Source of the DNA: Cladorhizidae sp. MBARI D1340-BT2 | Lineage: Eukaryota > Porifera > Demospongiae > Poecilosclerida > Cladorhizidae | Length of the DNA: 64,000 bases | Assembly: GCA_028752905.1 (NCBI GenBank) | Contig: JAQNBH010000007.1 | Span: forward strand, 20,399,938 to 20,463,937 | Direction: 5' to 3' | Shown here: positions 1-64,000 of the stretch, one piece after another | Position numbering within the stretch: the first letter of the stretch is position 1 | Layout: each line of letters starts with the position of its first letter | Program-made: the position numbers and the translations under genes | Notes under the pieces: generated by a model | Database searches by the model: none | What the model was told of the DNA's origin: nothing | Seen by the model: the letters and a program-made list of their open reading frames with translations, nothing else

Positions 1-1
1 G

Positions 2-199
2 GACAGTCACAATCATCCCGAGCATCCTAGAGAGGTTATGGGTCAAAAATACCAAGGTAAACTTGCATGGATCAACTGCACGAAGGGGAAAATCATGATA
101 AGGATTCATTACAAGGCTATAAGCTATAGCAATGGAGAAGTGCACCTTTCTGAAGTGTACAGTATTATTAAAAATATATGGCTTAACGCTTACGGTTAA
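2..199 (+). CDS. Coding-like segment, open from window edge
   Basis: This frame is open from base 2 to a TAA at 197-199 (65 codons), with an internal ATG at 38. The composition looks protein-like, mixed basic and hydrophobic (for example GKLAWINCTKGK), with no simple repeat. The 5' part lies outside the window, so it could be a terminal exon of a host gene or the end of a retroelement frame. I do not recognise the product. Chance openness over 65 codons is possible. Confidence 0.3.
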   Translation, partial: DSHNHPEHPREVMGQKYQGKLAWINCTKGKIMIRIHYKAISYSNGEVHLSEVYSIIKNIWLNAYG

Positions 200-253
200 A
201 CAAAACAAAAAATTTTAAGGATGTACCCATGTTGTCCATCCACAACAAGTAAA

Positions 254-372
254 GACCCATTACCATTTAAACCCATTACCATTTAAAGTCATGTGAGCAA
301 TATTACAACTACTGTAGCTGCTTTTTAAAAAAAATCGTGTTTGGTGTACACTATTTTAAATGGTAAAGGGTC
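254..372. mobile_element. Small MITE-like element
   Basis: Inverted ends: 254-271 reads GACCCATTACCATTTAAA, and the reverse complement of 355-372 reads GACCCTTTACCATTTAAA, one mismatch in 18. A direct copy of the left end follows at 271-287. The enclosed 119 bp has no coding potential. The terminal motif GACCCTTTACC recurs at four other places in the window, suggesting a dispersed non-autonomous family. No target duplication could be fixed. Confidence 0.45.
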
Positions 373-468
373 GTCTTCTGGTTGTGGTCTACATATGTAT
401 ACACAGTCTTTCCTTTCTTCACTGACAAGTCGGTCCAATACAGTAGTTTGTATTGTTCTTGCACATAC

Positions 469-537
469 CTGCATCTCCTTGGTCTTTGCAATATTCTTCC
501 CAAGTTCTCTACGCATCTTCTCCTCTTCTTTTCCACT
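469..537 (-). CDS. Host gene internal exon (23 codons)
   Basis: On the minus strand a pyrimidine tract ends in ctctag at 538, followed by 69 nt that read without stop as SGKEEEKMRRELGKN... to ...KTKEMQ, then CAG|GTATGTG, a strong donor. The exon is 69 nt, phase 0 on both sides. The peptide is a charged helix or coiled coil. It has only a faint similarity to the basic helix after the core of LETM1-type proteins, too weak to name. Neighbouring exons were not found, so the rest of the gene lies outside the window or in short exons missed by eye. Confidence 0.5.
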
Positions 538-639
538 CTAGAGAAATAAGATAACATTATCTCTGCTTGTACTCTCTTGTATGTATTAAGACTATTGCAA
601 ATGTCAACACACCCTCGAGGAAATGTTTTTTAATTCTAT

Positions 640-1040
640 ACTTGATACACTCAGTAGTATTTTCCTCTAGGCATGGCATTAGATATCCATATTCCACTAA
701 TACTTAGATATCCATATTCCACTAATACTTAATACACTCACTGCAGTATCTTCCTATAGGCATGGCATTAGATATTCTCCTATTCCACTAATACTTGATA
801 TACTCACTGTAGTATCTTCCTATAGGCACGGCATTAGATATTCTCCTAATACTTGATATACTCACTGCAGTATTTTCCTATAGGCAAGGCATTACATATT
901 CCACTAATACTTGATATACTCACTGTAGTATCTCCCTATAGGCATGGCATTAGATATTCTCTCATATTCCACTAATAATACTTGATATATTCACTGAGTA
1001 TCTTCCTATAGGCATGGCATTAGATATTCTCCCATACTCC
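640..1040. repeat. Tandem repeat, about 66-bp unit, ~6 copies
   Basis: Units share ggcatggcattagatatt ... ccactaatacttgatata ... cactgtagtatcttcc. Copies vary by small deletions of the central ttctcctattcc segment. It lies in otherwise AT-rich non-coding DNA (538-1100) where I see no gene. Confidence 0.75.
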
Positions 1041-1104
1041 GCTCTGGTTATCTAATGCCTACCACACATGCATGTAGCCATTAAACTACCACTTTCCAAG
1101 AATT

Positions 1105-1284
1105 ATGGCAACATTTTCCAAGTCAGCAGAAGCAGTTGTTTTGGCTGATGAATCAGTTAAGCAACTTATTGCCAGCACTAAAGCTATGAATACTGCCAAG
1201 ACAACTAGAAGTGACTTAAATGTGTGGTATAGATGGCGTCAGTCCAGACCAACTGGTGGAGCGACTGACCATCTTGTTACATGA
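1105..1284 (+). CDS. Short ORF, possible DUF3504/Crypton-like N-terminus
   Basis: ATG at 1105 opens 59 codons to TGA at 1282. The segment ...LIASTKAMNTAKTTRSDL followed by NVWYRWRQ resembles the start of the DUF3504/Crypton-derived domain, where an 'I..S...NT...T..DL..W..W' helix precedes the recombinase-like core. This is recalled similarity, not an alignment. No downstream core domain follows, so if correct it is a fragment. It could also be a small host exon. Confidence 0.3.
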   Translation: MATFSKSAEAVVLADESVKQLIASTKAMNTAKTTRSDLNVWYRWRQSRPTGGATDHLVT

Positions 1285-1789
1285 AGTATAGTAATGGAAT
1301 GTGGCGAGTTATTTCAGGAGCTCGCGTCTCTACCTTCACAAGCTGAAGGCGAGTGACAATACGAAATGACGTGCCATATTCCAACGACGAATGTGATAAT
1401 CTCTACTCGACATACTCACTGACTCGTGTAAGAAATTCATCCACTTCCATCTCATGTACAAATTATAATCACCGTCACCATTGTTACCAAACACCTCACT
1501 CAGCACACACCTTCACCAATATCCCACATATTTGAAGTCACAAAAGATATATAAAATGAACTGTGTGCACTGAATAGCAGGCTCTGTCCCTACTCATACC
1601 CAGTAGACTGCCCAGTAGACTGCCTAGTTTGACGGGTAAGTTAGCAAAAATAAATGAAATACTAATAATTACATAAATAATACATAAACATAAACATAAA
1701 TAATAATACATAAAACATAAATAAACATAAATAATACATAAATAATACATAAATAATAAATAGATAAATAAGTAACTAATGAGCAATAA
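1285..1789. other. No gene seen
   Basis: Unique AT-rich DNA, grading at about 1650 into an A/T-rich run of degenerate cataaa/aataca words that leads into the 13-bp array. A 60-codon frame at 1353-1535 has no coding character. Confidence 0.6.
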
Positions 1790-2160
1790 ATAATGAGCAA
1801 TAGATGATAGCAATAGATGATAGCAATAGATGATAGCAATAGATGATAGCAATAGATGATAGCAATAGATGATAGCAATAGATGATAGCAATAGATGATA
1901 GCAATAGATGATAGCAATAGATGATAGCAATAGATGATAGCAATAGATGATAGCAATAGATGTGAGCAATAGATGATAGCAATAGATGATAGCAATAGAT
2001 GATAGCAATAGATGATAGCAATAGATGTGAGCAATAGATGATAGCAATAGATGATAGCAATAGATGATAGCAATAGATGATAGCAATAGATGATAGCAAT
2101 AGATGATAGCAATAGATGATAGCTAGCAATAGATGATAGCAATAGATGATAGCAATAGAT
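1790..2160. repeat. 13-bp tandem array (agcaatagatgat)
   Basis: About 28 copies of agcaatagatgat, nearly perfect, with a few gatgtg variants. The period of 13 gives a 13-residue periodic frame in all minus frames; these long frames are by-products. Confidence 0.95.
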
Positions 2161-3125
2161 AATGAGCAATAGATAACGAGCAATAGATAACGAGCAATAG
2201 ATAACGAGCAATAGATAACGAGCAATAGATAACGAGCAATAGATAACGAGCAATAGATAATGAGCAATGCAATAGAATGAGCAATAGATAATGAGCAATA
2301 GATAATGAGCAATAGATAACGAGCAATAGATAACGAGCAATAGATAACGAGCAATAGATAACGAGCAATAGATAACGAGCAATAGATAACGAGCAATAAA
2401 TAATGAGCAATAAATAATGAGCTATAGATACTGAGCAATAGATAATGAGCAATAAATAATGAGCTATAGATAATGAGCAATAGATAACGAGCAATAGATA
2501 ATGAGCAATGCAATAGAATGAGCAATAGATAATGAGCAATAGATAACGAGCAATAGATAACGAGTCTATACTCTGCAGCACATGGTAATAGCCATGAACA
2601 CACACTCAGACAACCTCTCCCAGTCAATACTCTGCAGCACATGGTAATAGCCATGACCACACACTCAGACAACCTCTCCCAGTCTATACTCTGCAGCACA
2701 TGGTAATAGCCATGAACACACACTCAGACAACGAGCAATAGATAACGAGCAATAGATAATGAGCAATGCAATAGAATGAGCAATAGATAATGAGCAATAG
2801 ATAACGAGCAATAGATAACGAGCAATAGATAACGAGCAATAGATAACGAGCAATACATAATGAGCTATAGATAATGAGCAATAGATAATGAGCAATAGAT
2901 AATGAGCAATAGATAAGGAGCAATAGATAATGAGCAATAGATAAGGAGCAATAGATAATGAGCAATAGATAAGGAGCAATAGATAACGAGCAATAGATAA
3001 CGAGCAATAGATAACGAGCAATAGATAAGGAGCAATAGATAACGAGCAATAGATAACGAGCAATAAATAATGAGCAATAAATAATGAGCTATAGATAATG
3101 AGCTATAGATAATGAGCAATAAAGG
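2155..3125. repeat. 14-bp tandem array (agcaatagataacg)
   Basis: Directly continues the 13-bp array but with a 14-bp unit (agcaatagataacg / agcaatagataatg), about 55 copies. A 59-bp repeat block interrupts it at 2566-2731. The two unit lengths share the agcaatagat core, so one derives from the other by replacement of the last 3-4 bases. Confidence 0.95.
2566..2731. repeat. 59-bp tandem repeat inside the 14-bp array
   Basis: Nearly three copies of a 59-bp unit containing ctctgcagcacatggtaat and acacacactcagacaacc. The block is flanked on both sides by the same 14-bp array. Confidence 0.85.
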
Positions 3126-3441
3126 CTGACAGCTGCAACCATCTCTTCCTAGGACTTGATAGCTGTTTCTGGAAGCTTTTCTATGAGGAAGGCTGCAGGG
3201 GCACCTTGGCTCACCGGGGACCACTATGAATCTCTTAGCTCTTGAGACTTGAGAAAGGAGGCACTCCTGGATGGGTTACTACGCTGCATGTTTTGTTGTA
3301 GCGCAATAGGTAAAGGTTGGAACTTATTTTACCAGGCGAACACATACCACGGACTGCACTAGCTATATTGGTTTGACCCACTGACTGACGGCAACATCCA
3401 ACTACCATTTAGGCAGCTTCTTAGCTTTCTTCTCACTTGAC

Positions 3442-3743
3442 ATGGCTGCCTCTTTACAGTTCTGCAATGATCTTGTCCGTAAGATGCACCCTCGGACAAA
3501 TACTGAGAATAGGACCAATGAAATGGTAGATACGAACATCACACCAGCAAATTCACACCGGAAGACATGTGTGAAGAGAAGAAGTCCTTGAAGGACAGGC
3601 TAGCCACACCTTCTTTACCCCACTCTGGTTTAGTGGTGACTGATGCAAGATCTCCCATAAGAGCTGATACTGAAAGTGCTCCACTAAAACCAACTGATGG
3701 CTTGATTCCTGTGGCAGAAGACCGCCGCTACACCAAAACTTAA
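3442..3743 (+). pseudogene. Coding-like locus in two overlapping frames
   Basis: Frame 1 runs from ATG 3442 (context gacATGG) to TGA at 3589 (49 aa, starts MAASLQFCNDLVRK). Frame 2 is open from 3522, has an ATG at 3567, and ends at TAA 3741 (58 aa from the ATG, starts MCEEKKSLKDRLATPS). Both have normal protein composition, and the second continues where the first fails, as expected from a one-base indel near 3550-3590 in a once-continuous reading frame. No pseudo-intron of reasonable length joins them. The acidic/basic, Ser/Pro-rich product is unrecognised. 3126-3441 upstream holds no recognisable feature. Confidence 0.4.
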
Positions 3744-4357
3744 CTTCTCGGGAGCATGTCAGATAAATAATGCTGGTTGATGAATGCAACAAGTATACAT
3801 AGCAACACAGGGATATTATCCAGTGGTTATGCATTTGCAGATGCTGACTAAGACAAGAGTGACCGAGGTCAGATCTAACTTGAACCAATTATAACCCTTT
3901 AGGGGGTAAAGAATAGTGGCCGAAGAATTCACGGGGAAAATATCCGTATATTGCCTAATGTATAGTAGAAGCCACACCCCACTCTGCTGCTCTTCGTCAC
4001 ACCTGTGGTGGACTGGGATTCTAACCGTGAAAACTGCAAATATTAAGCTATCCCAAAACATCCTATGCATGAAATCATTGTCCTTTTAATCATGCATATG
4101 TAGGTAGTTAGGAAAGTGGATGCACAGGGTGGTTTCTGCTGGAGATAGTGGCATGTTCTACCAATCACTAATCAGGACAAGTGCTGATAGCAACCTATTT
4201 CAATTTCAAAACTTTTTTGTTATATTTGCCAGAAGTCACTTCTAGCCACAGCTCTGCAAGTCATACGAACAGTGATCCTTATCCTAATATTATAGAGTCA
4301 CATCAACTCCTTAATAGAGTGGAGATATTCCAATTTCAAGCTGTATTGTGATGGTGG
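3744..4357. other. No gene seen
   Basis: Unique DNA between the coding-like locus and the hAT element. An 84-codon minus frame (3816-4070) has no splice signals or recognisable motif and is taken as chance. Confidence 0.5.
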
Positions 4358-4489
4358 CTATATTAGACCCCCTGGAAATCCGTTTAAAAAAATACCTTTT
4401 TCCGTTTCAGATTTTTCTAAATTCCGTTTCACACCATGATTTATGTTTTTTTCCGTTTCAACAAATAAATAATTTATTATACACATTAA

Positions 4490-5281
4490 TCAACTAAAAC
4501 GTCCTTCTATATCACCATTGTGATACAGCATAACAAGTTTTTTTGTGTTCTCTTCAGTAAGACTCCCTCTTCTATCATTAAGGAGGTGTTTATACTGAGA
4601 AAAACTTCGTTCACAGTCAACTGATGCCACAGGCATCCAAATAGCATCTGAGGCAACTGCCACAAGTAGAGGGAAACGACCACTCACGCTCTCCCAAAAT
4701 GCTTGAAGATTCAATGGAGATGGAAGAGCACTTGGTGGTAATTAGATTAGCCATTCTTCATGTAGCTCTGCTGATGGACTCTTAAGTCCTGGGATGACAT
4801 CAAAGTCAGTGATGTCATGTCCCACGATAGCCAATTGTCGTGGATCAAAAACACGAACTGCCTTGTAATATGCATAGGCTGGATGATTGTCCACATGACC
4901 ACAAAGTTTTTTATAGGACAAATTAAAGACTTTTTGGAAGGACTTGATCTGTTTCTTTCTCTCTGGCACAGGTAGCTACGATAACAGACGATCAGTTTCA
5001 GTTCCAAAGGTAGTCTTCTCGCAACCGGCTCTCAGATGCATCTTAATATCCTCCAGATAATTGAAGACCTTACATGCCAGTGGAGTTTCCTTCTCTTCAA
5101 GAGCAGTGAGTACAGTCATCAGCCGCTGGCAGTTCTCCTTAATGAAGTACAGCTGAAGAATGATTTCAGGATAGATCATTTTATGGCTAACCAGCTCAAT
5201 AATACGCTCTATAGCCATTCGCACTCCTTTCTCTGCCTTGTAAAATCCCTCATAGAGATGGACTCTGGTAGCATGATACAT
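4490..5281 (-). pseudogene. hAT transposase C-terminal fragment
   Basis: One minus-strand frame runs from 5281 to a stop at 4490-4492, interrupted by two in-frame stops (TAG 4976-4978, TAA 4742-4744). The last part carries the hAT C-terminal dimerisation signature: a hydrophobic segment, then PVASVDCERSFSQ, KHLLNDRRGSLTEEN and KLVMLYHN, matching the family pattern 'P.S.....ERSFS..k.i....R..L..e.l..L......'. The preceding helices (FYKAEKGVRMAIERI, KKLCGHVDNHPAYAY) fit the region before it. The N-terminal BED finger and most of the DDE core are missing. The protein cannot be active. Confidence 0.85.
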
Positions 5282-5425
5282 GGGGGGGGGGGGGGGGAAG
5301 AAGAAGAAAAAAGAAGGGGGAAAATGAAGGGGGGGAAAAAAGAAGGAAAAAGAAAGAAGAAGAAAAAAAAGGGGGAAAAAAGAAGGGAAAGAGGGGAAAA
5401 AAGGGAAAAAAAGAAAAAAACACGT
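5281..5425. repeat. G/A low-complexity tract
   Basis: A poly-G run (about 18 G from 5282) followed by about 130 bp of purine-only aagaagaaaaagg words. It replaces the 5' half of the hAT gene just inside the right terminal repeat. Confidence 0.9.
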
Positions 5426-5486
5426 GGATTCCGTGGTTTCCGTGTATTTTCCGTGCTAACGGATTTCCAGGGGGTCTACTATATAG

Positions 5487-5945
5487 ACTCTCCGAAGTGT
5501 CAACACCATACTGTAAGAAGAGGGAATTGCTTGATCAGCTATAAGACACATGTATGAACCATGGAGCACATGATCACTTCAGCTCTGACTACAACGATGC
5601 AGAGGGTGTGTGGTCAATATCCCTTAGTCAATAACAATGCAGAGTGGGTGTGGTCTTCAGTCTACACAATCGCTTTCTAGTAAAATCAATTGTGCGCAGG
5701 ATTATCATTCTAGACTGCAGATGAAACCAATTAGCACATACTGAGAAGAAACGAGCGGGTTACAATTGTGCTGTATTTGCTGCAGTGGTTGTTGACCCCT
5801 GAATTATCGATGGGGTTTCGATTTCAAACTTCTGACTTATACACCGACAAATATAATTGGAGTGGGAGTGGCACACGGCACAGCACACATAAATGTACCT
5901 TGATATTGGCCTCGATCACCTCTTCTCTTCTTTGAGTGATCTTTT
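5487..5945. other. No gene seen
   Basis: Unique spacer between the hAT right end and the 43-bp satellite. Contains a short duplicated phrase with 'gcagagtg/ggtgtggtc' near 5600-5660. No supported coding exon. Confidence 0.5.
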
Positions 5946-8900
5946 GTTCATAGCTACATACAGACATGAGCAACACAGGGAGATCAACTATCATAGCTAC
6001 ATTCAGACAGGAGCAACACAGGGAGATCAACTATCATAGCTACATACAGACAGGAGCAACACAGGGAGTTCAACTATCATAGCTACATACAGACAGGAGC
6101 AACACAGGGAGATCAACTATCATAGCTACATACAGACAGGAGCAACACAGGGAGATCAACTATCACAGCTGCATACAGACAGGAGCAACACAGGGAGATC
6201 AACTATCACAGCTGCATACAGACAGGAGCAACACAGGGAGATCAACTATCATAGCTACATACAGACAGGAGCAACACAGGGAGATCAACTATCATAGCTA
6301 CATACAGACAGGAGCAACACAGGGAGATCAACTATCATAGCTACATACAGACAGGAGCAATACAGGGAGATCAACTATCATAGCTGCATACAGACAGGAG
6401 CAACACAGGGAGATCAACTATCATAGCTGCATACAGACAGGAGCAACACAGGGAGATCAACTATCACAGCTGCATATAGACAGGAGCAACACAGGGAGAT
6501 CAACTATCATAGCTACATACAGACAGGAGCAACACAGGGAGATCAACTATGATCAACTATCATAGCTACATACAGGCAGGAGCAACACAGGGAGATCAAC
6601 TATCATAGCTACATACAGACAGGAGCAACACAGGGAGATCAACTATCACAGCTGCATACAGACAGGAGCAACACAGGGAGATCAACTATCACAGCTGCAT
6701 ACAGACAGGAGCAACACAGGGAGATCAACTCTCATAGCTGCATACAGACAGGAGCAACACAGGGAGATCAACTATCATAGCTACATACAGACAGGAGCAA
6801 CACAGGGAGATCAACTATCACAGCTGCATATAGACAGGAGCAACACAGGGAGATCAACTATCATAGCTACATACAGACAGGAGCAACACAGGGAGATCAA
6901 CCATGATCAACTATCATAGCTACATACAGGCAGGAGCAACACAGGGAGATCAACTATCATAGCTACATACAGACAGGAGCAACACAGGGAGATCAACTCT
7001 CACAGCTACATACAGACAGGAGCAACACAGGGAGATCAACTATCACAGCTGCATACAGACAGGAGCAACACAGGGAGATCAACTATCATAGCTACATACA
7101 GACAGGAGCAACACAGGGAGATCAACTATCATAGCTACATACAGACAGGAGCAACACAGGGAGATCAACTATCATAGCTACATACAGACAGGAGCAACAC
7201 AGGGAGATCAACTATCATAGCTACATACAGACAGGAGCAATACAGGGAGATCAACTATCATAGCTACATTCAGACAGGAGCAACACAGGGAGATCAACTA
7301 TCATAGCTACATACAGACAGGAGAAACACAGGGAGATCAACTATCATAGCTACATACAGACAGGAGCAACACAGGGAGATCAACTATCATAGCTACATAC
7401 AGACAGGAGCAACACAGGGAGATCAACTATCATAGCTACATACAGACAGGAGCAACACAGGGAGATCAACTATCACAGCTGCATACAGACAGGAGCAACA
7501 CAGGGAGATCAACTATCATAGCTACATACAGACAGGAGCAACACAGGGAGATCAACTATCATAGCTACATACAGACAGGAGCAACACAGGGAGATCAACT
7601 ATCATAGCTACATCCAGACAGGAGCAACACAGGGAGATCAACTATCACAGCTGCATACAGACAAGAGCAACACAGGGAGATCAACTATCACAGCTACATA
7701 CAGACAGGAGCAATACAGGGAGATCAACTATCATAGCTGCATACAGACAGGAGAAACACAGGGAGATCAACTATCATAGCTGCATACAGACAGGAGCAAC
7801 ACAGGGAGATCAACTCTCATAGCTGCATACAGACAGGAGCAACACAGGGAGATCAACTATCATAGCTACATACAGACAGGAGCAACACAGGGAGATCAAC
7901 TATCATAGCTGCATTCAGACAGGAGCAACACAGGGAGATCAACTATCATAGCTACATTCAGACAGGAGCAACACAGGGAGATCAACTATCATAGCTACAT
8001 ACAGACAGGAGCAACACAGGGAGATCAACTATCATAGCTACATACAGACAGGAGCAACACAGGGAGATCAACTATCATAGCTACATACAGACAGGAGCAA
8101 CACAGGGAGATCAACTATCATAGCTACATTCAGACAGGAGCAACACAGGGAGATCAACTATCATAGCTACATACAGACAGGAGCAACACAGGGAGATCAA
8201 CTATCATAGCTACATACAGACAGGAGCAACATAGGGAGATCAACTATCATAGCTACATACAGACAGGAGCAACACAGGGAGATCAACTATCATAGCTACA
8301 TACAGACAGGAGCAACACAGGGAGATCAACTATCATAGCTGCATACAGACAGGAGCAACACAGGGAGAGATCAACTATCATAGCTACATACAGACAGGAG
8401 CAACATAGGGAGATCAACTATCATAGCTACATACAGACAGGAGCAACACAGGGAGATCAACTATCATAGCTACATACAGACAGGAGCAACACAGGGAGAT
8501 CAACTATCATAGCTGCATACAGACAGGAGAAACACAGGGAGATCAACTATCATAGCTGCATACAGACAGGAGCAACACAGGGAGATCAACTATCATAGCT
8601 ACATACAGACAGGAGCAATACAGGGAGATCAACTATCATAGCTACATACAGACAGGAGCAACACAGGGAGATCAACTATCACAGCTGCATACAGACAGGA
8701 GCAACACAGGGAGATCAACTATCATAGCTACATACAGACAGGAGCAACACAGGGAGATCAACTATCAACAGCTGCATACAGACAGGAGCAACACAGGGAG
8801 ATCAACTATCATAGCTACATACAGACAGGAGCAACACAGGGAGATCAACTATCATAGCTACATACAGACAGGAGCAACACAGGGAGATCAACTATCATAG

Positions 8901-11900
8901 CTGCATACAGACAGGAGCAACACAGGGAGATCAACTATCACAGCTGCATACAGACAGGAGCAACACAGGGAGATCAACTATGATCAACTATCATAGCTAC
9001 ATACAGGCAGGAGCAACACAGGGAGATCAACTATCATAGCTACATACAGACAGGAGCAATACAGGTATCATAGCTACATACAGACATGAGCAACACAGGG
9101 AGATCAACTATCACAGCTGCATATAGACAGGAGCAACACAGGGAGATCAACTATCATAGCTGCATACAGACAGGAACAACACAGGGAGATCAACTATCAT
9201 AGCTACATACAGACAGGAGCAACACAGGGAGATCAACTATGATCAACTATCATAGCTACATACAGGCAGGGCAACACAGGGAGATCAACTATCATAGCTA
9301 CATACATACAGACAGGAGCAACACAGGGAGATCAACTCTCACAGCTACATACAGACAGGAGCAACACAGGGAGATCAACTATCACAGCTGCATACAGACA
9401 GGAGCAACACAGGGAGACAACTATCATAGAGCTCTACATACAGACAGGAGCAACACAGGGAGATCAACTATCATAGCTACATACAGACAGGAGCAACACA
9501 GGGAGATCAACTATCATAGCTGCATACAGACAGGAGCAACACAGGGAGATCAACTATCATAGCTACATACAGACAGGAGCAATACAGGGAGATCAACTAT
9601 CATAGCTACATACAGACAGGAGCAACACAGGGAGATCAACTATCATAGCTACATACAGACAGGAGCAACATAGGGAGATCAACTATCATAGCTACATACA
9701 GACAGGAGCAACACAGGGAGATCAACTATCATAGCTACATACAGACAGGAGCAACACAGGGAGATCAACTATCATAGCTGCATACAGACAGGAGCAACAC
9801 AGGGAGAGATCAACTATCATAGCTACATACAGACAGGAGCAACATAGGGAGATCAACTATCATAGCTACATACAGACAGGAGCAACACAGGGAGATCAAC
9901 TATCATAGCTACATACAGACAGGAGCAACACAGGGAGATCAACTATCATAGCTGCATACAGACAGGAGAAACACAGGGAGATCAACTATCATAGCTGCAT
10001 ACAGACAGGAGCAACACAGGGAGATCAACTATCATAGCTACATACAGACAGGAGCAATACAGGGAGATCAACTATCATAGCTACATACAGACAGGAGCAA
10101 CACAGGGAGATCAACTATCACAGCTGCATACAGACAGGAGCAACACAGGGAGATCAACTATCATAGCTACATACAGACAGGAGCAACACAGGGAGATCAA
10201 CTATCAACAGCTGCATACAGACAGGAGCAACACAGGGAGATCAACTATCATAGCTACATACAGACAGGAGCAACACAGGGAGATCAACTATCATAGCTAC
10301 ATACAGACAGGAGCAACACAGGGAGATCAACTATCATAGCTGCATACAGACAGGAGCAACACAGGGAGATCAACTATCACAGCTGCATACAGACAGGAGC
10401 AACACAGGGAGATCAACTATGATCAACTATCATAGCTACATACAGACAGGAGCAACACAGGGAGATCAACTATCATAGCTACATACAGACAGGAGCAACA
10501 CAGGGAGATCAACTATCATAGCTACATACAGACAGGAGAAACACAGGGAGATCAACTATCATAGCTACATACAGACAGGAGCAACACAGGGAGATCAACT
10601 ATCATAGCTACATACAGACAGGAGCAACACAGGGAGTTCAACTATCATAGCTACATACAGACAGGAGCAACACAGGGAGATCAACTATCATAGCTACATA
10701 CAGACAGGAGCAACACAGGGAGATCAACTATCATAGCTACATACAGACAGGAGCAACACAGGGAGATCAACTATCATAGCTACATACAGACAGGAGCAAC
10801 ACAGGGAGATCAACTATCATAGCTACATACAGACAGGAGCAACACAGGGAGATCAACTATCATAGCTACATACAGACAGGAGCAACACAGGGAGATCAAC
10901 TATCATAGCTACATACAGACAGGAGCAACACAGGGAGATCAACTATCACAGCTGCATACAGACAAGAGCAACACAGGGAGATCAACTATCATAGCTACAC
11001 ACAGACAGGAGCAATACAGGGAGATCAACTATCATAGCTGCATACAGACAGGAGCAACACAGGGAGATCAACTATCATAGCTGCATACAGACAGGAGCAA
11101 CACAGGGAGATCAACTATCATAGCTACATTCAGACAGGAGCAACACAGGGAGATCAACTATCATAGCTACATACAGACAGGAGCAACACAGGGAGATCAA
11201 CTATCATAGCTGCATACAGACAGGAGCAACACAGGGAGAGATCAACTATCATAGCTACATACAGACAGGAGCAACACAGGGAGATCAACTATCATAGCTG
11301 CATACAGACAGGAGAAACACAGGGAGATCAACTATCATAGCTGCATACAGACAGGAGCAACACAGGGAGATCAACTATCATAGCTACATACAGACAGGAG
11401 CAATACAGGGAGATCAACTATCATAGCTACATACAGACAGGAGCAACACAGGGAGATCAACTATCACAGCTGCATACAGACAGGAGCAACACAGGGAGAT
11501 CAACTATCATAGCTACATACAGACAGGAGCAACACAGGGAGATCAACTATCAACAGCTGCATACAGACAGGAGCAACACAGGGAGATCAACTATCATAGC
11601 TACATACAGACAGGAGCAACACAGGGAGATCAACTATCATAGCTACATACAGACAGGAGCAACACAGGGAGATCAACTATCACAGCTGCATATAGACAGG
11701 AACAACACAGGGAGATCAACTATCATAGCTACATACAGACAGGAGCAACACAGGGAGATCAACTATGATCAACTATCATAGCTACATACAGGCAGGAGCA
11801 ACACAGGGAGATCAACTATGATCAACTATCATAGCTACATACAGGCACGAGCAACACAGGGAGATCAACTATCACAGCTGCATACAGACAGGAGCAACAC

Positions 11901-14083
11901 AGTGAGATCAACTATCATAGCTTCATACAGACAGGAGCAACACAGGGAGATCAACTATCATAGCTACATACAGACAGGAGCAACACAGGGAGATCAACTA
12001 TCACAGCTGAATACAGACAAGAGCAACACAGGGAGATCAACTATCATAGCTACATACAGACAGGAGCAATACAGGGAGATCAACTATCATAGCTGCATAC
12101 AGACAGGAGCAACACAGGGAGATCAACTATGATCAACTATCATAGCTACATACAGGCAGGAGCAACACAGGGAGATCAACTATAATAGCTACATACAGAC
12201 AGGAGCAATACAGGTATCATAGCTACATACAGACATGAGCAACACAGGGAGATCAACTATCACAGCTGCATATAGACAGGAGCAACACAGGGAGATCAAC
12301 TATCATAGCTGCATACAGACAGGAACAACACAGGGAGATCAACTATCATAGCTACATACAGACAGGAGCAACACAGGGAGATCAACTATGATCAACTATC
12401 ATAGCTACATACAGGCAGGGCAACACAGGGAGATCAACTATCATAGCTACATACATACAGACAGGAGCAACACAGGGAGATCAACTCTCACAGCTACATA
12501 CAGACAGGAGCAACACAGGGAGATCAACTATCACAGCTGCATACAGACAGGAGCAACACAGGGAGACAACTATCATAGAGCTCTACATACAGACAGGAGC
12601 AACACAGGGAGATCAACTATCATAGCTGCATACAGACAGGAGCAACACAGGGAGATCAACTATCATAGCTACATACAGACAGGAGCAATACAGGGAGATC
12701 AACTATCATAGCTACATACAGACAGGAGCAACATAGGGAGATCAACTATCATAGCTACATACAGACAGGAGCAACATAGGGAGATCAACTATCATAGCTA
12801 CATACAGACAGGAGCAACACAGGGAGATCAACTATCATAGCTACATACAGACAGGAGCAACACAGGGAGATCAACTATCATAGCTACATACAGACAGGAG
12901 CAACACAGGGAGATCAACTATCATAGCTGCATACAGACAGGAGCAACACAGGGAGATCAACTATCACAGCTACATACAGACAGGAGCAACACATGGAGAT
13001 CAACTATCACAGCTACATACAGACAGGAGCAATACAGGGAGATCAACTATCATAGCTACATACAGACAGGAGCAACACAGGGAGATCAACTATCATAGCT
13101 ACATACAGACAGGAGCAACACAGGGAGATCAACTATCATAGCTACATACAGACAGGAGCAACACAGGGAGATCAACTATCATAGCTACATACAGACAGGA
13201 GCAATACAGGGAGATCAACTATCATAGCTGCATACAGACAGGAGCAACACAGGGAGATCAACTATCATAGCTGCATACAGACAGGAGCAACACAGGGAGA
13301 TCAACTATCACAGCTGCATATAGACAGGAGCAACACAGGGAGATCAACTATCATAGCTACATACAGACAGGAGCAACACAGGGAGATCAACTATCATAGC
13401 TACATACAGACAGGAGCAACACAGGGAGATCAACTATCATAGCTACATACAGACAGGAGCAACACAGGGAGATCAACTATCATAGCTACATACAGACAGG
13501 AGCAACACAGGGAGTTCAACTATCATAGCTACATACAGACAGGAGCAACACAGGGAGATCAACTATCATAGCTACATACAGACAGGAGCAACACAGGGAG
13601 ATCAACTATCATAGCTACATACAGACAGGAGCAACACAGGGAGATCAACTATCATAGCTACATACAGACAGGAGCAACACAGGGAGATCAACTATCAACA
13701 GCTGCATACAGACAGGAGAAACACAGGGAGATCAACTATCATAGCTACATACAGACAGGAGCAACACAGGGAGATCAACTATCATAGCTACATACAGATA
13801 GGAGCAACACAGGGAGATCAACTATCATAGCTACATACAGACAGGAGCAACACAGGGAGATCAACTATCATAGCTACATACAGACAGGAGCAACACAGGG
13901 AGATCAACTATCATAGCTGCATACAGACAGGAGCAACACAGGGAGATCAACTATCATAGCTACATTCAGACAGGAGCAACACAGGGAGATCAACTATCAT
14001 AGCTACATACAGACAGGAGCAACACAGGGAGATCAACTATCATAGCTACATACAGACAGGAGCAACACAGGGAGATCAACCCT
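5946..14083. repeat. 8.1-kb satellite, 43-bp unit, ~188 copies
   Basis: The unit starts gatcaactatcatagctac and ends gacaggagcaacacaggga, 43 bp. Common variants are catagctaca/cacagctgca, gcaatacag, gagaaacac and a 10-bp internal duplication (gatcaactatgatcaac). Private variants occur in the same order in distant blocks, so the array grew by segmental duplication. The spot cagggagagatc recurs at 8361, 9800 and 11232. A distinctive ~200-bp variant string recurs at 9239 and 12388 (spacing 3149). The 43-bp period rotates all frames, and a catag variant supplies TAG stops, so the 104-107-codon frames here are not genes. Confidence 0.98.
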
Positions 14084-14442
14084 CAACACAAGGTATGTGT
14101 AGACTTCTCCCAGAGTACTAGCTTCCAAACTCCCCAAGGTGATCATTTAAATAATACACAGACTTATTATTATAGTTACATAAACCTCCTTAGCCCTTTC
14201 GCTGCTGGATTTTCCCCCAAAATGCAGTCGATTTTACCGAATTAATTTAGGCCAATTTTGATACTTCTACTTAAAAATGTCATGGAAGAGAGAAAAGTCA
14301 ATCGTTATCAATTAAGTGAACTCTTGTTGTCAGTAAACATACAAAGCTACAAAAACATGTTGAATTTTTTTTCCATCACCAGATGGTCTTTTAGAGGGTC
14401 AAAAGGCAAAAATGTCCACAAAATTAGCAATTTTTGTACCTG

Positions 14443-14795
14443 CCGTATTTGCCGGAGTATAAGTCGCAGTAGCAGCTCCAAATCTTCTTCTCCAATTGAG
14501 GGGTGCGACTTATAATCCAAACATGTCGCTTTTGCTACTGGGAGGGGTCTCTAGTGGCACGTGGTGTCGATAAAATGTCTGGAAAGCGAATGCTGGCTTT
14601 AAGTTCAAAGTATGCAGAGAAGTTCGGAAACAGAGCAGCGGAAAGAGAGTATAGAGTTAGTGAAAAATTGGTCAGGGACTGTAGAAAGAAGAAGAGTGTG
14701 TTGACAATTCTGCAGAGATGCACTAGATCTGCTAGAGTTGGAGTCTCGGCTTACTGGCCAGAACTTGAAAGCGACTTATACTCTGGCAAATACGG
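14443..14795 (+). mobile_element. pogo-type miniature element
   Basis: Inverted ends 14441-14467 and 14771-14797 match over 27 bp with two mismatches (core CCGTATTTGCC(G/A)GAGTATAAGTCGC). TA follows the right end (14796-14797); the left partner has become TG. The interior is the first part of a pogo transposase fused directly to the right terminal repeat, which is how internal deletion creates a MITE. The termini resemble the CCGTATTTGC..TATAAGTCGC ends of pogo-like elements in marine invertebrates (recalled). Confidence 0.8.
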
Positions 14796-14797
14796 TA
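14575..14797 (+). pseudogene. pogo transposase N-terminal HTH fragment
   Basis: ATG 14575 opens MSGKRMLALSSKYAEK, then FGNRAAEREYRVSEKLVR, DCRKKKSVL and AYWPELESDL. This is the N-terminal Brinker/Psq-type helix-turn-helix of pogo/jerky transposases: a short helix, 'GNRAAAREFGVSEK.VR.WRK', then the 'wPeLE..L' start of the CENP-B-type second HTH. The expected Trp after VRD is Cys. The frame runs straight into the right terminal repeat and stops at 14854, so only about 75 residues of the transposase remain. No catalytic domain. Confidence 0.8.
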
Positions 14798-14859
14798 TTA
14801 CCCCTAGAAATAGAAAAGTAACACTTGCAATGAGCTGTGCTTCCAATATGTTATGACCC

Positions 14860-15315
14860 TGTGTGTAGGTAGAGCGTGCCAGGGGAAAAAATCGGCCCTT
14901 TTGAACTCTTTTGAACTGTTTTGGAGGGCCTGTGGCCCTTTTAGGCCCAACCCCCTTTTTCTAGAGAATTCACGTTTTCAAGGTAAATACAAAATTCCAA
15001 AGAAAATAACATGATATCTGCCACAAAGCCTATTGTATGCCAAGTGAACACAGTTACATGCTGGATCCCACTTGTTAATAATAACCTCCCTTTCAATTGC
15101 AACCACCCTTCAAATAGAAATTGCAGGTAGATGGACTGAAGTAAATATTATCTGCAGTTGCTATTAGAAAATATATAGAAATTTTATCCCTATCCACCTT
15201 TCCTTTAGGTAGGTTTGGGTCTTTCCATTCACATCCTTTATACATGCATGCAAAACTGATTAAGTTATCAATTTGTGTGTGATAACGGACATAGCACTTT
15301 CCTATGAACATGTGG
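14860..15315. other. Interior of piggyBac element, no gene seen
   Basis: Non-coding DNA between the nested pogo element and the 20-bp array. A 77-codon minus frame (15093-15326) shows no recognisable motif. Confidence 0.5.
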
Positions 15316-15882
15316 ATGGTCAGCACAGGTCACACACACCCAGCACAGGTCACACACACTCAGCACAGATCACACACACCCAGCACAAGTCACACACACC
15401 CAGCACAGGTCACACACACTCAACACAGATCACACACACCCAGTACAGGTCACACACACCCAGCACAGGTCACACACACTCAGCACAGATCACACACACC
15501 CAGCACAGGTCACACACACCCAGCACAGGTCACACACACTCAGCACAGATCACACACACCCAGCACAGGTCACACACACCCAGCACAGGTCAGATACACC
15601 CAGCACAGGTCACACACACCCAGCACAGGTCACACAAACATAGCACAGGTCACACACACCCAGCACAGGTCACACACACCCAGCACAGGTCACACACCCA
15701 GCACAGGTCACACACACCCAGCACAGGTCACACACACCCAGCACAGGTCACACAAACATAGCACAGGTCACACACACCCAGCACAGGTCACACACACCCA
15801 GCACAGGTCACACACCCAGCACAGGTCACACACACCCAGCACAGGTCACACACACCCAGCACAGGTCACACACACCCAGCAC
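15316..15882. repeat. 20-bp tandem array (cagcacaggtcacacacacc)
   Basis: About 28 copies of the 20-bp unit with variants cagatc, caaacatag and 2-bp contractions. Produces periodic His/Thr/Gln frames on the plus strand that are by-products. Lies inside the piggyBac element. Confidence 0.95.
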
Positions 15883-15905
15883 GCTTCATGTCTCTCTGCT
15901 GGCAA

Positions 15906-16220
15906 TTAGTCTTTGTTCTTGACAGTTCTATGACATGAAATGTATTGTTCAGTAAAGGGGGACCCAGAGGCACCAGTATCATCAGCACTGCCTAAATCAT
16001 GTACACTGTCATTGTCATCGACACTCATTGGGCCTCGGCCAAATTTGCAAACTAAACCATCATCCAGCTCATCATTCTCCGATTCTGAGCCATCGTATTC
16101 ATTTGCACCATCACTTTGTTCATCATTATTATCACTATCACCTTCGTCATCACTTTACAAATCAGCTAAAATGAGCTGTCTTGCCTCCTCTGCCGTGTAC
16201 TTCTTCCTGCGGTTCGCCAT
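15906..16220 (-). pseudogene. piggyBac-like transposase N-terminus
   Basis: Minus-strand ATG at 16218-16220 starts MANRRKKYTAEEARQLILAD, followed by an in-frame TAA at 16155-16157. It then resumes in the same frame with an acidic stretch (SDDEGDSDNNDEQSDG, EYDGSESENDELDDG) to a stop at 15906. A basic 'RRKKYTAEEA' start followed by an acidic serine/aspartate region is the usual N-terminus of invertebrate piggyBac transposases, and its place 222 bp inside the right terminal repeat fits. The single nonsense change and the absence of the DDE domain make it a pseudogene. Confidence 0.75.
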
Positions 16221-16460
16221 TTGTAATAGTCCCGGTCAGCTGATCTGCTACTACGCTCGATTCCAGCCCAACTCGCCAATGAACAGGCCCGAAACCTACG
16301 CAGAATTGACTTGTATAACCTGATCCACGCTACTGAAGATTGCTGCAGAGCTTGCTACGGTGTAGTTCGATCTGGCGAGAAGTTGAAAAATCTATGCCAC
16401 CATAGCGGTACACAACTGAAAAATTCCGATGCCGGGCGGCACTGGCAGTGAAAGGGTTAA

Positions 16461-16899
16461 TAGAGTGGATATTTCAACATATATTTTAGTGCACTTGATT
16501 GATGGAGTTTCTAATCATGCACGTACATACTTGAACTTATATAGCAAACTCAGCCCACTGCAAGTTGCAGCCGTTCAAGGCAACCTCACGAGCACTGGGA
16601 TATCCTAATGACCTCAGAAATTTGAGAATCCAGGTCTCCCAACATAAGCAGCAAGTGCCTTTGATGTGGCTATAACTACCTTTACCACAATTTTAGTGCC
16701 TAAGGAAAGCTCACAAATAGAGCTATTTTTAAGCATATTATTAACTACAACCAAAATTAGGAACACTCTACCAGAGAAAGATCAAGACTAGTTCAGAACA
16801 AGACTAGTTCAGAACAATGTGTCCAATCTCAAAGCCCTTCACACACACACACACACCACACACACACACATACCACACACAACCATTGCTATAAGAACA
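16461..16899. other. No gene seen
   Basis: Unique DNA between the piggyBac element and the minus-strand terminal exon. Contains a short direct duplication of actagttcagaacaa near 16788-16815 and a CA-rich tract (16841-16885), which would be 3' flank of the minus gene. Confidence 0.5.
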
Positions 16900-17106
16900 T
16901 CAATACCGTTTCTTTTTCTCCTCCGAAGTTTCAGTGGCTGTAACTTCGAGCCCTGAAGTGGCCACATTAACAGGGACCTCGGGTAGCGACGGCAATACCT
17001 CCCCTACCACACAAGCACCACTCTCTTCCTCTGTAGGGCTCTCAGCGTCCACACTGGAAGACAAACTATCGACGCTGGTCTGTTCTCGCTTCTGCTCCGT
17101 CACTTT
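16900..17106 (-). CDS. Terminal exon of a minus-strand host gene
   Basis: On the minus strand the tract attttttcttttttag ends at 17107, a near-ideal 3' splice site. The exon starts AAAGTGACGGAGCAG, reads KVTEQKREQTSVDSLSSS..., contains an acidic Ser/Glu-rich middle (SPTEEESGACVVGE) and ends ...SEEKKKRY at TGA 16900-16902 (68 codons plus stop, phase 0). The exon at 19904-20022 ends phase 0 at a perfect donor, so the two join in frame across a 2.8-kb intron that is mostly the 28-bp array. The low-complexity, charged C-terminus looks disordered. Product unknown. Confidence 0.5.
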   Translation of the reverse strand, partial: KVTEQKREQTSVDSLSSSVDAESPTEEESGACVVGEVLPSLPEVPVNVATSGLEVTATETSEEKKKRY

Positions 17107-17367
17107 CTAAAAAAGAAAAAATGAATAACCGTGAGAGCATGTCCATGCTCCCACTTCAACCCGTTAGCTTTCAAGGAGCCTGTCTGTTTGACGTGTTGTA
17201 TCACTTTGAACAGTCAGTCATTCGGAGGGAAGGGTTCATCCAATTTAAACAAGGCATTAAAGTTGAATGTGGGAGGGAACACTGTGTGGCACGTCTCCTG
17301 GCCACGAGGGGAGCTACAGGACTGGTATTTGTGGCAAGCTCTGCAGTTCATGTTCTCCAGAACAGAG

Positions 17368-19232
17368 TATTGTGTGCTAGGCATTCCTGTATTAGTATTG
17401 TGTGCTAGGCATTCCTGTATTAGTATTGTGTGCTAGGCATTCCTGTATTAGTATTGTGTGCTAGGCATTCCTGTATTAGTATTGTGTGCTAGGCATTCCT
17501 GTATTAGTATAGTGTGCCAGGCATTCCTGTATTAGTATTGTGTGCCAGGCATTCCTGTATTAGTATAGTGTGCTAGGCATTCCTGTATTAGTATAGTGTG
17601 CCAGGCATTCCTGTATTAGTATTGTGTGCCAGGCATTCCTGTATTAGTATTGTGTGCTAGGCATTCCTGTATTAGTATTGTGTGCTAGGCATTCCTGTAT
17701 TAGTATAGTGTGCCAGGCATTCCTGTATTAGTATTGTGTGCCAGGCATTCCTGTATTAGTATTGTGTGCTAGGCATTCCTGTATTAGTATTGTGTGCTAG
17801 GCATTCCTGTATTAGTATAGTGTGCTAGGCATTCCTGTATTAGTATTGTGTGCTAGGCATTCCTGTATTAGTATTGCATTCCTGTATTAGTATTGTGTGC
17901 CAGGCATTCCTGTATTAGTATTGTGTGCTAGGCATTCCTGTATTAGTATAGTGTGCCAGGCATTCCTGTATTAGTATTGTGTGCTAGGCATTCCTGTATT
18001 AGTATAGTGTGCTAGGCATTCCTGTATTAGTATTGTGTGCTAGGCATTCCTGTATTAGTATTGTGTGCTAGGCATTCCTGTATTAGTATAGTGTGCTAGG
18101 CATTCCTGTATGAGTATTGTGTGCTAGGCATTCCTGTATTAGTATTGTGTGCCAGGCATTCCTGTATTAGTATTGTGTGCTAGGCATTCCTGTATTAGTA
18201 TTGTGTGCTAGGCATTCCTGTATTAGTATTGTGTGCTAGGCATTCCTGTATTAGTATTGTGTGCTAGGCATTCCTGTATTAGTATAGTGTGCTAGGCATT
18301 CCTGTATTAGTATTGTGTGTAGGCATTCCTGTATTAGTATTATGTGCCAGGCATTCCTGTATTAGTATTGTGTGCTAGGCATTCCTGTATTAGTATAGTG
18401 TGCTAGGCATTCCTGTATGAGTATTGTGTGCTAGGCATTCCTGTATTAGTATTGTGTGCTAGGCATTCCTGTATTAGTATTGTGTGCTAGGCATTCCTGT
18501 ATTAGTATAGTGTGCTAGGCATTCCTGTATTAGTATTGTGTGTAGGCATTCCTGTATTAGTATTATGTGCCAGGCATTCCTGTATTAGTATTGTGTGCTA
18601 GGCATTCCTGTATTAGTATTGTGTGCTAGGCATTCCTGTATTAGTATTGTGTGCTAGGCATTCCTGTATTAGTATAGTGTGCTAGGCATTCCTGTATTAG
18701 TATTGTGTGTAGGCATTCCTGTATTAGTATTATGTGCCAGGCATTCCTGTATTAGTATTGTGTGCTAGGCATTCCTGTATTAGTATTGTGTGCTAGGCAT
18801 TCCTGTATTAGTATTGTGTGCTAGGCATTCCTGTATTAGTATTGTGTGCTAGGCATTCCTGTATTAGTATTGTGTGCTAGGCATTCCTGTATTAGTATAG
18901 TGTGCCAGGCATTCCTGTATTAGTATTGTGTGTAGGCATTCCTGTATTAGTATTATGTGCCAGGCATTCCTGTATTAGTATTGTGTGCTAGGCATTCCTG
19001 TATTAGTATTGTGTGCTAGGCATTCCTGTATTAGTATAGTGTGCCAGGCATTCCTGTATTAGTATAGTGTGCCAGGCATTCCTGTATTAGTATAGTGTGC
19101 TAGGCATTCTCCTGTATTAGTATTGTGTGCCAGGCATTCCTGTATTAGTATTGTGTGCTAGGCATTCCTGTATTAGTATTATGTGCCAGGCATTCCTGTA
19201 TTAGTATTGTGTGCTAGGCATTCCTGTATTAG
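17368..19232. repeat. 28-bp tandem array, ~66 copies
   Basis: Unit of 28 bp with core gctaggcattcctgtatt and tail agtattgtgt. Variants are T/A in agtat(t/a)gtg, ctagg/ccagg and a 1-bp deleted form (gtgtgtaggc). A multi-unit phrase with the deleted form recurs at about 18310, 18540, 18710 and 18930, indicating block duplication. It occupies the intron of the minus-strand gene. Confidence 0.97.
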
Positions 19233-19590
19233 AGGAGAGCAACACGACGTCCGAGAATGGGAGGGGGGAAGAGTGAACACTTCATTGGAAAACAAACAGT
19301 ACTAACCATCCTGCCACTCACCGATGAAAGTTTGTAGGGGAGAAGGTGGGGGGGCTAAAAGCTAACACAATACACGAGCTAGCAAAATACCATCGTTATA
19401 GCATTCTCCACATTTTTGTATAAAAAAGGGTGGGGTGGGTGGGGATGGGGTGCTGAAAAATGCTCATTGTTTCTCTTGCAGACTGTATAATATATATACA
19501 TTTATTATATTATATATATATATAATATTATGGTTGTGCAAGATCCAAAGAGTTGCATTACAAGCAGTTTGAAGTTGGTTGAAGTTTTTA
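19233..19590. other. No gene seen; AT microsatellite
   Basis: G-rich stretches (19258-19450) followed by an alternating TA tract (19488-19530). Intronic relative to the minus-strand gene. Confidence 0.5.
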
Positions 19591-19815
19591 TCTTCCACTC
19601 ATTCACATGCCACGCCCCTGACCCCCAATGTTCCAATCATCCAAATGCCACGCCCCCACTCAACCCTGACCCCAATGTTCCACTCTCACATGCCATGCCC
19701 CTAACATCTGACTCCCAATGTTCCACTCATTCACATGCCACGCCCCTGCTCAACCCTGACCCCAATGTTCCACTCTCACATGCCACGCCCCTGATCCACC
19801 CAACCCTGCAGGCAC
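19590..19815. repeat. Degenerate ~46-bp repeat, 4 copies
   Basis: aatgttcca recurs at 19627, 19674, 19717 and 19764, with cacatgccacgcccctgac between copies. Irregular spacing of 43-47 bp. Confidence 0.7.
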
Positions 19816-19903
19816 AACAGGTGACTTTTGCCCGACCCTAATAAGTGCCACCCTTGCTATATTTGGACAGCAGAGGGTTAACAAACGTGCAGTCTGGACT
19901 CAC

Positions 19904-20022
19904 CTCAAACGCCTCAGCAAGCTTCAGCTTCACTGCCTCAGCATTCTGCTGGCCAAGCAGAACCACCAATGCTTTTCCTACACAGTTAATGCCAAAAATA
20001 GTGGGGAAGAGCAACACAGCAT
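19904..20022 (-). CDS. Internal exon of the minus-strand host gene
   Basis: Acceptor gtgtgggatgtgtgcag ends at 20023. The donor GCGTTTGAG|GTGAGTCC at 19904/19903 is close to the ideal consensus. The 119-nt exon reads AVLLFPTIFGINCVGKALVV, then LLGQQNAEAVKLKLAEAFE, entering in phase 1 and leaving in phase 0. The peptide looks like paired amphipathic helices of a HEAT/armadillo-type solenoid, but I cannot name the family. The downstream partner is the terminal exon at 16900-17106. Codon use is normal with no stop, unlike the overlapping plus frame at 19845-20081, which I take as a shadow. Confidence 0.6.
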
Positions 20023-20203
20023 CTGCACACATCCCACACACCAAGTTAAGGAGAAGGCTCTTCTCAGTGTGTACATTATAATAGCATCAGAATCTCCTAC
20101 TGTATGGACACACACAGTCACACACACACATACGGAATGTATGATGTAAGTGTGTGCATTGTATCTTATATCATATACATGACCACGCCCCTGGGCCTGC
20201 TAC

Positions 20204-20336
20204 CTGAACATTTCCGTGAGGATCGGCTCCACCCCAAGGATGGTATAGGCAAGGTGACAATGGCTCTGAATTCACTGGAAGCCACCACAGCATTTGAGAT
20301 ATGCTGGCCATACTTTTTTTTAAATGCTTTAGTGAT
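20204..20336 (-). CDS. Candidate upstream exon of the same gene
   Basis: Minus-strand frame from after TAG at 20337-20339 to donor GTTCAG|GTAGCA at 20204. It would leave in phase 1, which matches the phase-1 entry of the 19904-20022 exon, giving ...RKCS-D-AVLLF. Peptide starts ITKAFKKKYGQHISNAVVAS. Another frame of the same stretch also reads well (AYTILGVEPILTEMF) but has the wrong phase. Acceptor is weak (caatag). Confidence 0.25.
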
Positions 20337-20460
20337 CTATTGTACCTGTGCATGCATTCATCACGAGCCTGACAGTAGCCCACATATTGGTCGTACCTTC
20401 ATAGGGAACCAACAAGTGTGCAGCTTCAGCACTCGAGCGTAACACAGTTTAATAGATACC

Positions 20461-20694
20461 ATACCCGTGCAGCTATGGCCACCCGTGCAGCTATGGCCAC
20501 CCGTGCAGCTATGGCCACCCGTGCAGCTATGGCCACCCGTGCAGCTATGGCCACCCGTGCAGCTATGGCCACCCGTGCAGCTATGGCCACCCGTGCAGCT
20601 ATGGCCACCCGTGCAGCTATGGCCACCCGTGCAGCTATGGCCACCCGTGCAGCTATGGCCACCCGTGCAGCTATGGCCACCCGTGCAGCTACTG
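20461..20694. repeat. 18-bp tandem array, 13 copies
   Basis: Near-perfect 18-bp unit cccgtgcagctatggcca. A period divisible by three keeps frames open on both strands (plus ATRAAM repeats); no sign of a true gene around it. Confidence 0.95.
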
Positions 20695-20829
20695 CAACCT
20701 GTACACCGCCCTCCTCAAGTATTAGGTACGTATGTACTACACTCGGCCATGCCACGAGTTCACACACTTTGTGATGCTTATGTAGACACACACACACACA
20801 ACTACACAAGTACTACACCCGACCAGAAT

Positions 20830-22108
20830 ATAGCATTAACTGACCTCCTATAGCCGCAGAGTCCTGGGCAATGCCACGTACCTGCTACTACGACATAATT
20901 ATACACAGGAAGCTTCTAGAGTGCAGGCTATAAATCTATTCATTTAATATGCATACGGTAAACTCTGTTTGTTGAGTCTCTCAATGTTTAGCACAACAAG
21001 CTGTTAAGTGATCCTCCCATTCTTGCCACTCAACAGTCTGGCCTGATGGTATTCGCTGTATCGGTTAATCCACATGCGTCCCAGCTTCATTGCCAAGGCA
21101 ACGCGTTTCACAAAACAATTGAGACAATAATCTTAGCACGACCACGCATTCACTAGCCACAAGTTTGCTGACGAGCTTCTCATTTCTTGAACACTTCAGA
21201 TCCTTTCCTCAGTCTTCGACCCTCTTCCATGGAGCTTCCATGGAGGCTCAAGTTCCAAACACTTCCCAACATGCCCCATGTTTGTACCTGGAGGTCAAGA
21301 CTGGACACTGATGGCAGGCTCTTCCACTAGCTACAGCCATCTTGTGTCACACTATATTCCCATTGCTGAAGTATATTCGACCCTAAAATCAAGTCTGTGA
21401 AGCACTACAACTGTTTTTGTCCTAATATTTCAATTCAGCATCAATACAGTGCACAAATTGGAAAGTGCATGGCACTCCCAATATTGGTGCGACCCCTATC
21501 TTAAAATGGTGGAGAAGAAAAGAAAAAGTTTATATCTTGACTACTCACTTTGGCAGCTTCTTAGTATCATAATCAGCAACTTCAGTCAATTTTGCCCCCC
21601 CCCCCCCCCCCCCCCCCCCCCAAACATACACACACACACACACACACTTCCAGCACACCTTGAATCTGTCAGGAAGGTAGTAAATCAGTGGCCCCAAAAA
21701 CATTAAATACTCTCAAATTCATCTTCAGCATCTTATATCTGTCTACTCTCCCCACATAGAACTGTGTGTACAATATGTCTGTTCGTCATGATGTTACTAC
21801 CACGTGCCTCCAAACTGTCTAATGCATTGCTACGACTAATCCGTTTCTCGATTCAGCACTAATTTGGTTTACTGAACAGGTAAAGTACCTCAGGCACCAT
21901 AAACACATTTGAGTAGTTAACAATATAAACCTTGGAAAAAAAGTTAGCAACTTCCATGACGCACGTGTCTACATTATTCATTAGTAATTAATTAACATGG
22001 TAAATAATAACATCCATGATTGGTTTGATTGGTTAGTTATGGTTTACGCTGAGTACCTTCTTGTACACGAGTGGCTCAATTTTTTTTTGAAACAAAAACA
22101 AAAACATT
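20830..22108. other. No gene seen; C tract
   Basis: Unique, AT-rich DNA without convincing exons. Contains a C homopolymer (about 24 C, 21597-21620) followed by CA repeats. An 85-codon plus frame (21449-21706) runs through the C tract and has no recognisable features. Confidence 0.5.
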
Positions 22109-22171
22109 GTGACCCTTTACCTATTAATAAATGTAGACTATAATTATTGGAATTAACAGGTAAAGGGTCAC
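22109..22171. repeat. Inverted repeat with GACCCTTTACC ends
   Basis: GTGACCCTTTACCT at 22109-22122 and its perfect complement AGGTAAAGGGTCAC at 22158-22171 enclose 35 AT-rich bases. Same terminal motif as the MITE at 254-372. It may be a very short member of that family or two abutting ends. Confidence 0.6.
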
Positions 22172-22524
22172 CAGTAAATGCTTGTCGTCTACATGGTAAA
22201 TTCTCGTTTCATTTCCTGTATTGTCTATTGTCTACTCTCGATCCAATACATCTTTTTTTAAACCTATCTGTCTTGTATATTTGTGGATTGAGCATACGAC
22301 TTATACATGCATGCTTTTCAAAGGAACTTCTTAGATGTCAAGCAAAATCAACTAGCCATGATGACTGGGCTTTTGAATGGAATTTAGCATTGAAAATATT
22401 AGTGAAATTGACTTTGCTTATATCCTTAGTGCACTGGACTGGTGCCCTCTTTATAGTCATGAACATGTCCTGTTTGCCAAGTGTTCGCCAACCATGTGAC
22501 GGAGGGAAGTGTACTTGTGCTCAG

Positions 22525-23215
22525 CTATACACACACACGTGCATACCATACACAGATATACACACACACGTGCATACCATACAACTATACACACACACGT
22601 GCATACCATACAACTATACACACACACACGCATACCATACAGCTATACACACACACGTGCATACCATACAACTATACACACACACGTGCATACCATACAG
22701 CTATACACACACACACACGTGCATACCATACACAGCTATACACACACACGTGCATACCATACAACTATACACACACACGTGCATACCATACACAGCTATA
22801 CACACACACGTGCATACCATACAACTATACACACACACGTGCATACCATACACAGCTATACACACACACGTGCATACCATACACAGATATACACACACAC
22901 GTGCATACCATACAACTATACACACACACACACGTGCATACCATACACAGCTATACACACACACGTGCATACCATACACAGATATACACACACACGTGCA
23001 TACCATACAACTATACACACACACATGCATACCATACACAGCTACACACACACACATGCATACCATACACAGCTATACACACACACGTGCATACCATACC
23101 AGCTATACACACACACGTGCATACCATACAACTATATACACACACATGCACAGCTATACACACACACGTGCATACCATACAACTATACACACACACATGT
23201 GCATACAGTACAGCC
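22525..23215. repeat. 28-32-bp CA-rich tandem array, ~23 copies
   Basis: Unit is cgtgcataccatacaact followed by atacacacaca. Unit length varies with the CA run. Gives Tyr/Thr/His periodic frames in all three plus frames, including a 420-codon frame (22147-23409) whose unique N- and C-terminal parts have no recognisable coding features. Confidence 0.95.
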
Positions 23216-23704
23216 ATGCAAGCTACTCACTTTACTGTTGCAGTATACATGCCTACTGTATACCTCTAAGGATTTCAGTGAATTTCTCACAGGCAAGCAT
23301 CAAGATCTTTTTGTGCTGGACATGCCACTATATTATATTACACATGCCTTTACTACTCAGAAACATGATGGCTGCTGACTTTGAAAATCACCACATTCAA
23401 GATCGATAATTAGAATGGATTGTTATCATCTCGCAGCGAAGACACATCGTGCTATGCACCTACATTCTCTATTGGTTGATTCACTAATGGATCACTCCCA
23501 CAGAAAACAGACACCACCAAGGCTAATTATTCTGTAGACATCACAAACTCTGAACCACTGACATGTTAGGAGTGAGGCCAATGAATAATAAACCCAAAAT
23601 TTACTCAATGACAAATCTGATTCTTCTGATATTCCTAGAAAAGGTGCCGAGTCCAAGTGATCTCTTTGAGCTTCAACGTGATGCTGCTCCACAGAGCGTG
23701 CTAG
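23216..23704. other. Mostly non-coding, possible short upstream exon
   Basis: Unique DNA. A plus-strand frame near 23641-23757 reads KVPSPSDLFELQRDAAPQ and overlaps the start of the next exon in another frame. It may be an alternative or frameshifted part of the same gene. Confidence 0.35.
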
Positions 23705-23925
23705 AGCTCTGGGCGTGGCCAAGTTGTCCCCGCCCCGCAATGTCATCTGCCCTCTGATGATGACTTCACACATATGCCATCACTGAACTTACTGGCCTTC
23801 CAAGTGGAGACTTTCCAGGAGCCTCTTGAATATTCACTTGAAGCTACGTACTGTAAAGATGAATATTACCAGCAAAGAATCGGCTCCATCTTGGATACAG
23901 AAGAGGACGATGACGCACAGTCTGG
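23705..23925 (+). CDS. Host gene exon, plus strand
   Basis: Frame open from just after TAG 23702 to TAG at 23933, too short from its ATG to be noticed by length alone. It reads ...LPSDDDFTHMPSLNLLAFQV, then PLEYSLEATYCKDEYYQ and IGSILDTEEDDDAQSG, with clear protein character and an acidic end. A donor GG|GTACAT follows at 23925. A possible next exon starts after actgccag at about 23994 and ends AAACCAAAG|GTACAT at 24049/24050, a basic Ser/Lys-rich piece. Both donors share GTACAT. Family unknown. Confidence 0.45.
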
Positions 23926-24114
23926 GTACATATAGACACACACAAGCCAGAAGGTCTGGCCTGAAAAGAGTTCTTTATAAAGCACACTGCCAGAGAAAGC
24001 AACTCGCACCGAAGCAACGACAAAAAGGCGTCCAAAGCAAAACCAAAGGTACATACTCGCTTGGAAAGTTCGAACCCACAGTGCTAGACAAAACTGGGTG
24101 TCCTTCCAAAGTGA

Positions 24115-25245
24115 ATGTATAACTCGTCTAACAATAGATCAGAACATCCCTGTATCTTGTGGTATAACTCATGATGAGTCTAACAATAGATCAGAATGTC
24201 AACCCTAGATCTTGTAACTCATGATGAGTCTAACAATAAATTAGAATGTCAACCCTAGATCTTGTGGTATAACTCGTGATGAGTCTAACAATAAATCAGA
24301 ATGTCAACCCTAGATCTTGTGGTATAACTCGTGATAAGTCTAACAGTAGATCAGAATGTCAACCCTGTATCTTGTGGTATAACTCGTGATGAGTCTAACA
24401 ATAGATCAGAATGTCAACCGTAGATCTTGTGGTGTAACTCATGATGAGTCTAACAATAAATCAGAATGTCAACCCTAGATCTTGTGGTATAACTCATGAT
24501 GAGTCTAACAGTAGATCAGAATGTCAACCCTAGATCTTGTGGTATAACTCGTGATGAGTCTAACAATAAATCAGAATGTCAACCCTAGATCTTGTGGTAT
24601 AACTCGTGATGAGTCTAACAATAGATCAGAATGTCAACCCTAGATCTTGTGGTATAACTCGATGATGAGTCTAACAATAGATCAGAATGTCAACCCTAGA
24701 TCTTGTGGTATAACTCGTGATGAGTCTAACAATAAATCAGAATGTCAACCCTAGATCTTGTGGTATAACTCGTGATAAGTCTAACAGTAGATCAGAATGT
24801 CAACCCTGTATCTTGTGGTATAACTCGTGATGAGTCTAACAATAAATCAGAATGTCAACCCTAGATCTTGTGGTATAACTCGTGATAAGTCTAACAGTAG
24901 ATCAGAATGTCAACCCTGTATCTTGTGGTATAACTCATGATGAGTCTAACAATAGATCAGAATGTCAACCCTAGATCTTGTGGTATAACTCATGATGAGT
25001 CTAACAATAGATCAGAATGTCAACCCTAGATCTTGTGGTATAACTCGTGATGAGTCTAACAATAGATCAGAATGTCAACCCTAGATCTTGTGGTATAACT
25101 CGTGATGAGTCTAACAATAGATCAGAATGTCAACCCGAGATCTTGTGGTATAACTCGTGATGAGTCTAACAATAGATCAGAATATCAACCCTAGATCTTG
25201 TGGTATAACTCGTGATGAGTCTAACAATAACATGATTAGAATGTC
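24115..25245. repeat. 55-bp tandem array, ~20 copies
   Basis: Unit of 55 bp containing gtctaacaatagatcagaat, gtcaaccctagatcttgtgg and tataactcgtgatga. Variants aataaatc, agtagatc and ctgtatctt cluster in alternating blocks. Confidence 0.97.
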
Positions 25246-25328
25246 AACCCTATATCTCGTGCTACATCCTGCTGTTGTGTGAATTGCTGTGAACCACAAC
25301 ATCCTCCTGAATCAGCCTGAATCAGCAC

Positions 25329-26395
25329 ATGCTTTTCCATTTCTTTCCCATTTCCTCCGAAACTAAAGAAATATTCTACGAGCTATTTCGAAAGGGACAC
25401 ACTTCTTCATCTGCTTTTTGTGAAACCATGGAGGTGAAGACCAAACCTTACTCATAGATGGGTGGAACAAGTTATCCTACAAAGCCTGATTGATTTAAAC
25501 CAACTAATGTATACATCAGTGACAGAAGAAAGAGCTTGCTGGGATGCTGGTGGTACGCTGCTGTTTGACAGGCGACAAACAGAGATTGAAGCTTGTAGTG
25601 ACAAGTGTGGTGAACTTGGAGGAAAAGCTTAAAGCTTCAGACAGTGTTAAGAGTGGAACATGCGGACTCAGACATCTGTGAACCAATCATGGAATCCTTA
25701 TGGTTAAGAAACAAGTTCAAAGGTAAAAATTAATGACCTTTGCAATTTGCACCCTTTAGCGTCACGAGTTCATAAGCACCTTCAACAAGCAGAAGAAGTG
25801 ATTCTACATCAGCTCTAGCCGGTTCAACACTTCCCTGTCTGTCCTCTCAACCCGTCATCCACCGGGTGGAATGCCTGGAGCTGTAACGTCACATGGGATG
25901 ACCAAAAGAAACACTCATACTAGGACTATGTCTTCTGAAAGGCTTGGGATGCATTCCAGGATCGTGGAAAGGAAGAGATGACCTATTGGTAGCCATGAGA
26001 GCTGAGTCACTTGCCGAAGGTATGTACTCCATTCTGTAGGGCCTGCTACACACGCACCCATTCCTGTGAACATTTCACTCTACGCAGGAAAAGTGGACGT
26101 GATTGATCGACGGACAACATCAAATTGCAAACACTTCTTATTATGGAAACACAACAGTCACATGGTCTACGCTGAAACAGAGTCCACTGCCTCGTCTACG
26201 CAGGGAATTCCAGACGTGTGATGTTGTGAGGAGATCCTCGCATCATCTTGCTTGCATCCCAGTGGGATCCACGACGAGGAGTTGGCTGTATGCCATCTAC
26301 GGCATATTCTTGTGAGAGGAGACCAAACAAATAATTATGCTGAAGCTGGTGTACAAATCTTGAAGGTTGTCGTGATCAGTCCTAGTATACAGCCT
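25329..26395 (+). pseudogene. Decayed MULE-like (SWIM-type) transposase gene
   Basis: Several plus-strand pieces in different frames align in order with the MULE-related proteins common in invertebrate genomes. 25365-25457 gives KEIFYELFRKGHTSSSAF (family: '..ELF..GHSPSSA'). 25820-25900 gives RHPPGGMPGAVTS (family: 'THSP.GGLPLG..ITS'). About 26150-26190 gives HNSHMVYAETEST (family: 'F..MVYAETE'). 26267-26375 gives DEELAVCHLRHILVRGD then QTNNYAEAGVQILK (family: 'WA.CYR..LL.RGN.TNNY.EA..RILKD'). The order and the TNNYAEA motif are the strongest clues. Stops and frameshifts between pieces, and truncation by the 83-bp array immediately after ILK, show it is dead. One GT..AG pair (26017-26085) may be a real intron. 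Confidence 0.65.
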
Positions 26396-27205
26396 AGTTC
26401 TGATGTTCAGCTATGTTACCTAGTGTCTGGAGTGGGAGTACACCAGCGAGGCTCATGATCAGTCCTAGTGTACAGCCTAGTTCTGATGTTCAGCTATGTT
26501 ACCCAGTGTCTGGAGTGGGAGTACACCAGCGAGGCTCATGATCAGTCCTAGTGTACAGCCTAGTTCTGATATTCAGCTATGTTACCTAGTGTCTGGAGTG
26601 GGAGTACACCAGCGAGGCTCATGATCAGTCCTAGTGTACAGCCTAGTTCTGATGTTCAGCTATGTTACCCAGTGTCTGGAGTGGGAGTACACCAGCGAGG
26701 CTCATGATCAGTCCTAGTGTACAGCCTAGTTCTGATATTCAGCTATGTTACCTAGTGTCTGGAGTGGGAGTACACCAGCGAGGCTCATGATCAGTCCTAG
26801 TGTACAGCCTAGTTCTGATGTTCAGCTATGTTACCTAGTGTCTGGAGTGGGAGTACACCAGCGAGGCTCATGATCAGTCCTAGTGTACAGCCCAGTTCTG
26901 ATGTTCAGCTATGTTACCCAGTGTCTGGAGTGGGACTACACCAGCGAGGCTCATGATCAGTCCTAGTGTACAGCCTAGTTCTGATGTTCAGCTATGTTAC
27001 CCAGTGTCTGGAGTGGGAGTACACCAGCGAGGCTCATGATCAGTCCTAGTGTACAGCCTAGTTCTGATGTTCAGCTATGTTACCTAGTGTCTGGAGTGGG
27101 AGTACACCAGCGAGGCTCATGATCAGTCCTAGTGTACAGCCTAGTTCTGATGTTCAGCTATGTTACCTAGTGTCTGGAGTGGGAGTACACCAGCGTGGCT
27201 CATAG
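26360..27205. repeat. 83-bp tandem array, ~10 copies
   Basis: Very homogeneous unit (83 bp) with catgatcagtcctagtgtac, ctgatgttcagctatgttac and gagtgggagtacaccagcga. It begins exactly at the end of the MULE-like reading frame. 27206-27540 beyond it holds no recognised gene. Confidence 0.97.
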
Positions 27206-27540
27206 CAGACATGGCCCCCATACTTGTCTTCAGTTTCAAGGGATGAGGTGCTCTGGATACCTTCCTTGTGTGCAGTCAACCTGTGCATGGAGCAGAAGTT
27301 GTGAAGCTTGTAGCATGCAGCTGTTATGCTGTCAAGATGGCTCTCTGTATTTTCAATAAGAAGCTGCTGTGAAACATCCTATGCCAAATGTCCATTGATA
27401 CCAACACTCCACCAAATGTCAAGATAAACTTAAGCATTGGTTGTAGTTAGGTCTAGTGAGGTACAGGATCCCAACTTCTATTCGTCCCTCCACCAAAAGC
27501 ATCTGAAAGTGCTGTTCCCATACTGTCCTCCCATCTGACC

Positions 27541-27728
27541 AGATTTGTCCTGCCCCACCTGCTTGACTGGTACTGCCTGGGACCTACTGCAATCAGCAGC
27601 AAATATTGACACTATAGATGATGAAACTAACAGCACTGAAAGTGGTGCCATACTGAACATCTTCTCAAGAGTTCTCTGAGGACATAACCTCAAAAGTCGA
27701 GGAAGAGAATGCAAATGTTCCTAAGAAG
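27541..27728 (+). CDS. Candidate exon(s) before the 27-bp array
   Basis: After the pyrimidine-rich acceptor tcctcccatctgaccag, a frame reads ANIDTIDDETNSTESGAILN to TGA near 27680. Another acceptor (acatcttctcaag) opens EFSEDITSKVEEENANVPKK ending at AAG|GTATCA. Both are plausible exons but frames do not join cleanly with the exon at 28407, so the gene model is unresolved. A minus-strand frame here (27478-27714) with a hydrophobic stretch is an alternative. Confidence 0.3.
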
Positions 27729-27731
27729 GTA

Positions 27732-28378
27732 TCAGGACCTCACCAAAGGTGGGGCATATCAGGACCTCACCAAGGGTGGGGCACATCAGGACCTCACCAA
27801 GGGTGGGGCATATCAGGACCTCACCAAGGGTGGGGCACATCAGGACCTCACCAAGGGTGGGGCACATCAGGACCTCACCAAGGGTGGGGCACATCAGGAC
27901 CTCACCAAGGGTGGACCTCACCAAGGGTGGGGCATATCAGGACATCACCAAGGGTGGGGCACATCAGGACCTCACCAAGGGTGGGGCACATCAGGACCTC
28001 ACCAAGGGTGGGGCACATCAGAACCTCAACAAGGGTGGGGCACATCAGAACCTCACCAAGGGTGGGGCACATCAGGACCTCACCAAGGGTGGGGCGTATC
28101 AGGACCTCACCAAGGGTGGGGCATATCAGGACCTCACCAAGGGTGGGGCACATCAGGACTTCACCAAGGGTGGGGCGTATCAGGACCTCACCAAGGGTGG
28201 GGCATATCAGGACCTCACCAAGGGTGGGGCACATCAGGACCTCACCAAGGGTGGGGCGTATCAGGACCTCACCAAGGGTGGGGCATATCAGGACCTCACC
28301 AAGGGTGGGGCACATCAGGACCTCACCAAGGGTGGGGCGTATCAGGACCTCACCAAGGGTGGGGCGTATCAGAACGCA
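27732..28378. repeat. 27-bp tandem array, ~24 copies
   Basis: Unit of 27 bp with aggacctcaccaagggtggg and gcacatc. The period is divisible by three, so three plus and one minus frame stay open; 274-279-codon frames result. Third-member variants (gcgtatc, gcatatc, gcacatc) recur in a fixed order of three in the second half, i.e. an 81-bp higher-order unit. Confidence 0.95.
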
Positions 28379-28406
28379 AGGTCACCAAGAACTCCTCATA
28401 TTTCAG

Positions 28407-28588
28407 ATGGGCGTTTGTTTGGCAGGCATGTACATGCACTGAAAGAAGAATTCCAGTTAATGCCCAAGGAGCAGGCTGTAGGCATAAAAATGTTTCAAGA
28501 GGAAAGGCAAGCTCCAACTTGGAAGACCACTGAGGAATATGAAATTTGCCCTGTATCCTACTTCTCGATTGTACATGCCAAGCCCTAG
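28407..28588 (+). CDS. Terminal exon after the 27-bp array
   Basis: Acceptor actcctcatatttcag ends at 28406. The frame that follows reads GRLFGRHVHALKEEFQLM, then PKEQAVGIKMFQEERQAP, TWKTTEEYEICPVSYFS and IVHAKP, stopping at TAG 28586. It enters in phase 1. The same frame is open through the minisatellite, so the array could be coding, but a splice into this exon is the simpler reading. The peptide is protein-like; family unknown. 28589-28654 downstream is non-coding. Confidence 0.45.
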
Positions 28589-28654
28589 GCAAGCACCTGC
28601 ACACCTAGTACACTCTTCACAAGACAGCAAATCCAAGCAACTAAAATGCTGGCA

Positions 28655-29465
28655 CCAATAGATATACTAGTAATACACCAATAGATATACTGGTAATATA
28701 CCAATAGCTATACTAGTAATACACTAATAGCTACACTAGTAATACACCAATAGCTAAACTGGTAATATACCAATAGCTATACTAGTAATACACCAATAGC
28801 TATACTAGTAATACACTAATAGCTACACTAGTAATACACCAATAGCTATACTAGTAATACACCAATAGATATACTAGAAATTCACCAATAGATATACTAG
28901 TAATACACCAATAGCTATACTAGTAATACACCAATAGCTATACTAGTAATACACTAATAGCTATACTAGTAATACACCAATAGATATACTAGTAATAGCT
29001 ATACTAGTAATACACCAATAGATATACTAGTAATACACCAATAGCTATACTAGTAATACACCAATAGCTATACTAGTAATACACCAATAGCTATACTAGT
29101 AATACACCAATAGCTATACTAGTAATACACCAATAGCTATACTAGTAATACACCAATAGCTATACTAGTAATACACCAATAGCTATACTAGTAATACACC
29201 AATAGATATACTAGTAATACACCAATAGCTATACTAGTAATACACCAATAGTAATACACCAATAGCTATAATACACTAATAGCTATACTAGTAATACACC
29301 AATAGCTATACTAGTAATACACCAATAGCTACACTAGTAATACACCAATAGCTATACTAGTAATACACCAATAGCTATACTAGTAATACACCAATAGCTA
29401 TACTAGTAATACACCAATAGCTAAACTAGTAATACACCAATAGCTATACTACTAATACACCAATA
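28655..29465. repeat. 23-bp tandem array, ~35 copies
   Basis: Unit aatacaccaatagctata followed by ctagt (23 bp). Variants agatata, agctaca, agctaaa and acactaat. It abuts the 54-bp array without a spacer. Confidence 0.96.
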
Positions 29466-29669
29466 CATGTGCCCTGCCTAGTCCTAGATCACTGGAAAGA
29501 GCATAGTGGGCACTTACTACATGTGTCCTGCCTAGTCCTAGATCACTGGAAAGAGCATAGTGGGCACTTGCTACATGCGCCCTGCCTAATACTAGACCAC
29601 TGGAAAGAGCATAGTGGGCACTTGCTACATGTGCCCTGCCTAATACTAGACCACTGGAAAGAGCATAGT
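29466..29669. repeat. 54-bp satellite, left part (~4 copies)
   Basis: Same unit as the array at 33004-35985: contains tgcctagtcctagatcactg, gaaagagcatagtgggcact and tgctacatgt. The array is split by the transposon at 29670-33000, and the break falls inside gagcatagtgggc. Confidence 0.97.
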
Positions 29670-29960
29670 TAGTATCCTAAAATTAGCCATATTTAGATCC
29701 AATCTAAGAAATAATTTTAAACAAGCTGGTTTCAACTGATTTTGGTAAGTATGGGTGTCAAGACTCACCAAAAAAAAGTAAGGTGGGGTAGGGGGTGGGG
29801 AAAACTTTTGGGGGGTCAAAAGGTCATCGATCGCCCCAAAATTGTAAAACATTGTATCTCGACAACTAAATACCCAACATTTTTTATCTTGGTGTCAAAA
29901 TGCTCAGAATTGTACCATGATGATGCACAAAAAATCTGGGATCCTTTAGGACCAACTCTT
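29670..29960 (+). repeat. Left terminal inverted repeat
   Basis: Pairs with 32710-33000. Starts TAGTATCC. Best conserved from the ttttaaacaagctggtttca block through the G-rich gtaaggtggggtagggggtg block, then patchy similarity. Confidence 0.8.
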
Positions 29961-29991
29961 GAGAGATGTTTGTGGGTGTTATCTGTATTGA

Positions 29992-30177
29992 GAGTAGTTG
30001 TGGCTTGTGGTCAGGTTTGCTTAGAAACCTGCAGGATCTTGCACAAAACCTGCATGATCCTGCCCAGCTTGCACCCTTTGATGGGAGTAGTTGTGGCTTG
30101 TGGTCAGGTTTGCTTAGAAACCTGCAGGATCTTGCACAAAACCTGCATGATCCTGCCCAGCTTGCACCCTTTGATGG
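29992..30177 (+). repeat. 93-bp direct duplication upstream of TATA
   Basis: Two virtually identical copies (29992-30084 and 30085-30177), and the start of a third (30178-30200). Each contains the inverted words GCAGGATC and GATCCTGC about 17 bp apart, able to form a hairpin. Placed 55-240 bp before the TATA box, so a regulatory or transposase-binding repeat is plausible. Confidence 0.9.
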
Positions 30178-30231
30178 GAGTTGGTGGTTTGTGCAGGATT
30201 CTCCAAGAACATTATGTGTGCTGCGTTTGTC

Positions 30232-30239
30232 TATAAAAG
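30232..30239 (+). promoter_or_regulatory. TATA box of the transposon gene
   Basis: TATAAAAG at 30232, 54 nt before the ATG at 30286. A start site about 30 nt downstream would leave a leader of roughly 25 nt and makes 30286 the first ATG, excluding the in-frame upstream ATG at 30181. Confidence 0.65.
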
Positions 30240-30285
30240 GACTAGACATTGGCATAAGGTTGGTATCTTACTCCATTCGAGCAAA

Positions 30286-32539
30286 ATGGAAAGGAGGTGT
30301 GAGATTTGTACTGAGGACTCATCAGAAGCAGGAAAGCTACAGAAGTTGTACACTAAGGGCTATGAGAACCTAATTGAGCATTGTAGACATATCAGCGACT
30401 CTTCCTTGTTAGAGCGATTGGAAAGAAAATGGACTAGCAACATTCCTATGACCGTCCATCAAAGATGCAGAGCCCTTTTCATGCAAAAGGAGCCTGATGT
30501 TGAAGAACAGGAGCATGAACCACGCCCTAAACGTCAAAAAGTGTCACAATCTGTAAATGACGATAATGGTAAGAGTCACTTGAATTTCCCATAATCTTAT
30601 TGCAATCCCCTACATAACATGCATACAATATACTGTTGATTTGGCTAACTTAGTCCAGATAATAATTTCAGACCGGGGTCCTACACGATTTCCGTACAGT
30701 GAAAGATGTATCATCTGCAATGAGGACATCCATTTTGACGAAAGACATCCTGCCAGACAGCAGACCATACGTCAGGCATCAACTATCACACTTAAGACAT
30801 CACTTCTGAGAATAGCAAGTGCAAGAAAAGATAGTCTTGGAATGGCTGTCCAAGGACGCTTGGAAGGCATTGCAGATCTTGTAGCAGAAGAGGCTGTCTA
30901 TCATTGCAAATGCTACTGCACCCTGTATGATGTACCAGGTCGACGTAATGTTAGTAAAATTGCTAGAGTATGTATACCATAATTAATTATTCCAAAAAAA
31001 CTTTATTTTCAGAAATCTGGAAGGCCTGTGGATGGTTCTAAGGAAAATGCCTTCTACAAGCTCTGCGGGTGGTTTGACAGTGAAATGGAGAGTGGTGTTT
31101 ACACTGTAAGCCAATTGCAAGAGCAAATGAAGATATTAGTAGGTGATGATGACCTTCCAGTGTATCATGAGAAATATTTGAAACAAGCACTCGAGAGGCA
31201 CTATGGTAATAGTATATTCATTACAAATCAAAAACATAGGAAGGATGTTGTCTGCTTTAGGAACTGCACGGCAGATATCACCAGAGACTACCACAAGAAG
31301 ATGGAAACAGGTAATGAAGACGAGAAAAAGAAAGCCATCATTAAAATGGCTGCTTTGCTCATTATGAATGACATAAAGTGTCTTAACTTCAGCAAAGAGG
31401 AATTTCCCTCGCTTATAGAAATGACATCCCATTATGAGCTACCAGAATCTCTTGAACTGCTGTTAACATGTTTAATGCCGCATTCATCAGCCAGGAGAAA
31501 TGTTGCAGGGCAAAATATTATATCTTCACAACGCCCAAGATCATCCAAGATGCCTTTCCAGCTCGGCATGAGCTTATGCCTTGATCATAAGTTCGGTTCA
31601 GATCAGCTGATTAACATCATGCACAGCATTGGCATATGTGAAAGTCCAAAAGAGGGTACGGACTACAAGTACACATACATTGACTCGACTAATAACACAC
31701 ATGCAGCATCAATGGCAGTACTGGAGAAGCAGATTGAGCAGCACATTGGTGACAACATGGACCATGATTTGATAACCTTAGATGGAAAGTCAGGGTTTCA
31801 TGCCATGGGACTTATCAAAGTCACCACACCAGAAAATGCCAATCAACTTGAAATTGATGAGAATAGGAAGATGCAGCGAAAACCAATTGTAAAGAATGAA
31901 ACTCTTTCAAATATGGAAGGTTTGCAACATTATGTGTACCAACCAACAAATGCTCTACTGGAAACTAAGCTAATAAAGTATGAAGAACTTCTGCAAGAAA
32001 TACCTGAAAGATCCATTCCAATAGATATAGCTGTTAAAGACTGGTACATTGGATGGGTAGAAGGAAGATCCCTTCATCCAAATTTCATGGGGTTTATGCA
32101 TCAGAAATACAATGGACTAACATTGAAATCTTCCATTGAGTTTCTGCGCATCATCAATGCAAATCCGAATGACATGCAGACAATATACACCACAATCATG
32201 AGAGCTATCAAAGGAACGCATGAATCCCCAGCAATCATAACTTTCGACCTTCCTCTGTTCATAAACACCACTGTTCTTAAGCCAATTGGAAGAGGATGGG
32301 AGTTAGATAGCAATGGAAAACTCAGACCGAAGATGCTGTCCATTCCTATTGCCCCAGACAACCTTCTGAAAGGAATTTGCTGCAACTACAAGGAAGGGGA
32401 GAGGCAGTGCCAAACCATGAAATGCAGCTGCATGAGAGCTGGCATGTCATGTGTTTCTGCATGTGGTGTGTGCTGTGGACACTGTTCTAATGGAGCAGAT
32501 GTAGAGGAACTTGGTAGCGATGAAGAGGAAAATGACTAA
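30286..32539 (+). CDS. Putative transposase, 701 aa, three exons, novel family
   Basis: Exons 30286-30568, 30672-30967 and 31013-32539 join in frame (2106 nt). Splice sites are AATG|GTAAGA..atttcag|ACC (103-nt intron) and AGA|GTATGT..tattttcag|AAA (45-nt intron). Start ATG context is gcaaaATGg. Residues 1-94: C5-x2-C8 and H58-x2-C61, a possible zinc site, then a basic RPKRQK at 80-85. Residues 95-193: a second C107-x2-C110 and YHCKCYC at 171-177. The rest is a largely helical body with conserved-looking DWYIGWVEGRSLHP and AIITFDLPLF (Asp about 605). C-terminus: ten Cys between 649 and 684 (C-x4-C-x-C-x6-C-x3-C-x2-CC-x2-C), like a tesmin/TSO1 CXC-type DNA-binding cluster, then an acidic tail. 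Similar Cys-tailed uncharacterised proteins occur in invertebrate genomes (recalled). No stop or frameshift. Role as transposase is inferred from position. Confidence 0.8.
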
Positions 32540-32709
32540 ATATGTTATAGCTATGCTGTAATCAGTATGTCAATTATTTGTTTACTACTTGATTCTTTGC
32601 ACTTGATTCTTTGATGCATTGTTTGACACCATGCAGCTTCAAAATTATATGATACATAATAATATTATGCCATGTCAATGACACTTTTTGACCTTTGACC
32701 TCACATTTG

Positions 32710-33000
32710 GAGGTCAAGGTTTGGTAACTAAGGGTCCAAAAAAATTTGGGGGGCCCTTCTTGCATAATTCTGTGCATTTTGACACCAGGATCAACCACAT
32801 GACCTTGTTTTGTTACCGAGATACAAGTTTAAGTGATTTAGGCCGGGGATAAATGACCTTTAACCCCAGAAAAAGTTTTCCCCACCCCCTACCCCACCTT
32901 ACTTTTTTTTGGTAAATCTTGACACCCATACCTACTAAAATCAGTTGAAACCAGCTTGTTTAAAATTATTTTCTAGTTGAGATTTAAGTTAGGGATACTA
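32710..33000 (-). repeat. Right terminal inverted repeat
   Basis: Reverse complement partner of 29670-29960, ending GGATACTA. 32540-32709 between the stop codon and this repeat is AT-rich 3' flank without a clear AATAAA. Confidence 0.8.
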
Positions 33001-33003
33001 AGT

Positions 33004-35985
33004 GGGCACTTGCTACATGTGTCTTGCCTAGTCCTAGACCACTGGAAAGAGCATAGTGGGCACTTGCTACATGTGCCCTGCCTAGTCCTAGATCACTGGA
33101 AAGAGCATAGTGGGCACTTGCTACATGTGCCCTGCCTAGTCCTAGACCACTGGAAAGAGCATAGTGGGTACTTGCTACATGTGTCCTGCCTAATCCTTGA
33201 TCACTGGAAAGAGCACAGTGGGCACTTGCTACATGTGTCCTGCCTAGTCCTAGATCACTGGAAAGAGCATAGTGGGCACTTGCTACATGTGCCCTGCCTA
33301 GTCCTAGATCACCGGAAAGAGCATAGTGGGCACTTGCTACATGTGTCCTGCTAGTCCTAGATCACTGGAAAGAGCATAGTGGGTACTTGCTACATGTGCC
33401 CTGCCTAGTCCTAGATCACTGGAAAGAGCATAGTGGGCACTTGCTACATGTGCCCTGCCTAGTCCTAGATCACTGGAAAGAGCATAGTGGGCACTTGCTA
33501 CATGTGTCCTGCCTAGTCCTAGACCACTGGAAAGAGCATAGTGGGTACTTGCTACATGTGTCCTGCCTAGTCCTAGATCACTGGAAAGAGCATAGTGGGC
33601 ACTTGCTACATGTGCCCTGCCTAGTCCTAGACCACTGGAAAGAGCATAGTGGGCACTTGCTACATGTGCCCTGCCTAGTCCTAGATCACTGGAAAGAGCA
33701 TAGTGGGTACTTGCTACATGTGTCCTGCCTAGTCCTAGATCACTGGAAAGAGCATAGTGGGCACTTGCTACATGTGCCCTGCCTAGTCCTAGATCACTGG
33801 AAAGAGCATAGTGGGCACTTGCTACATGTGTCCTGCCTAGTCCTAGATCACTGGAAAGAGCATAGTGGGCACTTGCTACATGTGTCCTGCCTAGTCCTAG
33901 ACCACTGGAAAGAGCATAGTGGGCACTTGCTACATGTGCCCTGCCTAGTCCTAGATCACTGGAAAAGCATAGTGGGCACTTGCTACATGTGCCCTGCCTA
34001 GTCCTAGATCACTGGAGAGAGCATAGTGGGCACTTGCTACATGTGTCCTGCCTAGTCCTAGATTACTGGAAAGAGCATAGTGGGCACTTGCTACATGTGT
34101 CCTGCCTAATACTAGACCACTGGAAAGAGCATAGTGGGCACTTGCTACATGTACCCTGCCTAGTCCTAGATCACTGGAAAAGCATAGTGGGCACTTGCTA
34201 CATGTGCCCTGCCTAGTCCAAGATCACTGGAGAGAGCATAGTGGGCACTTGCTACATGTGTCCTGCCTAGTCCTAGATCACTGGAAAGAGCATAGTGGGC
34301 ACTTGCTACATGTGCCCTGCCTAGTCCTAGATCACTGGAAAGAGCATAGTGGGCACTTGCTACATGTGTCCTGCCTAGTCCTAGATCACTGGAAAGAGCA
34401 TAGTGGGCACTTGCTACATGTGCCCTGCCTAGTCCTAGATCACTGGAAAGAGCATAGTGGGCACTTGCTACATGTGTCCTGCCTAGTCCTAGACCACTGG
34501 AAAGAGCATAGTGGGCACTTGCTACATGTGTCCTGCCTAGTCCTAGATCACTGGAAAGAGCATAGTGGGCACTTGCTACATGTGTCCTGCCTAGTCCTAG
34601 ACCACTGGAAAGAGCATAGTGGGCACTTGCTACATGTGTCCTGCCTAGTCCTAGATCACTGGAAAGAGCATAGTGGGCACTTGCTACATGTGTCCTGCCT
34701 AGTCCTAGATCACTGGAAAGAGCATAGTGGGCACTTGCTACATGTGACCTGCCTAGTCCTAGACCACTGGAAAGAGCATAGTGGGCACTTGCTACATGTG
34801 TCCTGCCTAGTCCTAGATCACTGGAAAGAGCATAGTGGGCACTTGCTACATGTGCCCTGCCTAGTCCTAGATCACTGGAAAGAGCATAGTGGGCACTTGC
34901 TACATGTGCCCTGCCTAGTCCTAGATCACTGGAAAGAGCATAGTGGGCACTTGCTACATGTGCCCTGCCTAGTCCTAGATCACTGGAAAAGCATAGTGGG
35001 CACTTGCTACATGTGTCCTGCCTAGTCCTAGATCACTGGAAAGAGCATAGTGGGCACTTGCTACATGTGTCCTGCCTAGTCCTAGATTACTGGAAAGAGC
35101 ATAGTGGGCACTTGCTACATGTGTCCTGCCTAATACTAGACCACTGGAAAGAGCATAGTGGGCACTTGCTACATGTGACCTGCCTAGTCCTAGATCACTG
35201 GAAAGAGCATAGTGGGCACTTGCTACATGTGTCCTGCCTAGTCCTAGATCACTGGAAAGAGCATAGTGGGCACTTGCTACATGTGTCCTGCCTAGTCCTA
35301 GATCACTGGAAAGAGCATAGTGGGCACTTGCTACATGTGTCCTGCCTAGTCCTAGATCACTGGAAAGAGCATAGTGGGCACTTACTACATGTGTCCTGCC
35401 TAGTCCTAGATCACTGGAAAGAGCATAGTGGGCACTTGCTACATGTGCCCTGCCTAGTCCTAGATCACTGGAAAGAGCATAGTGGGCACTTGCTACATGT
35501 GTCCTGCCTAATCCTAGATCACTGGAAAGAGCATAGTGGGCACTTTCTACATGTGTCCTGCCTAGTCCTAGATCACTGGAAAGAGCATAGTGGGTACTTG
35601 CTACATGTGCCCTGCCTAGTCCTAGATCACTGGAAAGAGCATAGTGGGCACTTGCTACATGTGCCCTGCCTAGTCCTAGATCACTGGAAAGAGCATAGTG
35701 GGCACTTGCTACATGCTACATGTGCCCTGCCTAACAATGGAAAGAGCATAGTGGGCACTTGCTACATGTGTCCTGCCTAGTCCTAGACCACTGGAAAGAG
35801 CATAGTGGGCACTTGCTACATGTGTCCTGCCTAGTCCTAGATCACTGGAAAGAGCATAGTGGGCACTTGCTACATGTGCCCTGCCTAGTCCTAGATCACT
35901 GGAAAGAGCATAGTGGGCACTTGCTACATGTGTCCTGCTAGTCCTAGATCACTGGAAGGAGCATAGTGGGCACTTGCTACATAGA
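33004..35985. repeat. 54-bp satellite, main part (~55 copies)
   Basis: 54 bp, divisible by three, so plus frames of 60-276 codons arise, broken only where 1-2-bp deletions (ggaaaagcatag, cctgctagt) occur. Block duplications are visible: the string with attactgg/taatactagacc recurs at 34062-34130 and 35085-35145. Confidence 0.98.
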
Positions 35986-37230
35986 GGGTGCTCACTACAT
36001 CCTTTAAGGAATGTGTGTGTGTGTGTGTATACACTATATAAATATTAACACAACAATTTACAGACCAGACAACACGATTACTTAAACTGCTTCACACACA
36101 AGCAGCATAAAAGATGTCGTGGACTGTCCAGGTATGTGGGGGTGGGTATAAAGGGCAAAGGCCAGGGATAGTCTTAGCATGGGGCTGGAGCTAAAGCAGG
36201 GCTACAGTTACAGCTGTAGCTAGGGCTAGAGTGGGGCTATGGGATGGGTTATTGTTGGACTAGGAGAGCTAGGGCTAGGATTACATTAAGTTAGGTCTAG
36301 AGTTACAATGGTCCAGGGTAAGGCTAAGGGTAAGGCTAGGGCTAGGGCTAGAACTAGGGCTAGGGTTGCAGGATTAATGTTTGACTTAGGGATCGAGTTA
36401 CAAAGTAGGGCTAGAGTTGGAGGTAGGACAAGGGCTCTGCTTATTAGGACTAACCCTCCACCATTATGACCATGGACAACACACTATAGTGTACTAACAC
36501 TTCACCATTATGACCATGGCATTATTACCACAGACAACACACTATCGTGTACAAACACTTCAGGATACAGAACTGAGAAAATTGATTGAACTCCAAACTG
36601 TTCTGGGAAATCTTCAGAGCAAGATATTCCTTGTCTTGTAGGAACTCTGTCACCTACAAGCATAAACATGCAAGCATGTGATGATTGCAAGCATGTGATG
36701 GATTTCAATGGAGCAAGTGACATAATAGCAAAACAGATTTCCAATCCACACAAAATACTCGTAGGTTTGGCACAGTGCTGCACAGGCACTATATAACACC
36801 CCCCCCCCCCCAAAAAGCAGGATGGCCTGGCATTTCATACCCCTAATGGGGATGGTGGCCCAGCCTGCATGCTATAATGCCAGAGTCACCTTACCTTGTT
36901 TGACACCTTTCTCAGTGTGGGTTTGCACCAATAGCCACACCCATCCTACCATTTGCCTCTTCCATTTGGAAGGGGCAAGGTGGACACACAACGAACCCGA
37001 GGCACTCTGCTTCGGGCTGATCTAGCCCGCTGCATGCTGGCTTCTGCTGAACCATAATTATCACGGAATAAGCTCTTTATAGATCCTAAAGTCATCATAT
37101 AGAGGTGCAGATTAACTAGGTTCACAGTCAATTAGTCTCTTACAACGCATGTACAATATGTAGGTGTTATTATTATCATTACATGTATTAATATTAATAT
37201 TATTATTAATATTAATATAATTATTATTAA

Positions 37231-37290
<60 letters not shown>

Positions 37291-37296
37291 TACTAT

Positions 37297-37332
<36 letters not shown>

Positions 37333-37599
37333 AATTACTACTGCTATTATTATTATTATTATTATTATTTAATTCAAAAATTACAAGTGTTCATACCAAC
37401 TGTTGTTGGGGCACAAGTATAGCCTATTCCCACACTAATGCCACAATCCTAGACACTGCTCCAGCCTAGACACTGCTCCAGCCTATTGACCCAGCGATCG
37501 GCGTGAGCAATCTTGGCCACCGCAATAACTAAATTAACCACCTAAGGGCATTCGGTTTCAGCCTCATACAAGCTTTCTTCTGCCAAGTGGGATCACACC
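35986..37599. other. No gene; simple repeats
   Basis: GT run at 36013-36028; 36165-36440 is a degenerate (GGGCTA)n-like tract; a short duplication (ccattatgaccatgg, cagacaacacactat) lies near 36460-36545; a C run at 36799-36812; and an (ATT)n/(ACT)n microsatellite spans about 37165-37372. A 101-codon minus frame at 36508-36813 has no support. Confidence 0.6.
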
Positions 37600-39495
37600 A
37601 CAGCATCACATCCAATGAACATGCTCTCCAAGCACAAGGGAGGAACAGCAAACCTGAGAGAGAGCAAGCCCCATGCTTCTTGTTGAAGACATCCAATGAG
37701 CACGCTCTCCAAGCTCAAGGGAGGAACAACAGCAAACCTGAGTGAGCCAGCCCCATGCTTCTTGTTGAAGACATACAATGAGCATGCTCTCCAAGCTCAA
37801 GGGAGGAACAACAGCAAACCTGAGTGAGCCAGCCCCATGCTTCTTTTTGAAGACATCCAATGAGCATGCTCTCCAAACACAAGGGAGGAACAACAGCAAA
37901 CCTGAGTGAGCCAGCCCCATGCTTCTTGTTGAAGACATCCAATGAGCACGCTCTCCAAGCTCAAGGGAGGAACAACAGCAAACCTGAGTGAGCCAGCCCC
38001 ATGCTTCTTGTTGAAGACATCCAATGAGCATGCTCTCCAAGCTCAAGGGAGGAACAACAGCAAACCTGAGTGAGCCAGCCCCATGCTTCTTGTTGAAGAC
38101 ATCCAATGAGCACGCTCTCAAGCTCAAGGGAGGAACAACAGCAAACCTGAGTGAGCCAGCCCCATGCTTCTTGTTGAAGACATCCAATGAGCACGCTCTC
38201 CAAGCTCAAGGGAGGAACAACAGCAAACCTGAGTGAGCCAGCCCCATGCTTCTTGTTGAAGACATCCAATGAGCATGCTCTCCAAGCTCAAGGGAGGAAC
38301 AACAGCAAACCTGAGTGAGCCAGCCCCATGCTTCTTGTTGAAGACATCCAATGAGCATGCTCTCCAAGCACAAGGGAGGAACAACAGCAAACCTGAGTGA
38401 GCCAGCCCCATGCTTCTTGTTTAAGACATCCAATGAGCACGCTCTCCAAGCTCAAGGGAGGAACAACAGCAAACCTGAGTGAGCCAGCCCCATGCTTCTT
38501 GTTGAAGACATCCAATGAGCATGCTCTCCAAGCTCAAGGGAGGAACAACAGCAAACCTGAGTGAGCCAGCCCCATGCTTCTTGTTGAAGACATCCAATGA
38601 GCATGCTCTCCAAGCACAAGGGAGGAACAACAGCAAACCTGAGTGAGCCAGCCCCATGCTTCTTGTTGAAGACATCCAATGAGCATGCTCTCCAAACACA
38701 AGGGAGGAACAACAGCAAACCTGAGTGAGCCAGCTCCATGCTTCTTGTTGAAGACATCCAATGAGCACGCTCTCCAAGCTCAAGGGAGGAACAACAGAAA
38801 ACCTGAGTGAGCCAGCCCCATGCATCTTGTTGAAGACATACAATGAGCATGCTCTCCAAGCTCAAGGGAGGAACAACAGCAAACCTGAGTGAGCCAGCCC
38901 CATGCTTCTTGTTGAAGACATCCAATGAGCATGCTCTCCAAGCACAAGGGAGGAACAACAGCAAACCTGAGTGAGCCAGCTCCATGCTTCTTGTTGAAGA
39001 CATCCAATGAACATGCTCTCCAAACACAAGGGAGGAACAACAGCAAACCTGAGTGAGCCAGCCCCATGCTTCTTGTTGAAGACATCCAATGAGTATGCTC
39101 TCCAAGCTCAAGGGAGGAACAACAGCAAACCTGAGTGAGCCAGCCCCATGCTTCTTGTTGAAGACATCCAATGAACATGCTCTCCAAGCTCAAGGGAGGA
39201 ACAACAGCAAACCTGAGTGAGCCAGCCCCATGCTTCTTGTTGAAGACATCCAATGAGCATGCTCTCCAAACACAAGGGAGGAACAACAGCAAACCTGATA
39301 GAGCCAGCCCCATGCTTCTTGTTGAAGACATCCAATGAGTATGCTCTCCAAGCTCAAGGGAGGAACAACAGCAAACCTGAGTGAGCCAGCCCCATGCTTC
39401 TTGTTGAAGACATCCAATGAGCATGCTCTCCAAACACAAGGGAGGAACAACAGCAAACCTGAGTGAGCCAGCCCCATGCTTCTTGTTGAAGACCG
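37600..39495. repeat. 82-bp tandem array, ~23 copies
   Basis: Unit of 82 bp with gacatccaatgagcatgctc, aagggaggaacaacagcaaa and gagccagccccatgcttctt. Because 82 = 3x27+1, every minus frame stays open in rotation, giving a dozen overlapping 75-249-codon frames that are by-products. Confidence 0.98.
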
Positions 39496-39830
39496 AAAGC
39501 ATTTCGATGTATCTTTGTCTTGAGTGCACCCACCATGCATATGGAGAATATGATTACACAGAGCATATTCTTGCATATTCTTGTGTTGTGACCTAGTGCA
39601 GCAGATGTGGTGAACAACTCTGTTTTGTTGACATCGCACTCAAACTTGAAATCACAGCAGGCCCATGAAAATTAGACCCACCCCCACCCCCCCACCCCAG
39701 TTCTTCTCATTCACAGTTTATTTATCATGCCTTCTATTCTAATAATTCTAATCTAATAAAGCAAAAATTAAATTTAAAAAAGCAACGACATCTCTCAAAT
39801 AAAAATATATATTCCGATGTTTCAGTCAAT
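39496..39830. other. No gene seen
   Basis: Unique flank between the 82-bp array and the hAT remnant. Contains a C/A-rich cacccccacccccccacccc tract near 39678. Confidence 0.5.
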
Positions 39831-39834
39831 GCAT

Positions 39835-40036
39835 CTCTCTGTGTCACTGTTGTGGTACAGCATAACAGGTCCTCACGTCTTCTCTTCAGCGACACTCTCT
39901 CTCACCTATCATTCAGGGGGCGTTGGTCCTGTGGAAAAAAGGCAAACTGTACCTACAGTCCTCCGATAAGCATCCAGATAGCACTGGAGGCAACTGCTGA
40001 AAATAGAGGGAAATGATGATCACTCGAAAATGCTGG
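39835..40036 (-). pseudogene. Second hAT transposase C-terminal fragment
   Basis: Nucleotide similarity to 4495-4705 of the first hAT element over about 200 bp. Shared blocks include gtacagcataaca, tcttctcttcag, atcattcag/atcattaag, catccagatagca, gaggcaactgc and atagagggaaa. It encodes the same dimerisation region but with many small indels, so older or separately decayed. The flanks show no terminal repeats. Confidence 0.65.
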
Positions 40037-40300
40037 ACACACAGGAGTACTTCTCTTTGCAGGCTTTCTTCACTCTAGGAGGTCTGATATACTCCACCAT
40101 GGTGATCCGTGCCTGCACAACCCCTTTACCCACTCCATGCAGGTGGACTATACACAGACGATACAGGCAGTCATCTAAGTCTGCAGTGCGAGGTTTGTTT
40201 GCTCTGGGCTGGCTCAGTGAAAGGATGCAGTGTCTAGGGCAGCTGGACATTCACATCCTGTTCACTGCCTTTAGAGAAGCCAATTCTGGTCTTTGATCCA

Positions 40301-40546
40301 TTGGAACAGCTTCAGCTAAGGACGGTAGGAACAATGTTGCGTACAGCTAACTACATCCAATGGGTGAATTCCACTGATGAAGAGGGGAGGGGGAAGCTCG
40401 ATTCCACAATAAGAGCACTTCCTCTGCCTGTCACAGCACTCATGCAAGAAGCCACACGACTCGGCTTCTTCAGGCTCTTCTACCCAAACCAACAGGTTAA
40501 AAATTTGATTAAGTCTGAACTTGGGAATGACGATTCAGCAGAATAA
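40301..40546 (+). CDS. Coding-like ORF, 81 codons
   Basis: Starts MEQLQLRTVGTMLRTANYIQ, contains NSTDEEGRGKLDSTIRALPL and LGFFRLFYPNQQVKNL, and stops at 40544. Balanced composition with amphipathic helices and an acidic end. The frame extends upstream only a few codons. It sits between the hAT fragment and the Tigger element, and may be a host exon or transposon relic. Not recognised. 40037-40300 and 40547-40683 hold nothing clear. Confidence 0.3.
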   Translation: MEQLQLRTVGTMLRTANYIQWVNSTDEEGRGKLDSTIRALPLPVTALMQEATRLGFFRLFYPNQQVKNLIKSELGNDDSAE

Positions 40547-40683
40547 CTCATGACACTGCAGTTGTACTCACTTGTACTCCTGTACAGCCATGCAATTACA
40601 TGTGGGGCTTTTTGCTGTTATAACAACTCGTGACGCTGCACTAGTTCTCCTGAACTACATGCAATTAGGTGATTTTGTTGTTA

Positions 40684-42110
40684 CAGTGGTCCCTCCGTAT
40701 TAAGACCCTCCCAAGTAAGACCACCTCCATTATAAGACCACTTTTGCTTGCTCCCGGTTGGCTGGCTTTATTTTCCCCCTCCCAAGTAAGACCCTCTAAG
40801 ATAAGTCCACCTCTCTTATAAGACCACTTGGCTGGATCAATATCCTCCCAAATAAGACCAAGCACCCACGAATACAGTGAATTTAGTTTTTTGTTTGAAG
40901 ATCTACCTTCTAACTGTGAAAGATCAAAAACTGGTACATATTTACATCTACATTGATCCAAAGAGGGACTTCGGCATCGAGTATGAGGCACAGGCCAAGG
41001 TGTGGATGAGCGCTCCCATCTGGGAGCAGTGGCTCAAGCGCATCAACAATAAGATGCTAGCTGAGGGCCGGAAGATCATCATCTTCATTGGGACAACTGC
41101 TCAGCGCACTCAGATATCAACCTCAGAAACCTCAAGCTGGTCTTCCTGCCGGCCAACACCACCTCCTAGCTTCAGCCTATGGACGCTGGCATCATCCAGG
41201 CTATGAAGCTGCTCTACCGGAAGCAGATGATTCGCTACATTCTCCAGCTCATGGACGACACTGTGAATGCCGATAGTGGTTGCACTGAGAAAATGAGCTT
41301 GCTTATCAAGAAGGTGGATGTTCTGATGGCGATCCGCTGGCTCAAAAAGGTCTGGGATGACCTCCACGTGTCCACCATCAAGAAGTGCTTTAAGAAGTGT
41401 GGCTTCACGACCACCACTGCCCCTGCTGCTGAGGTCGAGGAGCTCACCATCTCTGCTGAGGATACGGTCATCAATGGGCAGCTGCTGGAGGGTGTGACAC
41501 TGGAGGGCTATGCCAACATCGACAGCGAGGTGCACACCAGTGAGGTGCAGACCAGTGAGGACCACTATGACTCTGCCCTTGACCAAGCCCTTGCCACCTC
41601 TGCTGACTCCTCCCATAAGGAGCCTGAGTCAGACGATGAGTAGGATGGCCCCATGCCCACTCCTGTCACTGTGTCAGAGGTGTTTGAAATAGTGTGCAAG
41701 CTGCGTGACTTTGCCACTCATCGAGGCATTCCCAAGCTTGTGGCATGTGCTGATTCTATCGAGCAGATGGTCATCCAGAACAGGATGGAGCGGACTGTCC
41801 AGTCCAGTACCTCGGACTTTCTGTGTCCTAAGGACACTGCATGAGTCTAATGTCCAATACATGTATACAATGATAACCAATGTCTTTATCAAGACACCCA
41901 TAATTCGAAATGAGAATACAGTATCTTGTCTGGGGAGCTTGCAGTTGGTTTAATATTATAAATGCGTGTACACTACACAATAAAATCCATTGAGCAATGC
42001 TTTGTGAGACCCCTGCCATGCCTGAGAGCGATATTCCCAAGTAAGACCACCTCTCTAATAAGACCAGTTGGAAGTGCTCCCTGGGTGGTCTTAATAGGGA
42101 GGGACCACTG
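40684..42110 (+). mobile_element. Tigger/pogo-type transposon, internally deleted
   Basis: Ends CAGTGGTCCCTCCGTATTAA (from 40684) and its inverted partner TTAATAGGGAGGGACCACTG (to 42110) pair with two mismatches and are flanked by TA on both sides (40682-40683, 42111-42112), the Tc1/mariner-pogo target. CAGTG-type ends are usual for Tigger. Degenerate 'aagtaagaccacct..ataagaccact' words repeat inside both ends. The interior retains only the second half of the transposase; the first half is deleted. Confidence 0.85.
40956..41844 (+). pseudogene. Tigger transposase C-terminal half, broken
   Basis: DPKRDFGIEYEAQAKVWMSA, then WEQWLKRINNKM belong to the DDE_1 (CENP-B/jerky-like) core. After a frameshift at about 41085-41092 the second frame gives DNCSAHSDINLRNLKLVFLP (the second catalytic Asp of 'DNC.AH'), ANTTS, an in-frame TAG at 41167 replacing the usual Ser/Pro position, and LQPMDAGIIQAMKLLYRKQ (family 'QPLDqGii...K..YR', carrying the third catalytic Asp). 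An acidic tail follows with a further TAG at 41641 and an open continuation to TGA 41842. The first catalytic Asp region is missing. Non-functional. Confidence 0.85.
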
Positions 42111-42329
42111 TATATGCATACACAATCCCAATCAAGCATACAGTGAAACCTTCCTCATCCAGATCCCCCACAACTGGGCAATGTCTGGAAGTATTCCTGG
42201 AACATGGAATGTGAGCTGGATTTGCCTTCAAGAAATGTACTAGTTCCAAAATCCACTAGTGCCAAAACCCATTGAGATCAATTGTAGACCTACTAGCAGC
42301 CTTGGAGTTAGTTATGCACAGCATGTGTG

Positions 42330-42620
42330 AGTAGGTCCACAATGTTCTAAGCTGGGCACAGCTAAGATGCTGGGGGAGTGAGCTATGCACAGTGCTCAAT
42401 GTTCTAAGCTGGGCAGAGAAGCACAGCTGCTGGTTTCTAAGATGCTGGGGGAGTGAGCTATGCACAGTGCTCAATGTTCTAAGCTGGGCAGAGAAGCACA
42501 AGCTGCTGGTTTCTAAGATGCTGGGGGAGTCAGCAATGTTCTAAGCTGGGCAGAGAAGCACAAGCTGCTGGTTTCTAAGATGCTGGGGGAGTCAGCAATG
42601 TTCTAAGATGGGCAGAGAAC
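42330..42620. repeat. ~70-bp repeat, 4 copies, progressively shortened
   Basis: Units contain caatgttctaagctgggcag, agaagcacaagctgctggtt and tctaagatgctgggggagt. Later copies lose the gagctatgcacagtgct part. 42113-42329 and 42621-42850 carry no recognised gene. Confidence 0.8.
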
Positions 42621-42854
42621 ACAGCTACTGATTTCTAAGTTCCCCAGTAAGAGGCAAGCCCCAAAGCTCCTGAGCCGCCCACCCAGACAAGGGAGGTCTC
42701 CCGTGGTATCATACAGGGAATAGCCACCACCACCTTCAATACTAGGGGAACAGTGGGGCATTCCCACGAAACATTGTCACAGAACAAATTACCACTTTGT
42801 CATTCCATGCTTGCGAAGTTGCAACACTGGCTTCCGAGGCATCTACAAAAAAAC

Positions 42855-43505
42855 ACGACAGCAACACAGGCAACAGATGAAAATGACAGCAACACAAGCA
42901 ACAAACAAAACAGGCAACAAATGAAAACGACAGCAATAGGGGCATCAGATGAAAATGAGAGCAACACAGGCAACAGATGATAATGACAGCAACACAGGCA
43001 ACAAATAAAAATGACAGCAACACAGGCAACAAATGAAAACAATAGCAACACAGGCAACAGATGGAAATGAGAGCAACACAGGCAACAGATGAAAATGACA
43101 GCAACACAGGCAACAGATGAAAATGAGAGCAACACAGGCAACAGATGAAAATGAGAGCAACACAGGCAACAGATGAAAATGACAGCAATACAGGCAACAG
43201 ATGAAAATGACAGCAACACAGGCAACAGATGAAAATGACAGCAACACAGGCAACAGATGAAAATGACAGCAACACAGGCAACAGATGAAAATGACAGCAA
43301 CACAGGCAACAGATGAAAATGACAGCAACACAGGCAACAGATGAAAATGACAGCAACACAGGCAACAGATGAAAATGACAACAGATGAAAATGACAGCAA
43401 CACAGGCAACAGATGAAAATGACAGCAACACAGGCAACAAATGAAAATGACAGCAACACAGGCAACAGATGAAAATGAGAGCAACACAAGCAACAAACAG
43501 AAACG
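42855..43505. repeat. 28-bp tandem array, ~23 copies
   Basis: Unit gacagcaacacaggcaacag + atgaaaat. Variants gagagcaac, caataggg, aacaaatg. Gives Cys/Leu/Phe-rich minus frames of 204-287 codons that mimic membrane proteins but follow the 28-residue period exactly. Confidence 0.97.
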
Positions 43506-43950
43506 AGCAACCAACAGATGGCAAATTTTATAACTTTCTCGATGCTTTTGTTCGGACAAATACTCGCACAGCGACCAACAGGCAACACGACTACTTTAGC
43601 CTGCATGCGTACGTGCATGCGCGTGTGTAGTACAAACACACACACCCTTGCTGATGCCGACATTTATAACACGTGCACATACGCACATGTATTGATTCGA
43701 TGCATTTCGTGCCCCCCTAACTTACAGACGTACATACAACGTTACAATGTATTTTCTGGACAAAGTTTTAACCCTCTACTCACTTATTGTATATTATTTT
43801 CATGCTGATGTGCATGGTTGGGGGGGGAAGGGGTGGGAGAATCTGTTCGTTTAAATAGAGGACTGGGTCTTCAGAAAACTCCGATCTAGTATTTCAAAAA
43901 CTTTACATTGCATTGTAATTAACACTTATTCTGGTGTACTGCGTATTCAA
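43506..43950. other. No gene seen
   Basis: Unique flank with a CA/GT tract (43620-43650) and G-rich gttggggggggaaggggtgg near 43815. Confidence 0.5.
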
Positions 43951-43954
43951 GTTA

Positions 43955-44575
43955 GCATTCAAGTTAGCCTTCAAGTTAGCCTTCAAGTTAGCCTTCAAGT
44001 TAGCCTTCAAGTTAGCATTCAAGTTAGCCTTCAAGTTAGCATTCAAGTTAGCATTCAAGTTAGCCTTCAAGTTAGCATTCAAGTTAGCCTTCAAGTTAGC
44101 ATTCAAGTTAGCATTCAAGTTAGCCTTCAAGTTAGCATTCAAGTTAACATTCAAGTTAGCATTCAAGTTAGCCTTCAAGTTAGCATTCAAGTTAGCATTC
44201 AAGTTAGCATTCAAGTTAGCCTTCAAGTTAGCCTTCAAGTTAGCATTCAAGTTAGCCTTCAAGTTAGCATTCAAGTTAGCATTCAAGTTAGCCTTCAAGT
44301 TAGCATTCAAGTTAGCATTCAAGTTAGTCTTCAAGTTAGCATTCAAGTTAGCCTTCAAGTTAGCTTCAAATTAGCCTTCAAGTTAGCATTCAAGTTAGCC
44401 TTCAAGTTAGCATCCAAGTTAGCCTTCAAGTTAGCCTTCAAGTTAGCATTCAAGATAGCATTCAAGTTAGCATTCAAGTTAGCCTTCAAGTTAGCATTCA
44501 AGTTAGCATTCAAGTTAGCATTCAAGTTAGCATTCAAGTTAGCCTTCAAGTTAGCATTCAAGTTAGCCTCGCGTG
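43955..44575. repeat. 12-bp tandem array, ~52 copies
   Basis: caagttagcctt / caagttagcatt in irregular alternation. Encodes FKLA repeats on plus and NANLKANL on minus; the period of 12 keeps frames open. Confidence 0.97.
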
Positions 44576-45021
44576 ATTCAAAATTCAAGGGAATAGGGAG
44601 CAGGAGGAGGAAATCTGGACTTTGAGGGGGGAGGGTATCCCAAGGAACCCCTCCTACAAGGCTGTTTTCAGAGGACTTAATATTCACAGTTGGCTATGTA
44701 GAATCAAATCCGCGAAGAGGAGCAGTATGTGTCTCCACTAGTCTCCCTATTATGTTACACATCCAGAAATATATTGAACTTCCCTGTGTTGCTTTTTCTA
44801 CAGCAGGCGGGCATATGGCAGAATCTGTATAACTAGCACATGACCATCACATGATCATATCACTTCGGCACAACTAACTGCATAGTTCAATGTCTTGGTA
44901 CGTGCATTAGTAATGACTGCACTCTGTTATGTGAGGCCCAAGCTCTGGTACAAATCAGCTATTTACATGAGACCCTTTACCTTTAGAGCGAACAAGGGGG
45001 GGGGGGGTTGTGTACACTTAA
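44576..45021. other. No gene; MITE-type end and poly-G
   Basis: Contains AGACCCTTTACC at 44970-44981, the terminal motif of the MITE at 254-372, and a G run (44996-45007). No coding exon seen. Confidence 0.5.
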
Positions 45022-45630
45022 GGGGGACTATACCACGAGACACATAAAAAAGGTGTTGTTACAACTTTTGAGCTCCATGGGTTCTGCACACTTCTCTGTA
45101 TAGCCCAAAAGATAGGTCTCTGTGTGCTCTCTTATGTTGGATAGGTGCTACTAGGCCCAAGTTACTGCAGCTAAAGTGGGGACCTTAAAACCTGAGTGCC
45201 TGGTTTTTAACAGTGTCTTCTGATTGGAGAGTGCTCAACACTATCTGAAGCCTTACTCTATACAATGACTAGGTGCTAAAATTTGAAGAGAAGTGGTCAA
45301 ACACGGTCAAGGAATTCCCTAGGGAGACCAACCGGCATATTAAGTGCGCACACATGACACGTTTTATGAAAACATGGGGTAGGGCCTTCCCTTGCCACAG
45401 ATACTAACTTCAGCTGTTTAGCACTCTTCAATCAAGTCATAACTGTTAAAAATCAGGCACTCAGGTTCCCCCACTTTAGCTGCAGTGACTTTGACATAGC
45501 TACACCTATCCAACATCTTGAGTATCAAAAGAGAGCACACAGAGAGACCTATCTCAAGTTCATGGAGAGTAGTGTGCAGAACCTATGGAGCTCGAAAGTT
45601 GTAACCACAAGGCTTTGGTATAGTCCTTCC
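45022..45630. mobile_element. Foldback / long-TIR non-autonomous element
   Basis: Arms 45022-45253 and 45408-45630 are inverted copies with indels. Shared blocks are ggactatacca at both tips, gttacaacttt.gagctcca, gataggtctct, gtgtgctctctt, atgttggataggtg, actgcagctaaagtggg and tttttaacagt. The 154-bp loop is non-coding. No target duplication could be fixed. A further copy of one arm lies at 62575-62735, showing a dispersed family. Confidence 0.75.
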
Positions 45631-45848
45631 ATAAATATCGTGTATTTCCCCAAAATGATCTAATATTACACAATATAAATATTATAAGTTGTAACCACAA
45701 GTTTTTGGTCCATAAATAGTTTGGTCCATAAATATTGTGTATTTCATTTCCCTAAAATGATCTAATTTTGTGCAATAGAAATATTATTTACGCTTGCCCC
45801 CTGACATGTTGAGGATCATTGAAGTGAGTGTGGTATAATTGGTACATT

Positions 45849-45926
<78 letters not shown>

Positions 45927-46074
45927 TTGGCAAAGACCTCACGGATGATGTGGTACCCTGAATACAAGGTTTTCATTTGATTATATCAACTTCAAATATT
46001 CGACATTTCGGCCAAGGCACATGACAGGATGTGGTAGCTTAAGGTGATGGGCTAATGCGGGTTATGACTATTCA
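45631..46074. other. Duplicated AT-rich segment and ATC microsatellite
   Basis: ccataaatat.gtgtattt...aaaatgatctaat is present twice (45630-45690 and 45717-45785), so a ~85-bp segment was duplicated. 45848-45927 is (ATC)n, about 26 copies. No gene. Confidence 0.7.
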
Positions 46075-46683
46075 TGATCAAGACTAAGGGAGTGTGGCAT
46101 GAAGGATTTTATACAAAGACTAAGGGAGTGTGGCATGAAGGATTTTACAAGAAGACTAAGGAAGTGTGGCATGAAAGATTTTACAAGAAGACTAAGGGAG
46201 TGTGGCATGAAGGATTTTATAAGAAGACTAAGGAAGTGTGGCATGAAGGATTTTATAAGAAGACTAAGAGAGTGCAGCATGAAGGATTTTATAAGAAGAC
46301 TAAGGGAGTGTGGCATGAAGGATTTTATAAGAAGACTGGCATGAAAGATTTTATAAGAAGACTAAGATAGTGTGGCATGAAGGATTTTATAAGAAGACTA
46401 AGGGAGTGTGGCATGAAGGATTTTATAAGAAGACTAAGGTAGTGTGGCATGAAGGATTTTATAAGAAGAATAAGAGAGTGTGGCTTGAAGGATTTTAAAA
46501 GAAGACTACTTAAGGTAGTGTGGCATGAAGGATTTTATAAGAAGACTAAGGGAGTGTGGCATGAAAGATTTTATAAGAAGACTAAGAGAGTGTGGCATGA
46601 AGGATTTTATAAGAAGACTAAGAGAGTGTGGCATGAAGGATTTTATAAGAAGACTAAGGGAGTGTGGCATGAAGGATTTTAAC
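46075..46683. repeat. 36-bp tandem array, ~17 copies
   Basis: Unit agaagactaagggagtgtgg + catgaaggattttata. Divisible by three, so KTKGVWHEGFYK-type frames stay open on both strands. Confidence 0.96.
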
Positions 46684-46837
46684 TCAGAAGACTTTGCCAT
46701 GCCTGGTTCTCTCGGTCATGCTAAATGGATGCCACTTGCAAGTATTATTGTCTTGTTCCCTGGGTTTTCATGGCTCTAATAGACAGTTTCTCTACGCCGC
46801 ACACAATTTAAGTGGATGTTGATCAGAAGGAGCAGAT

Positions 46838-49650
46838 CTAGCACTCATTACATAATGATCCAGCACTCATTACATAATGATCCAGCACTCATCACATAAT
46901 GAACCAGCACTCATCACATAATGAACCAGCACTCATTATAATGATCTAGCACTCATTACATAATGAACCAGCACTCATTACATAATGATCCAGCACTCAT
47001 TACATAATGATCCAGCACTCATTACATAATGATCTAGCACTCATTACATAATGAACCAGCACTCATTATAATGATCTAGCACTCATTACATAATGATCCA
47101 GCACTCATTACATAATGAACCAGCACTCATTACATAATGATCCAGCACTCATTACATAATGATCCAGCACTCATTAGATAATGATCCAGCACTCATTACA
47201 TAATGATCCAGCACTCATTACATAATGATCTAGCACTCATTACATAATGATCTAGCACTCATTACATAATGATCTAGCACTCATTACATAATGATCCAGC
47301 ACTCATCACATAATGAACCAGCACTCATCACATAATGAACCAGCACTCATTACATAATGATCCAGCACTCATTACATAATGAACCAGCACTCATTACATA
47401 ATGATCTAGCACTCATTACATAATGATCCAGCACTCATCACATAATGAACCAGCACTCATTACATAATGATCTAGCACTCATCACATAATGAACCAGCAC
47501 TCATCACATAATGAACCAGCACGCATTACATAATGATCCAGCACTCATTACATAATGAACCAGCACTCATTACATAATGATCTAGCACTCATTACATAAT
47601 GATCCAGCACTCATTACATAATGATCCAGCACCCATCACATAATGAACCAGCACTCATTACATAATGATCTAGCACTCATTACATAATGATCTAGCACTC
47701 ATCACATAATGATCCAGCACTCATTACATAATTATCTAGCACTCATTACATAATGATCCAGCACTCATTACATAATGATCAAGCACTCATTACATAATGA
47801 TCCAGCACTCATTACATAATGATCCAGCACTCATTACATAATGAACCAGCACTCATTACATAATGATCTAGCACTCATTACATAATGATCTAGCACTCAT
47901 CACATAATGATCCAGCACTCATTACATAATTATCTAGCACTCATTACATAATGATCCAGCACTCATTACATAATGATCTAGCACTCATTACATAATGATC
48001 CAGCACTCATCACATAATGAACCAGCACTCATTACATAATGATCCAGCACTCATTACATAATGAACCAGCACTCATTACATAATGATCTAGCACTCATTA
48101 CATAATGATCCAGCACTCATCACATAATGAACCAGCACTCATTACATAATGATCCAGCACTCATTACATAATGAACCAGCACTCATTACATAATGATCTA
48201 GCACTCATTACATAATGATCCAGCACTCATTACATAATGATCCAGCACCCATCACATAATGAACCAGCACTCATTACATAATGATCCAGCACTCATCACA
48301 TAATGAACCAGCACTCATTACATAATGATCTAGCACTCATTACATAATGATCTAGCACTCATCACATAATGATCCAGCACTCATTACATAATTATCTAGC
48401 ACTCATTACATAATGATCCAGCACTCATTACATAATGATCAAGCACTCATTACATAATGATCTAGCACTCATTACATAATTATCTAGCACTCATTACATA
48501 ATGATCCAGCACTCATTACATAATGATCCAGCACTTACATAATGAACCAGCACTCATCACATAATGATCCAGCACTCATTACATAATGATCTAGCACTCA
48601 TTACATAATGATCTAGCACTCATTACATAATGAACCAGCACTCATCACATAATGAACCAGCACCCATTACATAATGATCTAGCACTCATTACATAATGAA
48701 CCAGCACTCGTCACATAATGAACCAGCACCCATTACATAATGAACCAGCACTCATCACATAATGAACCAGCACTCATTACATAATGATCCAGCACTCATT
48801 ACATAATGAACCAGCACTCATTACATAATGATCCAGCACTCATTACATAATGATCTAGCACTCATTACATAATGATCTAGCACTCATTACATAATGATCC
48901 AGCACTCATTACATAATGATCCAGCACTCATTACATAATGAACCAGCACTCATCACATAATGATCTAGCACTCATTACATAATGATCTAGCACTCATTAC
49001 ATAATGATCTAGCACTCATTACATAATGAACCAGCACTCATCACATAATGAACCAGCACCCATTACATAATGAACCAGCACTCATCACATAATGAACCAG
49101 CACTCATTACATAATGATCCAGCACTCATTACATAATGATCTAGCACAGCACCCATTACATAATGAACCAGCACTCATCACATAATGAACCAGCACCCAT
49201 TACATAATGAACCAGCACTCATCACATAATGAACCAGCACTCATTACATAATGATCCAGCACTCATTACATAATGATCTAGCACAGCACCCATTACATAA
49301 TGAACCAGCACCCATTACATAATGAACCAGCACTCATTACATAATGATCTAGCACTCATTACATAATGATCTAGCACAGCACCCATTACATAATGAACCA
49401 GCACTCATCACATAATGAACCAGCACCCATTACATAATGAACCAGCACTCATCACATAATGAACCAGCACCCATTACATAATGAACCAGCACTCATTACA
49501 TAATGATCTAGCACAGCACCCATTACATAATGAACCAGCACTCATTACATAATGATCCAGCACTCATTACATAATGATCTAGCACTCATTACATAATGAT
49601 CTAGCACAGCACCCATTACATAATGAACCAGCACCCATTACATAATGAAC
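46838..49650. repeat. 2.8-kb satellite, 22-bp unit, ~128 copies
   Basis: Unit gatccagcactcattacata + at. The first five bases alternate among gatcc, gatct and gaacc, and the middle between cattac and catcac. Higher-order order is repeated (e.g. attatctagc at 47731, 47930, 48390, 48480). Units with an extra cagcaccc occur only at the right end (from 49141). Confidence 0.98.
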
Positions 49651-49867
49651 TTGGTATGGCCAATATCTGATGCAGAAAATCATGACTCGTCCATCCAACC
49701 AACCTGCCCAACATTTACACATCTAACACTCTAGTCTAGTTTAGTCTAATTAAGAAAGCCTTTGCTTCTCTTCAATCAATGTCTCTAAAGTATGTTTCTG
49801 TACCCTGAACTTGTAATAAAACACGAGAGGAAAAAAGAAGCTCATGAATATTCATAGCCAACAGTAG

Positions 49868-49996
49868 CCTGTCCTTCTTAAGCCTAATGACCCAGCAGCC
49901 GAGGTGGAGCTACCATCTGTGCAACTGACACTGGCTACTGAAGACAGGAGCAAGCATGGAATGTGTGGTAATGATCTGCTGCAGTCTATACTTTAA
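49868..49996 (+). CDS. Coding-like short segment
   Basis: Frame reads PVLLKPNDPAAEVELPSVQL, then TLATEDRSKHGMCGNDL, and ends at TAA 49994. A possible acceptor (atagccaacag) precedes it. Composition is protein-like; family unknown. The rest of 49651-50030 is unique non-coding DNA. Confidence 0.28.
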   Translation, partial: PVLLKPNDPAAEVELPSVQLTLATEDRSKHGMCGNDLLQSIL

Positions 49997-50029
49997 AAAC
50001 ACACACATACTGACCACAAAAGCCAAGGG

Positions 50030-50870
50030 GTGGGATGAAAATAAAAAGCTAGGGGTTGGGGTGGAGATAAAATGCTAGGGGTTGGGGTGTAGATAAAAAG
50101 CTAGGGGGTGGGAGTAGATAAAAAGCTAGCGGGTGGTAATAGATAAAAAGCTAGGGGGTGGGGTGGAGATAAAAAGTTAGGGTGTGGGGAGTGGGTGTGG
50201 GGAGTAGATAAAAAGCGAGGGGGTGGGGAGTAGATAAAAAGTTAGGGGGTGGGGAGTAGATAAAAAGCTAGGGGGTGGGGAGTAGATAAAAAGTTAGGGG
50301 TTGGGGAGTAGATAAAAAGCTAGGGGTGGGAATAGATAAAAATCTAGGGGATGGGTTGGAGATAAAAAGCTAGGAGGTGGGGAGTAGATAAAAAGCTAGG
50401 GGGTGGGGAATAGATTTAAAAAATTAGGGGTTGGGGTAGAGATAAAAAGTTAGGGGTTGGGGAGTAAATAAAAAGTTAGGGGGTGTGGAGTAGGTAAAAA
50501 GCTAGGGGTGTGGAGTAGATAAAAAGTTAGGGGGTGGGATTAGATAAAAAGCTAGGGGGTGGGGAGTAGATAAAAAGTTAGGGGTTGGGGAGTAAATTAA
50601 AAGCTAGGGGGTGGGGAGTAGATAAAAGCTGGGGGGTGGGGAATAGATAAAAAGCTAGGGGTTGGGGAGTAGATAAAAAGCTGGGGGTGGGGAATAGATA
50701 AAAAGCTATGGGTTGGGGTGGAGATAGGGGTGGTTGGGAGCAGATAAAAAGCTAGAGGTTGGGGAGTATATATATAAAAAGCTAGGGGTTGGGGAGTAGA
50801 TAAAAAGCTGGGGGGTGGGGAGTAGATAAAAAGTTAGGGGTGGTTGGGTACAGGGGGTGGGGAGAACATA
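50030..50870. repeat. G-rich ~26-bp tandem array, ~31 copies
   Basis: Unit gataaaaagctagggggtgg + ggagta with length variation in the G runs. Each unit carries two to three G tracts of 3-5, so G-quadruplex formation is plausible across neighbouring units. Confidence 0.93.
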
Positions 50871-51079
50871 AAGGAGGGTGAGGGTTATTGACCTTGACAA
50901 TTTATCTAAAATTGCATCAGAATCGGTCTCGGGAAAGTAAAAATCTTTTTTTAATTTTATTATCAATTTCCTGGTGGAGGAGGACCCACATTCCATGCTT
51001 CTTTGAAGCAGTGGTCACTTCAAAAAAGCACAAGTTCTTTCCTCTTCCCCAAACGAAAACATCTCGGGTTTCAGGGATT

Positions 51080-51215
51080 CGGACTTTCACCACCTCAAGC
51101 CAGGCTTCCACCACCTCAAGCTTCCACCTCAAGCTTCTACCACCTCAAGCTTCCATCAAGCCAGGCTTCCACCACCTCAAGCTTCCTTCTACCACCTCAA
51201 GCTTCCATCAAGTCA
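51080..51215. repeat. Degenerate 'ccacctcaagcttcc' repeat
   Basis: Six or more irregular copies of ccacctcaagcttcca/aagccaggcttcc, containing several HindIII-like AAGCTT words. No gene seen at 50871-51079. Confidence 0.75.
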
Positions 51216-51266
51216 GGCTTCCATCCATGATTCTTCCCCCCACCTCAGACTTCTGTCTCTGACTAG

Positions 51267-51417
51267 ATGAAGCTATTTGGTGGCAGCATGCACCGTGAAT
51301 CAGGTGGTGTCACAATTGCCTATGAACTGGCTACACACATCTGGCCTGCTGGATTGAGAGAGTTAAGTGACTTTTTAGCAGTTGTGGCTGCAGTGAACTG
51401 CCACAAAGACCTTCAAG
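51267..51417 (+). CDS. Candidate exon, plus strand
   Basis: ATG 51267 opens MKLFGGSMHRESGGVTIAYE, then LATHIWPAGLRELSDFLAVV and AAVNCHKDLQ, leading to a donor CAAG|GTACTG at 51417. Protein-like composition. Not recognised. 51418-51787 holds no clear continuation. Confidence 0.33.
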
Positions 51418-51787
51418 GTACTGCCAAGCCGGAAATGTCAATGAAGAACTGGATGCATTAGCTGTCAAAGCCCGTAACTTCCAAATATAATACCTGCCAA
51501 TGCAAAGCACACCCAACGACCATACACCATGACGATCATCTTGCCATGTCTTAATACCGTGTATTCAATGGCTGAAGTTCCAACTATTTTGACTGCTAAC
51601 TAATTGATAGCTTTGACTGTTTTGATATGAGCAAATAACAAGTACCCTACATCCTATATCCTCCATTATGAACGGCCCCTCTGGCTGTAGTCACATCAGA
51701 TATATATCAGCTCTTCTCCATCAGTGTCCAACAAGCTGCAGTTTGCTTGGACTGACTCCATTAAGTGAACAAAAAACTAGATCTAGA

Positions 51788-52165
51788 ACAAAACTCAAGC
51801 AAAAAAATCAATCCATGAGCGACTCCTCTCTCCGAGACGAAGGGATTCATTCCCAGAACCTCCCTCAACAAGAAAAGCTTCCAGAAAAACTCAAGCAAAA
51901 AAAATCCATCCATGAGCGACTCCTCTCTCCGAGACGAAGGGATTCATTCCCAGAACCTCCCTCAACAAGAAAAGCTCTGAAAAACTCAAGTTAAAAAAAT
52001 TCATCCATGAGCAACTCCTCTCTCCGAGACGAAGGGATTCATTCCCAGAACCTCCCTCAACAAGAAAAGCTTCCAGAAAAACTCAAGCAAAAAAAATCCA
52101 TCCATGAGCGACTCCTCTCTCCGAGACGAAGGGATTCATTCCCAGAACCTCCCTCAACAAGAATA
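51788..52165. repeat. 96-bp tandem repeat, 4 copies
   Basis: Copies spaced 95-97 bp with ccatccatgagcgactcctc, gacgaagggattcattccca and acctccctcaacaagaaaag. Slight length changes lie in the A run. 108- and 71-codon plus frames result and are not considered genes. 52166-52380 holds a CA microsatellite (52320-52370). Confidence 0.93.
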
Positions 52166-52400
52166 CTTCCTGAAACACTAGGATCGGCACCAAGATCGGC
52201 CAGAAAAATCAGGTGGACTTAAATAATTCTACGGTTCCCACTAGGGACTATACTGTGTGAGGCTCCAATGACCCCTTACCTGCAATACACACACATCCAA
52301 TTACCCACAATACACACACACACAATAAACTTACACCCACACCACACACACACACACACACACACACACGCGTCATGTTGCTCACCATCATTGCACTCAC

Positions 52401-52482
52401 CGTAAACATAAACAATGAGAAGAGCCTGCCTCTCACGGCACTCCTTTATGGCCGCGCCAACTCCACCCTCAAACCAATTCAT
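52401..52482 (-). CDS. UBXN4: UBXN4-like protein, first coding exon
   Basis: Minus-strand ATG at 52482 reads MNWFEGGVGAAIKE, then CRERQALLIVYVYG, and meets a strong donor TTTACG|GTGAGTGC after 82 nt (phase 1, splitting a Gly codon). UBX domain protein 4 (erasin), an ER-membrane adaptor of the p97/VCP degradation machinery, begins with the same pattern: M-x-W-F-x-G, AI..A, A.(F/L).V(F/Y)V.G, the first strand of its UAS/thioredoxin-like domain. A second donor 15 nt later (GATG|GTGAGC) keeps the same phase and could be used instead. Later exons were not found downstream, where CA and 96-bp repeats intervene, so the gene continues elsewhere or is fragmented. Confidence 0.6.
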
Positions 52483-52764
52483 ACTTCAGTGTCTGGAGGG
52501 GAAAGAGAGCAACCACAAGCCTGGCACACCAGCAACACACACTCTATTAACACTGCAGCTACCCTCCGCCCATTTTCTGCACGTGCCACGGAAACAAAAC
52601 AACAAATACATCAGCGTGTGCCACTATCTTGGTAACTTATATAGATCACATCTGAAGACTGTCGACCACCAGCGCCTGCAAGAGCAGGCAAACAAACCTT
52701 ACTCAATGCATAGTGCAACCAATAACAGAAGGAGGGTCAAGCACAACCAAGACGTTTTAACACT

Positions 52765-53058
52765 TTAGCTTGTGCCTTTCCGGTCCCTTGTAGGGGACAC
52801 TGCTCCGACTGGCACCCGCTTGGTCCACAGACAAGACACATGAAGACCACCAACAGCCAATGGAATGTAGTGCCCGGTTGCCTTTCCCACCTTTCTTCCC
52901 ACAATCACTGCCATCACTTTTTTCTTTGCAGGAACCTGAAATACAGCTGCAGTGGTCATGAAAGACCCAGTTTCATTTTGGACTTTGTGACCAGCATTGA
53001 AAGGGTCTAACTCCATCAGATAAGCAGAAAATTTGCCATAGCCAGTAGTTTTAATATG
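52765..53058 (-). CDS. Terminal exon of unidentified minus-strand gene
   Basis: After the acceptor gaaacagtag (53059) the frame reads HIKTTGYGKFSAYLMELDPF, NAGHKVQNETGSFMTTAAVF, VPAKKKVMAVIVGRKVGKAT, HYIPLAVGGLHVSCLWTK and ends RDRKGTS at TAA 52765 (97 codons). Composition and strand-switching hydrophobic blocks look like a beta-rich domain. A GTT after TTTCAG at about 52935 could be an alternative junction. It ends 282 bp before the UBXN4-like start on the same strand. Product unknown; faint likeness to the piggyBac 'A.W.D.R.V..LST' segment is not enough to assign it. Confidence 0.45.
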   Translation of the reverse strand, partial: HIKTTGYGKFSAYLMELDPFNAGHKVQNETGSFMTTAAVFQVPAKKKVMAVIVGRKVGKATGHYIPLAVGGLHVSCLWTKRVPVGAVSPTRDRKGTS

Positions 53059-53690
53059 CTACTGTTTCTGTCCGCTCCGTAGCCAGAGGCAAAGTCTTTG
53101 TGCATTGATAGTTGTACATATGGCCCAGGCCTCCTCGCCATTAAATCCTGGTTGCTTTTCATTCTATCTATCTATCTATCTATATATACAGAGATATACA
53201 TATATACATAGATATATAATATAGAGATCAAAACAAATGAAACTACATAAGAAGATGATGAGTAGAATGGTACACAGATTGGCCAAAAGTCACAAGCAGC
53301 TATCACTGCAACAAGCACCACCTACACCTTGCTTTCTTAGCTGCAAGAACCAACCAAGACTCGATCAATCATGACAATCAACAGTGGAGAGCAGAATGCC
53401 ATCTACGAACATTATTTATTGGTGAAATTGCTTATAATAGCTGCACGTGCCACGCTCATTGGAATGAGGCCAATCTAGCCCTGACGATGCTCCTGCATGT
53501 TGAGGCTTGTCTGATGGAATATGTGTATCCAGCATGTAAGAGCACCTCAATAATTATATATTATCGGCCATTGAAAACCTAGCTACTTTTCGTAGAGCTT
53601 TAAAGGAGTTATCGAGCCTACACAAGAAGGCTGTAATGATATTCATACAACTAGTCTAAGTTAGTGCAAAGTTTATACTTCCTGTGAGAA
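53059..53690. other. No gene seen
   Basis: Unique DNA with a (TATC)n/(TA)n tract at 53165-53225. No convincing exon on either strand. Confidence 0.5.
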
Positions 53691-53691
53691 C

Positions 53692-54020
53692 GGCCCACCA
53701 CCACTGGGCCACCACCACTGGGCCACCACCCACCACTGGGCCACCACCCACCACTGGGCCACCACCCACCACTGGGCCACCACTGCAACTGGGCCGCCAC
53801 CACTGGGCCACCACCACTGGGCCATCACCACTACTGGGCCATCACCACCACTGGGCCATCACCACCACTGGGCCACCACTGCAACTGGGCTGCCACCACC
53901 ACTGGGCTGCCACCACCCACCACTGGGCCACCACTGCAACTGGGCCACCACCACTGGGCTGCCACCACTGGGCCGCCACCACTGGGCCACTGCAACTGGG
54001 TCGCCACCCACTGGGCCACC
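53692..54020. repeat. CCACCACTGGG-type compound repeat
   Basis: Irregular array of ccaccactgggccaccaccc, with atcaccactactgggc and actgcaactgggc variants. Open on both strands (163-codon plus frame); composition only. Confidence 0.9.
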
Positions 54021-54609
54021 ACACGGAGCATGCTGGTGAGAGTGGCATGTGCAGCTTTCTGCAGGTGCAGAGGTGGAAGCCTATGGTCACCAAGCAGCTG
54101 CAAGTAACCAATTCTGCTGCAAGTCTAGGGAGGAGCCAAGCTGGAAACCTTGCGATGGCCAACATAGAGTGGTGATCGTCCAGGACAAGGCAAGGGTCGC
54201 TGGATCTTTGGCAACTACTTCACGAAGTAGTAGACAGAGAGTGTGTGGCAGCTTAGTGCTGAAAAGCCATCTCCCTGGGTGGAACACATTATAACCACTT
54301 GCATGCGCTGGAGCGTGCAGGGACAAACAACAACAGCCGCATGTGAAGCAAAAGCTAAAGCAGGGCAGAATGAATAGCCCTTGTGTACACTGTCACAGCC
54401 CAAAGTGTTGCACGAGACTGCGAGAGAGCAGATTCGATACACCTCACGCCAAGTAGCAGCAGGTGCAAGTCGTGCCAAAGCATACAATATTTTGTTATTC
54501 TTATGAGAGATGGGGTGAAGACCGAAGACCGACGACCAGCCAGCGTAATATTTAACATAGACATCTTACGGAAATCAATAATTAGCGCAACATCAGAACA
54601 GCAATGAGC
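54021..54609. other. No confirmed gene
   Basis: Unique DNA with several 70-90-codon overlapping frames on both strands, none with splice signals or recognised motifs strong enough to choose. It runs into the 60-bp array, whose ATG is at 54604. Confidence 0.4.
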
Positions 54610-56058
54610 TTAGCGGATCAGTTCTTGCTGCAGCTAATGATCGACCTTGCCACAGAGCAAGTAAGGACTACACCAGGTCAGTTCTTGCTGCAGCTAATGA
54701 TCGACCTTGCCACAAAGCAAGTAAGGGCTACATCAGGTGAGTTCTTGCTGCAGCTAATGATCGACCTTGCCACAGAGCAAGTAAGGACTGCACCAGGTCA
54801 GTTCTTGCTGCAGCTAATGATCGACCTTGCCATAAAGCAAGTAAGGGCTACATCAGGTGAGTTCTTGCTGCAGCTAATGATCGACCTTGCCACAGAGCAA
54901 GTAAGGACTGCACCAGGTCAGTTCTTGATGCAGCTAATGATCGACCTTGCCACAGAGCAAGTAAGGACTGCACCAGGTCAGTTCTTGATGCAGCTAATGA
55001 TCGACCTTGCCACAAAGCAAGCAAGGACTACACCAGGTCAGTTCTTGCTGCAGCTAATGATCAACCTTGCCACAAAGCAAGTAAGGACTACACCAGGTCA
55101 GTTCTTGCTGCAGCTAATGATCAAACTTGCCACAGAGCAAGTAAGGACTACACCAGGTCAGTTCTTGATACAGCTAATGATCGACCTTGCCACAAAGCAA
55201 GCAAGGACTGCACCAGGTCAGTTCTTGATGCAGCTAATGATCGACCTTGCCACAGAGCAAGTAAGGACTGCACCAGGTCAGTTCTTGATGCAGCTAATGA
55301 TCGACCTTGCCACAAAGCAAGCAAGGACTACACCAGGTCAGTTCTTGCTGCAGCTAATGATCAACCTTGCCACAAAGCAAGTAAGGACTACACCAGGTCA
55401 GTTCTTGCTGCAGCTAATGATCAAACTTGCCACAGAGCAAGTAAGGACTACACCAGGTCAGTTCTTGATACAGCTAATGATCGACCTTGCCACAAAGCAA
55501 GCAAGGACTACACCAGGTCAGTTCTTGCTGCAGCTAATGATCAACCTTGCCACAAAGCAAGTAAGGACTACACCAGGTCAGTTCTTGCTGCAGCTAATGA
55601 TCAAACTTGCCACAGAGCAAGTAAGGACTACACCAGGTCAGTTCTTGATACAGCTAATGATCGACCTTGCCACAAAGCAAGCAAGGACTACACCAGGTCT
55701 GCAGCTAATGATCAACCTTGCCACAAAGCAAGTAAGGACTACACCAGGTGAGTTCTTGCTGCAGCTAATGATCAAACTTGCCACAGAGCAAGTAAGGACT
55801 ACACCAGGTCAGTTCTTGCTGCAGCTAATGATCGACCTTGCCACAGAGCAAGTAAGGACTACACCAGGTGAGTTCTTGCTGCAGCTAATGATCGACCTTG
55901 CCACAAACCAAGCAAGGACTACACCAGGTGAGTTCTTGCTGCAGCTAATGATCGACCTTGCCACAAAGCAAGCAAGGACTACATCAGGTGAGTTCTTGCT
56001 GCAGCTAATGATCGACCTTGCCACAAAGCAAGTAAGGACTACAGTGCTTACTCTGTGA
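54604..56058 (+). repeat. 60-bp tandem array, ~24 copies, with 484-codon ORF
   Basis: Unit of 60 bp (20 codons) with cagttcttgctgcagctaatg, minus its last base, then atcgaccttgccacagagca and agtaaggactacaccaggt. One frame is open from ATG 54604 to TGA 56056 and repeats QFLLQLMIDLATEQVRTTPG, an amphipathic helix plus turn. The only length change is a 12-bp deletion near 55699 that keeps the frame. A second frame is also stop-free, so openness alone proves nothing. Each unit also carries donor-like words (CAGGT(C/G)AGT, CAAGTAAGG) and an acceptor-like ttcttgctgcag. Whether it is translated cannot be told. Confidence 0.9.
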
Positions 56059-57159
56059 GAGGTGCATCCTTCTTCCCCACCTATAGCTCACCTGTTAGGC
56101 CTGATAATACTATCAATACTATCATGCATACTGAATTCAGAAGCACATAACAGCAGCTGAGAGGTAGTTGAATATTATTAATTACTAGGTTAAGGAATCA
56201 CTGAACTTCTATATCTTCAGAATGTAAAATGAAAACAAATATGAGCCTTGAAAATGGTTGCCCAGCAACAAATCACAAGTGATTCCAGCCATATTATTGA
56301 CATCAGATGAAGAAGTGCTCAATGAGAATGCTGTAAACAGATCAGCATTGGGAGATCAGGGAGCAGACACCCCAGAGGAATGACACACCAGAGGAATGAC
56401 TGATTACCAGTCATTCACTGTAGTTCTGTGTGACTGGCTACACCTGTGGGGGGGAAACACAAACGCACACACACCACATACACACACGCACCACCACATA
56501 TACCACATACACACACCACATACACACACCACATACACACATACACATGCACACCACATACACACATGCACCACATATACCACATACACACATGCATACA
56601 CACACACATGCACACCACATACACCACATACACACACCACATACACACACACCACATACACACACACACATGCAGAGGCAGAGTAGGAATTTCCAACGCC
56701 TATGGCAAGTGTGCAGCAAGCCCTATATGGATGTTAGAGCCTGAGAGAATGCCTGCACGCAAGCGGTGAGCTTAACCATCCTAATGACATCCAGCTTGAC
56801 CTGTCAGCAGCAGGTAGCAAGCACGACTGTGTGATTGTATAATGAGTTGGAGGAGGAGTGAGAGTTGAAGACTGCAGCAAAAAGTGGAGGCCACTTTGTG
56901 AGGAACTCCGTAACATAGAATAAACTATGGAATGGAGGGGCAGGCCTACCCTATCGATCCCACTACCCTATCGATCCCACTGCTTCTATCCAATACAGGA
57001 TTAGCACTGTTGATGAATGATTGTTGTTTTTTACATCATTATTCTTTCTCAACTCTTGGTCATCCCAACTCTAGAGATGCAGAATTCCACAGAGGTGGCA
57101 GACGTTCCAATCTTTACTTATGTGTTGTTGTTTCATGCTTATAGTACAGCGGATGTTAA
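56059..57159. other. No gene; CA-rich tract
   Basis: Unique DNA; 56460-56675 is a CA-rich accacatacacacac tract with open frames on both strands that follow the period. No exon with good signals found. Confidence 0.5.
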
Positions 57160-57925
57160 TTTTGGACCATCTCTTGGACCATTCCCTGGACCATCCCCCT
57201 GGGCCATCTCCTGGACCATCCCCTGGACCATCCCCCTGGGCCATCTCCTGGACCATCTCCTGGACCATCCCCTGGGCCATCTCCTGGACCATCCCCTGGG
57301 CCATCTCCTGGACCATCTCCTGGACCATCCCCTGGGCCATCTCCTGGACCATCTCCTGGACCATCCCCTGGACCATCTCTTGGACCATCTCCTGGACCAT
57401 TCCCTGGACCACCCCCTGGACCATCTCCTGGACCATCTCCTGGACCATCTCCTGGACCATCCCCCTGGGCCATCTCTTACCATCTCCTGGACCATCCCCT
57501 GGGCCATCTCTTGAACCATCTCCTGGACCATCTCCCGGACCATCTCCTGAACCATCTCCTGGACCATCTCCTGAACCATCTCCTGGACCAGCCATCTCTT
57601 ACCATCTCCTGGACCATCTCTTGGACCATCTCCTGGACCATCTCCTGGACCATCTCCTGAACCATCTCCTGGACCAGCCATCTCTTACCATCTCCTGGAC
57701 CATCTCTTGGACCATCTCCTGGACCATCTCCTGGACCATCTCCCGGACCATATCCCGGACCATCTCCTGAACCATCTCCTGGACCATCCCCTGGGCCATC
57801 TCCTGGACCATCCTCTGGGCCATCTCCTGGACCATCTCCTGGACCATCTCCTGGACCATCCCCCTGGGCCATCCCCTGGACCATCTCCTGGACCATCCCC
57901 TGGACCATCTCCTGGACCATCTTCT
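57160..57925. repeat. 12-bp tandem array (ctcctggaccat), ~64 copies
   Basis: ctcctggaccat with cccctggg, ctcttgg and ctcctgaa variants. A 60-70-bp phrase (agccatctcttaccatctcc...) is duplicated at about 57590 and 57676. Frames such as SWTI/GDGP follow the period. Confidence 0.97.
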
Positions 57926-57944
57926 TAACGTCTCATCTCAACAG

Positions 57945-58132
57945 ATGGAAACATGGTAGCTTGCCTCACCATGGGCACCCATGACAGTCTGGTAGCAAGA
58001 GAGGAAGATGACACAGATGCTGCCACTGCGAGTAGCCATCTTGATTGCCATGAGAGGCGGGGAATTGAGGGGAAAAGAAAACAAACAGAGAAGAAGCAAA
58101 AAATAAAGCAGACACCCACTTGCAGTCTCAAG
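57945..58132 (+). CDS. Candidate host exon after the 12-bp array
   Basis: Acceptor cgtctcatctcaacag ends at 57944. The frame reads GNMVACLTMGTHDSLVARE, EDDTDAATASSHLDCHER, then RKQTEKKQKIKQTPTCSLK, with a weak donor AAG|GTCGGT at 58132 (phase 1 in, phase 0 out). Without splicing it stops at TGA 58139. Acidic then lysine-rich, probably disordered. The array before it would then be intronic. Confidence 0.38.
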
Positions 58133-58219
58133 GTCGGTTGACCCCAGATACCCATCAGATTCTGTTCGGAATGAATTCCACCCCCTACCCCTCCCACCCC
58201 ACCCACCCTCCCACATGAA

Positions 58220-58408
58220 CAATTCTCCTCCGGCCAAAAGCAAAAGTAGGTCGAGCTCCTCCTTGTCACTGGAGTAGTCAGACTCACTATCGCTGTCCAT
58301 TGAGTGCATGAGTTCAGAAGGGGGGGAAATGGTTGAAGTCCATAAATAATGGGTGGAGCTCAAAATTCTGGGCCAAAGTTGACATTTGGTACTCATTGAA
58401 CGCGACAT
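58220..58408 (-). CDS. Candidate first exon, minus strand
   Basis: Minus-strand ATG at 58408 (MSRSMSTKCQLWPRIL) or 58308 (MDSDSESDYSSDKEELDLLL) leads into a short acidic stretch and a run of leucines (LLLLLAGGELF), after which the frame becomes G-rich low complexity. An acidic 'SDSD..S.DEEEL.LLL' start is common at the N-terminus of HARBI1-like transposases and their relatives, but no downstream domain is seen. It overlaps no plus exon. 58409-58589 is unique non-coding DNA. Confidence 0.28.
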
Positions 58409-58589
58409 TGTGAACAGTGGAGCGATGCGCTGCGACCAGCATCAGCATAGTGCACTGCAATGTGGAGGCATTGCATCTATTGTGAACCTGCTATTATTTG
58501 TTTTGGATAACCAATATAATGTAAGTAAGTATACAGGTATAACAGAGGAGTAATCAAGTTGCCAATGGAAGCACAGCTAAATTATCAAT

Positions 58590-59925
58590 ACACAGAGACT
58601 TCACCTCTGGATGCACAGAGACTTCACCTCTGGATGCACAGAGACTTCACCTCTGGATGCATAGAGACCTCACCTCTGGATGCACAGAGACTTCACCTCT
58701 AGCTGCACAGAGACTTCACCTCTGGCTGCACAGAGATTTCACCTCTGGATGCACATAGACTTCACCTCTGGCTGCACAGAGACTTCACCTCTGGCTGCAC
58801 AGAGACTTTACCTCTGGATGCACAGAGACTTCACCTCTGGATGCATAGAGACCTCACCTCTGGATGCACAGAGACTTCACCTCTGGATGCATAGAGACCT
58901 CACCTCTGGATGCACAGAGACTTCACCTCTAGCTGCACAGAGACTTCACCTCTGGCTGCACAGAGATTTCACCTCTGGATGCACAGAGACTTCACCTCTG
59001 GCTGCACAGAGACTTCACCTCTGGATGCACAGAGACTTCACCTCTAGCTGCACAGAGACTTCACCTCTGGCTGCACAGAGATTTCACCTCTGGATGCACA
59101 GAGACTTCACCTCTGGCTGCACAGAGACTTCACCTCTGGCTGCACAGAGACTTCACCTCTGGCCGCACAGAGACTTCACCTCTGGCTGCACAGAGACTTC
59201 ACCTCTGCTTGCACAGAGACTTCACCTCTGGCTGCACAGAGATTTCACCTCTGGCTGCACAGAGATTTCACCTGTGGCTGCACAGAGACTTCACCTCTGG
59301 CTGCACAGAGACTTCACCTCTGGCTGCACAGAGACTTCACCTCTGGCTGCACAGAGATTTCACCTCTGGCTGCACAGACCTCGAGACTTCACCTCTGGCT
59401 GCACAGAGACTTCACCTCGAGATTTCACCTCTGGCTGCACAGAGACTTCACCTCGAGACTTCACCTCTGGCTGCACAGAGACTTCACCTCTGGCTGCACA
59501 GAGACTTCACCTCTGGCTGCACGGAGACTTCACCTTTGGCTGCACAGAGACTTCACCTCCGGCTGCACAGAGACTTCACCTCGAGACTTCACCTCTGGCT
59601 GCACAGACACTTCACCTCCGGCTGCACAAAGACTTCACCTCTGGCTGCACGGAGACCTCACCTCCGGCTGCACGGAGACTTCACCTCTGGCTGCACAGCG
59701 ACTTCACCTCGAGATTTCACCTCTGGCTGCACAGAGACTTCACCTCCGGCTGCACAGCGACTTCACCTCGAGACTTCACCTCTGGCTGCACAGAGACTTC
59801 ACCTCTGGCTGCACAGAGACTTCACCTCGAGACTTCACCTCTGGCTGCACAGAGACTTCACCTCGAGACTTCACCTCTGGCTGCACAGAGACTTCACCTC
59901 GAGACTTCACCTCTGGCTGCTACTG
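58590..59925. repeat. 23-bp tandem array, ~58 copies
   Basis: Unit acttcacctctggctgcaca + gag. A variant with an inserted cacctcgag (XhoI word CTCGAG) appears only from 59380 on and then at nearly every second unit, showing directional growth. Three plus frames are open (up to 419 codons), all by-products. Confidence 0.97.
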
Positions 59926-60048
59926 GACAGAAGCATTAGCAAATATCACAATTATATTTACAAGATTAATTTACTGCCATTTATCGGATTACCTGGTTTA
60001 GTGTACAAGAAACTTCTAGCCACAGTAGGGAGGAAGTTTGGTTTTTGA

Positions 60049-60427
60049 GAACCCATACCAGTTTTTTTTGAGAAATACATGGGGTGGTACGTCAGCATAA
60101 GAAGAGAGGTTCGTGTGCTGAGTGAGGATCAGAGGCCACCAACTCCAATAGCATTGTGGCAATCCTGGGAGGATCTCACTGGATCCATGAGATTTGGACT
60201 GGCTATAAAACCAAACATTGTCACTTCCTCAAGGTGCACATGAGTGTGCAGAGAGTGAACAAACACACACACACACCCCCCCCCCATTATCACAGTATTA
60301 AGATCAAGAAGAGCAACAAGACGAGAAGAAGAACAGAGAGAGAAAAACCAAGTCTGATGACAGTGAGGAAGACAAGCTACGAGCTAAAGTGAAAAAAATA
60401 CCTCCTGTGATGAGGACACACTCTTAG
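60049..60427 (+). CDS. 3' end of an unidentified plus-strand gene, two exons
   Basis: A frame open from 60049 reads EPIPVFFEKYMGWYVSIRRE, VRVLSEDQRPPTPIALWQSW, EDLTGSMRFGLAIKPNIVTS, and reaches a donor TCAAG|GTGCAC at 60233 (otherwise TGA at 60241). After a 69-nt C-rich stretch ending ttatcacagtattaag (60302), the next segment is lysine/glutamate-rich in two possible frames (one ends PPVMRTHS at TAG 60425; the phase-matched one ends at a TGA near 60355). Distinct tryptophans and lack of repeats argue for real coding. Family unknown. Downstream 60428-60904 is AT-rich, with no gene seen. Confidence 0.45.
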
Positions 60428-60904
60428 AAACTTTATAAAGGCATAATTTGTACATAGACATTAAATATAAAACTCTATGTGTTAGAGGGACACTTCTATT
60501 TTTGCATCCAAGGCATCCAAGGCAGGCAAGTAACAATACCACAATGTAGCTCAAACACTTTTCTACATAGTGAAATCAACGTGAGCCTATATAGTGTACC
60601 ATACGATTGCCCACTGAGCCACTCATAACCTCTATTGAGTCACAAAGTTGACAATGGTGTCTTGATGACAATCTCCTGTCCATTTGCTTCTAACCTAGAA
60701 ACACTTGCGCACAGGTAAGCTATATCGTATACACTTGCAATGAAATAAGTTCCAGTCGCAACACACAACATTACTGCTCAACAGAGAAAGCTAAGCTAAC
60801 AATTCCAGTGGGGGCAATACCCACGTCCGTGGCAATTAAAAGAGACAACATTTTACCACTGGTAATTCAACTGCTGGCTAAAAATTATGTTGGCAATACA
60901 TCTA

Positions 60905-61562
60905 GCAAATCAAGTCTGGCATAGTCCAACTCCAAGGCAATGCAAATCAAGTCTGGCATAGTCCAACTCCAAGGCAATGCAAATCAAGTCTGGTAGTCCA
61001 ACTCCAAGGCAATGCAAATCAAGTCTGGTATAGTCCAACTCCAAGGCAATGCAAATCAAGTCTGGTATAGTCCAACTCCAAGGCAATGCAAATCAAGTCT
61101 GGTATAGTCCAACTCCAAGGCAATGCAAATCTAGTCTGGTATAGTCCAACTCCAAGGCAACGCAAATCAAGTCCGGTATAGTCCAACTCCAAGGCAATGC
61201 AAATCTAGTCTGGTATAGTCCAACTCCAAGGCAAAGCAAATCAAGTCTGGTATAGTCCAACTCCAAGGCAACGCAAATCTAGTCTGGTATAGTCCAACTC
61301 CAAGGCAATGCAAATCAAGTCTGGTATAGTCCAACTCCAAGGCAAAGCAAATCAAGTCTGGTATAGTCCAACTCCAAGGCAACGCAAATCTAGTCTGGTA
61401 TAGTCCAACTCCAAGGCAATGCAAATCAAGTCTGGTATAGTCCAACTCCAAGGCAATGCAAATCAAGTCTGGTATAGTCCAACTCCAAGGCAATGCAAAT
61501 CAAGTCTGGTATAGTCCAACTCCAAGGCAATGCAAATCAAGTCTGGTATAGTCCAACTCCAA
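60905..61562. repeat. 37-bp tandem array, ~18 copies
   Basis: Unit aatcaagtctggtatagtcc + aactccaaggcaatgca. Variants aatctagtc, caaagca, caacgca alternate in a pattern suggesting multi-unit duplication. Minus frames (CIALELDYTRLDL) follow the period. Confidence 0.97.
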
Positions 61563-61734
61563 ATGTACACAAATGTGACTATTTCTGCGGTTGGGGATTA
61601 GGCACTCACCTTGCTCGGCTTGCTGCCAAGTGGGACTTAAGCACCTACTCACATGGCTCGCCCACAAAGCAAGCTTGGAAAAAGTAATCACCGTGTGACT
61701 CGGGTTAGGGCCAAGGAGGGCGAGAGAACTTTAA

Positions 61735-62064
61735 TTAGTACAAACTCAAGAACCGTGCAACTAGTAAGTTGTACATTTTTCTGGTGCTCAAGGTTGGACA
61801 ACACCAGGCTTGATCATATTCACCTTTCAAAATGGTCTCTAAGGCCCAATCTCTATTGAATCGAGTCTGGTCAGTTTGGAAGGTTTTCCTACCCAATAAT
61901 GCTCTCTTGGTTATAAGCACACATTCAGTCATGTCTGGGTTTTTATTATTTTTAGTAGTGACACCAATTACTGTCTCCTCAGATTCTAGATGGAAGACAG
62001 ACGGAATATCCATGACCTGACCAGATTTAACATAGCAATTGATAAGGGGTCTTGCTAATTTCAC
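61735..62064 (-). CDS. Coding-like ORF, minus strand (~109 codons)
   Basis: Frame from 62064 to TAA 61735 reads KLARPLINCYVKSGQVMDIP, SVFHLESEETVIGVTTKNNK, DMTECVLITKRALLG, DWALETILKGEYDQAWCCPT. Good protein composition and no repeats. It starts inside a hairpin-forming flank, so the 5' boundary is uncertain; a splice acceptor could lie near 62055. Not recognised. Confidence 0.38.
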   Translation of the reverse strand: MKLARPLINCYVKSGQVMDIPSVFHLESEETVIGVTTKNNKNPDMTECVLITKRALLGRKTFQTDQTRFNRDWALETILKGEYDQAWCCPTLSTRKMYNLLVARFLSLY

Positions 62065-62224
62065 AACACCTCATGGATGGGGCTAGAGCTGGCCTTGAAG
62101 CTTGTTTCATTACTTTCACAATGCTTACCCCCCCCCTCCCCCCCCCCCCCCCCCCCCCCCCCATCCCTAGCCACTGCCACAATAGGGCATGAGGGTGTTG
62201 TGAAAGTAACTTGGTAAAGGGTCT
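62057..62224. repeat. Inverted repeat around poly-C
   Basis: TTTCACAACACC..CATG..GGGGCTAG on the left pairs with CCCTAGCC..GCATGAGGGTGTTGTGAAA on the right, plus TTACTTTCACAA / TTGTGAAAGTAA. The centre is a C homopolymer (62128-62162, about 35 C interrupted once by T). The right flank ends GGTAAAGGGTCT (62213-62224), the MITE-type end. Confidence 0.6.
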
Positions 62225-62574
62225 ATCCGAAGAACCCTGTTACCATAGCCACAAAGACGAATACACGAGTAAGAGACAGCATATATAGTCCTAGCTATCT
62301 AACATACGTATACCTTAGGCCAAATCTGAAACTTCCCTCAAGTCTTCGTGGAACTACGTTTGTTTTCCCTTCCTCAGTGCTGATTCAGCATTCCTTTAAC
62401 CCCGCCCCCCCCCGCAGACATCCACTCCGCGCGCGCCACCACTGCTTGACATGCCCCCAACCTCCCCCCCCACCAGCATTGGCTTTTATGCGCCCTCAAT
62501 TTCGCACCCACACGCTTGACCAGGTTTTAACGCCTAATCAAAAAGGTCACTGCATGGGATTCAGGTTTTTGAGG
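62225..62574. other. No gene seen
   Basis: Unique DNA with several C-rich runs (62398-62412, 62465-62473). A 105-codon plus frame (62377-62694) runs into the foldback fragment and is not supported. Confidence 0.5.
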
Positions 62575-62735
62575 TCCCTCCACTTTAGGTCTAGTAACTT
62601 GCCTATAGTTATACCTATGAAACATATTTTAGTATCAAAAGAGAGCACACAGAGAGACCTATCTTTTGAGCTATATATCAAGTCCATACCATGAAGTTTG
62701 CAGAATCTACAGAGCTGTAAAGTTGTAACCACAAG
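62575..62735. mobile_element. Fragment of the 45-kb foldback family
   Basis: Matches the right arm 45475-45610. Shared words are agtatcaaaagagagcacac, agagagacctatct, gtgcagaa/ttgcagaatct, and aaagttgtaaccacaag. Only one arm is present. Confidence 0.75.
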
Positions 62736-63519
62736 TAAAAATAAAATAAAATAAGTAAAAAATAAATAGCTCTGACCATCCTCTCTCGAACTTGTAGTTC
62801 AACTCGGATTGATGGGTTTGGCCCACTACATACTTTTACTTTAATTCTGTAGATTTCTCTTGACATTCAAAATACTGCCTTTAAAAAACAGCAACGACGC
62901 ATTTGCCCTGATGAAGACGGAAGTATTTTGGTTGAAACTTAGAAATCTACAGAGATATCAGCTGAAAATAATACTACAAGTTGTTGTTTTTTTAATAGTA
63001 CAAGAATAATAAAAATAAGCTTCAGTTGGATGGAAACTTGTGAGCATATTATCTATGAACAGGTCGGGCACACGTCTACCGTGAATAGTGGTCATAAAGT
63101 GAATGGTGAGAGAATGCTCGGCAGCAGATTCACTGGCTTGGGTGCTGTGCAAGTGAGAATGGACTGCACAGTTAATAGCTGATACAACTCTCACCATTAT
63201 AGCAGATAAAGTTAGCCAGAAATAGGAAAATCAACAAACCATACAACCCACGCCAAACCACCTTCACCTCCTTCATAGGGCCTCATTAAAATTAATTGCT
63301 GCATATGGAGGTGGTTGGCTGATGGTAAATAATGATGGCAACAGTTACTCGGTTCATGAACATCCTCTAGCTTTTTCTTTTTCTCCACTCGCCACTCAAA
63401 TGCTTATCATTCAGCTTCTTAGTATAATAAACGGTGTATTCAACAGATTTTGACCCAAAAACGCATCAATTGTGCCCTTAACTCTTCGCCAATGTAGTAA
63501 ACCAGGCAGGCCTAAAACC
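62736..63519. other. No gene seen
   Basis: AT-rich unique DNA. A 79-codon minus frame (62958-63197) and a plus ORF have no splice signals or motifs that decide for coding. Confidence 0.45.
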
Positions 63520-63520
63520 G

Positions 63521-63720
63521 TTAACCATGCAATTCATTAAACAAAACAAAAAACTTTGCATCCTGCACACCTTGATGAATCCTCTGCCGGGCATTTTGAT
63601 CATACTCTTCACCATTCCTGAGTCCATGCGGGTGACCCACCCATTGGTGGATGAAACGATCAGTGGGAAGCTGGATGGAAAACTTGATATCTGATGTGTG
63701 GGTGGGAGGGGGAGGGGCTG
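63521..63720 (-). CDS. Candidate exon, minus strand
   Basis: Minus frame reads SDIKFSIQLPTDRFIHQWVG, HPHGLRNGEEYDQNARQRIH, QGVQDAKFFVLFNELHG and stops at TAA 63521. A donor-like CATCAAG|GTGTGC lies inside, and a second frame (VSSTNGWVTRMDSGM, MIKMPGRGFIK) ends exactly there. One of the two is likely an exon, but I cannot choose. 63740-64000 is unique with no gene seen. Confidence 0.3.
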
Positions 63721-64000
63721 GTGGCTAACAGCCTGCACAAAGTCTGAGAGAGGAAAGTTGCCCCTCCCACTTAGCGCTGTTCCAGCAGCAGTTGCTGAAC
63801 ACTATTAGACACAATTTTGGAACAATTAGGTCATTGGTAATGCTGCAAAATATGAACCCTCTCAAACTTTGTCATAAAATTGGCCCATCCAGTCGATAAT
63901 TATTGCTCTTCCCTGACTAGATGGGAGATACAAGTTTCCCAGATGTGGGTCCTTGTTTCCCTTGGACCCCACCCTGGCACCATCACTGATGTCCCACCTT

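Follow-up and report, generated by a model that had tools for sequence, protein, structure and literature searches.

We consider it highly probable that the transposon at 29670..33000 of the window (the whole stretch of 64,000 nucleotides that was analysed, C16:20399938-20463937) is a copy with an internal deletion from a young family of predicted cut-and-paste transposons, most likely AcademX (Academ), and that it likely needs the enzyme of full-length copies. A previous sequence-only reading had described a young and possibly active transposon here, and a young, mobile element is supported: tips are shared, 3-bp target site duplications (TSDs) are present and near-identical copies occur elsewhere in the genome. 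The element and its target site are delimited as follows, positions being those of the window.

29670..33000, + strand: internally deleted DNA transposon of a probably AcademX-like family, 3331 bp, recognised by its tips, its terminal inverted repeats (TIRs), its TSD and the 39 further copies fetched from the genome
29670..29911, + strand: left TIR, strong from about 29693
32766..33000, - strand: right TIR
29667..29669, no strand: TSD AGT, left copy, located from the 54-bp repeat register
33001..33003, no strand: TSD AGT, right copy, placed in the same way

The tips read TAGTATCC/GGATACTA. Aligned over 212 bases, the TIR arms agree in 188, and their local score is 240, whereas none of 200 shuffles scored above 27; the inverted matches comprise I1, 143 nt long with 87% identity, and I2, 29 nt long with 90% identity. 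Tips and long TIRs are thus as previously described. The element is inserted into a host array of a 54-bp tandem repeat, which it splits into 29464-29669 and 33001-35982. Joining of the flanks after removal of exactly 3 bp brings back the array register at 114 of 120 positions, whereas removal of 0, 1, 2, 4, 5, 6 or 7 bp gives a match of at most 74 of 120. Since only the 3-bp removal restores the array, the TSD is AGT, 3 bp in length, and the element ends at 33000. The window (1-64000) is rich in minisatellites, with a 43-bp array at 5948-14080 and a 22-bp array at 46835-49648 besides the 54-bp array at 33001-35982.

The host genome as searched comprises 857 Mb in 325 contigs. Using the left 301 bp as query we obtained 286 first-look candidates, the best 40 of which (the window's included) were scored and proved all 99-100% identical at their left ends, in line with the youth previously ascribed to the element; being the best-scoring of 286, these 40 bias identities and class counts towards window-like copies. 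All 39 non-window copies were fetched, 11 of them extended, and over aligned shared sequence the 38 that were compared (L026 left out) are 99.0-100% identical to the window copy. The same tips with an exact 3-bp TSD were found in 38 of 40 copies, that is, in 28 of the 28 with both ends in the first fetched set, in 9 of ten more and in the window, and the TSDs vary in sequence (AGT, TAA, AAG, CCT, GGC, TTC and others). In copy L021 the right tip is interrupted by an insertion, and the TSD was read by eye as ACA; L026, which has an internal repeat of its own and was partly fetched, without its right end, is excluded from the full-length and deletion counts. The absence of other copies with these termini, which the sequence-only reading named as one of two results that would overturn it, was not what we found. 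L019 (C11:13732509) and L020 (C11:12983810), about 0.75 Mb apart, are alike in flanks and TSD and are probably one insertion duplicated, by segmental duplication or as an assembly repeat.

Five of the 39 fetched copies (L021, L025, L036, L037 and L046) are full-length, measuring 5.6-5.7 kb between the same tips. The predicted five-exon frame of L025 is open throughout and encodes 1416 residues; one stop interrupts the frame in L036 and in L037, two copies of identical sequence at different sites, whereas in L046 a stretch close to the start is frame-shifted and L021 has both a frame-shifted stretch and a stop. For the 1416-aa protein the predicted parts are an N-terminus that contains Cys, a DDE transposase of RNase H-like type with D440 or D443, D605 and E732 as catalytic candidates, a nuclease of the Exo1/FEN1/XPG type and a tail rich in Cys, the nuclease of the full-length relatives being supported by both predicted structure and profile. 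Compared to L036, the window copy is missing 2338 bp, positions 2594-4931, with microhomology of 1 bp at the junction. Its coding sequence is thereby shortened in frame by 2145 bases, or 715 codons; the predicted DDE domain loses its end, and the predicted nuclease is lost entirely. As the missing 2338 bp belong to the region encoding predicted transposase and flap nuclease, the window copy likely moves only with full-length enzyme, and its earlier description as intact does not hold beside the 5.6-5.7 kb copies. Clean inverted repeats that flank an open frame are, then, no proof that a transposon is autonomous. The features of the shortened gene and its surroundings are these.

29992..30181, + strand: a 93-bp unit, present twice in tandem, upstream of the gene; in the alignment many other copies have one unit fewer
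30232..30239, + strand: TATA-box-like TATAAAAG, a putative promoter by its sequence
30286..30568, + strand: predicted exon 1 with the Cys-containing N-terminus, splice sites predicted
30672..30967, + strand: predicted exon 2, splice sites predicted
31013..32539, + strand: predicted exon 3, ending at TAA; the deletion has joined it to the terminal part of the last exon of the full-length gene
31751..31762, + strand: DNMD motif, which holds the candidate for the first catalytic Asp (residues 440/443, numbered on the 1416-aa frame)
32246..32248, + strand: candidate second catalytic Asp, in TFDLPL (residue 605)
32262..32263, + strand: deletion junction, at which 2338 bp are absent relative to full-length copies, 1 bp microhomology (T)
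32372..32485, + strand: Cys-rich C-terminal tail, in which one Cys of the relatives is Tyr in the window copy

The three exons give a predicted frame of 701 aa. Of the complete three-exon gene with a TATA box that had been proposed, the box and the three-exon frame thus stand, and completeness falls, the full-length relatives having 1416 codons. The differing number of 93-bp units marks the region upstream of the gene as polymorphic in the family. A search of the protein collection with exon 3 returned 29 matches, mainly in two sets, and these were aligned with P0028 and P0029 left out. The 15 chains of the first set (P0001-P0015) align to the window product as far as TFDLPLFI, after which all 15 continue with RLGGFH and, where length allows, AERLHDW. 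Among aligned rows with a residue at the site, the second D of DNMD is present in 23/23, the first in 20/22 and the D of residue 605 in 29/29; the position of the candidate catalytic Glu, in the region missing from the window copy, is Glu in 24/26.

Apart from the full-length copies and L026, the 33 other fetched copies carry deletions, which fall into 14 classes including the window's class A (L009). The 30-mer spanning the window's junction has exact matches at two places in the genome only, both on C16 and about 0.88 Mb apart, the one outside the window being at C16:19555033, and the two elements that contain it are identical over 3331 bp, with TSDs AGT versus TAA; identical shortened copies with different TSDs imply at least one jump after the deletion. 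Class B, a different deletion, accounts for 12 of the 39 fetched copies, again with varied TSDs. Of the 12 deletion junctions measured, 11 share 0-5 bp and one (class F) has nine extra bases, the picture being partly blurred by single-base differences. This microhomology pattern fits incomplete gap repair, without proving it. A protein search of the genome with the nuclease half gave at least 85 matches, some covering part of the query, 63 of which are without a stop; other copies could therefore supply the enzyme.

Several known superfamilies were considered for the family and set aside. PIF/Harbinger elements duplicate TWA/TTA, and the 3-bp TSDs here vary in sequence (AGT, TAA, AAG, CCT, GGC, TTC); CACTA/EnSpm elements have CACTA-type tips, unlike TAGTATCC/GGATACTA; and Tc1/mariner and piggyBac, with their TA or TTAA TSDs, do not fit the AGT fixed by the array register together with the varied 3-bp TSDs elsewhere. 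On tips and motif-free 3-bp TSDs, then, the previously noted misfit to piggyBac, Tc1/pogo, CACTA and Harbinger is supported. The nuclease of AcademX elements is of the XPG type. AcademX, the nuclease-bearing Academ branch in Repbase, combines transposase and nuclease in one element, as is predicted here, and its TSDs measure 3 or 4 bp and those of AcademH 9 or 10 bp, a difference that has been tied to the nuclease and helicase that they encode (PMC10045372); the family here has 3-bp TSDs in 38 of 40 copies and a predicted DDE/D transposase. The full-length copies, at 5.6-5.7 kb, are also near the mean of 5565 bp given for curated bivalve Academ elements (PMC10294476). By these described features (TSD, nuclease, DDE/D) the family is most likely AcademX, and the earlier verdict of no recognised superfamily is probably wrong, the full-length relatives matching the description of AcademX in PMC10045372. 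The window copy itself differs from AcademX in lacking the DDE domain end and the nuclease, and the family as a whole places an Exo1/FEN1/XPG-type 5' nuclease as a predicted domain inside a transposon protein.

Origin outside Academ, in a new lineage that independently combined a flap nuclease with a DDE transposase of P/hAT-like type, we hold to be improbable. The P superfamily, with TSDs of 8 bp, does not fit the 3-bp TSDs here, and the nuclease-bearing architecture is not described for P in the literature compared; moreover, nuclease plus 3-4-bp TSD is the combination given for AcademX (PMC10045372). That the window element is, on the contrary, an intact and autonomous representative of a new superfamily, working with the 701-aa protein alone, is hardly credible: its frame is open, a TATA-like box is present and the identical shortened form occurs at a second genomic site, but the conserved GGFH region that follows in 15 of 15 aligned transposase-half relatives and the candidate Glu kept in 24 of 26 rows are both lost, full-length copies with the same tips reside in the same genome and the junction 30-mer occurs at two places only.

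The same open frame and TATA-like box would suit a KP-like repressor that keeps the end-binding parts, loses catalysis and blocks the full-length transposase. As a shortened form the window copy resembles the KP derivative of the Drosophila P element, repressor activity being putative here, and it shares in form both properties listed for P-element repressors, a transposase that is interrupted and an N-terminal region that is kept (PMC12393704). We nonetheless judge this reading unlikely, for end-binding by the N-terminus is putative, one tail Cys is Tyr and the junction is carried by two copies only. In addition, in-frame fusion, which we rejected as a signature of selection, is seen in 5 of 11 exon-to-exon deletion classes (a count that omits classes C, E and N, in which a breakpoint is not exonic, and also L029's second deletion) and is no commoner than chance (P 0.29), so that selection for a repressor is not supported. 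Improbable, too, is a variant in which, in a mobile AcademX, the Exo1-like nuclease of the 1416-residue chain cuts the second strand and the window's hopped 701-residue fusion, end-binding with both active sites lost, is dominant-negative.

The preferred reading, a deleted copy dependent on full-length enzyme, suggests the following course of events. The DDE domain would cut the 3' ends of the element and join them to a target cut with a stagger of 3 bp; a cut-and-paste transposase of this kind fits the 3-bp TSDs. The flap nuclease would probably trim or cut the non-transferred strand at the ends, or process the donor gap. Incomplete repair of that gap may give rise to deleted copies such as the window element, which, because both ends are intact, could then be mobilised in trans by the full-length protein, and such mobilisation would account for the jumps after deletion. 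With its near uniformity among the copies examined, its exact TSDs, one full-length copy with an open predicted frame and its natural deletions the family offers a good start for studying the role of a flap nuclease in transposition.

Other matches of the protein searches may be added. The second set of exon 3 relatives, the 12 chains P0016-P0027, matches the last part only (16-18% of the query), preceded by a different domain. Four more distant single chains (P0045, P0075, P0076 and P0119) contain both parts as judged by eye and by alignment to both halves. Pfam searches with the 701-aa protein and seven relatives gave no match above cut-offs, single-sequence searches of the PDB gave weak matches only (best E 1.2 and 0.59) and one scan of viral_contigs found no relative. 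P0028 (446 aa, from a 14301-nt contig) is a transposase relative that continues into a frame for which Pfam PF00078 (reverse transcriptase) is precomputed, perhaps a nested insertion. The homologue P0075 (992 aa) is labelled as from a Sedimenticola MAG and may be eukaryotic DNA binned with the bacterium rather than a bacterial gene.
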